The notes under the pieces are model-generated. The model saw nothing but the letters and a program-made list of their open reading frames with translations, was not told the DNA's origin and did not search any database. A stretch of 64,000 nt of DNA, from the NCBI RefSeq assembly GCF_036864975.1, contig NZ_CP104311.1:1652001-1716000 (forward strand), given 5' to 3'. This document shows positions 1-64,000 of the stretch, piece after piece. This DNA is from Methylococcus capsulatus. Its GTDB lineage: Bacteria; Pseudomonadota; Gammaproteobacteria; Methylococcales; Methylococcaceae. The position numbers were made by a program, and so were the translations under genes. The first letter of the stretch is position 1, and every line of letters starts with the position of its first letter.

Positions 1-31
1 GAACCTCACCCAGATTGAGAAGGAAGGCTAA
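1..31 (+). CDS. nqrA: Na+-translocating NADH:quinone reductase subunit A, C-terminal end (partial)
   Basis: Only the last nine codons and the TAA stop (29-31) are present; they read NLTQIEKEG. The assignment rests on position: the frame ends 5 bases before nqrB, and nqrA is the first gene of nqr operons. The sequence itself is too short to identify the gene alone. Confidence 0.7.
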
Positions 32-36
32 GTCTC

Positions 37-1239
37 ATGTCAGTAAGGCAATTTCTCGACAAGATTCATCCGCTCTTCGCCAAGGGCGGGCGCTTTGAAA
101 AACTGTATCCCGTCTACGAGATGGTGGATACCTTTCTGTACACCCCGCCCGACGTCACCCGCGGTGCGACCCACGTGCGCGACTCGGTCGACCTCAAGCG
201 GGTGATGACCTACGTCTGGATCGCGGTGCTGCCGTGTATGCTGATGGCGTTGTTCAACACCGGCTACCAGGCCAATCTGGCGATGACGTCCCTCGGGCTG
301 GAATCGGCTCCGGGCTGGCGTGGCGCGATCATCAACCTGTTCGGCCACAATCCGTGGAATCCGCTCTCGGACCTGGTTCACGGCGCACTGTATTTCATTC
401 CGATCTACGTCGTGACCATCGTTGCCGGCGGTCTGTGGGAAGTGCTTTTCGCGGTGGTGCGCAAACATGACGTCAACGAAGGTTTCTTTGTGTCGTCGAT
501 CCTGTTCGCTTTGACCATGCCGCCGAACACCCCGCTGTGGCAGGTGGCCATCGGCATTTCCTTCGGTGTGGTCATGGGCAAGGAAGTGTTCGGCGGCACT
601 GGCAAGAACTTCCTCAACCCGGCGCTGACCGGCCGCGCATTTTTGTACTTCGCGTATCCGGCTTCGATGTCGGGCGACATGGTGTGGACCGCGGTGGACG
701 GCTTCAGCGGCGCCACGGCGCTGGGGTTGGGTGCGCTGGGCGGAGTCGATGCGATCCGCGAGGCGGGCATCGGCTGGTTCCAGACCTTTTTCGGCTTCGA
801 GCGCGGCTCCATGGGTGAGACGTCGACACTGGCCTGCCTCATTGGCGCGGCCTTCCTGATGTATACCCGTATCGCATCCTGGCGGATCATCGCGGGTGTG
901 ATGGTGGGTATGATCGCGACTTCCACGCTGTTCAACGTCATCGGCAGCGATTCCAATGTCATGTTCGCGATGCCCTGGTATTGGCATTTGACGCTGGGCG
1001 GCTTCGCCTTCGGCATGAGCTTCATGGCGACCGATCCGGTGAGTGCGGCGCATACCAACACCGGCCGCTGGATTTTCGGTGCACTGATCGGCTTCATGAC
1101 GGTGCTGATCCGCGTCATCAATCCCGCCTTTCCCGAAGGCATCATGCTGGCCATCCTTTTCTCCAACATTTTCGCTCCGCTCATCGATTACGCGGTCATC
1201 AAGGCGAACATCGCAAGAAGGATTAAACGTCATGCCTAA
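37..1239 (+). CDS. nqrB: Na+-NQR subunit B (membrane, FMN-bearing)
   Basis: NqrB is the large membrane subunit of the sodium-pumping NADH:quinone oxidoreductase in the inner membrane. It carries a covalently bound FMN and riboflavin and contributes to the quinone site and Na+ path. The 400-residue product has the usual family length and about ten hydrophobic segments. The GETSTLA motif at about residues 260-266 contains the threonine that takes FMN through a phosphoester bond in the family. It starts 5 bases after nqrA and overlaps nqrC by 8 bases, so translation is probably coupled. Confidence 0.97.
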
Positions 1240-2152
1240 CGCAGCAAATTCGACGAATGTGCAGGGTGGTGACAAGTTCGCCGCACTGAAGGAAAAGGCC
1301 AGGGCCTATGCCGAGCACGTGCTGGCACTGCCCAATGACAGCTTCGAGAAAACCGTGGCCGTTGCGGTGGGGCTGTGCCTGGTCGGGGCTATCCTGGTGT
1401 CCGGTTCCGCTGTGGCACTCAAACCGCTGCAGGAGTCTAACAAGTCGAGGGACGAGAAAGTCAATATCCTCGAGGTGGCTGGACTGCTGGACGAGGGTAC
1501 CGACATCGACGAGGCGTTCAAGAACATCGAACCCAAGATCGTCGAGCTTTCATCCGGCGACTACAGCGAGGCGGTGGACCCCAAGACCTACGATCAGCGC
1601 AAAGCGGCCAAGGATCCTGCCTTGAGCGAGGCGATTCCGCCGGAAGATGACATCGCTGGCATCAAACGCAAACCCAAGTATGCCAAGGTGTATCTGGTGA
1701 AGGAGAACGGCCAGCTCAAGTCCGTGATCCTGCCGGTGAGCGGTTACGGCCTGTGGTCCACCATGTACGGTTTCATGGCGCTGGAGGCAGACGGGGAAAC
1801 CGTTATCGGCCTCAATCTCTACGACCAGGCGGAAACGCCCGGACTCGGTGGCGAAGTGGTGAATCCGAAGTGGAAGGCTTTGTGGAAGGGTAAAAAGGTC
1901 TACAACTACTCCAAGACCACGGTGCACGAAAGCAACCTGTCCGAGAAGGGACAGACCATCGAAATCGGTGAAGTGGCTTTGGGTCTGGTCAAAGGTGGGG
2001 TGGACCCCAGCAAGCCGGGCGCGGAATTCCAGGTGGATGCGCTGGCCGGCGCGACCCTGACCAGCCGCGGCGTCAGCAACCTGATCCGCTATTGGATGGG
2101 CAAGGACGGCTTCGGACCGTATTTGGCGAAAGTTAGAGCTGGCAGAGGTTAA
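1232..2152 (+). CDS. nqrC: Na+-NQR subunit C (covalent FMN)
   Basis: NqrC passes electrons from NqrF towards NqrB through a covalently bound FMN on the periplasmic side. One N-terminal membrane anchor is visible at about residues 41-63. The FMN-attachment motif A-G-A-T-L-T-S lies at 272-278; the family consensus begins with S, and the FMN threonine is the second T. At 306 residues it is longer than the approximately 260 of Vibrio NqrC; the extra length is mostly a hydrophilic N-terminus before the anchor and an insert at about 85-145. The start overlaps the end of nqrB. The gene is followed 5 bases later by nqrD. Confidence 0.96.
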
Positions 2153-2157
2153 TTCCC

Positions 2158-2817
2158 ATGAACGAAGAATCGAAGAAAGTTCTCATCGAACCGCTGGTCG
2201 ACAACAACCCCATCACTCTCCAGGTGCTGGGTATCTGTTCCGCACTGGCCGTCACTTCGCAGTTGTCGACGGCGTTGATCATGAGTCTGGCGCTGACCTC
2301 GGTCACCGCCTGCTCCAGCGCGGGCATCGCTTTGATCCGCAACCACATTCCAAGCAGCGTGCGCATCATCGCCCAGATGGTGATCATCGCCTCGCTGGTG
2401 ATCGTCGTCGACCAGCTGCTCAAGGCTTTCGCCTATGAGATCAGCAAGCAGTTGTCGGTGTTCGTCGGCCTCATCATCACCAATTGCATCGTGATGGGGC
2501 GTGCCGAGGCCTACGCCATGAAGAATCCCCCCTGGGAAAGCTTCCTGGATGGTATCGGCAACGGTTTGGGTTACAGTCTGATCCTCGTCACCGTCGCCAC
2601 CATCCGTGAACTGCTGGGTTCCGGCAAACTATTGGGGATCGATGTGCTGCCCCTGGTCAAGGATGGCGGCTGGTATGTGCCGAACGGCCTGCTGCTGCTG
2701 CCGCCCAGCGCGTTCTTCCTGATCGGTCTCCTGATCTGGGCGATCCGCTCCTGGAAAACCCAGCAGGTGGAAAAGGCCGATTTCGTGATCGCCACCGCGC
2801 ACGGGGAGGCACACTGA
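2158..2817 (+). CDS. nqrD: Na+-NQR subunit D
   Basis: NqrD is a six-helix membrane subunit that pairs with NqrE as an inverted homologue. The two conserved cysteines that ligate the intramembrane iron centre between NqrD and NqrE are visible: C27 (in LGICSAL) and C110 (in IITNCIV). Length, 219 residues, is normal. The stop codon overlaps the ATG of nqrE (2817). Confidence 0.97.
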
Positions 2818-3425
2818 TGGAAGCCTACATCAATCTGTTCATCAAGTCGGTCTTCATCGAGAACATGGCCCTGTCGTTTTTCCTGGGCATGTGCACCTTC
2901 ATCGCGGTGTCCAAGAAGATCGAAACGGCGGTGGGTTTAGGGATAGCCGTCGTGATCGTGCAGACCCTCACGGTCCCCGCCAACAACCTGATTTACACTT
3001 ATCTGCTCAAGGAGGGCGCTCTGTCCTGGGCCGGTCTGCGCGACGTCGATCTCAGCTTCATCGCCTTGATGGCCTGTATCGGCGTGATCGCCGCCATGGT
3101 GCAGATTCTGGAGATGGTGCTCGACAAGTTCTTCCCGGCCCTCTACAACGCCTTAGGGATTTTCCTACCACTCATCACGGTGAACTGTGCCATCCTGGCC
3201 GGATCGCTGTTCATGATCGAACGCGATTACAACTTCTCGGAGAGTGTGGTCTATGGCGTGGGCAGTGGTTTCGGCTGGGCGCTCGCCATCACCGCGATGG
3301 CCGGTGTGCGCGAAAAGCTCAAGTACAGTGACGTTCCGGCGGGCCTGCGTGGCCTTGGCATCACCTTCATCTCCGCGGGTCTGATGGCGCTGGGTTTCAT
3401 GGCATTCTCCGGCATACAGTTATAA
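2817..3425 (+). CDS. nqrE: Na+-NQR subunit E
   Basis: NqrE is the six-helix partner of NqrD and part of the Na+-translocating membrane core. Its conserved iron-ligating cysteines are at C26 (LGMCTF) and C124 (TVNCAI). Length of 202 residues is typical. It starts on the last base of nqrD and is followed after 16 bases by nqrF, with an RBS-like AAGGA at 3425-3429. Confidence 0.97.
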
Positions 3426-3441
3426 GGATGTAGGTGATCCC

Positions 3442-4665
<1,224 letters not shown>

Positions 4666-4686
4666 TTCGGCGCCGGAGCCAGGGGG

Positions 4687-4716
4687 ACGGGGAGCTACGC
4701 GCTCCTCGTTCTTTTT
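4687..4716 (+). terminator. Intrinsic terminator-like hairpin between nqrF and nqrM
   Basis: ACGGGGAGC (4687-4695) pairs with GCTCCTCGT (4701-4709) around the loop TACGC, with one G-T wobble; two more base pairs can form outside. A run of five T follows at 4712-4716. It may end the nqr transcript or lower expression of nqrM. Confidence 0.7.
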
Positions 4717-4763
4717 GGGGCCAAGCTGGACGGCGATGAACGGTTTTTTTGGAGAAAACGGTT

Positions 4764-4943
4764 ATGACTTTGTTTCTGATCACTTTTGCCATCATCGGCT
4801 TCGTGATCCTGATGATGTCCGTCGGGGTTATTTTCGGACGGCCGGCGATCAAGGGTACCTGTGGAGGACTCAACGGGGGCGATTGCATCTGCACTCAGAA
4901 ATGCGAGAAGCGTCTTAAGCTGGAGGCCGAAGGCAAGGTCTGA
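4764..4943 (+). CDS. nqrM: NqrM, Na+-NQR maturation protein
   Basis: This 59-residue protein has one N-terminal membrane helix (residues 2-24) followed by a short tail with four cysteines in GTCGGL...DCICTQKC. The arrangement matches NqrM (former DUF539), needed in Vibrio to insert the iron between NqrD and NqrE. I chose the ATG at 4764 because GGAG at 4751-4754 lies at a good distance; a TTG at 4749 is in frame but overlaps that site. The position just after nqrF supports the call. The hairpin at 4687-4716 means it may be expressed below the level of the complex. Confidence 0.92.
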   Translation: MTLFLITFAIIGFVILMMSVGVIFGRPAIKGTCGGLNGGDCICTQKCEKRLKLEAEGKV

Positions 4944-4957
4944 AAGGTCCGGGTCGG

Positions 4958-6394
4958 ATGGTCGGTGCGCCGTCGTTTTACTGGTACGATCTGGAAACGT
5001 TCGGGACCGACCCGGCTCGGGACCGCATCGCCCAATTCGCCGGTCTGCGGACCGATTTGGAATTCAATCCGGTCGGACCGCCCGATGTTTTGTACTGCCG
5101 GCCGTCGGACGACATGGTCCCGCAACCCGAGGCCTGTCTCGTCACAGGCATCACGCCGCAGCGCGCCGCCGAACTCGGCGTACCGGAGAATGCGTTCATC
5201 GCTGCCATCCATCGCATTTTCATGCAGCCGGGCACCTGTGTGCTCGGCTACAACACCCTGCGTTTCGACGATGAAATGCTGCGGCATGCTTTCTACCGCA
5301 ACCTGTACGATCCTTACGCACGGGAATGGAAAGGGGGTAATTCGCGCTGGGACATCATCGATCTGGCTCGGTTGACACAAGCCTTGCGGCCGGACGGCAT
5401 CGAATGGCCGCGTGATTCCCAAGGCTTTCCCGTCTTCAAGCTGGAACGCCTCACGGCGGCCAACGGGCTCCAACACGAATCCGCGCATGACGCCTTGTCA
5501 GACGTGCGGGCGACCGTTGCTTTCGCTCGATTGATCGCCGAACGCCAGCCGCGTCTGTTCCAGTTTGCGCTCGAGAATCGGGCCAAGGGCGCCGTCGAAC
5601 GGCTGCTGGCGTTGGGAACCTGGCAGCCCGTGCTGCACGTATCCGAGAAATTTCCTGCCTCCCGTCAATGCATCGCCTGCGTGCTGCCGCTGTGCCGGCA
5701 TCCCCGCATCATAACGCGGATCATCGTGTTCGATCTTGCCTTAGATCCCGTGCAGTTGGCCGATCTGTCGGTGGACGAGATCCGGTGTCGGCTTTTCACC
5801 CCTTCGGCTGAACTGCCAGCAGGTAAGGCGCGGATTCCCTTGAAGTGCGTGCATACCAATCGTTGTCCGGTGGTCGTCCCGATGTCGGCCTTGCGACCGG
5901 CGGATGGGGAGCGGCTCGGTATCAACGCCGCCATTTGCCGGGAACGGGCCCGGTGGTTGCAGGATCATGCGGAAGATGTCGTCCCCAAGGTTTCAGCGGT
6001 ATTTGAAGCCGAGGCATCGTTCGAACCTGAACTCGATCCGGAATTGATGCTCTACCGGGGCGGCTTCACGCCAGATGCCGACCGACGGGCTCTCGATCAG
6101 GTGCATCGTCTGACTCCCGACCAGTTGGCCCGTTACCGCCCGCAATTCGTTGACGGGCGTTTCAGCGAGCTTTTGTTCCGCTTCCGGGCGCGGAATTTTC
6201 CGGATACGCTGAATGCCCAGGAACGCGAGTGCTGGGCCGCATTCCGCCGCTCTCGCCTGGACGGGGAAGGCGGCGGGTTGAGTCTGGCGGAGTTCTTTTC
6301 CCGCATCGACCAGCTCCGGGGCCAGGAATCCGATGCCGGCAAACGGGCAATCCTGGACGCGCTGGAAGCTTATGGCAGGAACTTATCCCGTTAA
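4958..6394 (+). CDS. sbcB: Exodeoxyribonuclease I
   Basis: Exonuclease I degrades single-stranded DNA 3' to 5' in recombination and mismatch repair. The 478-residue protein opens with the DEDD exonuclease motif YDLETFGTDPARD (D11, E13), and later has GYNTLRFDDEM and the HDALSDVRAT motif of the DEDDh class. The C-terminal SH3-like and helical extension is of normal length. It starts 14 bases after nqrM, which is probably chance neighbourhood. Confidence 0.95.
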   Translation: MVGAPSFYWYDLETFGTDPARDRIAQFAGLRTDLEFNPVGPPDVLYCRPSDDMVPQPEACLVTGITPQRAAELGVPENAFIAAIHRIFMQPGTCVLGYNTLRFDDEMLRHAFYRNLYDPYAREWKGGNSRWDIIDLARLTQALRPDGIEWPRDSQGFPVFKLERLTAANGLQHESAHDALSDVRATVAFARLIAERQPRLFQFALENRAKGAVERLLALGTWQPVLHVSEKFPASRQCIACVLPLCRHPRIITRIIVFDLALDPVQLADLSVDEIRCRLFTPSAELPAGKARIPLKCVHTNRCPVVVPMSALRPADGERLGINAAICRERARWLQDHAEDVVPKVSAVFEAEASFEPELDPELMLYRGGFTPDADRRALDQVHRLTPDQLARYRPQFVDGRFSELLFRFRARNFPDTLNAQERECWAAFRRSRLDGEGGGLSLAEFFSRIDQLRGQESDAGKRAILDALEAYGRNLSR

Positions 6395-6419
6395 CCGCAA
6401 TGCGCTTTGCCCTTATACT
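6391..6419 (+). promoter_or_regulatory. Candidate sigma70 promoter for the mxaD-like gene
   Basis: TTAACC (6391-6396) is followed by a 17-base spacer and TATACT (6414-6419). It overlaps the sbcB stop codon and would start transcription about 33 bases upstream of the ATG at 6459. Confidence 0.5.
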
Positions 6420-6458
6420 TATTGGCTACCTTTCCATCTATCCCTGTTCGGAGGAGTA

Positions 6459-6986
6459 ATGAAAAAGATCCTGCTTGTCGCTACCGGTTTGATGGTGGCC
6501 TGGACCGGTTCAACGTTCGCGCACGGTCCTACCCGCCAGAAAGTCACCGAGACGATCGAAATCAATGCTGCTCCGGCGGTGGTTTGGGGCATCATCAAGG
6601 ATTTCGATAAAGGCGAGTGGATGCCGCAGGTGGCCAGCACCACCGGTACGGGCGGCAACGAAAAGGGCGCGACGCGCGAGTTGAAACTGAAATCGGGCGG
6701 CGTCATCAAGGAAGAGCTCAAGAGCTACGACGCCGAAAAAATGAGCTATTCGTACAAGATCACCGAAGTCGACCCGAAAGATTTGCCGGTCGCCAATTAT
6801 TCCTCCACCATCAGCGTGACGCCTGCCGGTGCCGGGTCGGTCGTGGAATGGCACGGCGCATTCTATCGCTCTTTCATGAACAACAACCCGCCGCCGGAAG
6901 AGAACGACGAGGCGGCGCTGAAGGCCGTTACGTCGGTTTATAAAGAAGGACTGGCCAATCTGAAGGCACTGGCCGAGAAAAAATGA
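6459..6986 (+). CDS. MxaD-like periplasmic SRPBCC protein
   Basis: A signal peptide of about 21 residues (MKKILLV...TFAHG) precedes a single SRPBCC/START-like domain. The mature start HGPTRQKV, the VVEWHGAFYR segment and the NNPPPEENDEAA segment are typical of the MxaD family. MxaD is a small periplasmic protein of methylotrophs reported to aid methanol dehydrogenase interaction with cytochrome cL. I chose the ATG at 6459, which has GAGGAG at 6451-6456; an upstream ATG at 6333 lies inside sbcB. No methanol dehydrogenase gene is in the window, so this is probably a stand-alone paralogue. It is followed 7 bases later by the beta-propeller gene. Confidence 0.8.
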   Translation: MKKILLVATGLMVAWTGSTFAHGPTRQKVTETIEINAAPAVVWGIIKDFDKGEWMPQVASTTGTGGNEKGATRELKLKSGGVIKEELKSYDAEKMSYSYKITEVDPKDLPVANYSSTISVTPAGAGSVVEWHGAFYRSFMNNNPPPEENDEAALKAVTSVYKEGLANLKALAEKK

Positions 6987-6993
6987 TCGCCTG

Positions 6994-7962
6994 ATGGCCG
7001 CAAAGCGATTTATCTTCTTGATCGCCGGGGCGACATTGGCCGCCGCCTTTTCCGCATCCGCGGCTTGGGCGGCGCCCTTCGCTTACATCACCAATCAGAA
7101 AGATGACAGCGTCAGCGTCATCGATACGGCCGATGGCGAAGTCCGAGCCACTCTGAAGGTGGGCAAGGAACCGGCCGGTGTCGCCGTCAGCCGGGATGGC
7201 GGCCGCGTCGTGGTGACCAACGCCGGCGGCGGCAGTATCACGCTGATCGATGGCCGGAACCTGCAGGTGGCGGGCGAGATCGCCACCGCCGAAGGCCAGG
7301 TCGGGGTGGCGATCGATGCCGCCGGGCGGTTCGCCTATGTGGCGGACTGGTACGGCGGGGCAGTCTCGGTGGTCGATCTGGAGAACCGGGCCATCGTCCG
7401 CCGATTGCCGACGGGGAGCGTACCGGCCGGACTGGTGTTGGCGCCCGGCGGGTCGCGCCTGTACGTCGCCAATCGCGACGACGACGCCATTGCCGAGATG
7501 AATCCGGAGAGCGGGGAAACCTTGCGTACGGTCAAGGTGGGGAAGCATCCTTTCGGCATCGCCCTCGACCCCGCAGGTGAGCTTTTGTTTTCGGCCAATG
7601 TCGAGAGTGACGACGTTTCCATCGTCGAGGTACGGACGCTTTCGGTGATTGCGACAGTGAAAGTCGGGGAGCGGCCCTATGCGGTGGCCTATGTGGCGCC
7701 GTATCAGCGGCTGTTCGTCACCAACCAGTACGACAACACCGTCTCGGTCGTCGACGTTGCGCGCCGGAGGGTCGTGGACACCATCGCGGTAGGAGAGTAC
7801 CCGGAAGGCATCGCTCTGCACCCCGACGGCATCCATCTCTATGTGGCCAATTGGTTCGACAACACCGTGTCGGTTATCAACGGCCTGTCGTTGAAGGTTG
7901 AACGGACGATCGCCACCGGCAACGGCAGCCGGGCCTTCGGCGAATTCATCGGCGGCGTCTGA
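6994..7962 (+). CDS. Periplasmic YVTN-family beta-propeller protein
   Basis: The 322-residue protein has a signal peptide of about 26 residues (cleavage near AWAAPFA). It then carries about seven repeats of roughly 42 residues with the motif YVTN/YVAN...D.VSVID, for example at FAYITNQKDDSVSVID, RLFVTNQYDNTVSVVD and LYVANWFDNTVSVIN. This is a seven-bladed propeller of the YVTN type. Such proteins often accompany PQQ-dependent alcohol oxidation systems, which fits its MxaD-like neighbour, but the ligand is unknown. The two genes are probably cotranscribed. The gene is convergent with the next one, with only 5 bases between the stops. Confidence 0.85.
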   Translation: MAAKRFIFLIAGATLAAAFSASAAWAAPFAYITNQKDDSVSVIDTADGEVRATLKVGKEPAGVAVSRDGGRVVVTNAGGGSITLIDGRNLQVAGEIATAEGQVGVAIDAAGRFAYVADWYGGAVSVVDLENRAIVRRLPTGSVPAGLVLAPGGSRLYVANRDDDAIAEMNPESGETLRTVKVGKHPFGIALDPAGELLFSANVESDDVSIVEVRTLSVIATVKVGERPYAVAYVAPYQRLFVTNQYDNTVSVVDVARRRVVDTIAVGEYPEGIALHPDGIHLYVANWFDNTVSVINGLSLKVERTIATGNGSRAFGEFIGGV

Positions 7963-7967
7963 AACAC

Positions 7968-9497
7968 TCAAGGGGGCAGTTCCGGCGCCGTGCCATCGGG
8001 GCCGCAGGTCACGGTGAACCGCGCCTCGTCTACACCCAGCGGCCGTCGGCTCCGAAGCTGTTTTTCCAGGATGCCGAGGTCGGCGTCCGAAGGATCGGCC
8101 CCCGCTTGTTGCCGGGCCAGGACGCGCTGGCGCAGTATCGGCTCGGGGGCATCTATGGCGACGATGACGAATCCGGCGCCGGTGCGGTCGGCGAGTTCTC
8201 TGGCGTCGTCCCGATATCTTCGCTCGAGAAACGTGGCATCGAGTATGACGGACAGCCCGGCGCGCAACGCAGGCGTTGCGAGTTCCAGCAGTTCGTCGTA
8301 GGTGGCGCGGGTGAATTCAGGAAGGTACATCCGGGCCGGATCGGCCTGGAGGCGTAACGCCAGCCGTTTGCGTTCGACGTCCGAACGGATCACGATGGCC
8401 CGTTCACGTTCCGCGAGCTGCATTGCCAGATGGCTTTTGCCGCTGCCGGAAACGCCGTGCATGATGATGAGCCGGGGCCGCCGGTCCGGTGAAACCGACA
8501 GAGCATAGTCGACGTAGTGGCGGAAGCGGGTCAGATGTTCCACCCTGGCGGCATCCGTGGAAGCGCTCGACCAGCTCAGCACCGCGATCTTGGCGCGGAC
8601 CATGGCCCGATAACGCAGATAGTAGTGCCAGAGTGCCATGCCGCCGTAATCGCCGGTGATGGCTAGGTACCCGTTCACCAGCCTGGCCGCGAGCCGGCAA
8701 AAGTCGCGCGCTTCGAGGTCCATGGCGAGGAATGCGAGCTCGCTGATGACGTCTATCCAGCGCAGTGCCGGGCTGAATTCGATGGCGTCGAAGGGAACCG
8801 GTTTACCGCCGATCAATGCGATGTTGGCGAGATGGAGATCGCCATGGCATTCTCTGACGAAGCCTTCACGTTTCCGAGCCTGGAACACGCCTTCCAGCGC
8901 TTCGTGGTCTGTTTCTGCGGACGCCTTCAATGCAGCGATTCCGCTGTGCATCTCGCCCGGCGGCAACACGGCCTCGATATGGGCGAAATTATCCAGGGTT
9001 GCACTGCGGATGAGGGGCGGGCTGCCATAGTCTTCGGTCCCGCCCGACCGCGGAATCGAACGGTGGAATTCGGCGATCAGGCGAGCCAGCGCATCGACGT
9101 GGTTTGACGTCAGTGTGTTTGCCGCCGCCATGTCCGTGAACAGGGAGCCTTCGGCAAACTGGCGCATTTTCACTGCGTATTCGAACGGCTGGCCTTCGCC
9201 GTCGATCCGTGGCGTTTGCGGTGAACCGGTGATCGGGCAGACGGCGAGATATAGCTCGGGTGCGAGCCTGCGGTTCAGTCTGATTTCCTCTTCGCAGCAT
9301 TGCCGCCGTCGATCGAGCGTCGAAAAGTCGAGGAATCCGAAATCAACGGGCTTCTTGATCTTGTAAGCGTAAGTTCCCGTGAGGAATACCCAGGAAATAT
9401 GGGTTTCGATCAGGCGGATGTTCGAAACCGGGTGGGGATAGGCATCGGCGCTCGTCAGTCCGGCCGGAAATGCACCCTGGTTGTCAACTGTATTCAC
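7968..9497 (-). CDS. Aminoglycoside-phosphotransferase-like / P-loop kinase fusion protein
   Basis: This 509-residue protein has two domains. Residues about 25-330 form an APH-like fold with the catalytic HGDLHLANIAL and a downstream DAIEFSP. Residues about 340-500 form a P-loop kinase of the gluconate/zeta-toxin-like AAA_33 type, with Walker A GVSGSGKS. The fusion is widespread in proteobacteria and its substrate is not known; I do not read it as a resistance gene. It overlaps the end of rnd by 14 bases on the same strand, which suggests one transcript. Confidence 0.85.
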   Translation of the reverse strand: MNTVDNQGAFPAGLTSADAYPHPVSNIRLIETHISWVFLTGTYAYKIKKPVDFGFLDFSTLDRRRQCCEEEIRLNRRLAPELYLAVCPITGSPQTPRIDGEGQPFEYAVKMRQFAEGSLFTDMAAANTLTSNHVDALARLIAEFHRSIPRSGGTEDYGSPPLIRSATLDNFAHIEAVLPPGEMHSGIAALKASAETDHEALEGVFQARKREGFVRECHGDLHLANIALIGGKPVPFDAIEFSPALRWIDVISELAFLAMDLEARDFCRLAARLVNGYLAITGDYGGMALWHYYLRYRAMVRAKIAVLSWSSASTDAARVEHLTRFRHYVDYALSVSPDRRPRLIIMHGVSGSGKSHLAMQLAERERAIVIRSDVERKRLALRLQADPARMYLPEFTRATYDELLELATPALRAGLSVILDATFLERRYRDDARELADRTGAGFVIVAIDAPEPILRQRVLARQQAGADPSDADLGILEKQLRSRRPLGVDEARFTVTCGPDGTAPELPP

Positions 9498-10656
9498 GGC
9501 TGGTGAGCGCGAGTTGGCCGTCCTTCATGCGCAGGATCGCCTTTTCGTCCAGGAAAGCCTGTAGGTCGTTTCCCGCCAGGGCGCGTCGCCACCCCTGCAG
9601 GACTCTGGCGCTGTCGGGCGACTCCAGCGCCTCCTCGAGGTCTTTGCGGCTGGCGACGACGGCGGGGTTGATCGTGTGTTCGATGCAGCGCAGACGGACC
9701 AGGGCCGACATCGCGTCGATGACGGCCTCGGTGTGGGCACTGCGGCGCTGAACGCGGCGGGGCTGTGGCGGCACAGTCTGGCTGTCACCGACGACGTGTA
9801 CGAGGGCGATCATCGCTTCGCCGTATCGCTGTATCACGCGCGAGTCGATTCCTCTCAGCGCCTGCAGAGCATCCCGGTTGCGGGGCCTTTTCATAGCGAT
9901 CTCCAGCAGCGCCTCGTCGCGAAGGATCCAGTTGCGTGGCAGGTCATTTTGCTGGGCGGTATTTTCCCGCCAGGCGGCGAGGCGGACTGCCAATGCGAAC
10001 TGATCGGGTTTTAGGCGGTCCAGCCCGCCGATGCGCTCCCAGGCATCTTCCGGTCGGTTAACATAGAGGTCGGGATTCTCCAGTGCGGCGAAATCGTCCG
10101 CCAACCAAGAGCAGCGTTCCAGCCGTTCCAGTTGCTCCCGCATCTTCGGATACAGGGCCGCCAGATGGATCACGTCGTTGGCCGCATACTCCTTCTGTGC
10201 GGCCGAGAGAGGGCGCTGGGTCCAGTCGGTACGGGTGTGCTCCTTGTCGACGGTCACACCCAGCATGGCTGATACGAGGCTGGCATAGCCGATTTGCTCG
10301 GGATGGCCGACCAGGGGAGCGGCCAGTTGGGTGTCGAATATCGGCGCCGGGACGGCACGGAATCGGTGGAAGAAAATCTCCAGGTCCTGTCTCGCGGCGT
10401 GGAACACTTTGGTGATCGCTCGATTGAACAGCAGACCCTCGACTTCGCTCAGATCCTCGATCGCGAGGGGATCGATGCAAGCGGCCTGGGTGCCATTGGC
10501 AATTTGCAACAGGCAGAACTTCGGATAGTAGGTCTTGTCCCGCACGAATTCGGTATCGACCGCGATCCAGGGTGAACTGCCGAGGGACCGGCAGAATGCC
10601 GCCAGCTCGTCGGCCGAGTCGATGTAAGTGATGGGGAAGGGCATGGTTGCAAGCAT
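9484..10656 (-). CDS. rnd: Ribonuclease D
   Basis: RNase D trims the 3' ends of tRNA precursors and other structured RNAs. The 390-residue protein has the DEDDy exonuclease core (VDTEFVRDKTYYP with D34 and E36, then ARQDLEIF, and YAANDVIHL) and HRDC-type helical domains in the C-terminal half. The start could be the ATG at 10656 or at 10644; neither has a clear RBS, and a GGAGGAG lies about 27 bases upstream. The gene is divergent from the adjacent tRNA genes. Confidence 0.95.
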   Translation of the reverse strand: MLATMPFPITYIDSADELAAFCRSLGSSPWIAVDTEFVRDKTYYPKFCLLQIANGTQAACIDPLAIEDLSEVEGLLFNRAITKVFHAARQDLEIFFHRFRAVPAPIFDTQLAAPLVGHPEQIGYASLVSAMLGVTVDKEHTRTDWTQRPLSAAQKEYAANDVIHLAALYPKMREQLERLERCSWLADDFAALENPDLYVNRPEDAWERIGGLDRLKPDQFALAVRLAAWRENTAQQNDLPRNWILRDEALLEIAMKRPRNRDALQALRGIDSRVIQRYGEAMIALVHVVGDSQTVPPQPRRVQRRSAHTEAVIDAMSALVRLRCIEHTINPAVVASRKDLEEALESPDSARVLQGWRRALAGNDLQAFLDEKAILRMKDGQLALTSREYS

Positions 10657-10743
10657 GTGAGAACAATGTACGGAGATTGTAACTCTCCTCCCCTTCAGGG
10701 TGAGCCGGAGCCTGCCTTTCTTTCGGAATCGTCCCGATGTTTG

Positions 10744-10772
10744 TTGACATGGTGAGGGACTTTCATGATAAT
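10744..10772 (+). promoter_or_regulatory. Promoter of the tRNA-Arg/tRNA-Asn unit
   Basis: A perfect TTGACA (10744-10749), a 17-base spacer and GATAAT (10767-10772) place the start of transcription just upstream of the tRNA-Arg 5' end at 10787. Confidence 0.85.
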
Positions 10773-10786
10773 GCGCTTTCCACAGC

Positions 10787-10863
10787 GCGCCTGTAGCTCA
10801 GTTGGATAGAGTACCTGGCTACGAACTAGGTGGTCGGGAGTTCGAATCTCTCCAGGCGCGCCA
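10787..10863 (+). tRNA. tRNA-Arg (anticodon ACG)
   Basis: The 77-base cloverleaf includes an encoded CCA end. The acceptor GCGCCTG pairs with CAGGCGC (10853-10859), with discriminator G10860. The anticodon loop CTACGAA sits in the stem CCTGG/CTAGG, and the T arm is GGGAG-TTCGAAT-CTCTC. The ACG anticodon is deaminated to ICG in bacteria and reads CGU, CGC and CGA. Confidence 0.97.
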
Positions 10864-10896
10864 TTTTGAAAAACGGTGGATTTTCGTGTTGATCAT

Positions 10897-10972
10897 TCCC
10901 CTGTAGCTCAGTCGGTAGAGCAGCTGGCTGTTAACCAGCGGGTCGGCGGTTCGAGCCCGTCCGGGGGAGCCA
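10897..10972 (+). tRNA. tRNA-Asn (anticodon GTT)
   Basis: The 76-base cloverleaf includes an encoded CCA end. The acceptor TCCCCTG pairs with CGGGGGA (10962-10968, one T-G pair), with discriminator G10969. The anticodon loop is CTGTTAA and the T arm GGCGG-TTCGAGC-CCGTC. It lies 33 bases after tRNA-Arg, so one transcript is likely. Confidence 0.97.
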
Positions 10973-10978
10973 AATTTC

Positions 10979-11017
10979 AAAAAAGGCTTGCAGCGATGTG
11001 AGCCTTTTTATTTTTTG
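10979..11017 (+). terminator. Intrinsic terminator after tRNA-Asn
   Basis: AAAAAGGCT (10980-10988) can pair with AGCCTTTTT (11001-11009) around a 12-base loop, followed by further T residues. It separates the tRNA unit from the rpsL promoter at 11035. Confidence 0.65.
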
Positions 11018-11034
11018 TTCGGGCGCGGGTGTGC

Positions 11035-11063
11035 TTGACATGGCGGCTGCCAGTAATTACTCT
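11035..11063 (+). promoter_or_regulatory. Candidate promoter of the str operon (rpsL)
   Basis: A perfect TTGACA at 11035-11040 is followed by a 17-base spacer and TACTCT (11058-11063), a weak -10 element. This leaves a leader of about 70 bases before the rpsL ATG at 11142. Confidence 0.6.
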
Positions 11064-11141
11064 GAGCGGCTTTAGTCTTTCCCCTATTGTATACGCGGTT
11101 CTGCGTGTGATGCGGGTTGGAATAGTTTTAGGAGTTCGGTA

Positions 11142-11516
11142 ATGACCACAATCAACCAACTGGTTAGAAAGCCGCGAGTAAGCAAAAAGGAAAAAAGCAA
11201 TGTCCCTGCGCTCGAAGGCTGTCCTCAGCGTCGCGGGGTATGTACCCGTGTTTACACCACGACCCCCAAGAAGCCGAACTCGGCACTGCGTAAAGTGGCG
11301 CGTGTTCGTTTGACGAACGGAGCGGAGGTGACCTCCTACATCGGCGGTGAGGGGCATAACCTGCAGGAGCACTCGGTGATCCTGATCCGCGGCGGTCGTG
11401 TGAAGGATTTGCCGGGTGTCCGCTATCACGTTGTGCGCGGCAGTCTGGATACGGCGGGCGTTCAGAAGCGTCGGCAGGCCCGTTCGAAGTATGGCGCGAA
11501 ACGGCCGAAGAGCTAA
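11142..11516 (+). CDS. rpsL: 30S ribosomal protein S12
   Basis: S12 lies at the decoding centre. The 124-residue sequence contains [15 protein letters not shown] and [13 protein letters not shown]. The lysines that mutate to streptomycin resistance in other bacteria (K42 and K87 in E. coli numbering) are wild type here. A Shine-Dalgarno-like TTTAGGAG precedes the ATG. It is the first gene of the str operon, which here follows two tRNA genes and not rpoBC. Confidence 0.98.
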
Positions 11517-11534
11517 TTTGGGAGGGTAGGTGAT

Positions 11535-12005
11535 ATGTCCAGAAGAAGAAGGAGTGAGCGGCGCGAGGTGATCGCCGATCCGCGTTTCGGAAGTGAGACG
11601 CTCGCCCGGTTCGTGAACATGCTCATGGTGAGCGGCAAGAAATCAATCGCGGAAAAGATCGTCTACGGCGCGCTCGATCACATCGAGGCGAAGACATCGC
11701 AGGATTCGCTGGAGATTCTGAATAAGGCGCTCGAAAACGTCCAGCCTGTCGTCGAGGTGAAATCGCGTCGTGTCGGGGGGGCTACCTACCAAGTGCCGAT
11801 CGAGGTGCGTCCCGCCCGCCGAATGGCGCTGGGAATGCGCTGGCTGATCGATGCCGCCCGCAAGCGCGGCGAGAAAGGCATGGTGATGAAGCTGGCTGCG
11901 GAGGTTCTGGAGGCGAAGGAAAACCGTGGTTCGGCAGTGAAGAAGCGTGAAGATACTCATCGGATGGCCGAGGCTAATAAGGCTTTCTCTCATTACCGCT
12001 GGTAA
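11535..12005 (+). CDS. rpsG: 30S ribosomal protein S7
   Basis: S7 nucleates assembly of the 30S head by binding 16S rRNA. The 156-residue protein begins [10 protein letters not shown] and contains [18 protein letters not shown], both diagnostic. The ATG is preceded by GGGAGGGTAGG. In E. coli S7 is the translational repressor of the str operon; no matching site was examined here. Confidence 0.98.
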
Positions 12006-12045
12006 TTCCAGTCAACCCGCTCTTTAGATAACAGGTTATTTGGCT

Positions 12046-14142
12046 GTGGCACGCACGACTCCTATCGAGCGCTACCGGAATATTGGAATCATGGCGCACA
12101 TCGACGCCGGAAAGACCACTACGACCGAACGCATCCTGTTTTACACGGGGGTGTCTCACAAGATCGGTGAGGTACACGACGGCGCTGCCACCATGGACTG
12201 GATGGAGCAGGAGCAGGAACGAGGCATCACCATCACGTCCGCAGCCACGACCTGTTTCTGGCGGGGCATGGACGGCTCCTTTCCCGAATACCGCATCAAT
12301 ATCATCGACACGCCTGGGCATGTCGATTTCACCATTGAAGTCGAGCGCTCGCTGCGGGTGCTCGACGGCGCCTGCGCCATCTTCTGCGCCGTAGGAGGCG
12401 TCGAGCCGCAATCCGAGACCGTGTGGCGGCAGGCTGATAAATACGGTGTTCCTCGGATTGCATTCGTCAACAAAATGGATCGCGCCGGCGCCGATTTCCT
12501 GCGTGTCGTCGAGCAGATCCGCAGCCGTCTGGGGGCCAATCCGGTGCCGGTCCAGTTGCCGATCGGGGCAGAGGACGAATTCAAAGGAGTCGTCGATTTG
12601 CTGCGCATGAAGGCGATCTGGTGGGATGACTCCACCCAGGGGACGCGCTTCGAGCTCGGTGACGTCCCTTCCCACATGGTTTCCGCCTGTGCTTCGTGGC
12701 GGGAGAAAATGGTCGAGGCAGCGGCGGAATCGTCCGAAGATCTCATGGAGAAGTATCTTGAGGAAGGTGAGCTGACCGTCGAGGACATCAAGCGCGGGCT
12801 GCGCGCACGGACACTGGCTAATGAGATCGTTCCTGTTTTGTGTGGGTCGGCGTTCAAGAACAAGGGCGTCCAGGCCATGCTGGACGCGGTAGTGGACTAT
12901 CTGCCCTCGCCGGTCGACACGCCGCCGGTCGTCGGGATTGGCGAAGGGGGGGTCGAAAGTAGTCGCGAGTCGTGCGATAATGCACCGTTTTCGGCGCTCG
13001 CTTTCAAGATCGCGACCGATCCCTACGTCGGAGTGCTGACTTTCATCCGTGTCTATTCCGGTGTGCTGTCTTCGGGCGATACGGTCTATAACCCTGTCAA
13101 GGATCGGCGGGAGCGGATCGGTCGGCTGGTCCAGATGCACGCGAACAACCGGGAAGAAATCAAGGAGGTTCGGGCCGGCGACATTGCGGCGGCGATCGGT
13201 CTCAAAGATGTCACGACCGGCGACACGCTGTGCGATCCGAAAGCAGTCATCACCCTGGAGCGAATGGAGTTCCCGGAACCGGTGATTTCGGTGGCCGTGG
13301 AGCCGAAAACCAAGGCGGACCAGGAAAAAATGGGTATCGCGCTGAACAAGCTGGCGCAAGAGGATCCCTCGTTCCGTGTCAGGACCGATGAGGAGTCCGG
13401 GCAGACGATCATTTCCGGCATGGGTGAGCTTCATCTGGAGATCATCGTCGATCGGATGAAGCGGGAGTTCGGGGTGGATGCCAATGTCGGCGCGCCGCAG
13501 GTGGCATACCGCGAGACCATCCGGAAGTCGGTGGAGCAGGAAGGCAAGTATGTGCGGCAGACCGGCGGGCGTGGGCAATATGGCCATGTCTGGCTGAGGA
13601 TCGAACCCCTGGAGCCGGGGGCTGGATACGAATTCGTGAATGGCATCGTCGGCGGTGTGGTTCCCAAGGAATATATTCCGGCGGTGGATAAGGGTATCCA
13701 GGAACAATTACAGAATGGCGTCCTAGCAGGATTTCCCGTCGTCGATGTGAGAGTGACCCTGTTCGATGGTTCCTATCACGACGTGGATTCGAGCGAGATG
13801 GCGTTCAAGATCGCCGGCTCGATGGCCTTCAAGGAAGGGGCGCGGAAGGCCTCGCCGGTGCTCCTGGAGCCGATCATGAAGGTCGAGGTCGTCACCCCGG
13901 AGGAGTACATGGGGGATGTGGTGGGCGACATCAACCGTCGCAGAGGCATCATCCAGGGCATGGATGATGCACCGGCGGGCAAGGTCATCCGCTGCGAAGT
14001 ACCACTGTCCGAAATGTTCGGGTATGCCACCGATCTGCGGTCGGCGACCCAGGGCCGGGCAACCTACAGCATGCATTTTGAGAAATATGTTGAAGCGCCG
14101 ACGCATGTGGCGGATGCCGTCATCAAGAAATCGGTGTCATAG
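12046..14142 (+). CDS. fusA: Elongation factor G
   Basis: EF-G is the GTPase that drives ribosomal translocation. G motifs visible are [28 protein letters not shown] and NKMDR, followed by domains II-V with the usual C-terminus. I chose GTG at 12046, giving [12 protein letters not shown] and 698 residues, because orthologues begin this way; a TTG at 12040 is in frame and would add two residues. It sits between rpsG and tuf as in the standard str operon. Confidence 0.97.
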
Positions 14143-14184
14143 TCGTTACGCGGGACAGAGCTGAGTTTTGAGAGGAAAAAGATA

Positions 14185-15375
<1,191 letters not shown>

Positions 15376-15379
15376 GCTC

Positions 15380-15691
15380 ATGGCTAAGCAGAGAATTCGT
15401 ATCCGTTTGAAGGCGTTCGATCATCGGCTCATCGACCAGTCGGCGTCGGAAATCGTCGAGACCGCAAAACGTACCGGCGCACAGGTGCTGGGTCCGATCC
15501 CGTTGCCGACGAAGAAGGAACGGTTCACGGTGCTGGTGTCTCCTCACGTGAACAAGGATGCCCGTGATCAATACGAGCTTCGCACCCACAAGCGCCTGAT
15601 GGACATCATCGAGCCCACGGACAAAACCGTGGATGCGTTGATGCGCCTGGATTTGGCCGCGGGTGTCGATGTTCAGATCAAGCTGAACTGA
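15380..15691 (+). CDS. rpsJ: 30S ribosomal protein S10
   Basis: The 103-residue product has the typical start [19 protein letters not shown] and the [17 protein letters not shown] segment. S10 binds the 30S head and, as NusE, takes part in antitermination. It begins the S10 gene group directly after tuf. Confidence 0.98.
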
Positions 15692-15728
15692 TTGAAAGGT
15701 ATTAGAGCAGACGACTCGGGGAAGAGAG

Positions 15729-16364
15729 ATGGCCATAGGTTTAGTCGGCCGCAAGTGCGGAATGACCCATATTTTTACGGATGCCGGCGCAGCCGTTCCG
15801 GTGACGGTGATCCATGTCGAGCCCAACCGGGTAGTTCAGGTTAAGACCCTGGAGTCAGACGGCTATCGCGCCATTCAGGTGACTACCGGCAGCAAGAAAC
15901 GCTCGCGTCTCACGAAAGCGGCCGCAGGCCATTACTCGAAGGCCGCCGTGGAAGCGGGGCGGGGGCTGTGGGAGTTCCGCCTGGAGGATTCCGATCAGGA
16001 TTACGCCGTCGGCACCGAACTCGGTGTCGATCTGTTCACCGAAGGCCAGTTCGTCGATGCCCGCTCGCGCAGCATCGGTAAGGGCTTTGCCGGTGTGGTG
16101 AAGCGGCATAACTTCCGGACGCAGGATGCGACTCATGGTAACTCGCTGTCCCACAGGGCGCCGGGCTCCATCGGTCAGAACCAGACGCCAGGCCGTGTGT
16201 TCAAGGGCAAGAGAATGGCCGGCCACATGGGAGACAAGAACGTCACGGTTCCCAATTTGCGGGTCGTGGGCGTCGATGCCGAGCGATCCCTGCTCCTCGT
16301 GAAGGGGGCGGTGCCCGGCGCCAAGGGTGCGGACGTGATCGTTCGCCCGGCTGCGAAGAAATAG
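15729..16364 (+). CDS. rplC: 50S ribosomal protein L3
   Basis: L3 is an early 50S assembly protein near the peptidyl-transferase centre. The 211-residue sequence starts [13 protein letters not shown] and includes [32 protein letters not shown] cut here in part (residues about 137-168), the extended loop. A GGGGAAGAGAG precedes the ATG. Confidence 0.98.
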
Positions 16365-16374
16365 GTAGTTGGTC

Positions 16375-16992
16375 ATGAGCCTCAGTATTCCAAAAATCGA
16401 AAACGGGACCGCCGGCGACCTGGAGGTTTCCGATAAGGTATTCGGGCAGGGATTCAATGAGTCCCTGGTGCATCAGCTCGTCGTCGGTTATCTCGCGGCA
16501 GCGCGTTCGGGGACGAAAGCACAAAAGAGCCGGTCGGACGTGTCAGGCGGCGGTAAGAAACCCTGGAAGCAGAAGGGGTCCGGTCACGCGCGGGCAGGGA
16601 CGACGCGTAGCCCGCTGTGGCGCACCGGTGGTGTGACGTTCGCGGCATCCAACCGGAACTACAGGCAGAAGTTGAACAAAAAGATGTACCGGGCGGCTGT
16701 CCGGTCCATATTTTCTGAGCTGCTGCGCCAGGGACGCCTCGTCGTTTCCGACACTATCGTTCCGACGTCCACCAAGACGCGAGAGCTCGCGGCGAAGCTG
16801 AAGAACTTCGGCGAAGGGTATACCGTCATTCTGGCCGAGCAGCTTGATCTGAATCTGGTTCTCTCGTCACGCAATCTGCCTAACGTCAGTGTCAATACTG
16901 CCGACACATTGAGCCCGGTCGACCTGGTGCATGCGGAGCGCGTCATCGCCACCAGCTCGGCGATTCGTAAGCTAGAGGTAAGGCTGTCATGA
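16375..16992 (+). CDS. rplD: 50S ribosomal protein L4
   Basis: L4 lines the nascent-peptide exit tunnel; its loop GGGKKPWKQKGSGHARAG-like segment is present at about residues 57-75. Starting at the ATG 16375 gives 205 residues; an in-frame TTG at 16369 would add two. In E. coli L4 represses the S10 operon through a leader, which is absent here. The end overlaps rplW by 4 bases. Confidence 0.97.
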   Translation: MSLSIPKIENGTAGDLEVSDKVFGQGFNESLVHQLVVGYLAAARSGTKAQKSRSDVSGGGKKPWKQKGSGHARAGTTRSPLWRTGGVTFAASNRNYRQKLNKKMYRAAVRSIFSELLRQGRLVVSDTIVPTSTKTRELAAKLKNFGEGYTVILAEQLDLNLVLSSRNLPNVSVNTADTLSPVDLVHAERVIATSSAIRKLEVRLS

Positions 16993-17282
16993 ATCAAATC
17001 GAGTTGATGCGTACCCTGCTCGCCCCCGTGGTCTCTGAAAAATCGACCGCCGGCGCGGAAAAAGACCGCCAATTCGTGTTCCGGGTCAAGCCGGCCGCGA
17101 GCAAGCTCCAGATCAAAAACGCAGTGGAGCTTATGTTCGGTGTGAAGGTCGAATCCGTGCGTGTGCTCAACGTCAAGGGCAAATCCAAGCGTTTCGGGCG
17201 GTTCATGGGTCAGCGTTCAGACTGGAAGAAAGCTTACGTGAAGCTGAAGCCGGGCTTTGATATTGAGCTGGCGGTAAATTAA
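16989..17282 (+). CDS. rplW: 50S ribosomal protein L23
   Basis: L23 sits at the tunnel exit and docks SRP and trigger factor. The 97-residue protein contains APVVSEKST and FMGQRSDWKKAYVKLKPG, typical of the family. Its ATG overlaps the rplD stop (ATGA). Confidence 0.97.
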   Translation: MNQIELMRTLLAPVVSEKSTAGAEKDRQFVFRVKPAASKLQIKNAVELMFGVKVESVRVLNVKGKSKRFGRFMGQRSDWKKAYVKLKPGFDIELAVN

Positions 17283-17317
17283 TTCGATATTCGATTGCTT
17301 GAGTTAAAGACAAGACC

Positions 17318-18145
17318 ATGGCTCTGATTAAACAAAAACCTACTTCCGCTGGCGCACGGTTTGTGACAAGGGTGCGCAGCGAGGAACTGTACAAGGGCGA
17401 ACCGTATGCGAAACTGCTCGAGAAGCAGACGCGTTCCTCGGGCCGCAATAATCAGGGCCGTGTGACAACTCGGCACAAAGGAGGCGGCCATAAGCAGTTC
17501 TATCGTATCGTGGATTTCAAGCGCGATAAGTTCGACGTGCCGGCGCGCGTGGAGCGTATCGAATACGATCCGAACCGCACTGCTTACATCGCGCTCGTGC
17601 TGTATCGTGACGGAGAACGGCGCTATATCATCGCCCCCGCAGGTTTGAGCGCCGGCAATGAAATCGTCAGCGGGGAATTCGCTCCGATCAAGGTCGGCAA
17701 CGCTCTGCCGCTGCGGAACATTCCCGTCGGCACCGTCGTGCATTGCGTCGAAGGCAAACCGGGAAAAGGTGCGCAATATGCACGCAGTGCCGGCACGTCG
17801 ATCCAGTTGGTCGCAAAGGATGGCGAATACGCCACCCTGCGCATGCGATCCGGTGAGATGCGCAAGGTGCTGGCCGATTGCAAAGCCACGATCGGCGAGG
17901 TCTCCAATACCGAACATAATTTGGTTTCGTTGGGGAAGGCGGGGGCCTCGCGCTGGCGAGGGGTTCGCCCGACGGTCCGGGGCGTTGCCATGAATCCCGT
18001 GGACCATCCCCATGGGGGCGGTGAAGGGCGGACTTCCGGAGGCCGGCACCCCGTTTCCCCCTGGGGTATTCCCACCAAGGGCTACAAGACCCGGAACAAC
18101 AAGCGAACCGATGGTCTGATCATCCGCAGACGCAAGACGCGATAA
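17318..18145 (+). CDS. rplB: 50S ribosomal protein L2
   Basis: L2 is required for subunit association and peptidyl transfer. The 275-residue protein has [18 protein letters not shown] and the C-terminal [15 protein letters not shown] motif with the conserved histidine (residues about 226-232). It follows rplW after 35 bases. Confidence 0.98.
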
Positions 18146-18164
18146 CGAGTAAGAGGAATAGACC

Positions 18165-18437
18165 GTGCCACGTTCTATCAAGAAAGGTCCGTTTGTCGAC
18201 CATCATTTGATGAAGAAGATCGACGAGGCAAACGCGACCGGCGCCAAGAAGCCTATCAAGACATGGTCGCGCCGATCCATGGTGTTGCCCGAAATGATCG
18301 GAAAGACCATTGCCGTGCACAACGGGAAGCAGCACATTCCCGTTCTGATCAGCGATAACATGGTCGGCCACAAATTGGGGGAGTTCGCGCCGACGCGGAC
18401 TTACAAAGGGCATCAGGCCGACAAGAAGAGCAAGTGA
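18165..18437 (+). CDS. rpsS: 30S ribosomal protein S19
   Basis: The 90-residue product begins [15 protein letters not shown] and has [15 protein letters not shown], both diagnostic of S19, which contacts the A-site finger from the 30S head. The start codon is GTG, after AAGAGG. Confidence 0.98.
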
Positions 18438-18449
18438 GGCGTGTAGTCG

Positions 18450-18782
18450 ATGGAAGCATTATCGAGACATAGAACGGCGCGCATTTCTCCTCAAAAGTGC
18501 CGGCTCGTCGCCGACCAGATTCGGGGACTCAACGTTGCGGCGGCATTGGATCTTTTGACGTTCAGCAACAAAAAGGCCGCAGGACTGGTGAAAAAAGTTC
18601 TGCAGGCAGCCATTGCCAACGCCGAACACAACGAAGGTGCCGATGTGGATGAGCTGCGCGTCAAGACCGTATTCGTCGACGAAGGCCCTGTTCTCAAGCG
18701 GATGAGCGCCCGGGCTAAAGGGCGTGCAAATCGGATACTCAAGCGCACCTCGCACATCACCGTGCTGGTGTCGGATAACTAG
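18450..18782 (+). CDS. rplV: 50S ribosomal protein L22
   Basis: L22 forms part of the exit-tunnel constriction. The 110-residue protein starts with [26 protein letters not shown] in part and ends with [11 protein letters not shown]. It starts 12 bases after rpsS. Confidence 0.97.
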
Positions 18783-18804
18783 TATTAGTAAAGGCATTTC
18801 CGTC

Positions 18805-19476
18805 ATGGGGCAGAAAGTCAATCCTACTGGAATTCGTCTGGGGTATATCAAGGACTGGTCATCGCGCTGGTTCGCGGACAGTAAGTCATATCCCGTTTTT
18901 CTCAACAACGACCTCAAGGTTCGCCAGTTTCTGAAACAGAAACTGAAGCATGCATCGGTCAGCCGGATCCAGATCAATCGGTTGGCGAACAATGCCCAGA
19001 TCACGATCCACACGGCGAGACCGGGAATCGTCATCGGCAAACGCGGTGAGGACATCGACGCGCTGCGGCGCGATGTGTCTCGCTTCATGGGCGTTCCCGT
19101 GCAGGTCAGCGTCGAAGAGATCCGCAAGCCCGAGCTGGATGCGCAGCTCGTGGCGGAAGGCGTGGCTCAGCAGTTGGAGAAGCGCATCATGTTCCGGCGG
19201 GCCATGAAGCGGGCGGTGCAGAACACGCTGCGTGTGGGTGCCGAAGGTATCAAGATCAGTGTCGCCGGCAGGCTCAATGGTGCCGAGATCGCGCGGACGG
19301 AATGGTATCGCGAGGGTCGTGTGCCGCTTCACACCTTCCGCGCGGATATCGATTACGGTTTCGCTGAGGCTGTGACCACATATGGGGTCATCGGCGTAAA
19401 GGTGTGGATTTTCAAAGGTGAGGTTTTCGAGCCTGTGCATGCGGAGTCGAAGACTCGCAGTGCGGTCGAAGCTTGA
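18805..19476 (+). CDS. rpsC: 30S ribosomal protein S3
   Basis: S3 lines the mRNA entry channel. The true start is the ATG at 18805 ([13 protein letters not shown]), giving 223 residues; the frame is open further upstream into rplV but that part is not S3. The KH domain motif [14 protein letters not shown] is present at about residues 73-86. Confidence 0.98.
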
Positions 19477-19488
19477 TGAGGTCGTGCC

Positions 19489-19902
19489 ATGTTGCAGCCA
19501 AAAAGAACCAAGTACAGAAAACAGCATAAGGGGCGCAATACCGGCTTGGCCATCGCCGGCAGCAAGGTGTCCTTCGGTGAGTATGGCCTCAAGGCTACCA
19601 CTCGCGGTAGAATAACCGCCCGCCAAATCGAGGCAGCCCGTCGGACCATCTCCCGCCACGTGAAGCGCGGCGGAAAAATCTGGATTCGCGTATTTCCGGA
19701 CAAGCCCATCAGCAAGAAGCCGCTGGAGGTTCGCATGGGTAGCGGCAAGGGCAGCGTGGAGTACTGGGTTGCGGAAGTCAAGCCCGGCACCATGCTGTAC
19801 GAACTCGAAGGCGTCAGTGAAGATCTGGCCCGCGAGGCGTTCCGGTTGGCAGCGGCGAAGCTGCCGGTGCAGACCACTTTTTCCCTGCGCACGGTGATGT
19901 GA
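19489..19902 (+). CDS. rplP: 50S ribosomal protein L16
   Basis: L16 positions the tRNA acceptor in the A site. The 137-residue protein begins [17 protein letters not shown] and contains [13 protein letters not shown] and [13 protein letters not shown]. Its stop overlaps the rpmC start (TGATG-type). Confidence 0.98.
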
Positions 19903-20096
19903 TGAAGGCCAGCGAATTGAGAGCGAAACAAGTCGAAGAACTCAAGTCGACGTTGATGGATCTGCATCGGGAGGCGTTCAGCTTGAGGATGCAGCAGGCG
20001 ACCGGCCAGTTGAGCAAGTCCCATCAGATCAGGGCAGTGAGGCGCGATATCGCGCGAGTGAATATGGTTCTGGCAGAAAAAGGCGGAAAGGTATGA
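19902..20096 (+). CDS. rpmC: 50S ribosomal protein L29
   Basis: L29 lies beside L23 at the tunnel exit. Starting at ATG 19902 gives 64 residues ([14 protein letters not shown]); a GTG at 19899 is in frame but less likely. The two-helix pattern and [11 protein letters not shown] fit the family. It overlaps rplP by one base and rpsQ by 4. Confidence 0.96.
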
Positions 20097-20353
20097 CGGC
20101 GAGCGAAGGTCGCGTGCGGAGCGTCACCGGGCGCGTGGTGTCGAACAAGATGGATCGGACCATCGTGGTCGCCATTGAGCGGCAGGTGTCCCATCCCTTG
20201 TATGGCAAGTATATCCGGCGCACCACGAAGGTGCTGGCGCACGATGAAAACAACGAGTGCGGTATCGGTGATCTGGTGACTCTCTATGCATCCCGGCCGA
20301 TCTCGAAGAAAAAAGCCTGGACTCTCGGCGCAGTCGTCGAGCGGGCGGTATGA
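20093..20353 (+). CDS. rpsQ: 30S ribosomal protein S17
   Basis: The 86-residue protein contains [20 protein letters not shown] and [12 protein letters not shown], typical of S17, an early 16S rRNA binder with an OB fold. Its ATG overlaps the rpmC stop (ATGA). Confidence 0.97.
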
Positions 20354-20397
20354 AGCTGTCCACCAGGGCCTTGAGCGAATATTTGGAGATTTGAACG

Positions 20398-20766
20398 ATG
20401 ATACAGATGCAGACCTGTCTGGATGTCGCGGACAACAGCGGCGCGCGGCAAGTCATGTGTATTAAGGTCCTTGGTGGGTCCAAGCGGCGGTACGCGAATG
20501 TCGGCGACGTCATCAAGGTTAGTGTAAAAGACGCGATTCCCCGAGGGCGCGTCAAGAAGGGTGAAGTCTATAACGCTGTGGTTGTTCGCACTCGCAAGGG
20601 CGTGCGGCGTGCCGACGGTTCTCTAATCCGCTTCGATAACAATGCCGCAGTGATTCTGAACAACCAGCATCAGCCCATCGGCACCCGAATTTTCGGGCCA
20701 GTCACGCGTGAGCTTCGCTCTGAGAAGTTCATGAAGATTATCTCCCTGGCGCCGGAAGTGCTTTGA
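20398..20766 (+). CDS. rplN: 50S ribosomal protein L14
   Basis: The 122-residue sequence begins [21 protein letters not shown] in part and has [14 protein letters not shown], typical of L14 at the subunit interface. It begins the spc gene group, 44 bases after rpsQ. In E. coli the spc promoter lies in this gap; I see no strong one here. Confidence 0.98.
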
Positions 20767-20785
20767 CGTAAGAAGGTGTTGCCCC

Positions 20786-21103
20786 ATGCGTAGGATCAAG
20801 AAAGGCGATCAGGTTATCGTCATCGCCGGAAAAGATAAAGGAAAGAAAGGCTTGGTGCTGTCGGTGCTGAGCGAGGACAAGTTGGTGGTCGAGGGTGTCA
20901 ATCTCGTCCGGAAACATCAGCGCCCGAACCCCATGAGAGGAGTGACCGGCGGCATCGTCGAAAAGGCCATGCCGATCCACAGTTCCAACGTGGCGCTGTT
21001 CAACGCCGCCACCAACAAGGGAGACCGCGTGGGTTTCCGGTTGCTGGCCGACGGCAGGAAGGTCCGTTTCTACCGGTCCACCAACGAACTGATTGACGCT
21101 TGA
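20786..21103 (+). CDS. rplX: 50S ribosomal protein L24
   Basis: L24 initiates 50S assembly. The 105-residue protein has the KOW motif ([16 protein letters not shown]) and the [11 protein letters not shown] segment. Confidence 0.97.
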
Positions 21104-21117
21104 GAAGCGGATGTGTC

Positions 21118-21657
21118 ATGCCTAGGTTAGAAGACCATTACAAAGAGAAAGTCGTACCGGAATTGATGGCGCGATTTGGATACAAATCCATCATGGAGGT
21201 TCCGCGCCTGGTGAAGATCACCCTCAACATGGGGGTGGGCGAGGCGGTCGCGGACAAGAAGATCCTGCAGAATGCGGTCGAGAACATGCAGGCGATCGGA
21301 GGTCAGAAGCCCATCGTCACGCATGCCCGGAAGTCGATTGCGGGTTTCAAGATCCGGGAGGGCATGCCCGTGGGCTGCAAAGTCACTCTGCGGCGCGCGC
21401 GGATGTATGAATTTCTGGACCGCCTCATCAGTGTTGCGATTCCTCGCATACGCGATTTCCGGGGGCTGAACCCGAAGGCCTTCGACGGTCGGGGCAACTA
21501 CTCCATGGGTGTGCGGGAGCAGATCATTTTCCCGGAAATCGATTATGACAAGATCGACGCCATCCGGGGTATGGATATCACCATCACATCGACAGCGAAA
21601 TCGGACGCCGAAGCCAAGGCATTGCTCGAGGCGTTCAAGTTTCCTTTCCGGACGTAA
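21118..21657 (+). CDS. rplE: 50S ribosomal protein L5
   Basis: L5 binds 5S rRNA and contacts P-site tRNA. The start at ATG 21118 gives [16 protein letters not shown] and 179 residues, equal to E. coli L5; the frame is open a little further upstream. [15 protein letters not shown] and [17 protein letters not shown] are present. Confidence 0.98.
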
Positions 21658-21669
21658 CAAGGGGCAGTC

Positions 21670-21975
21670 GTGGCAAAAAAATCAATGATCGCGCGCGAAG
21701 TGAAGCGCCAAAAGCTGAACAGCCGTTACGAAAAAAAGAGGGCGGAGCTGAAGGCTCTCATTAAGGGCGTGGATACCCCCGATGAACAGAGGGAAGCGGC
21801 GATCGTCGCATTGCAGAAGTTGCCGCGCGACAGTGCCGCCATGCGACAACGCAACCGCTGCCAGCTGACCGGGCGGCCGCATGGCTTCTACCGTAAGTTC
21901 GGACTGGGGCGTAACAAATTGCGTGAATGTGTCATGCGCGGTGAAGTACCGGGTGTGGTCAAGGCGAGCTGGTAA
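21670..21975 (+). CDS. rpsN: 30S ribosomal protein S14 (zinc-free form)
   Basis: The 101-residue length and the C-terminus [21 protein letters not shown] identify the long S14 form that lacks the two CxxC pairs of the zinc form. It starts with GTG at 21670. S14 is a late 30S head protein. As a C-minus form it needs no zinc, which is relevant to the zinc island further down. Confidence 0.97.
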
Positions 21976-22007
21976 GGCGAACCGCTAAAGTATCGGAGTT
22001 TATAGTT

Positions 22008-22403
22008 ATGAGTATGTCAGATCCTTTGAGCGATCTCCTTACGCGGATACGCAACGGTCAGGCCGCCGGTAAGGCAGAGGTCACCGTACCTGCGTCGAAG
22101 CTGAAGCGGGCCGTGTGCCAGGTATTGAAGGAAGAAGGCTATATTGCCGGTTATTCCGACACGTCGGAACAGGTCAAACACAACATCCGCATCGAGCTCA
22201 AGTATTACAACGGTGCGCCGGTCATCGATAAGATCCAGCGGTTCAGCAAACCGGGCTGCCGGCGCTATCGGGGTCGCGACGAACTGCCCAAAGTCATGGG
22301 GGGGTTCGGCATCGCGATAGTGTCGACATCCAAGGGCGTGATGTCCGACCGCAAAGCCAGATCGCTCGGTGAAGGCGGCGAAGTTCTCTGTGTCGTTGAA
22401 TGA
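22008..22403 (+). CDS. rpsH: 30S ribosomal protein S8
   Basis: S8 binds the central domain of 16S rRNA and represses the spc operon in E. coli. The 131-residue protein begins [18 protein letters not shown], like E. coli S8, which supports the ATG at 22008 over the one at 22014. The C-terminus [13 protein letters not shown] is diagnostic. Confidence 0.98.
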
Positions 22404-22424
22404 TGTTTCTACAGGTTGGCCGAT

Positions 22425-22958
22425 ATGTCTCGTGTAGCGAATAATCCAATCTCCATTCCGAAGGGTGTGGAAGTCAGTATCGCCGATGGTGTTGTAACCG
22501 CAAAGGGCAAGAATGGACTTCTGTCGCGTGCAGTTCCGTCAGGGCTCAGTGTCAACCTGGAAGGCGGTGTATTGTCCGTTCATTACGACAAGAACGATCA
22601 GCGGCAGAATGCTCTCGCCGGGACGACGCGGGCGAATCTGGCCAACATGATCGTCGGTGTCAGCAGCGGCTTCGAGCGTAAGCTCTCTCTGGTCGGTGTG
22701 GGGTATCGGGCGCAAGCCAAGGGCGATGTGCTGAGTCTCAGTCTGGGATTCTCGCATCCGGTGGAATTCAAGGTTCCTGCAGGCGTCGTGGTCGAGACTC
22801 CTTCGCAGACCGATATCGTGGTCAAAGGCGCCGACCGGCAGGTCGTCGGTCAGGTGGCTGCCGACATTCGTGCGTTCCGCTCCCCGGAACCGTATAAGGG
22901 CAAGGGTGTCCGCTATGCGGACGAGGTCATCATCCGCAAGGAAGCGAAGAAGAAGTAA
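22425..22958 (+). CDS. rplF: 50S ribosomal protein L6
   Basis: Starting at ATG 22425 ([17 protein letters not shown]) gives 177 residues, the E. coli length; a TTG at 22416 is in frame but improbable. The repeat domains and the [16 protein letters not shown] motif fit L6, which supports the elongation-factor binding region. Confidence 0.97.
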
Positions 22959-22968
22959 GGCAAGATCA

Positions 22969-23322
22969 ATGGATAAAAAACAGGCCCGCCTCAAAAGGGC
23001 AGCAAAAACACGGCATGTCATTCGCGCCATGGGGGCGAACCGGCTGACGGTCCATCGTACTCCCAGGCATATTTATGCCCAGGTCATCGCTCCGGACGGC
23101 GGTACGGTTCTCGCGTCCGCCTCGACGCTTGAGCCTGCCGTCCGCGAAACGTTGTCGGTGACCGGAAACAAAGATGCCGCCATCGCAGTGGGTCGTCGCA
23201 TCGCGGAAAAAGCACTTGCAGCGGGCATTTCCAGCGTCGCTTTCGACCGGTCCGGATTCAAATATCACGGGCGGATCAAGGCGCTGGCCGATGCGGCGCG
23301 CGAAGCCGGCCTTCAGTTCTAG
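22969..23322 (+). CDS. rplR: 50S ribosomal protein L18
   Basis: L18 binds 5S rRNA. The start at ATG 22969 ([15 protein letters not shown]) gives 117 residues; the frame runs open upstream through the end of rplF. The C-terminus [23 protein letters not shown] in part is typical. Confidence 0.97.
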
Positions 23323-23334
23323 CGAGGAATATCA

Positions 23335-23844
23335 ATGGCAAACGTGAGTACTCAGGCAGGCGCGGGCGAGGGGCTGCAGGAAAAGCTGGTCGCCGTCCGG
23401 CGCGTCTCCAAGGTGGTCAAAGGCGGACGGCAGTTTGGATTCACGGCACTGACCGTGGTGGGAGACGGCAACGGCCGCGTCGGCTTCGGCCTCAGCAAGG
23501 CACGCGAGGTGCCTGTGGCGATCCAGAAGTCGATGGAGCAAGCGCGCAAGAACATGCGCAAGGTCGCGCTTAATGGACAGACTTTGCACCATCCGGTGAC
23601 GGCCGCGGCTGGGGCGGCCAAGGTACACATGCAGCCCGCGTCGGAGGGCACCGGCATCATCGCTGGCGGTGCGATGCGCGCCGTGTTCGAGGTCGTCGGA
23701 GTGCATAATGTCCTTGCGAAGTGCATCGGCACCAACAACCCGATCAACGTCGTTCGCGCAACCATTAAAGGTTTAACGGCATTGCGGGATCCTAAATCCG
23801 TTGCTGCCAAACGCGGCATGACGGTCGAAGAGTTGCTGGGGTGA
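23335..23844 (+). CDS. rpsE: 30S ribosomal protein S5
   Basis: S5 acts in decoding fidelity. The 169-residue protein has the double-stranded RNA-binding region [16 protein letters not shown] and [12 protein letters not shown], and the [15 protein letters not shown] segment. Confidence 0.98.
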
Positions 23845-23849
23845 TCGCG

Positions 23850-24035
23850 ATGACGACAAAAACTTTGCGAGTCACTCAGGTGCGCAGTTCCAACGGAAGG
23901 CTAGATTCCCACAAAGCCTGTCTTCGCGGGCTGGGATTGCGCAAACCTCATCACAGTGTTGAAGTTCGGGGCACGCCGGAGGTTTTGGGTATGATCTCCA
24001 AAGTCTCCTACCTGCTCAAGGTTGAGGAAATCTGA
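23850..24035 (+). CDS. rpmD: 50S ribosomal protein L30
   Basis: The 61-residue protein starts at ATG 23850 ([14 protein letters not shown]) with an in-frame GTG at 23841 as a less likely alternative overlapping rpsE. The [14 protein letters not shown] motif is diagnostic. Confidence 0.96.
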
Positions 24036-24036
24036 C

Positions 24037-24471
24037 ATGTTTTTGAACACTATCGGCGCGCGGGACGGCAGCCGTCCTGCAAAAAAGCGGCGGGGTCGGG
24101 GCATTGGTTCGACGCTGGGGAAAACCAGCGGTCGCGGGCATAAAGGGCAAAAGGCTCGCGCAGGCGGCTTCCATAAGGTCGGTTTCGAAGGCGGTCAGAT
24201 GCCGCTACAGCGTCGCTTGCCGAAGGTGGGTTTCCGCAGTGCGAAGAAGCGCTTCGTTGCAGAAGTGACGCTGGCGCAGCTTTCGAAAGTGGGCGGAGGC
24301 ATTATTGGGCTGGCGGAGCTTAAGGAGGCGGGTCTCGTTCCGGCCGAGGCGAAGACGGTGAAGATCATCGCCACCGGTGACGTGACCGGAGCGCTGACCG
24401 TCCGTGGTGTGGGGGTGACACAAGGTGCCCGCGCCGCGATCGAAGGCGCAGGCGGCAAAGTGGAAAGCTGA
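24037..24471 (+). CDS. rplO: 50S ribosomal protein L15
   Basis: The start at ATG 24037 gives 144 residues, the E. coli length. The glycine- and lysine-rich [20 protein letters not shown] segment is diagnostic. It starts one base after the rpmD stop and overlaps secY by one base. Confidence 0.97.
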
Positions 24472-25796
24472 TGAGCACCATCAACCCCTTGATGGCCGAC
24501 CGCGGCGGCAGGTTCACTGAGCTTCGTCAGCGCCTGCTGTTCGTCGTCGGAGCGTTGATCGTGTTCCGGATTGGCGCACATATTCCCATACCCGGTGTCG
24601 ATCCCAAGGCGTTGGCGGCCATGTTCAATCAACAAGGCAGCTCGATCCTTGATATGGTGAACATGTTTTCCGGCGGCGCCCTGAAGCGGCTGAGTATTTT
24701 TGCTCTCGGGATCATGCCCTACATTTCGGCGTCGATTATTTTGCAGCTGATGACGATCGTCGTTCCCAAGCTGGAGCAATTGAAGAAAGAGGGTGAATCG
24801 GGGCGGAAGAAGATCAACCAGTACACCCGGTATGCGACGGTTGTTCTGGCGTCTTTCCAAGCTACAGGGGTGGCGTTGGCGCTGCAGAATCAGAGCGCGG
24901 GTGGTGCACCTATCGTTGTGTCTCCGGGATTTCAGTTCGTTGCCCTCACCGCAATTTCGCTCGTCACCGGCACCATGTTTTTGATGTGGCTTGGCGAGCA
25001 GGTGACCGAGCGGGGACTGGGCAATGGCATCTCGATCATCATCTTCGCCGGTATCGTGGCGGGTCTGCCTTCGGCTGTGGGCGGAACGCTCGAGCTGGCA
25101 CGCACCGGCGAATTGAGTGCGTTCAGCATTATCGGTATCGCTGCGATCGCGGTTGCCGTGACATGGCTGGTGGTATTCGTCGAAAAAGGACAGCGGCGGA
25201 TTACGATCAACTACGCCAAGCGTCAGGAAGGGCGGCGCATGTATGCGGCCCAGAAGAGCTTTCTGCCCCTGAAACTGAATATGTCCGGGGTCATTCCGCC
25301 GATTTTTGCCTCGTCGATCATCCTGTTTCCCGCGACCCTTGCAGGTTGGTTCGGAAATTCTGAAAAGTTGATCTGGCTGCAGGACATAGCGAGCACCCTA
25401 TCTCCAGGGCAGCCGCTCTATGTTCTCTGTTATGCGGCGGCGATCATGTTTTTCTGCTTTTTCTACGCGGCATTGGTTTTCAACTCCAATGAGACGGCAG
25501 AGAACTTGAAAAAATCTGGTGCGTTCATTCCGGGAATCCGACCCGGTCAACAGACTGCGCGGTATATTGACACCGTCATGACTCGGCTGACGTTGGTTGG
25601 CGGTATCTATATCACTGCAGTGTGTCTGTTGCCGGAATTCTTGATTGTATATTGGAACGTACCATTTTATTTCGGCGGTACTTCGTTGTTGATCATAGTC
25701 GTCGTGGTCATGGATTTCATGGCACAGATCCAGACCTATGTGATTTCGCAGCAATACGAAGGATTGTTGAAGAAAACCAATATCAACATCAGGTGA
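24471..25796 (+). CDS. secY: Protein translocase subunit SecY
   Basis: SecY forms the protein-conducting channel of the inner membrane. The 441-residue protein has ten predicted helices and the motifs [23 protein letters not shown] in part, [17 protein letters not shown] and [12 protein letters not shown]. It starts on the last base of rplO and is followed by rpmJ, the usual end of the spc group. Confidence 0.98.
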
Positions 25797-25823
25797 TTTT
25801 CTTGAGATCACCGGGGAAACATC

Positions 25824-25937
25824 ATGAAAGTTAGAGCATCAGTTAAGCGCATTTGCCGGAACTGCAAGGTCCTGAAGAGGAACGGTATCGTCCGGATCAT
25901 TTGTAAAGATGCCCGCCACAAGCAGCGGCAGGGTTGA
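25824..25937 (+). CDS. rpmJ: 50S ribosomal protein L36 (zinc-ribbon form)
   Basis: This 37-residue gene reads [18 protein letters not shown] and onward, ending RHKQRQG. It keeps the zinc ligands C11, C14, C27 and H32, so it is the zinc-binding C-plus form. The ATG follows GGGGAAA. It lies between secY and the promoter of the alpha group. Confidence 0.96.
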
Positions 25938-25951
25938 TGGGGTTGTCGCCG

Positions 25952-25980
25952 TTGTGAGAACGGCAGCGGCTGTGTATAAT
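25952..25980 (+). promoter_or_regulatory. Promoter of the alpha gene group (rpsM)
   Basis: TTGTGA (25952-25957), a 17-base spacer and a perfect TATAAT (25975-25980) lie upstream of rpsM, leaving a leader of about 36 bases. This is the clearest promoter inside the ribosomal supercluster. Confidence 0.75.
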
Positions 25981-26022
25981 GGCCGGCTTTCGCTCAGCGG
26001 CTTAGAGTTGGAGTTCGTTTAA

Positions 26023-26379
26023 ATGGCGCGTATTGCTGGAGTCAACATCCCAGATCACAAGCATGTAGTTATCTCACTGACCGCGATCTACGGCATCGGG
26101 CGTACGCGCGCAGGTCTGATCTGCAAAAGCGCGGGGATCGAGACTGACAAGAAAGTCAGAGAGCTGAGCGATGAGCAGGTCGAGCGGTTGCGTGGGGAGG
26201 TCGCGAAGTTCGTCGTCGAGGGCGATCTTCGGCGCGAGGTGGCCATGAACATCAAACGACTCATGGATCTCGGTTCCTACCGCGGCATGAGGCATAGGCG
26301 CGGTTTGCCGGTGCGGGGACAACGCACCCGCACCAACGCCCGCACCCGAAAGGGGCCGCGTCGTCCGATCAAGAAATAG
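26023..26379 (+). CDS. rpsM: 30S ribosomal protein S13
   Basis: S13 contacts P-site tRNA and the 50S subunit. The 118-residue protein starts [15 protein letters not shown] and ends with [19 protein letters not shown]. Confidence 0.98.
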
Positions 26380-26393
26380 AGGTACGGTAAGAA

Positions 26394-26780
26394 ATGGCTA
26401 CGACAGGTCGCCCCGTCAAAAGGATTAAAAGAGATATCTCAGACGGTATCGCGCATATCAGCGCGTCGTTCAACAACACGATTATCACCATCACCGACAG
26501 AAAAGGCAACGCGCTTTCGTGGGCCAGCGCCGGCGCTTCTGGCTTTCGTGGATCGCGCAAGAGCACGCCTTTTGCTGCTCAGGTTGCAGCCGAGAAAGCA
26601 GGATCGGTGGCAAAGGAGTATGGCATCAAAAATCTGGACGTTCACGTCACCGGTCCAGGCCCGGGAAGGGAGTCGGCCGTGCGTTCCCTGAACGCTTTGG
26701 GCTTTAAGATTGTTAATGTAGTGGACACCACACCGCTGCCTCATAACGGGTGTCGACCCCCTAAGAAGCGGCGCGTTTGA
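26394..26780 (+). CDS. rpsK: 30S ribosomal protein S11
   Basis: S11 lies on the 30S platform. The 128-residue protein has [33 protein letters not shown] and the C-terminal [12 protein letters not shown]. Confidence 0.98.
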
Positions 26781-26793
26781 CGGGAGATTTGTT

Positions 26794-27414
26794 ATGGCTA
26801 GATATCTTGGCCCCAAATGCAAGTTGAGTCGCCGCGAAGGGACCGATCTGTTCCTCAAGTCGAGGGGCAAGTCCCTGGAATCGAAATGTAAGCTGGATCA
26901 GCCGCCCGGGCAACACGGCCAGAAGCGCCCCCGGCTGAGCGACTATGCGGCACAGCTTCGGGAGAAACAGAAGCTCAGGCGGATTTACGGCGTCATGGAG
27001 CGGCAGTTTCGCAATTACTATGCCGAAGCTTCCCGGCGAAAGGGATCCACGGGCGAGAATCTGCTGGCGCTATTGGAGTCACGTCTCGACAACGTGGTCT
27101 ATCGGATGGGGTTCGCGTCGACGCGTGCCGAGGCGCGCCAGTTGGTGTCACACAAGGCCATCATCCTGAACGGGCGGACGCTCAACATTCCGTCGTACCA
27201 GGTGCAAAGTGGGGACGTCATCGAGATTCGTGAGAAGGCGAAATCTCAGTTGCGTGTCAAGGACGCGCTGCAGGTCACCGAGCAGTATGGATTTCCGTCA
27301 TGGGTCGACGTCGACGTCAAATCGATGAAAGGCATTTTCAAGTCTGCGCCGGAAAGGAGCGAACTGGGCTCGGATATCAACGAGCAGCTGGTCGTTGAGT
27401 TGTATTCGAAATAG
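26794..27414 (+). CDS. rpsD: 30S ribosomal protein S4
   Basis: S4 is a primary 16S rRNA binder and, in E. coli, the repressor of the alpha operon. The 206-residue protein begins [19 protein letters not shown] and contains the S4 RNA-binding domain ([20 protein letters not shown]). The N-terminal zinc cysteines of some S4 forms are absent. Confidence 0.98.
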
Positions 27415-27437
27415 CGCATGACGGAGTATAGGTAATT

Positions 27438-28424
27438 ATGTACAACTCGCTCGCCGAGCTGATCAAGCCGAGGACGGTAGAGGTAGTTCCTCATGGAAAC
27501 AACTCCGCGCGTGTGGTTATCGAACCGCTGGAAAGGGGGTTCGGGCACACCCTGGGCAATGCCTTGAGGCGCGTGCTTCTGTCCGCCATTCCGGGTGCTG
27601 CGGTCACGGACGTCGTCATCGATGGCGTACTGCACGAATATTCGACCATCGAAGGAGTTCAAGAGGACGTGATCGACGTACTTTTGAATCTCAAGAACCT
27701 CGCCATTCGCTTGAACGGGCCGCACGATGTTTACCTCAACATCGATAAGCAGGGGCCGGGGCCGGTTTTGGCGGGCGATATGGAGATTCCCCATGATGTC
27801 GAAGTGTTCAATCCGGATTTGCTGATTGCACATATCAACGGGCCCGGGCGTTTGCGCATGACGCTCCACGTTCAGAAAGGACGTGGCTACCAGCCCGTAG
27901 CCAGCCGCGCAGTTGAAGGCGATGCGGCGATTGGTACCTTGCATCTGGATGCGAGCTTCAGTCCGATCAAAAAGGTGTCCTACGTAGTCGAGAGCGCACG
28001 CGTCGAGCAGCGGACTGATCTGGACCGGTTGGTGATCGAGTTGCAAACCAACGGGACGGTGCAGCCGGAGGAAGCGGTCAAGCACGCCGCGAACATACTC
28101 AACCAGCACCTCGGTATCCTGGTTGATCTCAAGGGCGAGGATTTGCCGCTTTTCGGTGAGGACGGACCTCAGTTCGATCCGTTGCTGCTTCACCCGGTGG
28201 ACGACCTCGAGCTGACGGTGCGTTCAGCGAATTGCCTGAAGGCTGAGAATATCTTCTATATCGGAGATCTGATCCAGCGTAGTGAAGCGGACTTGCTCAA
28301 AACCCCGAATCTGGGAAAAAAATCTCTTACAGAGATCAAGGACGTTTTGGCGACCAAGGGTTTGTCGCTCGGCATGCGTTTGGAGAACTGGCCGCCGGAA
28401 GGTCTCAAGAAGCTGAATCAATAG
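27438..28424 (+). CDS. rpoA: RNA polymerase subunit alpha
   Basis: The alpha subunit scaffolds RNA polymerase and binds activators and UP elements. The 328-residue protein has the assembly motif [20 protein letters not shown] (N-terminal domain) and the C-terminal domain with [12 protein letters not shown]-like and [14 protein letters not shown]. It lies between rpsD and rplQ as usual. Confidence 0.98.
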
Positions 28425-28444
28425 CCGTTAGGGGGTAAAGAACC

Positions 28445-28804
28445 ATGCGTCATCGTAAAGCAGGAAGGAAATTCAACCTGACAAGCAGCCATCGTGCTGC
28501 ATTGTATCGGAATCTGGCGGCTGCACTCGTGGAACACGAGATTATCAAGACGACGCTGCCGAAGGCCAAAGAAATTAGGCGTTACGTGGAGCCTCTGATC
28601 ACTTTGTCGAAAGAGGACAGCGTGGCCGGTCGGCGGCTGGCGTTCGCCCGGCTTCGCAACCGCGATGCGGTGACGAAGCTGTTTAACGATCTCGGTCCCC
28701 GCTTTAAGGCACGCCCGGGGGGTTACACCAGGATTCTCAAATGCGGTTTTCGGGCCGGCGATGCGAGCCCGATGGCGTACGTGGAGCTCGTCGATCGGGC
28801 CTGA
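28445..28804 (+). CDS. rplQ: 50S ribosomal protein L17
   Basis: The 119-residue protein starts [17 protein letters not shown] and ends AYVELVDRA, typical of L17. It is the last ribosomal gene of the supercluster. Confidence 0.98.
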
Positions 28805-28850
28805 GTGCACCATGCCGGGAGTGCGGTATTGCTTCCCGGCCCACTTGTTC

Positions 28851-28872
28851 CGGGGCATCTTGCCCCGTCGTT
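28851..28872 (+). terminator. Possible terminator after rplQ
   Basis: CGGGGC (28851-28856) pairs with GCCCCG (28862-28867) around ATCTT, followed by TCGTTTC. A second hairpin, GCCGGGA/TCCCGGC, lies just upstream at 28814-28840. The T run is poor, so termination may be partial. Confidence 0.4.
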
Positions 28873-28932
28873 TCAGTGGGCAGATTGCCCTGCTGGGTGT
28901 CGCCCCGATCATTCTTCCCCCCCAAGGCGTCA

Positions 28933-31779
28933 GTGGCTGCTCCCGATAACTTGCCGCGTCCGGATGTCGCGCTCGAAGAGTGTGAACGGGGTTTCGCGCA
29001 GCTAGGGCAACTGGCCGAGCATTGTCCGGAATCCTTTCGGCAGTCCTTGGGCTTCGTCTGTGCATGCAGCTCGTTCTTCCTGGGGGTCTTGAAACGTGAC
29101 CCCCTTCTCCTCCCCGTACTTCGAGAGATGTTCGAGGGTCCCGCATCCGGCAGGAACCCGGCAGCGGATCTTCAGCAACTTGTGGCCGAGGTGGCCGATC
29201 GTGATGGCCTGATGCGGGTATTGCGTCAGTGGCGCAATCGGGAAATGGCTGTCATTACCTGGCAAGACATCTCCGGTCGACTCGATATCGATAGGGTGCT
29301 GACGAGGATCTCTGAGACGGCAGAGGCGGCCGTCCGAGTGACCCTCGACTGGCTTTTTAGGGACGCCTGTCGGCGGTGGGGTGTTCCGCGGCGAAAAGAT
29401 GGCTCGGTGCAGAATCTGGTCGTTTTGGGCATGGGGAAGCTGGGGGGAGGGGAGCTGAACTTCTCCTCGGACATCGACTTGGTGTTCGCCTACCTTGAAG
29501 ATGGCGAGTTGCCCGGCCGCAACGGCACGACGTATGCGGAATTCTATACACGGCTTGCGCAGTCGTTCGTGCACGTTCTGGACGCCGTGACGGAAGATGG
29601 TTTCGTTTTTCGTGTTGACGTGCGGCTGAGGCCTTTCGGCGAAAGCGGACCGCTCGTGGTGAGTTTCGATTCATGCGAACGCTATTACCAGGCTCAAGCA
29701 CGCGACTGGGAGCGTTATGCGATGGTCAAGGTGCGTGCGGTGGGTGGGGACCCTGAAGATGGCCGGGCGTTCGAGCGGTTCTTCCATCCTTTCGTCTATC
29801 GGCGGTATCTCGATTACCGCGTGTTCGGGGAACTGCGTTCCCTCAAAGCCAAGATCATGGCGGAACTCCGGCGGAAGGAGAGGGGCGATAACATCAAACT
29901 CGGTCCCGGTGGCATTCGGGAGATCGAGTTCATCGGCCAGACGTTTCAACTGATTCGGGGCGGCCGGAATGTCGAGCTGCAGGACCGCAGGATCCTGGTA
30001 GTCCTTGAGCGGGTGGGGCAACTGCGCCTGCTCGAGCACGAAACCGCTTCGTTTCTCTGCGATGCCTATCGGTTTTTGCGTAAAGTCGAAAACCGGCTCC
30101 AGCAGTACGAGGACAAGCAGACGCATGAGCTTCCGTTATCCGAGGACCGGCGAGCGCTGCTTGCATACGCCCTGGGTTTCGAGTCGTGGGCGGCATTCGT
30201 ACACCGTCTCGAGTATTTCCGCTGCCGGGTTCACGAAATTTTCACCCAGCTGATCGCCGAACCTCCGCAACCCGCCTCGCTCGAGCTGCTGCTGGACTGT
30301 GCCGATAGGGAACTGGCCCAGGCGCTGGGGGGATTCGAAGGCTCCGCTGAAGCCATCGCCAATGCTTTGATTGAGTTCCGTGCCTCGCCGCCGGTACGGC
30401 GGCTCGGCGCCGGCGCCAGGACGGAACTTCAGATCGTCATCGGAAAGCTGTTAGCCGAGCTTGCGGCTTCCCGCATTTCCGACCGGGCGTGCGTATTTGC
30501 CAGAGTGCTCAAATTGCTCGAATCGATCGCTGGCAGGGGAGTCTATTTTTCGCTGCTGGCGGAAAATCCTTCCGCCTTGTCGCAACTGGTCAGGCTGGCG
30601 GCGGCAAGCCCTTGGATCGTACGGCTCATTGCCGGCGCTCCGATTCTGCTCGATGAGCTGCTGGACTCGCAGACCCTGTACAGCCCCTTGACCCGGGAGT
30701 CCTTGGGTCGGGAAGCCGACATCCTTGTCAGCAGTCTGGCCTCCGATGACGACGAGCAGCTGATGTTGCGGCTCAGGCAATTCAAGGCAGCACACCAGCT
30801 GCGGATCGCGGCGGCCGACATTATGAACTTCATCCCGGTCATGGTCGTCAGTGATTACTTGACGGATCTGGCTGAGGTCATGATCGATCGGGTGCTCCGG
30901 CTGGCCTGGAAATCCGCGGCTGCGCGTCACGGCATCCCACCGATGGCGGAGGAAACCACGGCGGATTTTCCCGGATTCGGGGTTATCGCCTATGGAAAGC
31001 TCGGTGGCATAGAGCTGGGCTACGGGTCAGATCTCGATCTGGTTTTCCTCTACGATGGCGTGGCCAGCGATGCTGTCACCGATGGACCGCGTCCGATCAG
31101 CGCCGCCGAGTTTTATGCCCGCGTGGTTCAGCGGATGGTCAGTCTGCTGACGGCTGAGATGCTAGGCGGGGCGTTGTATGAGGTCGACCTTCGCCTGCGC
31201 CCCAGTGGAAGCTCGGGTCTCCTCGTCAGTAGCGCCGATGCCTATGAAAATTACCAACTTCAACAGGCCTGGACGTGGGAGCGGCAGGCGCTGGTGAGAG
31301 CGCGGTTCGTGGCGGGTGATCCGAAGGTGGGCGCGCGGTTCGATGCGATCCGGCGAACCGTGCTTTGCAGAGAGAGAGACAGCCGGCAGGTGAGGTTCGA
31401 CGTTCGGACCATGCGCGAGAAAATGCGGGAAAACCTGGCGGACAAGCGGCCCGGCGTGTTCGATTTGAAGCAGGGCGTCGGCGGTATTGCCGATATTGAG
31501 TTTATCGTACAATTCGGCGTTCTCGTCAGCGCCGCAAAGCATTGCGAGATCACCCGTTGGACCGACACGGTCCGCCTGCTGGAAAGCCTTCGCGCGATAA
31601 AGTTCCTGGAGCCCGAGCAGGCGGATCGGCTTCGATGCGCCTACTGCGATTATCGGAGCAAGGTGCATCGTCTGGCTTTGCAGGAAATGCCGGCGTTGGC
31701 GTCGTCATCGGAATTTCCCGAACACCGTGCGGCCGTGCAGGCGGTGTGGAAGCAGATCATCGAAGCACCGGCGCTTTGA
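28933..31779 (+). CDS. glnE: Bifunctional glutamine synthetase adenylyltransferase/deadenylylase
   Basis: GlnE adds AMP to glutamine synthetase when nitrogen is plentiful and removes it when nitrogen is scarce, under control of PII. Two nucleotidyltransferase domains are visible: the N-terminal deadenylylase with GKLGGGELNFSSDIDLVF and the C-terminal adenylyltransferase with GKLGGIELGYGSDLDLVF. The frame is open from 28741, inside rplQ, but the GTG at 28933 with AAGGCG upstream gives 948 residues, close to the 946 of E. coli GlnE. The final region LEPEQADRLRCAY is typical. Confidence 0.95.
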   Translation: MAAPDNLPRPDVALEECERGFAQLGQLAEHCPESFRQSLGFVCACSSFFLGVLKRDPLLLPVLREMFEGPASGRNPAADLQQLVAEVADRDGLMRVLRQWRNREMAVITWQDISGRLDIDRVLTRISETAEAAVRVTLDWLFRDACRRWGVPRRKDGSVQNLVVLGMGKLGGGELNFSSDIDLVFAYLEDGELPGRNGTTYAEFYTRLAQSFVHVLDAVTEDGFVFRVDVRLRPFGESGPLVVSFDSCERYYQAQARDWERYAMVKVRAVGGDPEDGRAFERFFHPFVYRRYLDYRVFGELRSLKAKIMAELRRKERGDNIKLGPGGIREIEFIGQTFQLIRGGRNVELQDRRILVVLERVGQLRLLEHETASFLCDAYRFLRKVENRLQQYEDKQTHELPLSEDRRALLAYALGFESWAAFVHRLEYFRCRVHEIFTQLIAEPPQPASLELLLDCADRELAQALGGFEGSAEAIANALIEFRASPPVRRLGAGARTELQIVIGKLLAELAASRISDRACVFARVLKLLESIAGRGVYFSLLAENPSALSQLVRLAAASPWIVRLIAGAPILLDELLDSQTLYSPLTRESLGREADILVSSLASDDDEQLMLRLRQFKAAHQLRIAAADIMNFIPVMVVSDYLTDLAEVMIDRVLRLAWKSAAARHGIPPMAEETTADFPGFGVIAYGKLGGIELGYGSDLDLVFLYDGVASDAVTDGPRPISAAEFYARVVQRMVSLLTAEMLGGALYEVDLRLRPSGSSGLLVSSADAYENYQLQQAWTWERQALVRARFVAGDPKVGARFDAIRRTVLCRERDSRQVRFDVRTMREKMRENLADKRPGVFDLKQGVGGIADIEFIVQFGVLVSAAKHCEITRWTDTVRLLESLRAIKFLEPEQADRLRCAYCDYRSKVHRLALQEMPALASSSEFPEHRAAVQAVWKQIIEAPAL

Positions 31780-31828
31780 GCGCACAGCGGCCGACGGCAA
31801 TTTCACTCTGATTGCAGGAGATCAATTC

Positions 31829-32749
31829 ATGGCAATGGACGATCGGGACGGCCAGATCTGGCTCGATGGGGTGTGGCTTCCCTGGCGCGATGCCAAGGTC
31901 CACGTTTTGACCCACACGCTGCACTACGGCTGTGGTGTGTTCGAAGGATTGCGTGCCTACCCTACGGAACGTGGTCCGTCGGTCTTTAGGCTCAGTGATC
32001 ACACAGACCGGCTGTTCCGCTCGGCCCATATCATGAAAATGTCGATTCCGTTCGACAAGGATACTCTCCACCGCGTCCAACTGGAGGCGGTGGCGCGCAA
32101 CGATCTGGAAAGCGCCTACATCAGACCGATGTGTTTTCTCGGCGCCGAGGGCATGGGTTTGCATGCTCATGGACTCGCGGTCCATGTGATGGTTGCCGCC
32201 TGGCAATGGGGCAGCTATCTCGGGGCTGAAAACATGACTCGCGGTATCCGCGTGAGAACTTCCTCCTACGCCAGGAATCATGTCAACAGCATCATGAGCA
32301 AGGCCAAGGCGAATGGGAACTATCTCAATTCCATCCTTGCCGTGCAGGAAGCCATCGAAGCCGGTTGTGACGAGGCGCTATTGCTCGATCATGAAGGCTA
32401 CGTGGCCGAAGGCAGTGGTGAAAATATCTTCATCGTCCGCCATGGCAAGCTCTATACACCGGATCTGACTTCGGCGCTGGAGGGCATTACGCGGGATACC
32501 GTGATGACGCTGGCACGGGAAAACGGCCTGGAGGTCGTGGAAAAACGCATTACCCGTGACGAGGTTTACATAGCCGACGAGGCGTTTTTCACCGGGACTG
32601 CGGCCGAAGTCACCCCGATCCGGGAGGTGGACGGTCGGATCATCGGCGAAGGCGGACGCGGACCGGTGACGGAAAAACTGCAAGCACTCTATTTCGACTA
32701 CGTGCACGGCCGTCGCTCAGACCATGCCGAATGGCTGAGCCTCATCTGA
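31829..32749 (+). CDS. ilvE: Branched-chain amino acid aminotransferase
   Basis: IlvE catalyses the last step of leucine, isoleucine and valine synthesis using PLP. The 306-residue fold-type IV enzyme has HYGCGVFEGLRAY, the PLP lysine at K160 (KANGNYLNS) and the EGSGENIFIV and FFTGTAAEVTPI motifs. The ATG at 31829 follows GCAGGAG. It lies 49 bases after glnE; the two share nitrogen metabolism but may not be one unit. Confidence 0.97.
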   Translation: MAMDDRDGQIWLDGVWLPWRDAKVHVLTHTLHYGCGVFEGLRAYPTERGPSVFRLSDHTDRLFRSAHIMKMSIPFDKDTLHRVQLEAVARNDLESAYIRPMCFLGAEGMGLHAHGLAVHVMVAAWQWGSYLGAENMTRGIRVRTSSYARNHVNSIMSKAKANGNYLNSILAVQEAIEAGCDEALLLDHEGYVAEGSGENIFIVRHGKLYTPDLTSALEGITRDTVMTLARENGLEVVEKRITRDEVYIADEAFFTGTAAEVTPIREVDGRIIGEGGRGPVTEKLQALYFDYVHGRRSDHAEWLSLI

Positions 32750-32750
32750 C

Positions 32751-32800
32751 TGGGGCGTACGGCCCGACCGGGCGGCAGGCGCCCCACGGCCACCTGCCGC
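32751..32800. terminator. Stem-loops in the convergent ilvE-htrA gap
   Basis: GCGGCAGG (32772-32779) pairs with CCTGCCGC (32793-32800). An alternative fold pairs TGGGGCG (32751-32757) with CGCCCCA (32780-32786). No clear T run follows on either strand, so the terminator role is uncertain. Confidence 0.35.
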
Positions 32801-32819
32801 GCAGTACCTTGATCCCATT

Positions 32820-34166
<1,347 letters not shown>

Positions 34167-34625
34167 GGAATTACCTCTCTCAATTATTTTTTCTAAACGG
34201 CGTGGCGTGAGGGTCCAAAGTCTAGCAAAAAGCCTGATCGAAAAGCGCCGAACGGCATGGCGAAAACAGGGGTGGCCGCGCGATGATAACCATCTCGACA
34301 AGATAGACCGTTAGCGATCATCGCGAGCAGCCACCCAGGCTGCTGACAAATCAGCAGAAGGGCTGATTGACAGGGCCCTTTCTTGAGACCTGCCCTCGGG
34401 GGTATTCTCTGCATGTTCAAATTTGCTCCCTGCAATTGTGCATGCTTTGCGCCCGAAGGGTGCATTACAGAGACATATCACATGAGCACAACCGCTTGTT
34501 ACGAGCGTTGCCCCTGCTCCCGCTCTCCCGTTTGTGGGAGAAGAGAACAAAGGAACGCTTCCCGTTGCTTCACGTTAGGGAGCGGTCTGGTTCATGGGGA
34601 CGTCGGCGGCCGGAGTCAAAGGGCG
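34167..34625. other. Gene-free region with tandem hairpins
   Basis: This 459-base stretch between htrA and the ParA-associated gene has no credible coding frame. It holds two adjacent hairpins, GCAGCC/GGCTGC (34327-34343) and AATCAGC/GCTGATT (34349-34368), and a third, TCTCCC/GGGAGA (34524-34541). It must contain the htrA promoter and the end of the minus-strand parA transcript; I see no convincing promoter or T-tract terminator. Confidence 0.5.
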
Positions 34626-34973
34626 TCAGGCTTTGAGCGTCCGCGGGTCGGTGTCGGGAGCGGGGCTGGCTCGCAGTGTTTCGAGCCAGGTGAGCGACTG
34701 GCGTGCCGCTGCTGTCCCGTCCTGGAGGCCTTTGGCGATTACCTGCCGTCCCGGGACGAGCTTGCCTAGGACCAGAGCGCCGAGGACCACACTGAAGGAA
34801 AGGCAGTAAACTGACCCGTAGACGACTTTGGCAATCAGACCGGGTTTGTCAGAGCCGTCGAAGCCGTCCATAGGAGCGGTGGAAGAGGTTGTCACCATCT
34901 CCTCTGGCGCCGCCACCAAGCTCAGGAGGGTGCCGCGCGGCTTGGACGTAATGGGCACGACTTTCTTGGCCAT
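34626..34973 (-). CDS. Small membrane protein downstream of ParA, function unknown
   Basis: The 115-residue protein starts at ATG 34973 (MAKKVVPITSK), 4 bases after the parA stop. It has a basic, disordered N-terminus (about 1-45), one strong membrane helix at about residues 53-75 and a C-terminal stretch KGLQDGTAAARQSLTWLE that could be an amphipathic helix. I recognise no family. The tight coupling to a ParA ATPase suggests it may be its membrane or cargo partner. The frame is open upstream into parA, but that part is not expected to be used. Confidence 0.7.
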   Translation of the reverse strand: MAKKVVPITSKPRGTLLSLVAAPEEMVTTSSTAPMDGFDGSDKPGLIAKVVYGSVYCLSFSVVLGALVLGKLVPGRQVIAKGLQDGTAAARQSLTWLETLRASPAPDTDPRTLKA

Positions 34974-34977
34974 GGGC

Positions 34978-35601
34978 TTATTCCTCAACGAGTTCACGAA
35001 CGAGCGCTTTGATTTCCCGGGCTGCTGGGCCTTTGTGGTCGAACTCAAGGACGGAGAGACCGGATGCGGCACTTTCGGCATAGGCAACCCTTTGATTGAC
35101 CGTGGTCTCCGCAACCGGGAAAGGGTAGTCTTTGAGCGCTTCGGCCACGTCGCGACCGATGGCGGTATGCACGATTTTCCGGTTGACGATGAATCTCCCC
35201 GTCAGAGATTCCTTGTATATCTTAACCTCTTGTATCAACTTGACAATCTCGTCGGCAGCCCAGACGTCATAGGGGGAGGGTTGGACCGGGATGAGGATCA
35301 GGTCACAGGCCATGATGGCCGACCGGGCGAGTTCATTGACCCGGGGCGGTCCGTCGATGATGACGTGGTCGTAGCTGGAAGCGAGCTCCGGCACGTCCTT
35401 GTGCAAAGTCGGTTTCGCCATGCCGACGACGGGAAACAGGGTGTCGCTTTGCCGGGTAGATTGCCAGTCGAGGGCGCTGCCCTGCGGGTCGGCATCGATG
35501 AGGAGGATACGCTTGCCCGACAAGGCGAGCGCGGCTGCTATGTTGACCGACAAGGTGGTCTTGCCGACGCCGCCTTTCTGGTTTAGAACGCCGATGATCA
35601 T
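34978..35601 (-). CDS. ParA/MinD-family ATPase (orphan partition type)
   Basis: This is a 207-residue ParA-type ATPase. It starts at MIIGVLNQKGGVGKTT, so the deviant Walker A is at residues 9-16 with signature lysines K9 and K14; Walker A' DADPQGSALDW and the hydrophobic Walker B HVIIDGPP follow. No ParB gene or parS-like repeat lies nearby, and the short length matches stand-alone ParAs that position plasmids, chemoreceptor clusters or other cargo. The frame is open upstream to 35751 but without homology. It probably shares a transcript with the small membrane protein gene. Confidence 0.88.
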   Translation of the reverse strand: MIIGVLNQKGGVGKTTLSVNIAAALALSGKRILLIDADPQGSALDWQSTRQSDTLFPVVGMAKPTLHKDVPELASSYDHVIIDGPPRVNELARSAIMACDLILIPVQPSPYDVWAADEIVKLIQEVKIYKESLTGRFIVNRKIVHTAIGRDVAEALKDYPFPVAETTVNQRVAYAESAASGLSVLEFDHKGPAAREIKALVRELVEE

Positions 35602-35769
35602 ACAGGGGTGCCAACCCGCAGGAAGTAGGGTATGGCTATGTATGCTAGTCGATTCTGATGAAGCTTGCATCGCCGGGGATGCCGAACCGTTTCTGGAACC
35701 ACCGCCGATCCGATAAAGAGGGAGGTGCGCGCAAGCCCGGCCCGCGCGCATTGAGGATGCTGGAGACCG

Positions 35770-35925
35770 TTATTTGATCTTGGCTTCTTTGTACATGACG
35801 TGCTTGCGTACGACCGGATCGAATTTCTTGATTTCCATTTTCTCCGGCATGGTGCGCTTGTTCTTGGTGGTCGTGTAGAAATGACCGGTGCCAGCGCTGG
35901 ACACCAACTTGATCTTGTCACGCAT
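35770..35925 (-). CDS. rpmG: 50S ribosomal protein L33 (zinc-free form)
   Basis: This 51-residue gene encodes [17 protein letters not shown] and onward, ending VMYKEAKIK. It has no cysteine, so it is the C-minus form. It follows rpmB by 17 bases on the minus strand, the standard pair. Confidence 0.97.
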
Positions 35926-35942
35926 GGCTCATGCTCCTGCAG

Positions 35943-36179
35943 TCAAACCCGTTCGCCGCGCTTGCGGATGTCGGCCAGAACGGCGTCGATTCCGCATTTG
36001 TCGATGACCCGCAGGCCATGGCTCGACACTTTGAGGCGGACCCAGCGATTCTCACTCTCGACCCAGAAACGGCGCTCGTGAAGGTTGGGGTTGAACAGTC
36101 TTTTCGTCTTGTTGTTAGCGTGGGAAACGTTATGGCCTACAATACGTCGCTTCCCCGTAACCTGACATACCTTGGACAT
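35943..36179 (-). CDS. rpmB: 50S ribosomal protein L28
   Basis: The 78-residue protein starts [23 protein letters not shown] in part and contains [21 protein letters not shown] in part, typical of L28. Of the zinc cysteines of some L28 forms, only isolated cysteines remain (C5, C62), so it is a zinc-free form. It is the first gene of rpmB-rpmG. Confidence 0.97.
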
Positions 36180-36198
36180 GGCTTACCTCAATGTCGGC

Positions 36199-36227
36199 TT
36201 GCAGGGTGGAAAAACGTGCTTTATAAG
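36199..36227 (+). promoter_or_regulatory. Candidate promoter of gshB, overlapping the rpmB promoter
   Basis: On the plus strand TTGCAG (36199-36204), a 17-base spacer and TATAAG (36222-36227) lie upstream of gshB. The -10 shares six bases with the -10 of the divergent rpmB promoter. Confidence 0.5.
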
Positions 36228-36248
36228 GGTTTGACGGCGTTTAGTCAA
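36220..36248 (-). promoter_or_regulatory. Promoter of rpmB-rpmG
   Basis: On the minus strand TTGACT (36248-36243), a 17-base spacer and TATAAA (36225-36220) give a strong sigma70 promoter about 40 bases upstream of rpmB. Confidence 0.75.
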
Positions 36249-36273
36249 CAGCAGGAACGGTTCGGGGAAGACG

Positions 36274-37248
36274 ATGGCTTTGAAGCTCGGGATAGTGATG
36301 GACCCGATCGGCAAGATCAAGATCGGGAAGGACAGCAGCTTCGCGATGCTGTTGGAAGCTCAGGCACGGGGCTGGGAACTTTTCTACATGGAGTTGAACG
36401 ATCTTTACCTGCGTGACGGTCGTGCCCATGCCCGGGTGCGGCGTCTTCAGGTCGAGCGCGACTACGTCCGCTGGTTCGAGTTTCTGGACGAGCGGGACAT
36501 CGCTCTTGATACGCTCGACGTCATCCTCATGCGGAAGGACCCGCCCTTTGATCAGGAATACATCTATGTAACCTATCTGCTCGAATGCGCGGAGAATCGG
36601 GGGGTGTATGTCGTCAATCGGCCGCGTTCGCTGCGGGATGCCAATGAGAAGCTGTTCACCGCATGGTTTCCCCAATGCTGCGCGCCGACCCTGGTGGCCC
36701 GTGAGGCGGGCCGTATCCGGGAGTTCCTCCGCGAACATGGCGAGATCGTGCTGAAGCCGCTCGATGGTATGGGCGGCGCATCGATCTTCCGGGTCGCCGA
36801 AGGTGATCACAACCTGAGCGTCATTCTCGAAACCATGACCCAGCACAACCGCCGCTTCGTCATGGCACAGCGCTATCTTCCGGAAATCCGGGATGGCGAC
36901 AAGCGGATCCTCGTCGTCAACGGCGAAGCCGTGCCTCACGCCTTGGCGCGCATCCCCGCCCAGGGCGAAAGCCGGGGTAACCTGGCGGCCGGGGGTCGGG
37001 CGGAAGGGAGGGACCTGACTGAGCGGGATCGTTGGATCGTGTCGCAGGTCGGACCCACCCTGCGCGAGCGCGGTCTGGTGTTCACCGGTCTTGACGTCAT
37101 CGGCGATTACCTCACCGAGGTCAACGTGACCAGTCCGACCTGTATTCAGGAACTGGACACTCTGTTCGGGCTGAATATCAGTGCCATGCTCATGGATCAC
37201 ATCGAATCCGTCGTGTCTGGAGCGGACCTGGCCCGTAATGTCCCTTGA
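36274..37248 (+). CDS. gshB: Glutathione synthetase
   Basis: GshB joins glycine to gamma-glutamylcysteine. The 324-residue ATP-grasp protein has MDPIGKIKIGKDSSFAML in part, KPLDGMGGASIFR and FTGLDVIGDYLTEVNVTSPT in part, all typical. It overlaps the following tonB-like gene by 11 bases. The order gshB-tonB-yqgE-yqgF-pyrR-pyrB-pyrC' equals that of Pseudomonas. Confidence 0.97.
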   Translation: MALKLGIVMDPIGKIKIGKDSSFAMLLEAQARGWELFYMELNDLYLRDGRAHARVRRLQVERDYVRWFEFLDERDIALDTLDVILMRKDPPFDQEYIYVTYLLECAENRGVYVVNRPRSLRDANEKLFTAWFPQCCAPTLVAREAGRIREFLREHGEIVLKPLDGMGGASIFRVAEGDHNLSVILETMTQHNRRFVMAQRYLPEIRDGDKRILVVNGEAVPHALARIPAQGESRGNLAAGGRAEGRDLTERDRWIVSQVGPTLRERGLVFTGLDVIGDYLTEVNVTSPTCIQELDTLFGLNISAMLMDHIESVVSGADLARNVP

Positions 37249-38083
37249 ATCGCGCGACCCAATCCGTCTGCTGCTGGCGCTGCTGATCGCATTCGCGGTG
37301 CATGCGGCGGTGATCCTCGGTCTGAATGGCCGCCCCGCCGCGACCTCGAAAGATACGCCCAGGGTTTTCGACGTGACGGTGCTGCGGCGTCCTGCTCCCG
37401 AGGCACCGAAACGGGCGGAGCATCTGGCGGCGGAAAACCAGCGCGGTAACGACAGGCCGGCGGGTGCCGAGGCGGTGCCGGGCCGCGGAGAAAAAAACAT
37501 GACGCATCCGGCGCAAAACAAAGCGTCGCGCCCCTTGGCCGAGCGCCCGCCGAAGCCTTTGCTGCGAAGCCCGCGGACAGAACGATCGGTCAGCGCCGCG
37601 CCGGAGGCCGAGCCCGAACTTGAAGTCGCTCCATCTGCCCCTATTTCTGCCGAATCCCTGAGCCGGCAGATCGCCGAATTCGGTGCGGCTTACATGCGGC
37701 AGCAGCAGGCGGCTCCGCACCCCCGGATGGTCTACATCAACTCCGTCAATGCCCACAAATACAAGGCGGCGGCTTACGAGCGGGCCTGGCAGGACAAGGT
37801 CGAGCGCATCGGCAATCTGAATTACCCCGAGGAAGCGCGCCGCAAGAACCTTACGGGCAGTCTGCTGCTGAGCGTGGTCTTGCGGCCGGATGGCAGTGTA
37901 TACAAGGTGCAGGTGCGGCGTTCTTCCGGGGAGCAGGCGTTGGACGATGCGGCGGTGAGGATCGTCCACCTGGCGGCACCGTTTGCACCGTTTCCTGTGG
38001 AGCTGCGGGAGGAAGCCGATATGCTGGTGATCACCCGCACGTGGAAGTTCCTGAACGGCACGCGTCTGGAGACCGCGCCGTAG
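37238..38083 (+). CDS. tonB: TonB-like energy transducer
   Basis: TonB-type proteins transmit proton-motive force from ExbBD to outer-membrane receptors or act in motility-related roles. The 281-residue protein starts at ATG 37238 with a membrane anchor at about residues 10-28 (LLLALLIAFAVHAAVI). A proline- and charge-rich periplasmic linker follows, then a C-terminal TonB domain at about 195-275 with NYPEEARRKNLTGSLLLSVV in part. No exbB or exbD is nearby. The position corresponds to tonB3 of Pseudomonas. Confidence 0.88.
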   Translation: MSLESRDPIRLLLALLIAFAVHAAVILGLNGRPAATSKDTPRVFDVTVLRRPAPEAPKRAEHLAAENQRGNDRPAGAEAVPGRGEKNMTHPAQNKASRPLAERPPKPLLRSPRTERSVSAAPEAEPELEVAPSAPISAESLSRQIAEFGAAYMRQQQAAPHPRMVYINSVNAHKYKAAAYERAWQDKVERIGNLNYPEEARRKNLTGSLLLSVVLRPDGSVYKVQVRRSSGEQALDDAAVRIVHLAAPFAPFPVELREEADMLVITRTWKFLNGTRLETAP

Positions 38084-38129
38084 TTTGCTGCTTGTGGCGC
38101 CGCTCACGGAGCGCGGATACTAAAAGACG

Positions 38130-38696
38130 ATGAACCAGGAAGCAGAATTTCTTTCCAACCATTTTCTGATCGCCATGCCCGGCCTGGCCGATCCGCATTT
38201 CGCGAAAACCGTGACCCTGGTTTGCCAGCACAATGCGGACGGCGCTCTGGGCATCATCATCAACCGCCCGTCCGAACTGAAGCTGGGCGACATCATGCGG
38301 CAGATGGAGATCGATTTGAAGGTCGCCGAGCTGGAAGATCTGCCGGTGTTTTTCGGTGGCCCGGTGCATCCCGAGCGCGGCTTCATTCTGCATGAGCCGG
38401 CCACAGTGTGGGCTTCCACCCTGGTGGTTTCGGACCGACTGGCATTGACGACCTCTAGGGACATTCTGGAAGCGGTGGGGCGGGGTGAAGGGCCGAAGCG
38501 CATGTTGCTGGCTCTGGGCTACGCCGGTTGGGGGCAAGGCCAGCTCGAGCGTGAGATCATCGACAATTCATGGCTCAACGCGCCCGCGGACAACGCCGTG
38601 ATCTTCGAGCACCCGCCCGGACGGCGCTGGAAAGCCGCGGCTGATCTGGTAGGCGTGGACATTTCGCTCTTGACCAGCCAGGCCGGGCATGGCTGA
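38130..38696 (+). CDS. yqgE: YqgE/AlgH family protein (DUF179)
   Basis: The 188-residue protein contains FLIAMPGLADPHFAKTV, NADGALGIIINRP and FFGGPVHPERGFILH, the hallmarks of YqgE/AlgH. Its role is not established; it was linked to alginate regulation in Pseudomonas. It overlaps yqgF by 8 bases. Confidence 0.94.
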   Translation: MNQEAEFLSNHFLIAMPGLADPHFAKTVTLVCQHNADGALGIIINRPSELKLGDIMRQMEIDLKVAELEDLPVFFGGPVHPERGFILHEPATVWASTLVVSDRLALTTSRDILEAVGRGEGPKRMLLALGYAGWGQGQLEREIIDNSWLNAPADNAVIFEHPPGRRWKAAADLVGVDISLLTSQAGHG

Positions 38697-39144
38697 GGTG
38701 CCGCCCAATTCGCGCGGTGCCACTTATCTCGGTTTCGATTTCGGCGAGCGGAACATCGGGGTTGCGGTCGGGCAATCGGTCACCGGTACCGCGGCGCCGC
38801 TCCGGACTCTGCGGGCGCAGCCGTCCGCGCAGTTGTGGGCCGCCATTTCCGAACTGATCGACCAGTGGCAGCCTGCGGGATTGGTCGTCGGACTTTCCCA
38901 TCAGCAGGACGGCAGCGAAAATCCGATCACGGCGCCGACTTTGCGCTTCTGCCGGCAGCTGGAAGGTCGCTACCGGCTGCCGGTGTACACGGTGGACGAG
39001 ACACTCACCACGGCTGAATCGCGCACCCACTTCTACCAGCGTCGCCGCCGCAAGTCGGTCGAGTTCGAGCAGGTGAAGGACGAAATGGCGGCGCAACTGA
39101 TTCTGCAAACCTGGTTTTCGATTGACAAGGCATCACCGAGGTAA
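38689..39144 (+). CDS. yqgF: Holliday junction resolvase-like protein (RuvX/YqgF)
   Basis: The 151-residue RNase H-fold protein has LGFDFGERNIGVAVGQ, GLVVGLSHQQDGS and VDETLTTAESR. In E. coli YqgF acts in maturation of the 5' end of 16S rRNA. The start overlaps yqgE. Confidence 0.93.
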   Translation: MAEVPPNSRGATYLGFDFGERNIGVAVGQSVTGTAAPLRTLRAQPSAQLWAAISELIDQWQPAGLVVGLSHQQDGSENPITAPTLRFCRQLEGRYRLPVYTVDETLTTAESRTHFYQRRRRKSVEFEQVKDEMAAQLILQTWFSIDKASPR

Positions 39145-39147
39145 TAC

Positions 39148-39660
39148 ATGAGTCAAGCGGATTTCGACGTCGAAACGCTGCTGGCGCGCCTGGAAGTCTC
39201 TCTGCGTGAGGAACTCGCCAGACGCCGGCTCGATGATCCGGCCATGATCGGCGTTCATACCGGCGGAGCCTGGATCGCCGAAGTCCTGCATCGGCGTCTG
39301 GGATTCTCCGAGCCGCTGGGCTATCTGGACATCTCGTTCTACCGGGACGACTATCCCCAGTCGGGCATGAATCCGGACGTGCGGGCGAGTAAGCTGCCGT
39401 TCCGGGTCGACGGCCGCAACATCGTGCTGATCGACGACGTGTTGTATACCGGACGCACTGTGCGCGCCGCCTTGAACGAGATCTTCGATTACGGCCGGCC
39501 CGCGGAAATCGTGCTCGGCGTGCTGATCGACCGCAATGGTCGGCAGATCCCGATCCAGGCCGACTGCATCGGCGGCCGGCTGGAGCTGGAGCCGGGCCAG
39601 CGTATCAAGCTCACCGGGCCCGAACCTCTGCAGCTGACGATTCGCACGGGGGGACGATGA
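39148..39660 (+). CDS. pyrR: PyrR bifunctional regulator / uracil phosphoribosyltransferase
   Basis: The 170-residue PRTase-fold protein has the PRPP-binding motif [19 protein letters not shown] in part. PyrR in other bacteria senses UMP and PRPP and controls pyr genes. It lies 3 bases after yqgF and overlaps pyrB by 4 bases. No attenuator can be placed directly upstream, since yqgF is adjacent. Confidence 0.94.
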
Positions 39661-40643
39661 GCGCGACGGCTGCGGCCGACATCCAGCTCGACGCTGCCGG
39701 GCGTCTGCGTCATTTTCTGACAATCGAAGGTCTGAGCCGGGAATTGCTGGTCCGGATCATGGACACCGCCGAGTCCTTCGCCGGCGTGACGGCTCAGAAC
39801 GTCAAAAAGGTGCCCCTGCTGCGCGGGAAGACAGTAGTGAATCTGTTTTTCGAGAACAGCACCCGCACCCGGACGACCTTCGAACTCGCCGCCAAGCGTT
39901 TGTCCGCCGACGTGCTCAACATCAACATCGCGACATCTGCGACCTCCAAGGGCGAAAGTCTGCTTGATACCGTTCGCAACCTGGAGGCGATGCACGTCGA
40001 CATGTTCGTGGTACGCCATGCCCAGAGCGGGGCCGCCCATTTCATCGCCCGCCACGTCGCACCGCACATCAGCGTGCTCAACGCCGGAGACGGCCGCCAT
40101 GCCCATCCGACCCAGGCCATGTTGGACGTGTTCACCATTCGCCGGGCCAAGGGCCGGTTCGCCGGCCTCAAGGTGGCCATCGTCGGCGATATTCTGCATT
40201 CCCGGGTGGCGCGTTCCGAAATCTTGGCGCTCAACACACTGGGTGTGGATGAAGTGCGGGTAGTGGCGCCCAAGACCCTCTTGCCGGCCCATGTCGAAGC
40301 CTTGGGGGTGGTACCCTACCACGACCTGAACGAGGGGCTGCGCGATGTCGATGTGGTCATCATGCTGCGTTTGCAGCTCGAGCGCATGGGAACCGCGTTC
40401 ATACCATCCGAACACGAATATTTCCAGCGTTTCGGCCTGACCGAAAAGCGCCTGGAAAAGGCCAGGCCAGATGTCATCGTCATGCATCCGGGGCCGATCA
40501 ACCGGGGAATCGAGATCGATTCGGCCATTGCCGATGGTCCCCGGTCCGTGATCCTGCAACAGGTGACCCATGGTATCGCGGTGCGCATGGCGGTGATGTC
40601 CATGGCCATGCACTCCGGTCCGGACATGGAGGTGCCGGCATGA
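39657..40643 (+). CDS. pyrB: Aspartate carbamoyltransferase catalytic subunit
   Basis: PyrB condenses carbamoyl phosphate and aspartate in pyrimidine synthesis. The 328-residue protein has the carbamoyl-phosphate motif STRT at residues 68-71, HPTQAMLD and [10 protein letters not shown]. No pyrI is present; the next gene, a degenerate dihydroorotase, fits the Pseudomonas-type dodecameric enzyme with PyrC'. Both ends overlap neighbours by 4 bases. Confidence 0.97.
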
Positions 40644-41938
40644 GCGGGCCGCGCATCCTCATCGAGGGCGGACGTATTGTCGATCCGGCCAGCGGTTTCG
40701 ACGGCGCGGGTGTGGTGTGCGTGGCGGACGGCGTGATCGTCGGCGTCGGCAACCGTCCGGCCGGCTTCGAAGCGGATCATCGCATCGATGCCTGCGGCCA
40801 GATCGTTTGTCCCGGTTTCATCGACCTGTGTGCCCGTCTCCGCGAACCTGGACAGGAACACAAGGGCACCATCGTGTCGGAGAGTGCGGCGGCGGCGGCC
40901 GGTGGCATCACGACCTTGTGCTGCCCCCCCGATACCGTCCCCGTCATCGATACGCCCGCCGTGGTCAAGCTGGTGACGGAGCGGGCGGAACAGGCAGGCA
41001 AGGTTCGGGTGCTGCCGATCGGTGCCCTGACCCACAGCCTGAATGGAAAGGACCTGAGCGAGATGCACGCGCTCAAGCGTGCCGGCTGCCTGGCCCTGGG
41101 CAATGCCGACCGCCCGCTCGCCAATCTGCTGGTGCTGCGGCGGGCGTTGGAATATGCGGCGAGCTTCGATCTCGTCGTGGTGTTCCGTCCCGAAGACCCG
41201 TGGCTGCGCAGTCAGGGCTGTGTCCACGAAGGTGCGGTGAGTAGCCGTCTCGGCCTGCCGGGCATTCCTGAGACGGCGGAGACCGTCGCGGTTGCCCAGG
41301 CGCTCCCGCTGATCGAGCAGACCGGGGTGCGTGCGCATTTCGGCCAGCTCAGCAGCGGCCGCGCCGTGGAGATGATCGCTGAAGCCAGGGCGCGCGGCGT
41401 GCGTGTCAGCGCGGACGTGGCGGTGCATCATCTGCTTCTCACTGAGTCGAGCGTTGACGGATTCGACGCGCTGTGTCACTGCCGTCCGCCGTTTCGCACA
41501 ACGGCCGACCGCGACGCGCTGGTGGCGGCCGTGGCGGAAGGCCGGATTTCGGCGGTCTGTTCGGATCATCAACCCCACGAGCCGGACGCCAAGCTCGATG
41601 TTTTCCCCGAAACCGAGCCCGGCTTGTCTTCGTTGCAGACCTTGCTGCCGCTGATGTGTGCGTTGGTGGTGGAAGGGCGGCTGTCGCTGTCGGCCGCCCT
41701 CGCCCGCCTCACTGTGGGGCCTGCGGCGATCCTCGGCCTGGAGTCCGGTCGGCTGGCGCCGGGCGCGCCGGCGGATATCTGTGTATTCGATCCGGCGGCC
41801 GTGTGGGTGCCGGCGGCAGGAGGCTGGTTCAGCGCGGGCCGCAACACGCCGTTCTGGGAGCGGACGCTGACGGGACGGGTGGTGGCGACGCTGGTAGGAG
41901 GGCGGTTGGTCTACCCCCATGGCGAGACGGCTTCGTGA
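40640..41938 (+). CDS. pyrC': Dihydroorotase-like structural subunit of aspartate carbamoyltransferase (PyrC'), probably inactive
   Basis: The 432-residue protein is a dihydroorotase homologue by overall motifs ([25 protein letters not shown]). The metal-binding HxH of active enzymes is replaced by C64-A65-R66, so the metal site is lost. In Pseudomonas such PyrC' proteins have no activity but are needed to assemble ATCase. The overlap with pyrB supports a joint complex. An active dihydroorotase must be encoded elsewhere. Confidence 0.93.
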
Positions 41939-42052
41939 ATGGCGCCGCGGTGCTGTACGTCCAGCCCCTCTGTTTCTCCTTGGGTATCGGAGCCAGTCGC
42001 TGCTTTTCGGACGACGACGGGTTGAGCGCGCGTGGGGCTCGATGTTCCCCTT

Positions 42053-43453
42053 TCAGAGTCCCAACGGCAGGCGGATCGTGAACCAGGCGCCGCCTTCCGG
42101 ATGATTCGCGGCTTCGACCGTCCCGCCACAATGTCGGACGATGGCTTGGGAAAGCGCAAGTCCCAGCCCGGTCCCGGGCATTCCCTCGGCGCGGGCGATC
42201 GAACCCCGGTAAAAACGCTCGAACAGCCGGTCTTTTTCGCCGGCCTCGATTCCCGGCCCGTTATCGCGAACGCTCACGACCGCCTCCGCACCCTTGGCAG
42301 TCAGCCGGATGCGGACGGTCCCGCCGGGTGGCGAGAATTTCAGGGCATTTTCCAGGATGTTGGAGAAAACGACGCCGATCGAAGCGCTCGATACACAGGC
42401 GGCCACAGGTTGTGAGGCTTCGACGATGATACTGATCGACCGTTCCTGTGCCAACGGTTGCTGGCAACGCACGATTTCGGTAAGCAGCGTGTTCAGATAA
42501 ACGTTCTCGCCGGGAGCGCCTTCCTGTTGCGCATCGAGCCGGGCCAATTCGAGCAGTGCTTCTACCAATCGTGTCAGCCGCTCCACTTCCTCGAGGCAGG
42601 AACGCAAGGTCTGTTCATATTCGTCCAAGCCTCGGGGTCGGCGGAGGGTGATTTCGAGCTCCGTCCGCAGTCGGGACAAAGGCGATCGAAGCTCGTGGGA
42701 GGCGTCGGCCGTAAAGTGGCGCTGGACTTCGAAGCTCCGCTCCAGACGATCGAGCATCTCGTTCAGCGTGTCGACCAGTCTGCCGATTTCATCATGGCTG
42801 CCCGGATGGGGGAGGCGTTCCCCGAGATTGGCCTCACCGATCCGCCGGGCCTGACGGACGACCTCGTCGATCGCGTGGAACGTCCTGCGAGTCAGCGACG
42901 TGCCTGCAATGCCCACCGCTACGAGCAATCCGGAGGTCATGGTGATGAACAACAAGGCGGCCGATTTCATGACGTTTCTTGCGTCATCCAGTGATCCGGC
43001 GACCTGGATCGCCAGTCGCGAGCCGTCCTTGTGTACCGGAATCGAGATCATTCGAACCGGTTCCTCGCCGAAAGCCGGGAGGGTATCGAAGACCGTTTCT
43101 CCCTGAGCCAGGCGCGCCAGCAGACCTGGCGGCGATGGAAGCCTCGCTGCGCCGAGGTTCGCGCTACGCGCCAGGACGTGGCCCTCGCCGTCGACGATCT
43201 GCACCAGCCGGTCGAGACGGGCAAAGGAGGGAGGTGCGGGGCCGGGGGCGGTTTCATGAATCTTGACCGGTTGTTCCCCGGCTTCTAGCAGCATCGCCCG
43301 TTCGGTTTCCGCAAGGGCCAGCAGTGCGGCATCGAGCTCACCGTGAACCGCTTGGCGGAGCATCCAGTAGGCACCGGCGGCAGAGCAGGCCAGTACGACG
43401 ACGACGATGGCCAGGTGGACGAGGATCAGACGTGCCCGTAATCCGAGGATCAC
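42053..43453 (-). CDS. Sensor histidine kinase of a metal-responsive two-component system
   Basis: The 466-residue kinase starts with GTG at 43453, overlapping the regulator stop. It has membrane helices at about residues 8-30 and 164-187 with a periplasmic sensor of about 130 residues between them. HAMP (about 188-240), the phosphorylated H253 (DASHELRSPLS) and the ATPase boxes NILENALKFSPPGG, VRDNGPGI and GTGLGLALS follow. The divergent CzcCBA-type operon suggests it senses a divalent metal in the periplasm. The sensor domain shows no obvious His/Met-rich site. Confidence 0.92.
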   Translation of the reverse strand: MILGLRARLILVHLAIVVVVLACSAAGAYWMLRQAVHGELDAALLALAETERAMLLEAGEQPVKIHETAPGPAPPSFARLDRLVQIVDGEGHVLARSANLGAARLPSPPGLLARLAQGETVFDTLPAFGEEPVRMISIPVHKDGSRLAIQVAGSLDDARNVMKSAALLFITMTSGLLVAVGIAGTSLTRRTFHAIDEVVRQARRIGEANLGERLPHPGSHDEIGRLVDTLNEMLDRLERSFEVQRHFTADASHELRSPLSRLRTELEITLRRPRGLDEYEQTLRSCLEEVERLTRLVEALLELARLDAQQEGAPGENVYLNTLLTEIVRCQQPLAQERSISIIVEASQPVAACVSSASIGVVFSNILENALKFSPPGGTVRIRLTAKGAEAVVSVRDNGPGIEAGEKDRLFERFYRGSIARAEGMPGTGLGLALSQAIVRHCGGTVEAANHPEGGAWFTIRLPLGL

Positions 43454-44136
43454 GGCGATCCGTCGCCATTCGCCGCCAGGCTGAAGCCGCAGCCTCTCAC
43501 CGTTCGGATGAGCGGCGGAACGCCGGGCGGGTCCACTTTACGGCGCAGATTGCTGATGTGAACGTCGATCAGATTGTCCAGAGCGATGAGGCCGGTTCTC
43601 CATATCTGCTCGGCCAACTGGGTACGGGATACGACCTCACCAGCCCGTCGCAGGAGGAGTTCCAGGATCGCATACTCCTTGGGCGTGAGGGAGAGCTGGC
43701 GTCCGCCTCGCGTGATGCGTCGACTTCGCGGATCAAGGACGAGGTCGCCGACTGCCAGCAGCGCCGGACGGGCCGGCTCCGCCCGCCGCAGCAGAGCGCG
43801 AACGCGCGCGAGCAGTTCCTCGAAGGCAAAGGGCTTGGTGAGATAGTCGTCGGCGCCGGTGTTGAGTCCCCGGACCCTGTCCGTCAGCGCATCGCGGGCG
43901 GTGAGCATCAAAACCGGCGTGCCTATCTGCCGGTTCCGCAGTTCCGCGCAGAAAGCCAGCCCCTCTTTGCCGGGCAGGCGCCAGTCGAGGATGATCAGCC
44001 CGTACTCCGTGTGGAAGTTTCTCTGCTCGGCGTCTTCTGCGGAGTGGACGGTGTCGACGCGGAAACCCTCCTCGCAAAGGCCGCGTGCGAGAAGTCCGGC
44101 TGCTTTCCGGTCGTCTTCAACCAAGAGAATTCTCAT
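43450..44136 (-). CDS. OmpR-family response regulator
   Basis: The 228-residue regulator starts at ATG 44136 (MRILLVEDDR). The phosphoacceptor is D51 (LIILDWRLPG) and the conserved lysine lies in LTKPFAFEELL. A C-terminal winged helix follows (VVSRTQLAEQIWR, VDVHISNLRRK-like). It resembles CusR/CzcR regulators. The frame is open upstream to 44184, without conservation. It probably acts on the 241-base divergent gap before the efflux genes. Confidence 0.93.
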   Translation of the reverse strand: MRILLVEDDRKAAGLLARGLCEEGFRVDTVHSAEDAEQRNFHTEYGLIILDWRLPGKEGLAFCAELRNRQIGTPVLMLTARDALTDRVRGLNTGADDYLTKPFAFEELLARVRALLRRAEPARPALLAVGDLVLDPRSRRITRGGRQLSLTPKEYAILELLLRRAGEVVSRTQLAEQIWRTGLIALDNLIDVHISNLRRKVDPPGVPPLIRTVRGCGFSLAANGDGSP

Positions 44137-44377
44137 TGTCTGCTGTGGTCTCGATGCCCCCGATAGTCTATCCACCGTGCCCATCTGCCGAAGCCGATCC
44201 TGAAGAAGAATTCAGGGTTTCTTGAGCCAATCTTAACCATTGCTTCGCTATCCTGCACCCACCTTCCTCGTAGAGCCCAGGGCGCCATTTGCGCGTCCTG
44301 CCCCCAACATCGAAGGGGGCTCGGTCTGTCCAGGCCGGCGTCGATATATCACATAAAAATTCTGACGGATATAGAAA
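44137..44377. promoter_or_regulatory. Divergent regulatory region of the two-component system and czcCBA
   Basis: This 241-base gap separates the regulator gene (minus) and czcC (plus) and must hold both promoters and the regulator sites. I see no consensus -35/-10 pair with correct spacing; TTGAGC (44222-44227) and TATCCT (44249-44254) are 21 bases apart. Confidence 0.5.
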
Positions 44378-45811
44378 GTGGAGCGGAACGGCTTCCATGC
44401 GGACGGAAGAGGTGCCGGCTCGGGCGGGCCCGGGTGGTGTCTGCTTTGCGCCATGTGGCTTCTTGGCGGCTGTACCGCACCGGAATACAGGCCGACGGGT
44501 CTCCCTGTCTTTATGCAGGATATCGTCCAGTCTGGAACAGCGCCGGCGGCTTCGCCCGCTCCCTTGCCTTCCGCTGGCGGCGGCATCGCAGGCGCGGCGC
44601 GAGAGTTGACCCTAAACCAGGCGATCGGCCGGGCGCTGGAGGCCGATCCGCAAATCAAGGCTGGCTTGGAAAGCATACGGCAGGCAGAGGCGGATTTGGT
44701 CACGGCCGGTCTGCTGCCCAATCCCGAGCTGACCGCGGATGTGCTCATGATCCCCTGGGCGCAGCCCTGGCGTGAAACCCGGCAGGGTGGGCCGACCCAG
44801 ACCGATGCGCTGGTAAGTTTTCCGATCGACTGGTTCCTTTTCGGCAAACGCGCCGCGGCGATCGTCACCGCCCAAAAAGGCGTGGACGTGACCGCGGCCC
44901 AGTTCTCCGATCTGCTCCGCCGGCGCATCGCCGGTACCATCGCCGCTTTTTACGACGTGCTGGAGGCCCAGGCCCTGCTCGACCTGGCGCGGGTGGACCT
45001 CGACAATCTGTCGCAGCTGGAGCAGATTACAGCCAACCGTGTGGAGCTCGGTGGTGCCGGCACCATCGAGCTGGACCGCGTCAAAGTGTTCATTTTTGGA
45101 AGCCGCCGTGAGGTTCGCAGCCGAGAAACCGCTTTGGCGACAGCCATCGCGCGGCTGCGGACCTTCCTCGGCTATTCGGACGACGTCCCGCTGAAAGTAA
45201 AGGGGAATCTGGACGTCGCTGCGCCGGCGGCGCCGTTGGCGGCCGATGCCGCTTTCGCCCTGGCGGAGGAAAACCGGCCCGATCTGATCGCATGGCATCG
45301 CCAGATCGCGATGGCAGCCGCGAACGTGGAACTGGAGGAGCGCCGAGCTTACCCGGAGGTCAAGCCCGCTTTCGGTTACACCAATCAGTTCCAGCATGAG
45401 ATGAATCAGGCCAATGCCGATTCATGGAACGTCATCCTGCAAATGCGCCTGCCGGTTTTCGACCGCAACCAGGGCAACATCACCAAAGCCAGGTCATTGA
45501 AGAGCCAGGCCGAACACAATCTCACCGCTCAGCTGGTGAGCCTGCGCGCCGAAATCCTCGAAGCGGTCAAGAACTTCGAGGCGGCGCGGGATGCCCTGCT
45601 GATCGATGATCCCGGACAGCTCGATGCCGCCCGCAATGTGCGTGACAAGATTCGCGCTGCCTATGAACTGGGTGGTAAGCCGCTGATCGACGTGCTGGAT
45701 GCCCAGCGCGCCTACCGCGAAACCTTCCGGCTGCATATCGTCAGCCGGTCCAGCTATTGGCATTCACTCTATGCCCTCAACGCCGCTATCGGAAAGCAGG
45801 TGCTTCGATGA
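44378..45811 (+). CDS. czcC: Outer-membrane factor of an RND metal efflux pump (CzcC type)
   Basis: This is a 477-residue TolC-like outer-membrane channel. A lipobox LGGC (about residues 29-32) indicates a lipoprotein. Two OEP repeats follow, about 60-265 and 270-470, with LTLNQAIGRALEADP-like and DVLDAQRAYRET. The GTG at 44378 is the first possible start after an in-frame TAG at 44372; the resulting signal peptide is odd, with glycines before a short hydrophobic core, so the start is uncertain. It overlaps czcB by 4 bases. Confidence 0.87.
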   Translation: MERNGFHADGRGAGSGGPGWCLLCAMWLLGGCTAPEYRPTGLPVFMQDIVQSGTAPAASPAPLPSAGGGIAGAARELTLNQAIGRALEADPQIKAGLESIRQAEADLVTAGLLPNPELTADVLMIPWAQPWRETRQGGPTQTDALVSFPIDWFLFGKRAAAIVTAQKGVDVTAAQFSDLLRRRIAGTIAAFYDVLEAQALLDLARVDLDNLSQLEQITANRVELGGAGTIELDRVKVFIFGSRREVRSRETALATAIARLRTFLGYSDDVPLKVKGNLDVAAPAAPLAADAAFALAEENRPDLIAWHRQIAMAAANVELEERRAYPEVKPAFGYTNQFQHEMNQANADSWNVILQMRLPVFDRNQGNITKARSLKSQAEHNLTAQLVSLRAEILEAVKNFEAARDALLIDDPGQLDAARNVRDKIRAAYELGGKPLIDVLDAQRAYRETFRLHIVSRSSYWHSLYALNAAIGKQVLR

Positions 45812-46977
45812 TTTTCCGGTTTCGCACCCTTCCGTTAGCGCTTCGCCGGGCTGTCCTGGCGACCGGTGCGTTGACATTGGCGATGGGGATCTGGCGCTTC
45901 TGGCCCGTGTCGGCGCCGCAGTTCGCAGGAGAGCAGCCTCCGAAGCCGGGAACGGCCACCGTCGCCGGCCCTTGGCTCGTCGCCGTCGAGCCCGGGAGCC
46001 TCCTGGAGCGGAAGTTCGACCTCACTACGGTGCGAAAGGAACGTATCGGCACCCCCTTGTTGACGGTGACCGGCGCGGTAATGGCGCGGCTTCGTCCCGG
46101 TAAGGAGGCGCTGGCGGACCGCTGGCAGTTCAGCAGCGTGGAGTTGTCGCGCATTTACGCCGACTGGGAAAAAGCGAGCACCCAAATGGATTTCGAAGCC
46201 AAACGTCTAAAGAAGACCCGCGAACTGACGGCGGCGCAATTACAGTCGCAGGAGCGGGTGGTCGAGCGCCTGCGCAAACTGGTCGCTACCGGCACTGAAG
46301 CGGTGCGGGACCTTACCCAGGCGGAAGCAGCCTTGCTGCAGATTCAACTGGAAGGTCAAAAAGCGGTCTTCGAGGCCGAGAGTGCGCTTACCCAAGCCAC
46401 CCACAGCCACGCCGATTTGGAGCGCCAGTTGCTCCAGGCGGGTGTGGACCCGGCATTGCTCGAGCACGCCGACGCCGATTCGGCCATGGTGATGGCGGAT
46501 GTGCCGGAAGTCAGGATCAGTCTGGTGAAGCCGGGCCAAGCCTGCGAAGCGCATTTTTTCGGCTTGCCCGGCCAGACCTTCCGGGGAACGGTGAGAAGTC
46601 TGGCGCCGGCGTTGTCGCCGGAACGCCGGACCTTGCGCGTGTTTTTCGAGCTCGACGACAGCAAAGGTCAGCTCAAGCCCGGCATGTATGCCGAAATCGG
46701 CCTGGGCACCGATCCGCGCGAGGCGGTTCTGGTCCCATCGGACGGGGTTTTGCATATCGGAGATACCGACTTCGTATTGACGGAGGCAGGCAGTGGGCTG
46801 TGGCGCGTCACACCCGTTCAGGTCGGGGAGCGGGCCGGGGAGGGGGTTGAAATCCTCGCGGGGCTGACGGGCGGAGAGCGTCTGATCGGCTATGGTGCGA
46901 TCCTGCTTAAACCCTTGGTGGTACAGGCACTGCTCGAAGCCAGGACGGCTCCGGCGGATGATGGAGACGATCCCTGA
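45808..46977 (+). CDS. czcB: Periplasmic adaptor of an RND metal efflux pump (CzcB type)
   Basis: The membrane-fusion protein starts at ATG 45808 and has 389 residues. An N-terminal anchor is at about residues 9-32. A long coiled-coil hairpin lies at about 125-215 and beta-barrel domains follow (KPGQACEAHFFGLPGQTF in part, GLTGGERLIGYGAILLKP in part). No N-terminal His-rich metal-binding segment is present, unlike some CzcB. It overlaps genes on both sides. Confidence 0.88.
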   Translation: MIFRFRTLPLALRRAVLATGALTLAMGIWRFWPVSAPQFAGEQPPKPGTATVAGPWLVAVEPGSLLERKFDLTTVRKERIGTPLLTVTGAVMARLRPGKEALADRWQFSSVELSRIYADWEKASTQMDFEAKRLKKTRELTAAQLQSQERVVERLRKLVATGTEAVRDLTQAEAALLQIQLEGQKAVFEAESALTQATHSHADLERQLLQAGVDPALLEHADADSAMVMADVPEVRISLVKPGQACEAHFFGLPGQTFRGTVRSLAPALSPERRTLRVFFELDDSKGQLKPGMYAEIGLGTDPREAVLVPSDGVLHIGDTDFVLTEAGSGLWRVTPVQVGERAGEGVEILAGLTGGERLIGYGAILLKPLVVQALLEARTAPADDGDDP

Positions 46978-49900
46978 TGATTGCCAAATTCATTCGAGCA
47001 GCTCTGCAGTTCCGCTGGGTGGTCTTGCTCGCAGCCGGTGGCCTGATGCTGCTCGGCGGGTGGCTATTCACACGGATGAAGATCGATGCTTATCCGGATA
47101 TTTCGGCGCAGATGGTCCAGGTGATCACGACCTATCCCGGCCGCGCACCCGAGGAAGTCGAGCGCCAGGTGACGCTGCCGGTCGAGATCGCCATGCGCAA
47201 CGTCCCCAAGGTGGAAACCATCCGCTCGCGTACGATCTTCGGGTTGTCGCTGGTCCAGCTCATATTCGAGGAGGGCACGGAAAGCTATTGGGCGCGCCAG
47301 CGGGTGCAGGAGAAGTTGACCGGCCTCGAATTACCGGCGGGCGCCCAGGCCGAACTTGGACCGCTTGCCACGGCCTATGGCGAAGTGCTGCGCTACGAGC
47401 TGGCCTCGGATGGACGCCAGGACTTGATGGAGCTGCGCACGCTCAACGACTGGGTGGTCATACCCCGCCTGCTCCGGGTGCCCGGCGTCGCGGAGGTCTC
47501 CAATTTTGGAGGCTATAAAAAACAATTCGCGGTGCTGCTGCATCCGGCCCAGCTTCAACGCTACGGTCTGTCGGTCAACGACGTGGCAGATGCCATTCAG
47601 ACCAACAACGCCAGCGCCGGCGGCAGCGTGCTCTCGCGGGGCAGCATGTCGTTCGTGATCCGTGGCCGCGGATCACTCCAGAACGCCGAAGAGATCGGCA
47701 CGATCTTCGTCAAGTCTCTGGGCGGCACCCCGATCTACATCCGTGACGTCGCCGACGTGCAGCTCGATTCCAAAGTGCCGGCCGGCATATTCAGCAGAGA
47801 TTTCAAGGACGAGGCGGTCGAAGGCATCGTGCTGCTGCGCAAGGGCGAGAATCCATCCGAGGTGCTGGCCGCGGTGCAGGCGGCGATCGCCGAACTCAAT
47901 GCCGAAGGGCTGCCCCCCGGCGTCCGGCTCGAGCCTTACTACGATCGCAGCACCCTCATCGAAAGCACGCTGCATACCGTCGGCCACAGCGTGATGACGG
48001 GCATAGGTCTCGTCATCCTGATCCTGCTGGCTTTCCTCGGCCGGCCGGCGCTGGCGGCGCTGGTGGCGTTGACCATTCCCTTTGCCCTGCTGTTCGCCCT
48101 GGTATTGATGTACCTCGCGGGCATCCCGATCGGGCTGCTTTCGATCGGCGCCATCGATTTCGGTATCATCGTCGACGGTGCCGTGGTCATGGCGGAGAAC
48201 ATCGCCCGGCGGCTGGACGAGAGGGGACGGCGGGAAGCACCGGGAAGCGTGACGCTGACGGTTCTGGAGGCCGCTCTGGAGGTTGAACGGCCAGTGTTCT
48301 TTTCGCTGCTGATGATCCTGGGGGCATTCCTGCCGCTGCTGACGCTGACTCACATCGAAGGCTTGCTGTTCCGTCCCATGGCCTTGACCATCGTGTTCGC
48401 ATTGGGCGGGGCTTTGCTTTCTGCGCTGTTCGTCGTGCCGGTTCTGGCGACCTTTTTTTTCCAGCGAGGCTTTCGGGAATGGCACAATCCGGTGCTGCAC
48501 TGGCTGACCGGACGGTATCGGCTGCTGTTGACCACGCTCATCCAGCACCGCAAGCCTGTTGTGGCGACCGCGGCGGCGTTCTTGGCTTTGATCCTGGCGA
48601 CGGTGGTGCCGCGGCTGGGTATGGAGTTCCTACCGTACATGGATGAAGGTGTCATCTGGGTGCGCGCCAACTTTCCGGAAGGCACATCCTTACGGCAGAC
48701 CGCCCATTTCGGCCGCCGTCTGCGGGAGATCGCCCTGGGCTTTCCGGATATCCAGTTCGCCGTGGCGCAGACCGGCCGTAATGACAGCGGCACCGATCCT
48801 TACCCGCCCAGCCGCGTCGAAATGATGCTGGGTCCCAAGCCGCGTGAGGCTTGGACGCGGTTCGGAAACAAGCATGAACTGTTGGCTGCGCTCGGGGCCC
48901 GTTTCCGGGAGGAATTTCCGACCACTCGCTTCAACTTCACCCAGCCGATCATCGACAGCGTCACCGAGGACACCAACGGCACCTCGGCCAACCTGGCGAT
49001 CGAATTCTCCGGTCCCGACTCCGAGGTCCTGCTGGATCTGGCCCGAAAGGCCGAAGCGCTGCTCAAACGAGTGCCGGGCGCCACCGATGTCAACATCGAG
49101 CAGGAAGGTCCCCAGCCCCAGCTGCTGATTGAGCCAGACCGTTCCTTGTGTGCCCGCTATAACGTCCGGATCGAAGATGTGACCCGGATGATCGATACCG
49201 CCATCGGCGGTTCACCGATAGGTACCCTGTACGAGGGTGAACGGCGTTTCGACATCGTGACCCGGTTTTCGCCGGAGCATCTGCTCTCGCCCCAGGCATT
49301 GGGACGGCTGCCGGTCTATAACGCTTCCAATATTCCCATCCCACTCGCGCAAGTGGCACGCATCGAGATCATCGACGGACAGACCATGATCGCCCGGGCC
49401 GACGGACGCCGTCGTCTGACGGTCCGCAGCGATATCGTCGGACGCGACCAGGGTGGCTTCGTCGCCGATGCCCAGGCGCGGTTCGAGCAGGAAATCCATA
49501 TGCCTGCCGGTTACCACGTGGCCTGGCTGGGGATGTACGATAACCTCCAGCGGGCGAAGCGACACTTCGCACTGTTGGTTCCCGTCACGATCGGCGTCAT
49601 CTATCTTTTGCTCCTGATCACGTTCCGGGCGCAACGGGTGGCGCTGATTTTGCTGACGGCGATTCCGTTCGCCTTCGTCGGTGGGATACTGGCGTTGTAT
49701 GTGCGCGGGATGAACGTCAATGTGTCGGCGGGCGTGGGTTTTGCTGCGGTATTCGGCGTCTCCATCATGGACGGTGTGCTTCTGCTGCGCACCATCACGA
49801 GTCACCGGTTGGCGGGCGTGCCGCTGGAGCAGGCTATCCTTGACGCGGCCACCCGCCGGTTCCGTCCCATCCTGATCACGGCTCTGGTGGCCATCCTGGG

Positions 49901-50075
49901 CTTGATGCCGGCTTCACTCGCCACCGGCCTCGGTTCGGACGTGCAGAGGCCGGTGGCGACGGTGATCGTCTGGGGTTTGTTCAGCGCGACGATGATGACG
50001 CTGCTGTTGATTCCCGTGCTTTATCGCCTGGCGGCGCCTTCTCTGCTGGTTGCGGGCGGGGGCGGGACTTCATAG
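46977..50075 (+). CDS. czcA: Heavy-metal RND transporter (CzcA type)
   Basis: The 1032-residue inner-membrane antiporter has twelve helices and the signature DFGIIVDGAVVMAEN in helix 4 (about residues 395-410). DFG...DGA...EN is the pattern of the CzcA-type HME-RND pumps for divalent cations, while CusA-type copper/silver pumps have A-G...DAA. Substrate is therefore inferred as Zn/Co/Cd-like. It overlaps czcB by one base. Confidence 0.9.
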   Translation: MIAKFIRAALQFRWVVLLAAGGLMLLGGWLFTRMKIDAYPDISAQMVQVITTYPGRAPEEVERQVTLPVEIAMRNVPKVETIRSRTIFGLSLVQLIFEEGTESYWARQRVQEKLTGLELPAGAQAELGPLATAYGEVLRYELASDGRQDLMELRTLNDWVVIPRLLRVPGVAEVSNFGGYKKQFAVLLHPAQLQRYGLSVNDVADAIQTNNASAGGSVLSRGSMSFVIRGRGSLQNAEEIGTIFVKSLGGTPIYIRDVADVQLDSKVPAGIFSRDFKDEAVEGIVLLRKGENPSEVLAAVQAAIAELNAEGLPPGVRLEPYYDRSTLIESTLHTVGHSVMTGIGLVILILLAFLGRPALAALVALTIPFALLFALVLMYLAGIPIGLLSIGAIDFGIIVDGAVVMAENIARRLDERGRREAPGSVTLTVLEAALEVERPVFFSLLMILGAFLPLLTLTHIEGLLFRPMALTIVFALGGALLSALFVVPVLATFFFQRGFREWHNPVLHWLTGRYRLLLTTLIQHRKPVVATAAAFLALILATVVPRLGMEFLPYMDEGVIWVRANFPEGTSLRQTAHFGRRLREIALGFPDIQFAVAQTGRNDSGTDPYPPSRVEMMLGPKPREAWTRFGNKHELLAALGARFREEFPTTRFNFTQPIIDSVTEDTNGTSANLAIEFSGPDSEVLLDLARKAEALLKRVPGATDVNIEQEGPQPQLLIEPDRSLCARYNVRIEDVTRMIDTAIGGSPIGTLYEGERRFDIVTRFSPEHLLSPQALGRLPVYNASNIPIPLAQVARIEIIDGQTMIARADGRRRLTVRSDIVGRDQGGFVADAQARFEQEIHMPAGYHVAWLGMYDNLQRAKRHFALLVPVTIGVIYLLLLITFRAQRVALILLTAIPFAFVGGILALYVRGMNVNVSAGVGFAAVFGVSIMDGVLLLRTITSHRLAGVPLEQAILDAATRRFRPILITALVAILGLMPASLATGLGSDVQRPVATVIVWGLFSATMMTLLLIPVLYRLAAPSLLVAGGGGTS

Positions 50076-50130
50076 CAAGGAGCGGGAGCGATCCTGTTGG
50101 CCCGTTCCCCGTCGTTCGCTTACGTCTTCC

Positions 50131-50520
50131 TCAGTGGAGGTGGGGCAGATCGGTTTCCAGCATCCAGCACTCGTTGTCGTTGTCATAGCGCCACATCTCC
50201 TCCTCGACCATGCTGCGTTCAGTGAGTTCCTCCGGGCGCAGGTAGCGGATTTCGACCGTTTGGAACAGCAGGGCGGAGGGTTCTTCGGCGTGCCTGTAGC
50301 GCACATGGTAACCCGTGACCTTGTAGCCCTTCAGGCGGTCGAGCCGCTGTTCGGGACGGGGCCGCCTGACCTGGTAACTCGCGGCTTTCTCCCACAGTCC
50401 CCAGCGAATTGCCGATTCGTATCCCGTCAGGGTTTCGTCCTGCCGCATCAGGCCGATGTCGTGGCTGCAGCCGGTGAGCAACGCCATCGCGAGCGCAAGG
50501 ATGGGGAAATTCTTGGGCAT
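50131..50520 (-). CDS. Small lipoprotein, function unknown
   Basis: The 129-residue protein has a lipoprotein signal MPKNFPILALAMALLTGC with Cys18 as the acylation site. The mature part is hydrophilic with many charged and aromatic residues (for example WRYDNDNECWMLETD). I recognise no family. It is divergent from the next membrane protein gene and convergent with czcA. Confidence 0.75.
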   Translation of the reverse strand: MPKNFPILALAMALLTGCSHDIGLMRQDETLTGYESAIRWGLWEKAASYQVRRPRPEQRLDRLKGYKVTGYHVRYRHAEEPSALLFQTVEIRYLRPEELTERSMVEEEMWRYDNDNECWMLETDLPHLH

Positions 50521-50652
50521 GGGGGCGCTTGACGTATGATTTGGGGGAATTCGAAATTATATAATGGTTCGGTAGGTTTGCTGGGATGATGGGATTCGTG
50601 CCAGCGTCGGGCGTCCTGTTCCCCCAGGGGGAACGATCCATGGAGAAATCAT

Positions 50653-51147
50653 ATGAGCCAGTCGTTAGAACAGAAAGACAGTGGATTGTCGAGCAAGGCC
50701 ATGCGCGTTCTCGCTGTCGTGATGGCGGCGCTCGCGGTCATCTATTTCCTCCCGGCATTCATGTCGAGAACCACGGAAATCAATGGGGTGTCCAAGGCGG
50801 CCGCCTACAAGTCGGCGATGAAGGTCAAGCGCTATCTGTCGACCAACGATCGCGTGATCTTCGATACGGCGTTCGGCCTCCTCGACAAGATCAAGTCGCA
50901 GGAGGGGCCGGACGCCTTCGCCAAGGCGGTGGACGGCATGACGCCGGAAGAGGTCATCGAACTGGCACGGACCGCGGTCAACGCTAGGATCGCGGCGGGT
51001 GATCCGGAGTTCAGGCAGTACGCTTCCTGGGACGACATGATTGCGAAGCTGGTGGATACCAGCCTCGGTTCCTCGCGTTCACGCCACGGCTCGGGCCAGC
51101 AGCCAGCGCCGCTGCGCCAGTCGGAGCGTCCTGGGCGACCACAGTGA
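50653..51147 (+). CDS. Membrane-anchored hypothetical protein upstream of zur
   Basis: The 164-residue protein has one membrane helix at about residues 17-36 and then a helical domain with TNDRVIFDTAFGLLDKIKSQ in part and GMTPEEVIELAR. Function is not recognised. The AGAAATC before the ATG at 50653 is a poor RBS. A TATAAT stands at 50560-50565. The stop overlaps the GTG of zur by 4 bases, so both are likely cotranscribed and this gene may belong to the zinc response. Confidence 0.75.
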   Translation: MSQSLEQKDSGLSSKAMRVLAVVMAALAVIYFLPAFMSRTTEINGVSKAAAYKSAMKVKRYLSTNDRVIFDTAFGLLDKIKSQEGPDAFAKAVDGMTPEEVIELARTAVNARIAAGDPEFRQYASWDDMIAKLVDTSLGSSRSRHGSGQQPAPLRQSERPGRPQ

Positions 51148-51662
51148 GTTTCGGAGGGACTCCGTCTGCGGAAGTGGTGGCGCCCGCGCCGTCCGGCGGG
51201 CACGACCATCAGGGGTGCATAGACCGCGCCCTGAGCCGCGCCGAAAAACTCTGCGGCGAGCGCGGGGTGCGCTTCACCCCCCTGCGGCGCCAGGTGCTCG
51301 CGCTGATCTGGGAAAACCATGAGGCGGTCAAGGCTTATGACCTGCTCGAGCTGCTCAAGCCGTTCGATCCGTCCGCCAAGCCCGCAACCGTATATCGGGC
51401 GCTGGATTTCCTGCTGGAGCAGGGTTTCATCCACCGCGTCGAAAGCCTCAACGCTTTCATCGGCTGCAGCGACGTGGGACGCCGGCACGAAATCCTGCTG
51501 CTGATCTGCGACCGCTGCCACACGGTGGAAGAGCGCGCCGCCTCATCCGTCATGGCGGCGGTGGCCGCGGAGATCGCCTCGGCCGGCTTTCGCGTCCGTT
51601 ACAAGGCGCTGGAAATACACGGCATTTGCACGGTTTGTGCCGCGCGAGAAGATTCCGTTTGA
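51144..51662 (+). CDS. zur: Zinc uptake regulator Zur (Fur family)
   Basis: Zur represses zinc-uptake and zinc-sparing genes when zinc is bound. The 172-residue protein has a winged helix (TPLRRQVLALIWE, KPATVYRALDFL) and the structural zinc cysteines C122, C125, C162 and C165. The dimerisation-domain segment GRRHEILLLICDRC fits Zur more than Fur, which has HHDH clusters. The N-terminal 25 residues with HDH are an extension. The start is GTG at 51144. It stands immediately upstream of a Zur-box-bearing receptor operon. Confidence 0.88.
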   Translation: MSFGGTPSAEVVAPAPSGGHDHQGCIDRALSRAEKLCGERGVRFTPLRRQVLALIWENHEAVKAYDLLELLKPFDPSAKPATVYRALDFLLEQGFIHRVESLNAFIGCSDVGRRHEILLLICDRCHTVEERAASSVMAAVAAEIASAGFRVRYKALEIHGICTVCAAREDSV

Positions 51663-51733
51663 GTTCTTCCGAAATTCCTCACTGATAGCCGTTGCGGTCT
51701 GCCGCGTCTTCTGGCCCGTTTCCTTGGCCAGGC

Positions 51734-51763
51734 TTGTTTTTGTTACTTTATAACATATATAAT
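51734..51763 (+). promoter_or_regulatory. znuD promoter with embedded Zur-box-like operator
   Basis: TTGTTT (51734-51739), an 18-base spacer and TATAAT (51758-51763) form a sigma70 promoter. Within the spacer lies the palindrome TGTTA-CTTTA-TAACA (51741-51755), which matches the E. coli Zur consensus TGTTATANTATAACA with two mismatches in the centre. Zinc-loaded Zur bound here would block RNA polymerase. Confidence 0.8.
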
Positions 51764-51888
51764 CGTGCTCGCCGCCAGGGTAGCTCTTCGGGTTGGCTGC
51801 GAGTCTTTGCCGGAAGATACCGGATCGGCTGGCGAGAGACGGGTGACGATATAACATCGGTACGGATCCTCGAGGTTCCGGAAGCATC

Positions 51889-54018
51889 ATGTTCAAACGA
51901 TCTTCTCTCTCCTTCTATTTCATTGCGCTGGTGGCGCCGCTCCATGCCGCCGAGGTTTCCGAGCCGGCGGGCAAGCCGGTCGGTAACGAAATGAGCCCGC
52001 CGGCAGTCGATGCGGAGCCGGCTTCGGTGGAGCTTGAACCGGTCGTTGTCAGCAGTCCGCTGGAGGAAAAAGTCTCCGACATGGCGCGCCCGGTGACCGT
52101 GCTGACCGACAAGGAGTTGCGGACGAAGATCGGTACCACCATCGGCGAAACCCTCAAGCAGGAGGCCGGAGTCACCAGCGGGTCCTTCGGACCCGGCGTC
52201 GGTATCCCGGTGATCCGCGGCCAGACCGGTCCCCGCGTCCAGGTCATGACCAACAGCATAGGCACCGGCGACGTCTCGCAGATCAGCCCGGACCATGCCA
52301 ACGCCGTAGAGCCGGTGCTGGCCGACCGGGTGGAGATCCTGCGCGGTCCGGCCACACTGCTGTATGGCAGCGGGGCGATCGGTGGCATTGTGAACGTTCT
52401 CGACAACCGTATTCCTTCGCTGGTGCCGGACAAGCTGATGACGGCGACCGGGGAACAGCGGTTCAACTCGGTTTCGGGCCAGACTACGACCAACCTCAAG
52501 GTCGAGGGCGGTCAGGATCTGGTGTCCTATCATCTGGACGGCTTTTACCGCGAGAGCAACAATCTGCACATCGGCGGTCCGGCGATCGCCGAGACCCAGG
52601 CGCGCCAGACTGACCTCGCGCTGCAAGGCAGTCCGATCCAGAACTCCTACGGCGTCATCCCCAACACCGAAAACCGGGCCAAGGGCGGTTCCGCTGGGTT
52701 TTCCCTGGTGGGCGAACCGGGCTTTGCCGGAGTGTCGATCAATTACTTGGGCAACAACTACGGCATTCCGCCCGACGGTTCGCCTGGCGCGGGCGACACC
52801 CGGATCAACCTCAAGGAGTCGCGCTACGATTTCAAGAGCGAGCTGAACGCCCCGGTGGATTTCGTCGAGATCGTGCGCATGCGCTTCGGCCACATCAATT
52901 ACACCCACACCGAGCTGAACGACGGCGTGGCGGCCGCCCGTTTCAACAAGACGACCAACGAAGGCCGTCTGGAAGTTGCGCATCAGCCCATCGGCATCGT
53001 GAAGGGTGTCGTTGGGGTACAGATGAGTTCGGCCGATTTCGAGGCGATCGAAATCGGCTCCCCTGACGCGCTGGTGCCCAAATCGCAGCTCGGCAGCTAC
53101 GGCGTGTTCGCGGTCGAATCCTTCGAGCTGGGCGCGGGGGTATACGAGCTTGGGTTGCGCGGGGAATCGGATTCCATCGATCCCCAGGGTGGCCCCAACC
53201 GCAGTTATGCGCCGATCAGCGCCTCCGCCTCCGGGCAATGGAAGCTCGACGACGAACACGCCGTCAGCTTCGCCGTGACCCGCTCGCAACGGGCGCCCCA
53301 GGTGCAGGAGCTGTTCACCGACGGCGTGCACGATGCCACGCACAGCTATGAGCTGGGTGATCCCAATCTCACCGAGGAAACCTCTTACAACTTCGACTGG
53401 GGCTACCGCTACAGGGGGCGGGGAATCAGCGCCGAGCTCAACGTGTTCCAGAACTTCGTGAACGATTACATCTACCAGCAGATCACGGATGAGGTGTTCA
53501 ACGAAGACTCCGAGCAGTTCGAGAAAGCCTGCACCAGTCCGGGCGCCTGTTTCCCGGTGGTGCAGACCACCCAGGCCGGTGCCTACTTCCTGGGCTACGA
53601 AGGCAACGTCAAATTTTCGCTGATGGAAAACCGCTACGGGGTGCTGGACCTGACCCTGTTCAGTGATTTCACCCGCGGCCAGTTCGTCAACGGCGGCAAC
53701 GTGCCGCGCATGCCGCCGCTGCGCTACGGCCTCCAGCTCGACTATGCCTACGACGAGCACTGGAGCGGCAATCTGCGGCTGACTCGCGGCGAGAAGCAGA
53801 TTTATGCCGGCCAGAACGATGCCATGACCAACGGCTACGTGCTGCTCAACCTGGGCGTGCAGTACGAGGTCAAGGCGTTCAAGGACGCCGATGTGCTGGT
53901 CTTCGCCCAGGGCAACAACCTGCTCAACGACAACATCCGCAACTCCACCTCCTACTTGCGCTATTTCGCGCCGGAGGCGGGGCGCGGGGCGGAACTGGGA
54001 ATTCGGATTACCTATTAG
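51889..54018 (+). CDS. znuD: ZnuD-like TonB-dependent outer-membrane receptor
   Basis: The 709-residue receptor has a signal peptide ending near PLHAAEV, a TonB-box-like EPVVVSS and a plug domain with EILRGPATLLYGSGAIGGIVN in part. A 22-strand barrel ends in IRITY. The plug sequence and the adjacent zur and Zur-box support zinc uptake (ZnuD type), not siderophores. No long His-rich loop is present. A leader of about 120 bases separates promoter and gene. It is followed after 17 bases by the DUF1826 gene. Confidence 0.88.
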   Translation: MFKRSSLSFYFIALVAPLHAAEVSEPAGKPVGNEMSPPAVDAEPASVELEPVVVSSPLEEKVSDMARPVTVLTDKELRTKIGTTIGETLKQEAGVTSGSFGPGVGIPVIRGQTGPRVQVMTNSIGTGDVSQISPDHANAVEPVLADRVEILRGPATLLYGSGAIGGIVNVLDNRIPSLVPDKLMTATGEQRFNSVSGQTTTNLKVEGGQDLVSYHLDGFYRESNNLHIGGPAIAETQARQTDLALQGSPIQNSYGVIPNTENRAKGGSAGFSLVGEPGFAGVSINYLGNNYGIPPDGSPGAGDTRINLKESRYDFKSELNAPVDFVEIVRMRFGHINYTHTELNDGVAAARFNKTTNEGRLEVAHQPIGIVKGVVGVQMSSADFEAIEIGSPDALVPKSQLGSYGVFAVESFELGAGVYELGLRGESDSIDPQGGPNRSYAPISASASGQWKLDDEHAVSFAVTRSQRAPQVQELFTDGVHDATHSYELGDPNLTEETSYNFDWGYRYRGRGISAELNVFQNFVNDYIYQQITDEVFNEDSEQFEKACTSPGACFPVVQTTQAGAYFLGYEGNVKFSLMENRYGVLDLTLFSDFTRGQFVNGGNVPRMPPLRYGLQLDYAYDEHWSGNLRLTRGEKQIYAGQNDAMTNGYVLLNLGVQYEVKAFKDADVLVFAQGNNLLNDNIRNSTSYLRYFAPEAGRGAELGIRITY

Positions 54019-54035
54019 CCCAGAACAACGATCGC

Positions 54036-54725
54036 ATGCCTACCTGTCCAGACGATATGGCCACCGCGGCCTCCCTGTTTGAAACGCCCGCCACTCGGAC
54101 CGCTGTCATCTCCGAAGACTTCGCCGACCTGGCCCGCATCTATGAGCCTGACGTCTACCTCTGCCTCGTACGGCGGCCGCCCGTGCCGGCGATCGAGCGC
54201 TTCGTCGGCGAACTGCTGAACGAAGGGAAGCAAATCGAGTTGTCGCAAGCTTTGCCCTTCGAGCATTTCGATTTTTCTTCGCTGCTGCCCGAATATCGTG
54301 GGCTGGAAGGCCATGACGCGTGGTGGCGCGACATCGCCCGCCTCACCGCCGCGTTTTGCGATCTGTTCGAAACCGGTTCGGTCGGGCTGCGTCTGAGAAC
54401 GCTGAACCAGGCCATGTGCCCGCGCTTCCACGTCGATTTCGTACCCTGCCGGCTGGTGTGCACCTACGGCGGGCGGGGGACCGAGTGGCTGGCGGACGGC
54501 GAGGTGGATCGAACCAAGCTGGGTCTTGCCGGCTCGAAAGGCTTATCGGACGAGGAATCCGGCTTGATCTTGGGCGGTGTCCGCGCCATGCCGGCCCATG
54601 CCGTCGCCCTGATGAAAGGCGCCACCTGGGGAGGGCTAGACTATCCCGGCGCCGTGCATCGATCGCCCAAGCCGACTCCGGAGCAGCCGCGCCGCTTGCT
54701 GTTGACCCTGGACCTGCTGTTATAG
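54036..54725 (+). CDS. DUF1826 protein of the zinc-starvation group
   Basis: The 229-residue protein matches DUF1826, found next to COG0523 GTPases in Zur regulons. Conserved RFHVDFVPCRLVCTYGGRGTEWL in part and GAVHRSPKPT are visible. The set H132-x-D134, H208 and R219/R220 resembles the iron and 2-oxoglutarate residues of Fe(II)/2OG oxygenases; this is my inference. An alternative start at ATG 54057 would remove seven residues. Its function is unknown. Confidence 0.8.
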   Translation: MPTCPDDMATAASLFETPATRTAVISEDFADLARIYEPDVYLCLVRRPPVPAIERFVGELLNEGKQIELSQALPFEHFDFSSLLPEYRGLEGHDAWWRDIARLTAAFCDLFETGSVGLRLRTLNQAMCPRFHVDFVPCRLVCTYGGRGTEWLADGEVDRTKLGLAGSKGLSDEESGLILGGVRAMPAHAVALMKGATWGGLDYPGAVHRSPKPTPEQPRRLLLTLDLLL

Positions 54726-54740
54726 GAGGAGGATGAGAGC

Positions 54741-56457
54741 ATGCTGACGAAACTGGCCGGCGCGTCCGTCTACGATCCGGTACAAGGTTGGGCGGGCGAA
54801 GTCCGCGATCTATACATCCGGGATGGCCGCATCGCCGTCGACCCGGGGCCCGATGCCACAGTCGATGAGTTGCACGACCTTTCGGGCCATATCCTCATGG
54901 ACGGAGCGATCGACATCCACAGCCATATTGCCGGCGGCAATGTGAACACGGCGAGGGTACTTCTGCCGGAGCAGCATCGGAACTCGATGGCGCGGTGGCT
55001 GAACCCTCCGGAGCTCACGCCGTCCATGGGATTCGTCCCTTTGGGGCTTGCTTTGCGGTCCCAGTTGGCTCCCGCCGGATTTGTCAGTACGGCCAAATGG
55101 TCGAGCGCCGACATCGGCCACCGTTACGCCCGGATGGGGTATACCACCGTGGTCGAGCCGGCGGTGCTGCCGGCCAACGCCCTGGACGCCCATCTGCAGA
55201 TGGCCGACATTCCCATCGTCGACACGGCGGGCCTGGCCATCCTGGGCAGCGACGATTTTCTGCTGGGACTGCTGCGCGACCAGGCCAGCCAGGCGCAGGT
55301 CAACGACTACGTGGCATGGACGCTGTGCGCCACCCGCTGCCTGGGACTCAAGGTGATCAATGCCGGCGGGGCCGCAGCCTTCAAATGGAACGTACGCCAG
55401 TTCGATCTAGACGATGTAGTGCCGTATTACGGTGTCAGCTCCCGCCGGATCCTGCAAACGCTGCAGCGGGCCGTGTGCGAGCTGGGCATCCCGCATCCCG
55501 TGCACGTCCACTGCAACAATCTGGGTGCCGGGCAATGTGGAAACCGCCGTCGCCACCATGGAGGCCGCACAGGGTCTGCCCATGCATCTGGCGCACTTCC
55601 AGTTCTACGGTTACGGGCAGGAAGGCGCCAAGGGCTTTTCCTCGGGCGCGGCGCGTCTGATGGAAGCTTTCCACCGCCACCCCAACATCACCATGGATGT
55701 GGGTCAGGTGCTGTTCGAGCAGATGGTCACCGTTTCCGGCGACGTGATCGCGCAGTACAGCCGCCGCGGCGACGCCAGCCCCAGCAAATGGGTGGTGTGG
55801 GAGGCCGAGTGCGACGGCGCCGGCGGGGTGGTGCCTTACCGGTACCGGGAGCGGAGTTTCGTCAACACCCTGCAGTGGGCCGTCGGTCTCGAGATTTTCC
55901 TGCTGGCGGAAGACCCCTGGCGGCTGTTTTTCACCACCGATCATCCTAACGGCGCGCCTTTCACCGCCTATCCGGAACTGATCCGCTTGCTGATGGACGC
56001 CGACTACCGTGCATCGGTAATGGCCCGGCTCGATCAGGAAGCGCTGGCCTTGACGCTTTTGCCCCACCTGCGCCGGGAGTTTTCCCTCCACGACATTGCG
56101 GTCATGACACGGGCAGCCGCGGCGCGTCTTTTGGGTTTGGAAGACCGCGGCCACCTGTGTCCCGGCGCCATCGCCGATGTCGCCGTCTACCGGCCGCAGG
56201 CGGATAAGCGGGCGATGTTCACCGACGCGGCATGGGTATGGAAAGGTGGAAGACTCGTGGTTCGCGAGGGCGCCGTGGTCGATCGCCCAGCGGGTTCGGC
56301 GCTGACCATTGAGCCTTGCTACGACAGGCGCATCGAGCGCGACGTCAAAGCCTATTTAGATCGCTTCTACAGCCTGTCGCTGGACCATTTCACCGTGGGC
56401 GGCGTCGCTTTCGAACGCGAAGATGCCGAGCGTTTCCGCTCGATTCGGGCGGCATGA
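54741..56457 (+). pseudogene. fhcA: Formyltransferase/hydrolase complex subunit A (formylmethanofuran dehydrogenase subunit A-like), frameshifted
   Basis: FhcA is the zinc amidohydrolase subunit of the complex that turns formyl-tetrahydromethanopterin into formate in methylotrophs. The first frame (54741 to about 55524) has YDPVQGWAGEVRDLYIRDGR, H60-S-H62 in DIHSHIAGGNVNTAR, K204 and VHVHCNNLG. The second frame, one base over, continues PGNVETAVATMEAAQGLPMHLAHFQFYGYG in part, DVGQVLFEQMVT and FTTDHPNGAPFT to the stop at 56457. The break is in CTGGGTGCCG at 55521-55530, best explained by loss of two G from a five-G tract. Repaired, it has about 572 residues. The ATG follows GGAGGAGG. The other fhc genes are not present. 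Confidence 0.88.
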
Positions 56458-56467
56458 GGATCAGACA

Positions 56468-56911
56468 ATGCTTGAGTGCGACGTCGAATTAGCCGACGGT
56501 AGCCCTATCAGTGCGGAGGAGTTATTGGCGATGCCGGAGGGCGATTACATGAACGCGAGTCAGACCGCCTTCTTCCGTCACTACTTGGGAGCCCTTCGAG
56601 CCGAATTATTGGAGCGCGCTTTGTCGGCACGGACCGTATTGGAAGCAGGGGATGGTCTTTCCGATCCCAACGACCGGGCGACGTTGGAAGAAGAACATCT
56701 CATTGAGCGGCGCCGGCTGGATCGGGAACGCAAGTATCTGAAGAAGATCGATGCCGCCCTGGCGCGCATCGGCGAGGGAACCTATGGCTATTGCGAAGAA
56801 ACGGGCGAACCGATCGGTTTGCGGCGTCTGCTTGCCCGGCCTACTACTACGCTATGCCTGGAAGCCCAGATCCGCCACGAGCGCGCCGAACGGCAGGGCA
56901 ATCCGTCATGA
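56468..56911 (+). CDS. dksA2: DksA2-type transcription factor lacking two zinc cysteines
   Basis: DksA binds RNA polymerase in its secondary channel and acts with ppGpp. The 147-residue protein starts at ATG 56468; a longer open frame overlaps fhcA. The coiled-coil tip motif D66-P-N-D69-R-A71 is intact. The zinc-finger positions read C109-x-x-T112 and C130-x-x-A133, in place of four cysteines. The same C/T/C/A pattern is known from Pseudomonas aeruginosa DksA2, which works without zinc and is Zur-controlled. It overlaps the next gene by 4 bases. Confidence 0.92.
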   Translation: MLECDVELADGSPISAEELLAMPEGDYMNASQTAFFRHYLGALRAELLERALSARTVLEAGDGLSDPNDRATLEEEHLIERRRLDRERKYLKKIDAALARIGEGTYGYCEETGEPIGLRRLLARPTTTLCLEAQIRHERAERQGNPS

Positions 56912-57126
56912 CCTTCAGGGTTCCACAGACCTACAGCGCGTGGCGCCACTGCATCGAGGTGGAATGCGGCATTCCTTTGACGGTGGCTTTCCTCCATGCA
57001 CGGCTTGCCGCCTTGAGGGACGGAGATGCCGAGGAAGCGGGGCGGTTTCGGCGTCTTTACGGCGACGCCCATTGGCTGCGCGTGTTGGGTTGGTTCGAGC
57101 ACGCGGCGCAGGAGACTCAACCGTGA
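56908..57126 (+). CDS. 72-residue protein of unknown function between dksA2 and hisI
   Basis: The ATG at 56908 overlaps the dksA2 stop and its own stop overlaps the hisI GTG, so it is translated within the operon. The protein MTFRVPQTYSAWRHCIEVEC continues with helical ALRDGDAEEAGRFRRLYG and HWLRVLGWFEHAA. It has two cysteines and three histidines but no known domain that I recognise. Confidence 0.7.
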   Translation: MTFRVPQTYSAWRHCIEVECGIPLTVAFLHARLAALRDGDAEEAGRFRRLYGDAHWLRVLGWFEHAAQETQP

Positions 57127-57533
57127 TCGACTTGGCCGAAACCTTGCCGGAAGGCGGCCGCCTGCCATGGCGGGCCGTCATGGATAGCTTACCTTTCGAC
57201 GACCGCGGCCTGATTCCCGCCATCGCCCAGCAATACGACACCGGTCAGGTGCTCATGCTCGCGTGGATGAACCGCGCGGCGCTCGTCGAGACGCTGGCCA
57301 CGGGGCGTGTCTGCTACTGGTCGCGTTCGCGCCAGGCGCTTTGGCGCAAGGATGAGACTTCGGGGTACCGGCAGTGGCTGAAGGAGCTGCGCCTGGATTG
57401 TGACGGCGACACGGTGCTGCTTCTGGTCGATCAACAGGGTCCGTCCTGTCACACCGGACGTTCGAGTTGTTTTTACAACCGCGTCGACGGCGAAGACTTG
57501 GTCGTCGATTCGAGGAGTCTGTCTCGTGAGTGA
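57123..57533 (+). CDS. hisI: Phosphoribosyl-AMP cyclohydrolase (HisI), zinc-island copy
   Basis: HisI opens the ring of phosphoribosyl-AMP in histidine synthesis, a zinc- and magnesium-dependent step. The 136-residue protein starts with GTG at 57123. It has the magnesium motif D92-C-D94-x-D96 and the zinc cysteines C93, C109 and C116 ([13 protein letters not shown]), so it keeps the known metal ligands. It is a stand-alone cyclohydrolase without HisE. HisI paralogues are known in Zur-linked clusters. It overlaps genes on both sides. Confidence 0.9.
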
Positions 57534-58503
57534 AACCATTCCAGTAACGATTCTCACCGGTTTTTTGGGTGCAGGTAAAACCACGCTCTTGAACCGTATC
57601 CTCGGCGAAGCGCATGGTCAGCGTATCGCCGTGATCGAAAACGAGTTCGGTGAGATCGGGGTGGATAACGAGTTGCTGCAGCAGGGCGACGAGCAGATCG
57701 TCGAGATGAACAACGGCTGCATTTGCTGCACGGTGCGTGGCGACCTGGTGCGCATCCTGGGCGATCTGGCGGAGCGCCGCCGCCGGGGCGCGGTGAATTT
57801 CTGCCGGGTCCTCATCGAAACCACGGGGCTGGCCGATCCGGCGCCGGTGGCGCAGACGTTTTTCGTCGACGAAGGCGTTGCCCGGGATTACCGCCTGGAC
57901 GCCATCATCACGGTGGTGGACGCCAAACATGCTCCGCGGCAGCTCGATGAGTGCCACGAGGCGCAGGAGCAGGTCGGTTTTGCCGACCGCATTCTGTTGT
58001 CCAAGACCGACCTGGTCAGCGAGGAATCGGTGAACGCTTTGATGGCGCGCCTGCGTGCTATGAATCCGCGCGCTCCCCTGCTGCGCGTCCACTTCGGTCA
58101 GGTGGACCTGCGCGAAGTCCTCGACATCCGGGGGTTTGATTTAAGGGAAATCCTTGCTCTGGAACCGGACTTTCTGGAGGACGTCAGCCACGAACATGAT
58201 GACGCCGTCGGTTCGTTCGTGTACCGCTCCGGCAAACCTTTCGACTTCGCGCGTCTGTTTTACTTCATGGAAATCATGGTCGGCCGATTCGGTCAGGAGT
58301 TGTTGCGCTACAAAGGTATCCTCAACGTAGCCGGATGCGACCGCCGCATCGTTTTTCAGGGCGTACACATGATGTTCGGCGACACGGCGGGGCTGCCTTG
58401 GGGCGAGGGGGAGGCGCGCGAGTCCCAATTGGTATTCATTGGGCGCAACCTGCCGCGCGATCAGATTCTGGCCGCTTTGGCCTCCTGTCACGTCGATGGC
58501 TGA
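57526..58503 (+). CDS. COG0523 (CobW/YjiA-type) G3E GTPase, putative zinc chaperone 1
   Basis: The 325-residue GTPase starts with GTG at 57526. Walker A is [12 protein letters not shown], the metal motif is GCICCTVR, and [12 protein letters not shown] and LSKTDL follow, then a CobW C-terminal domain. A short SHEHDD stands where some members have His tracts. COG0523 members in Zur clusters are thought to deliver zinc to client enzymes during starvation; clients here could be HisI, QueD or FhcA. It overlaps hisI and the second GTPase gene by 8 bases each. Confidence 0.9.
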
Positions 58504-59479
58504 TTCCGACTCGCGACTGCCGGTACTCGTCCTCACCGGCTTTCTCGGCAGCGGAAAGACCACCTTGCTGAATCGTTTGCTCCGCGAGGGGCCGAGGACA
58601 GCGGTGCTGATCAACGAATTCGGCAGCGCGCCGGTCGACCAGGAGCTGCTCGGACGGCAGGATCTGCCGCTGATGGTATTGTCCGGTGGCTGCCTGTGTT
58701 GTCAGATAAAAGGCGCTTTGGCCCCGAACCTGAAAAATCTATGGATGGCATGGAGTCGCGGAGCGACACCCCCGTTCGAGCGGCTCATCATCGAAGCCAG
58801 TGGTGTCGCCAGCCCGGAACCTGTCCTGGACACCCTGCTGCGGGATCGCTGGCTGTCTTCCCGTTACCGCTTGCAAAGCGTCGTAACCACACTGGCCGTG
58901 CCCTCTGCCGTGGAGCATCTGGATCGGTTTCTCGAAGCCCGCGCTCAGGTGGCCTGGGCGGATACATTGGTGCTCACCCATGGCGATTTGGCCGGTTCGG
59001 AGGACAGTGTGCGCTTGGACCTCCGGTTGCAAGAACTCGCTCCGGCTACGCTACGGTTGGCCGTGGTGCGAGGTGCTGTCGATCCAGAGGCCGTTCTAAC
59101 CGCGGTTACGACCGATAACCGCCGGCTGCCTCAAGGGCAGGATTCGCCCGATCACGGGTTCCGCAGCGTTTCCCTCTATCTGAGCACGCCGATGCCCTGG
59201 CCGCAGCTGCAAACGGTACTGGAAGGATTGTTGAGCCGGCACCGTTCCCGCCTGGTGCGGGTCAAGGGCGTGGTTCGCCTGTCCGACCAGACCGAGCCCG
59301 TCATCGTACAAGCCGTGGCGGACCGGTTGTATCCGCCGGTGTGCTTGCCAGCCCGCACAGCCGACGATCGTCTGGGACGCCTGGTTTTTATCGCCGCCGG
59401 CCCCGTTCACGAACTCGCCGACGAGTTGATGGCGACCATCGGTGGCATCGCGGTTCCGGACGCGATCCGGCTGCATTGA
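58496..59479 (+). CDS. COG0523 G3E GTPase, putative zinc chaperone 2
   Basis: The 327-residue protein starts at ATG 58496, overlapping the first GTPase gene by 8 bases. It has [24 protein letters not shown] and [13 protein letters not shown], the motifs of the family, but is clearly divergent from the first. It resembles the second COG0523 subgroup found beside DUF1826 in Pseudomonas. No His tract is present. Confidence 0.88.
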
Positions 59480-59500
59480 CCAACGTTCCTATCGCAACTC

Positions 59501-59938
59501 ATGAACGCCTACAACGATACCCCCTTCCTCGCCTCGACCGCCGCTTCAGGCAAGCGCGGCCTTTATATCCTTCGCGTGCAGGTCCAGTTCTCGTCCGCAC
59601 ACTCGCTCCGCGATTATCTCGGCGATTGCCGCCGGATGCACGGACATAACTGGAAGCTGGAGGTGGAGGTGTCCGCAAGTGTCCTGGATGCGCTGGGCAT
59701 CGCCCTGGATTTCAAGACGATCAAGGCGGAAACCCGGGCACTCGCCGATAGCCTCGATCACCGCTATCTCAATGAGATCGAGCCGTTCGACAGGATCAAT
59801 CCGACCGCGGAAAATCTGGCCGGCTGGTTTTACCGCCGGCTTTCCTCAAAGCTGGATCGGGAGTTCGCCAAGGTGAGTGCGGTGACCGTCTGGGAGACGG
59901 ATACGTCGTCGGTCCGCTACACCGAGGACGAAGCATGA
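59501..59938 (+). CDS. queD: 6-pyruvoyl-tetrahydropterin synthase/QueD-family protein
   Basis: The 145-residue T-fold protein has the zinc ligands H34 (FSSAHSL), H47 and H49 (MHGHNW) and the catalytic-type cysteine C43, plus D86-H87. QueD makes 6-carboxytetrahydropterin for queuosine; related enzymes act in pterin synthesis. It is an island copy next to folE2, so the two may act in sequence on GTP-derived dihydroneopterin triphosphate. The stop overlaps the folE2 ATG. Confidence 0.87.
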   Translation: MNAYNDTPFLASTAASGKRGLYILRVQVQFSSAHSLRDYLGDCRRMHGHNWKLEVEVSASVLDALGIALDFKTIKAETRALADSLDHRYLNEIEPFDRINPTAENLAGWFYRRLSSKLDREFAKVSAVTVWETDTSSVRYTEDEA

Positions 59939-60741
59939 AGGACGCTGGTTTGGCTATCGACGACGTGCAGGGCTGAGCGGACCTGCGCCGCATAGACATC
60001 GACAGGGTCGGGATCAAGGGCATTCTTCATCCGGTTAGGGTCAGGGATCGAAGTCTAGGCGAACAGCACACCATCGCCCGCTTCGACATGGCGGTGAGTC
60101 TGCTCCACCACTTCAAGGGGACCCATATGTCGCGCTTTGTGGAGATCATCAACGGCCACGATCGGGAGATCGACGTCGCCTCGTTCGAGGCGATGCTGGT
60201 TGAAATAGTGGAGCGCCTGGAAGCCGAGGCCGGCTACATCGAGATGCATTTTCCCTATTTCCTGGAGAAACGGGCGCCGGTAACCGGCGCGAAAAGCCTC
60301 ATGGATTACCAAGTGGCATTGATTGGCGAGATCGCGGGAACGAAGGCGGCGAGCCGCATCAAAGTGATCGTGCCGGTCACCAGCCTGTGTCCCTGCTCAA
60401 AGGCGATTTCCGAGCGCGGCGCCCACAACCAGCGGTCTCACGTTGCCGTCACCGTGCGCACCCGAGGTTTTGTCTGGATTGAAGAGTTGATCGAATGGGT
60501 GGAGGCCGAGGCCTCTTCGCCGATTTACGGCCTCCTCAAGCGTGCCGACGAAAAGTACGTCACCGAATATGCCTACGACCATCCCCGCTTCGTCGAGGAT
60601 CTGGTACGCGGTGTGGCCGCCCGTTTGGATGCCGAACCGCGTATCGCGGCATACGCGGTCGAGGCGGAAAATTTCGAATCCATTCACAACCATTCGGTCT
60701 ACGCGCTGATCGAGCGTGACAAGGGGATGGCGGCCGCTTGA
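59935..60741 (+). pseudogene. folE2: GTP cyclohydrolase IB (FolE2) with in-frame TGA at codon 14
   Basis: FolE2 makes dihydroneopterin triphosphate without needing zinc and replaces FolE during zinc starvation. The frame starts at ATG 59935 (overlapping queD), reads MKDAGLAIDDVQG and then TGA (59974-59976). After that it continues in frame as [31 protein letters not shown] and [14 protein letters not shown]. The catalytic cysteine region [19 protein letters not shown] and ENFESIHNH are intact. CGA to TGA would explain the stop. The next ATG is 60088, which would drop the first 50 residues. It is either a pseudogene, a recent mutation, a sequence error or read through. Confidence 0.88.
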
Positions 60742-60836
60742 TGCCCTCCATCCGCCGCTGACGGCCTTGAATTCACTGGTACGGGAACCGACGCGATCGA
60801 ATAGAATGGCGGGCTAAAATTCGCCAGGACCTTTCT

Positions 60837-61673
60837 ATGAACCGATTGCTTGCCTTGCTCGCCCAGGATCGCCCCCTGATCATGGGTATCCTCAATGTCA
60901 CCCCCGACAGTTTTTCCGACGGCGGCCTGTACGACGACGTCGAGCAGGCCGTCCGCCGCGGCGTGTTCATGGCGGGCGAGGGCGCCGACGTGATCGACGT
61001 GGGCGGGGAGTCAACCCGGCCGGGGGCGGAGCCGGTCGAGGCCGCGGTCCAGATCGCGCGTGTGGTTCCGGTCATTGAGCGCCTGCGGGTGCTGCTGCCC
61101 GAACGGGTGGCGATCAGCATCGATACCACCCAAGCGGAAGTGGCGCGCTCGGCCCTGGCCGCCGGTGCGGACCTGATCAATGACGTTTCGGCCGGTCGGG
61201 ACGATCCAGCCATGTTGTCGCTCGCGGCGGCGGATGGAGTGCCGATCGTGCTGATGCACATGCAGGGTAGCCCTAAGACCATGCAGGAGCGGCCGCATTA
61301 CGAAGACGTAGTCGCCGAAGTGCTGGCGTTCCTGCTGGAGCAGGCGGAGGCAGCCGGGCGCGCCGGCGTCCCGCGCGAATCCATCCTCCTCGATCCCGGC
61401 ATCGGCTTCGGCAAGCGCCGGGACGACAATCTGAAGCTGATGGCCCACCTGGACCGCTTCGTTGCCACGGGCTATCCGGTACTGCTGGGCACCAGCCGGA
61501 AGCGCTTCATGGGGGCGGTCTGCGGCGAAACCGAGCCGGCGGCGCTGGTGCCGGCGACGGTGGCGACGACTGCGCTGGGCGTGTCAGCCGGGGTGCGGCT
61601 GTTTCGGGTTCACGACGTGAAGGAGAACCGGCAGGCGGCGGATGTCGCGGATGCGATCCGCCGCGCGCGTTAG
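60837..61673 (+). CDS. folP: Dihydropteroate synthase
   Basis: FolP joins p-aminobenzoate and hydroxymethyldihydropterin pyrophosphate in folate synthesis. The 278-residue TIM-barrel protein has NVTPDSFSDGG, GGESTRPGA, NDVSAGRDDP, DPGIGFGK and SRKRFMG. It starts 95 bases after folE2 and is probably separate. Its stop is 4 bases from the panD stop on the other strand. Confidence 0.96.
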   Translation: MNRLLALLAQDRPLIMGILNVTPDSFSDGGLYDDVEQAVRRGVFMAGEGADVIDVGGESTRPGAEPVEAAVQIARVVPVIERLRVLLPERVAISIDTTQAEVARSALAAGADLINDVSAGRDDPAMLSLAAADGVPIVLMHMQGSPKTMQERPHYEDVVAEVLAFLLEQAEAAGRAGVPRESILLDPGIGFGKRRDDNLKLMAHLDRFVATGYPVLLGTSRKRFMGAVCGETEPAALVPATVATTALGVSAGVRLFRVHDVKENRQAADVADAIRRAR

Positions 61674-61677
61674 GGCT

Positions 61678-62058
61678 TCAGGCCGCCTGCACCGGGATGG
61701 CGTGGCTGGTCCGGGTGATCTGGTTGTTTTCGTTGACGTAGACGAGGTTAGGCCGGTAACTGGCCAGTTCGGCCTGGTTCAAGCCGACGTAGGCGCAGAT
61801 GATGAGGACATCGCCCACGGCGGCTAGACGGGCGGCTGCGCCATTGACCGAGATGGTGCCGGAGCCATCGGCGGCGCGGATGGCATAGGTGGTGAAGCGT
61901 TGCCCATTGTTGACATTGTAGATCTGGATTTGCTCGTATTCGCGAATGCCGGCACAGTCGAGCAGCGCGCCGTCGATGGCGCAGGAGCCTTCGTATTCGA
62001 GCTCCGAATGGGTCACACGCGCTCGGTGCAACTTGGCTTTCAACATCGTGGTTTGCAT
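61678..62058 (-). CDS. panD: Aspartate 1-decarboxylase
   Basis: PanD makes beta-alanine from aspartate for pantothenate. The 126-residue proenzyme cleaves itself between G24 and S25 (YEGSCAID) to form the pyruvoyl group; starting at ATG 62058 gives exactly this numbering. It lies 100 bases downstream of panC. Confidence 0.96.
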
Positions 62059-62158
62059 TGAGCGTACCTGTCAGGTCTGATCAGGGCCAGGGATTATGCC
62101 GGATGGGCCGGAGTGTAGCAATCCGGCGACTGTGGAGAATCTGAAACAACCCGTTTCA

Positions 62159-63019
62159 TCAATGGGTTGAGTTCAGGGAAATTAGGACGTTGTCGATCAG
62201 TCTTGCCTTGCCCAGATGCGCCGCCGCCAGGATCACGAGCGCGTTGTCTTCTGCCGAAGGTACAGCAAGGTCCTGCTGTCGCCGGATGCTGACATAATCG
62301 ACCGAAAAGCCGCCGGCTTCGAGTGCCGCGCTGGCTTCCTGCTCAATGCGGGAATAGTCCCGTTCTCCCGCGCGCACGGCCTCGGCGGCCTGATTGAGGG
62401 TGCGGAAGATGAGGGCGGCACGCTCCTTTTGCTCCGGGCTGAGATAAGTGTTGCGGGAGCTCATGGCCAGGCCACTGGGCTCGCGTACCGTCGGAACGCC
62501 CACGATCGTCACGGCCATGTCGAGGTCGCGCACCATTTTGCGGATGAGGGTCAGTTGCTGAAAGTCTTTTTCGCCGAACAGGGCGAGGTCAGGCCGGACA
62601 CGGTTCAACAGTTTGCAGACCACGGTGGCGACGCCGCGGAAATGACCGGGCCGGAATGCTCCGCAGAGCCGTTCCGACAGGCCGGGCACTTCGACGACGG
62701 TGGTCGGCTGGCCGTCATCAGGGTAGACGTCGGCGACATCGGGCAGGTACAGCAGGTCGGCCTGCTGGGCGCGCAGCCGTTCGATGTCCTGTTCGGGCGT
62801 GCGGGGATAGGCGGCCAGATCTTCGCTGGGTCCGAACTGGGTCGGATTGACGAAGATGCTGACCACTACCCGGCGGGCTTTGATCTTCGCTGTGTCGACT
62901 AGATGCAGATGGCCTGCGTGCAGGTTGCCCATCGTGGGCACGAACGCGATGCTCTCACCTGCCGCCCGCCAGGGCGCCATGGCGGCTTCCAGCTCCGTTT
63001 TGGTGAAGACGATTTTCAT
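62159..63019 (-). CDS. panC: Pantothenate synthetase
   Basis: PanC condenses pantoate and beta-alanine with ATP. Starting at ATG 63019 (MKIVFTKTELEAAM) gives 286 residues; the frame is open upstream within panB. VPTMGNLHAGHLHLVD, SIFVNPTQFGPSEDL and GEKDFQQLTLIRKM are typical. It overlaps the panB stop by 4 bases. Confidence 0.97.
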   Translation of the reverse strand: MKIVFTKTELEAAMAPWRAAGESIAFVPTMGNLHAGHLHLVDTAKIKARRVVVSIFVNPTQFGPSEDLAAYPRTPEQDIERLRAQQADLLYLPDVADVYPDDGQPTTVVEVPGLSERLCGAFRPGHFRGVATVVCKLLNRVRPDLALFGEKDFQQLTLIRKMVRDLDMAVTIVGVPTVREPSGLAMSSRNTYLSPEQKERAALIFRTLNQAAEAVRAGERDYSRIEQEASAALEAGGFSVDYVSIRRQQDLAVPSAEDNALVILAAAHLGKARLIDNVLISLNSTH

Positions 63020-63825
63020 GGGCCGTCGCGGCCGAAACTGTGCTCGTCGCCCGGAAAGGTGCCGGCCTTGACCTCGCGCACATAGGCCGAGACGGCCTCC
63101 CGAACCCCTGCATTGCCGGCGAGGAAGTCTTTGCAGAAACGCAGGCGTCGTGCGCTCATGCCCAGCATGTCCTGCCAGACCAAGACCTGGCCGTCGCAGT
63201 GCCGGCCGGCGCCGATGCCAATGGTGGGAATCTCGACTGCGGCGGTGATTTCCTGCGCCAGTTCCCAGGGGATGCACTCGAGCACCAGGAGCATTGCGCC
63301 GGCTTCGGCCAGCAGGCAGGCATCTTCGATCATCCGGGTCGCCGATTCAGCGTCCCGGCCCTGCAGTGCATAGCGGCCCAGCCGGTGGATGGCTTGTGGC
63401 TGCAGGCCCAGATGGCCGCATACCGGGACATTCTGTTCCGCCAGGAACCGGACCACGCCGAGCCGTTCCCGCCCGCCTTCCAGCTTGACCATCTGCGCGC
63501 CGCCTTCGCGGATCAGCCGGGCGGCGCTGCGGACCGCCTGTTCCGGGGTGCAATAGCTCAGAAAGGGGAGATCGGCCAGTACCAGTGCACGGCGTGCTGC
63601 GCGCTGCACGCACGCGGTGTGGTACACCATGTGGTCGAGCGTGACACTCGAGGTGGTGGGCTGCCCCTGGATGACGTTGCCGAGCGAATCGCCCACCAGG
63701 ATGAGCTCGACACCGGCTTCGTCCTGCAAGGCGGCGGAGGATGCGTCATAGGCAGTGAGGCTGGCGATTTTTTCGCCGCGCTGCTTCATGGCGAGCAGGT
63801 CGGGTAGAGTCACCGGATCAGTCAT
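63016..63825 (-). CDS. panB: 3-methyl-2-oxobutanoate hydroxymethyltransferase
   Basis: PanB makes ketopantoate from ketoisovalerate and methylene-tetrahydrofolate. The 269-residue protein has LTAYDASSAALQDEAG, LVGDSLGNVIQG, VCGHLGLQPQ and GIGAGRHCDGQVLVWQDMLG in part. The start at 63825 overlaps the folK end by 8 bases. Confidence 0.97.
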   Translation of the reverse strand: MTDPVTLPDLLAMKQRGEKIASLTAYDASSAALQDEAGVELILVGDSLGNVIQGQPTTSSVTLDHMVYHTACVQRAARRALVLADLPFLSYCTPEQAVRSAARLIREGGAQMVKLEGGRERLGVVRFLAEQNVPVCGHLGLQPQAIHRLGRYALQGRDAESATRMIEDACLLAEAGAMLLVLECIPWELAQEITAAVEIPTIGIGAGRHCDGQVLVWQDMLGMSARRLRFCKDFLAGNAGVREAVSAYVREVKAGTFPGDEHSFGRDGP

Positions 63826-64000
63826 GGGCGATAACCGAAAGGCCCCGGCGGGGGCAGCTCCTGACCAGTTCTCTCAAGGGGCCCCGGTCGGGAATGTGGA
63901 GGTCGGGCGCGATTTCCGCCAGCGGATACAGGACGAATTCCCGTTTGGTGATGCCGGGATGCGGTAGCGTCAGGGTCTCCGTGTCGAGTGCGAGATCATC
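63818..64000 (-). CDS. folK: 2-amino-4-hydroxy-6-hydroxymethyldihydropteridine pyrophosphokinase, C-terminal part
   Basis: The last 60 codons run off the window edge. The visible part, LPHPGITKREFVLYPLAEIAPDL in part, is the typical FolK C-terminal region with HPG and PL.EIAP. FolK precedes FolP in folate synthesis. The order folK-panB-panC is common in gammaproteobacteria. Confidence 0.9.
   Translation of the reverse strand, partial: DDLALDTETLTLPHPGITKREFVLYPLAEIAPDLHIPDRGPLRELVRSCPRRGLSVIAHD

Follow-up and report, generated by a model that had tools for sequence, protein, structure and literature searches.

Formate is released from formyl-methylofuran by the formyltransferase/hydrolase complex, whose amidohydrolase subunit, FhcA, has the amidohydrolase fold also found in PyrC. 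FhcA-type subunits bear a binuclear metal site, composed of four histidines, a carboxylysine and an aspartate, at which a formyl amide is made or cleaved (PMC11656701). Nine families, queD, hisI and thrS among them, have been listed in which a zinc enzyme has a Zur-regulated paralog in a cluster with COG0523 genes (Haas et al. 2009, PMC2770081). As alternatives for the mechanism, the same paper names the use of another metal and an effect of copy number. PyrC, too, has a Zur-regulated paralog within Zur islands, in gamma- and betaproteobacteria; the relatives of this paralog have, as FhcA has, a lysine-bridged binuclear zinc site, but the paralog itself has lost the zinc-binding residues (PMC2770081).

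The window analyzed here, a stretch of 64,000 nucleotides from Methylococcus capsulatus, contains an FhcA-family gene, hereafter fhcA2, at 54741-56457. Like the paralogs of Haas et al. (PMC2770081), fhcA2 is a second copy of a gene for a zinc-dependent protein in a Zur/COG0523 cluster, and three of the nine families (HisI, QueD and DksA) together with FolE2 are present in the window. FhcA2 keeps its zinc ligands, as do the HisI, ThrRS and QueD paralogs (PMC2770081), so that, in contrast with the PyrC paralog, none was lost. The ligand loss of the zinc-independent replacements, such as the PyrC, HemB and DksA paralogs, was not found in FhcA2. Unlike the described families, FhcA is not among the nine listed, and neither FhcA nor formylmethanofuran nor Methylococcus occurs in the main text of that paper (PMC2770081). 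By its second copy, its clustering and its Zur box, FhcA2 is a putative member of the Zur-regulated zinc-enzyme paralogs. No report linking FhcA to zinc or Zur was found in the open-access literature, subscription journals lying outside the scope of the search, in agreement with the preliminary description of this DNA, which knew of no such link.

Gene content of the zinc-starvation island

A run of genes on the forward strand, from 51144 to 60741, comprises the following features.

51144..51662, + strand: zur, Fur-family regulator (PF01475); best model Zur NF008646 at 156 bits, slightly below the cut-off of 167
51741..51755, + strand: Zur-box-like palindrome TGTTACTTTATAACA upstream of znuD, with three mismatches to the wider gamma-type box
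51843..51855, + strand: weaker box-like site GTGACGATATAAC, 101 bp downstream of the first, with three mismatches
51889..54018, + strand: znuD-like TonB-dependent receptor; best match ZnuD NF038289 at 379.8 bits, below the cut-off of 950
54036..54725, + strand: DUF1826 protein (PF08856, E 1.2e-59)
54741..55526, + strand: N-terminal piece of fhcA2, first frame (TIGR03121 positions 2-240), 89-95% identical to three Methylococcus relatives
55517..55526, + strand: frame change within fhcA2, net -2 or +1 bases
55525..56457, + strand: C-terminal piece of fhcA2, second frame (TIGR03121 positions 239-552), 96-97% identical to the three relatives
56468..56911, + strand: dksA2, DksA paralog with two of the four zinc-finger cysteines (TIGR02420)
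56908..57126, + strand: small protein of 72 aa, with matches in L035, L040, L041, L086 and L088
57123..57533, + strand: hisI2, phosphoribosyl-AMP cyclohydrolase paralog (NF000768, 163 bits)
57526..58503, + strand: COG0523 GTPase a (PF02492 and PF07683); NF008578 and, lower, ZigA NF038288, both below cut-off
58496..59479, + strand: COG0523 GTPase b; NF008578 at 149 bits, below the cut-off of 361
59501..59938, + strand: queD, 6-pyruvoyl-tetrahydropterin synthase family (PF01242)
59935..60741, + strand: folE2, its N-terminus cut off as sequenced (PF02649 positions 45-260, from 60088 onward)

From dksA2 to the second COG0523 gene, adjacent frames overlap by a few bases. The Zur protein has a single match in its own genome. 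A scan of 51600-62100 for sigma-70 promoters and terminators gave a background level. The 72-aa protein is recurrent in zinc islands, where it mostly stands directly before hisI.

The profile matches agree with the earlier placement of an FhcA-family gene in a Zur run, where DUF1826 and a DksA paralog flank it, and its isolation was borne out, since no fhcB, fhcC or fhcD was found by tblastn within about 9 kb. The complete second fhc locus that had been proposed as a check is present. The genome (3.43 Mb, one contig) encodes another FhcA, FhcA1, 54% identical to FhcA2. Its gene belongs to a canonical fhcBADC cluster with mch and fae close by, these names being backed by NCBIfam equivalog models above cut-off. 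This rules out fhcA2 as the only fhcA of the genome. Other proteins of the island are doubled as well. The other HisI is 53% identical to hisI2, the other DksA (46% identity) has CxxC/CxxC, all four zinc-finger cysteines, where dksA2 has CxxT/CxxA, and FolE1 is also encoded. With a second HisI, a second DksA and FolE1 in the genome, fhcA2 stands among zinc-protein paralogs.

Lesions in fhcA2 and folE2

The gene had been presented as intact in the preliminary description, which is not the case: fhcA2 is split near 55,520 over two frames (ORF 54741-55949 and ORF 55432-56457), and a stop in folE2 had also been overlooked. The two fhcA2 pieces abut across 4 bases in the window, against 6 in the three Methylococcus relatives (L034, L035 and L036), where the gene is a single open frame of 572 aa. 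The other FhcA2 proteins of same-family genomes are likewise encoded by open frames, of 547-614 aa (8/8). Taken apart, the window pieces score 265.7 and 333.3 bits with TIGR03121, each below the cut-off of 392.75. In folE2, an in-frame TGA lies at 59974-59976, a point through which L035 and L036 remain open, so that two lesions are found in one island, 4.4 kb apart.

The dN/dS ratio is low on either side of the fhcA2 break (0.23-0.24 for the N-terminal and 0.08-0.14 for the C-terminal piece) and in folE2 after its stop (0.12-0.16), which fits either very recent damage or an assembly error. An error of assembly or sequencing, leaving fhcA2 in fact intact, is a serious possibility which we stop just short of favoring. 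These low ratios speak for it, but the second lesion is of a different kind and the stretch from znuD to folP has been lost in the sister genome G011, so that decay within the genus is plausible. There (L265, 11755-16085), folP comes immediately after zur and znuD, and no gene of the DUF1826-to-folE2 segment was found between znuD and folP. The broken fhcA2 and stopped folE2 of the window, together with the missing segment of G011, indicate that FhcA2 function is dispensable there. The fhcA2 of the window probably does not work and may be newly dead, or else it is mis-assembled.

Distribution and genomic linkage of fhcA2

Within the same family, FhcA2 is present at no less than 68% identity in 9 of 38 genomes, that of the window included. 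In Methylococcales as a whole, 66 fhcA2 loci were counted by hand in 63 of 311 genomes, a count which may miss short fragments, and each locus was read with up to about 9 kb per side where the contig allowed. Zur, ZnuD, DUF1826, FolE2, DksA2 and COG0523 were taken as the zinc set. Two or more genes of this set lie near fhcA2 in 61 of the 66 loci, compared with 0 of 25 canonical fhcA1 loci, 22 of which come from genomes that also bear fhcA2 (20 plus L003 and L136). DUF1826 is found near 58 of the 66 and ZnuD near 34, and no FhcB, FhcC, FhcD, Mch or Fae was detected near any of them (tblastn, E <= 1e-8, about 9 kb). Near the 25 canonical genes the partners are FhcB (24 loci), FhcC (25) and FhcD (25), and no zinc gene was found at any of these loci. 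A canonical FhcA with FhcC and FhcD exists elsewhere in all 22 fhcA2-bearing Methylococcales genomes checked. The linkage of fhcA2 to zinc genes is far above chance.

The gene order varies between hosts; in Methylomonas WSC-7 (L078), for example, DUF1826 stands on one side of fhcA2 and a run of thrS, queD, folE2, hisI and COG0523 genes on the other. Among the best 80 of 277 matches, the named hosts include M. capsulatus Texas, Methylocaldum, Methylomonas (with strain LW13), Methylobacter, Crenothrix, Methylotuvimicrobium buryatense 5G and Methylophaga aminisulfidivorans. In M. buryatense 5G (L209), two small reverse-strand genes (8237-8918), resembling a toxin-antitoxin pair when read from their translations, lie between a ZIP transporter gene and fhcA2 and break up the island.

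Five of the 66 loci have fewer than two genes of the zinc set. One of them, L084, has a ZIP-family transporter (ZupT-like, below cut-off) directly upstream of fhcA2, with a Zur box ahead of the transporter. The remaining four (L077, L097, L116 and L125) form one FhcA2 sub-branch outside zinc islands, and three of their four genomes also have a zinc-island copy; G104, G119 and G181 have one fhcA2 of each kind. The neighbors of this sub-branch, read from translations, are sulphate-activation, ispG or biotin-type genes.

Among the same best 80 of 277 matches, 18 more loci, mostly from Methylophaga, encode proteins 57-62% identical to FhcA2. At least two zinc-set genes are near 13 of them and none near three (L199, a 3-kb contig, L201 and L206), and FhcB was found near none of the 18. 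The Methylophaga Zur matches are distant (31-38% identity); the one that was scored has Zur as its best model, below cut-off. A second FhcA is present in 15 of 15 genomes searched, and it adjoins FhcB, FhcC and FhcD in the four Methylophaga genomes examined. In Filomicrobium ih4, a ZnuA gene is found in the neighborhood of an FhcA2-like gene, as are matches to HisI, Zur-like and COG0523 proteins, and the other FhcA adjoins FhcB; FhcC and FhcD were not found beside it. A gammaproteobacterial MAG (L274) carries two fhcB-A-D-C clusters side by side and a separate FhcA2-like gene beside hisI (L206).

The check proposed in the preliminary description, a search for fhcA beside zur, dksA2 or COG0523 genes in other Methylococcales, came out in its favor, zur, COG0523, DUF1826, folE2 or znuD being neighbors of fhcA2 across Methylococcales and in Methylophaga. 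A linkage unique to one genome is ruled out by the islands found across Methylococcales. L189, L217, L235, L003 and L042 were not kept, each being either a duplicate of another row or the window itself. For the phylum sample (L218-L234), the flanks taken with each FhcA gene were only about 1.5 kb long.

Zur-box-like sites

The two sites of the window lie between zur and znuD. An identical core, GTTACTTTATAAC, is present in five Methylococcus loci, the window included, and the spacing of the two sites is the same in L034, L035, L036 and the window. The sequence TGTTAYNNTATAACA has its only exact match in the genome at the window site. Genome-wide, with up to two mismatches allowed, the box pattern gave fewer matches than its reversed control did (7 vs 21), and for this reason only the exact match was used.

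A box with at most two mismatches to the gamma-type Zur consensus was found in 42 of 66 fhcA2 loci. None was found in the 25 fhcA1 loci or in 330 dinucleotide-shuffled versions of the fhcA2 loci, and the 24 fhcA2 loci without a box at this threshold include some short contigs. When the window, at three mismatches, is added, the box is upstream of fhcA2 in 42 of 43 boxed loci, and in 38 of these 42 the larger frames between box and fhcA2 are all on the same strand. For the Methylophaga-type loci, boxes at up to two mismatches were found in 5 of 18, compared with 1 of 90 shuffles. These boxes predict a control of the island by Zur.

Phylogeny and active site of FhcA2

Intact FhcA2 proteins are full-length members of TIGR03121 (cut-off 392.75), with 631.8 bits for L036, 639.6 for Methylophaga L194 and 640.6 for Filomicrobium L207. 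In trees of 139 and 137 proteins, built by a quick method and rooted at the midpoint, FhcA2 and the Methylophaga-type proteins group together, apart from canonical FhcA (SH-aLRT 96). Rows below 480 aa or identical to others were left out, 139 being kept. The broken copy of the window is in no tree, nor is L127, which has one inner stop, and L086 is represented by L209, which has the same sequence. The first tree places L212, a long-branched alphaproteobacterial FhcA without zinc neighbors, inside the FhcA2 branch; the second was built without L212 and L206. Given the separate branch, an origin of fhcA2 by recent duplication of the FhcA1 gene in the same genome is ruled out.

The metal ligands H60, H62, K204, H257, H286 and D401, and also H255, are present in 64 of 64 FhcA2 and 18 of 18 Methylophaga-type rows. 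The preliminary description had named H60, H62, K204, the VHVH histidines and the TTDH aspartate and had concluded that the protein is not a zinc-free version, and both statements hold: a zinc-free version through loss of ligands is ruled out. With the ligands retained, zinc sparing is not visible in the FhcA2 sequence. Canonical Methylococcales FhcA1 belongs to the same family and has the same ligands, at about 52-56% identity; it differs in being encoded in fhcBADC, in its own branch and in the lysine at position 67 (L036 numbering), where FhcA2 has asparagine. This lysine, of the FwdA gatekeeper type, is found in 25 of 25 Methylococcales FhcA1 proteins, and asparagine occupies the position in all FhcA2, Methylophaga-type, Sedimenticola-type and Alpha-group FhcA rows.

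By sequence, the best structural relative of FhcA2 is the FhcA of PDB 6s6y, chain A (E 1e-146), an entry which we take to be the formyltransferase/hydrolase complex of Methylorubrum extorquens. Both proteins have the HSH, HVHCNNLG and TTDHPNG motifs and the K and H ligands. They differ in that A338/R342 replaces the arginine of the canonical rows in FhcA2, and in that FhcA2 is encoded away from FhcBCD. An AlphaFold model of FhcA2, for which ten aligned sequences were used, was of low quality (mean pLDDT 61.3).

FhcA2 retains 111 of the 118 columns that canonical FhcA proteins conserve. Position 338 (L036 numbering) is alanine in all 82 FhcA2 and Methylophaga-type rows, against arginine in 48 of 57 canonical ones, and Arg342 is present in 64 of 64 FhcA2 and 16 of 18 Methylophaga-type rows. 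Counted along the alignment, position 338 corresponds to Met323 of FwdA, a residue lining the furfuryl group (PMC11656701). The residues aligned with Leu235 and Phe274 of FwdA are kept in all rows, and M274 and L203 are further fixed or near-fixed residues of FhcA2. Such a combination of kept columns with a 338/342 change would be expected of an enzyme whose reaction is unchanged but whose pocket or metal environment differs.

Possible role of FhcA2

Taken together, the linkage, the boxes and the conserved active site make it probable that the fhcA2 family is a zinc-starvation paralog of FhcA performing the canonical reaction on formyl-methylofuran. In the mechanism that we infer, which includes Zur derepression, assembly with FhcBCD and metal supply, zinc-loaded Zur would repress the island and a drop in zinc would allow FhcA2 to be made. 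The protein would then be filled with scarce zinc, perhaps through the COG0523 GTPases of the island, or with another metal, and would take the place of FhcA1 with FhcBCD, so that formaldehyde oxidation could continue.

Metal exchange, supply by a chaperone and dosage are the candidate ways in which such a copy would help. A swapped FhcA2-BCD holoenzyme, formed under zinc starvation in methanotrophs and Methylophaga and using a non-zinc metal or a dedicated delivery by COG0523, is a tentative proposal, which we regard as rather unlikely. Were it true, the oxidation of formaldehyde, and with it the use of methane, would have a controlled bottleneck in the supply of zinc, and the altered enzyme would be recognizable by its fixed A338/R342 exchange at the coenzyme pocket. 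A dosage copy would have the same role by another mechanism: FhcA2 would be a normal zinc enzyme, and with more molecules of it present some would be more likely to be metallated, with neither a new metal nor a chaperone. We regard this too as possible but doubtful, since the retention of all ligands is in agreement with it, but the long-separate branch and the residues A338, R342, M274 and L203 suggest specialized properties.

The other alternatives detach FhcA2 from the Fhc complex or from zinc. FhcA2 could have left the complex to hydrolyze another amide during zinc shortage, in a formylated metabolite or a metal-binding molecule, as its occurrence with FhcBCD in 0 of 66 loci and the pocket change to A338 in 82 of 82 rows could suggest. 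This is improbable, however, because 111 of the 118 canonical columns and the residues aligned with Leu235 and Phe274 of FwdA are kept, Arg342, four residues past 338, looks like a compensation, and the canonical cluster is also present in the genomes checked. That fhcA2 is in the island by chance, as a passenger without a part in the zinc response, appears very improbable: four of 66 loci lack any zinc neighbor and one sister genome (G011) lives without the gene, but the linkage in 61 of 66 is maintained over several gene orders and sets of neighbors, with a similar company in Methylophaga and with ZnuA and COG0523 genes near the Filomicrobium copy.

Significance

The paralogs described earlier act in protein synthesis and in the chemistry of nucleotides, histidine, folate, haem, queuosine and the cell wall (Haas et al. 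2009, PMC2770081). To these, FhcA2 would add an enzyme of central energy metabolism, by which methanotrophs and methylotrophs convert a carrier-bound formyl group to formate. FhcA2 is also a candidate client for COG0523 GTPases, and FhcA1 and FhcA2 could serve as a natural pair for the study of changes in a zinc enzyme made for scarcity. The presence of a spare fhcA in the zinc islands of methanotrophs and methylotrophs suggests that central carbon metabolism is guarded against zinc shortage in these bacteria. If this is true, zinc would be a nutrient able to limit methane oxidation and the safe handling of formaldehyde.
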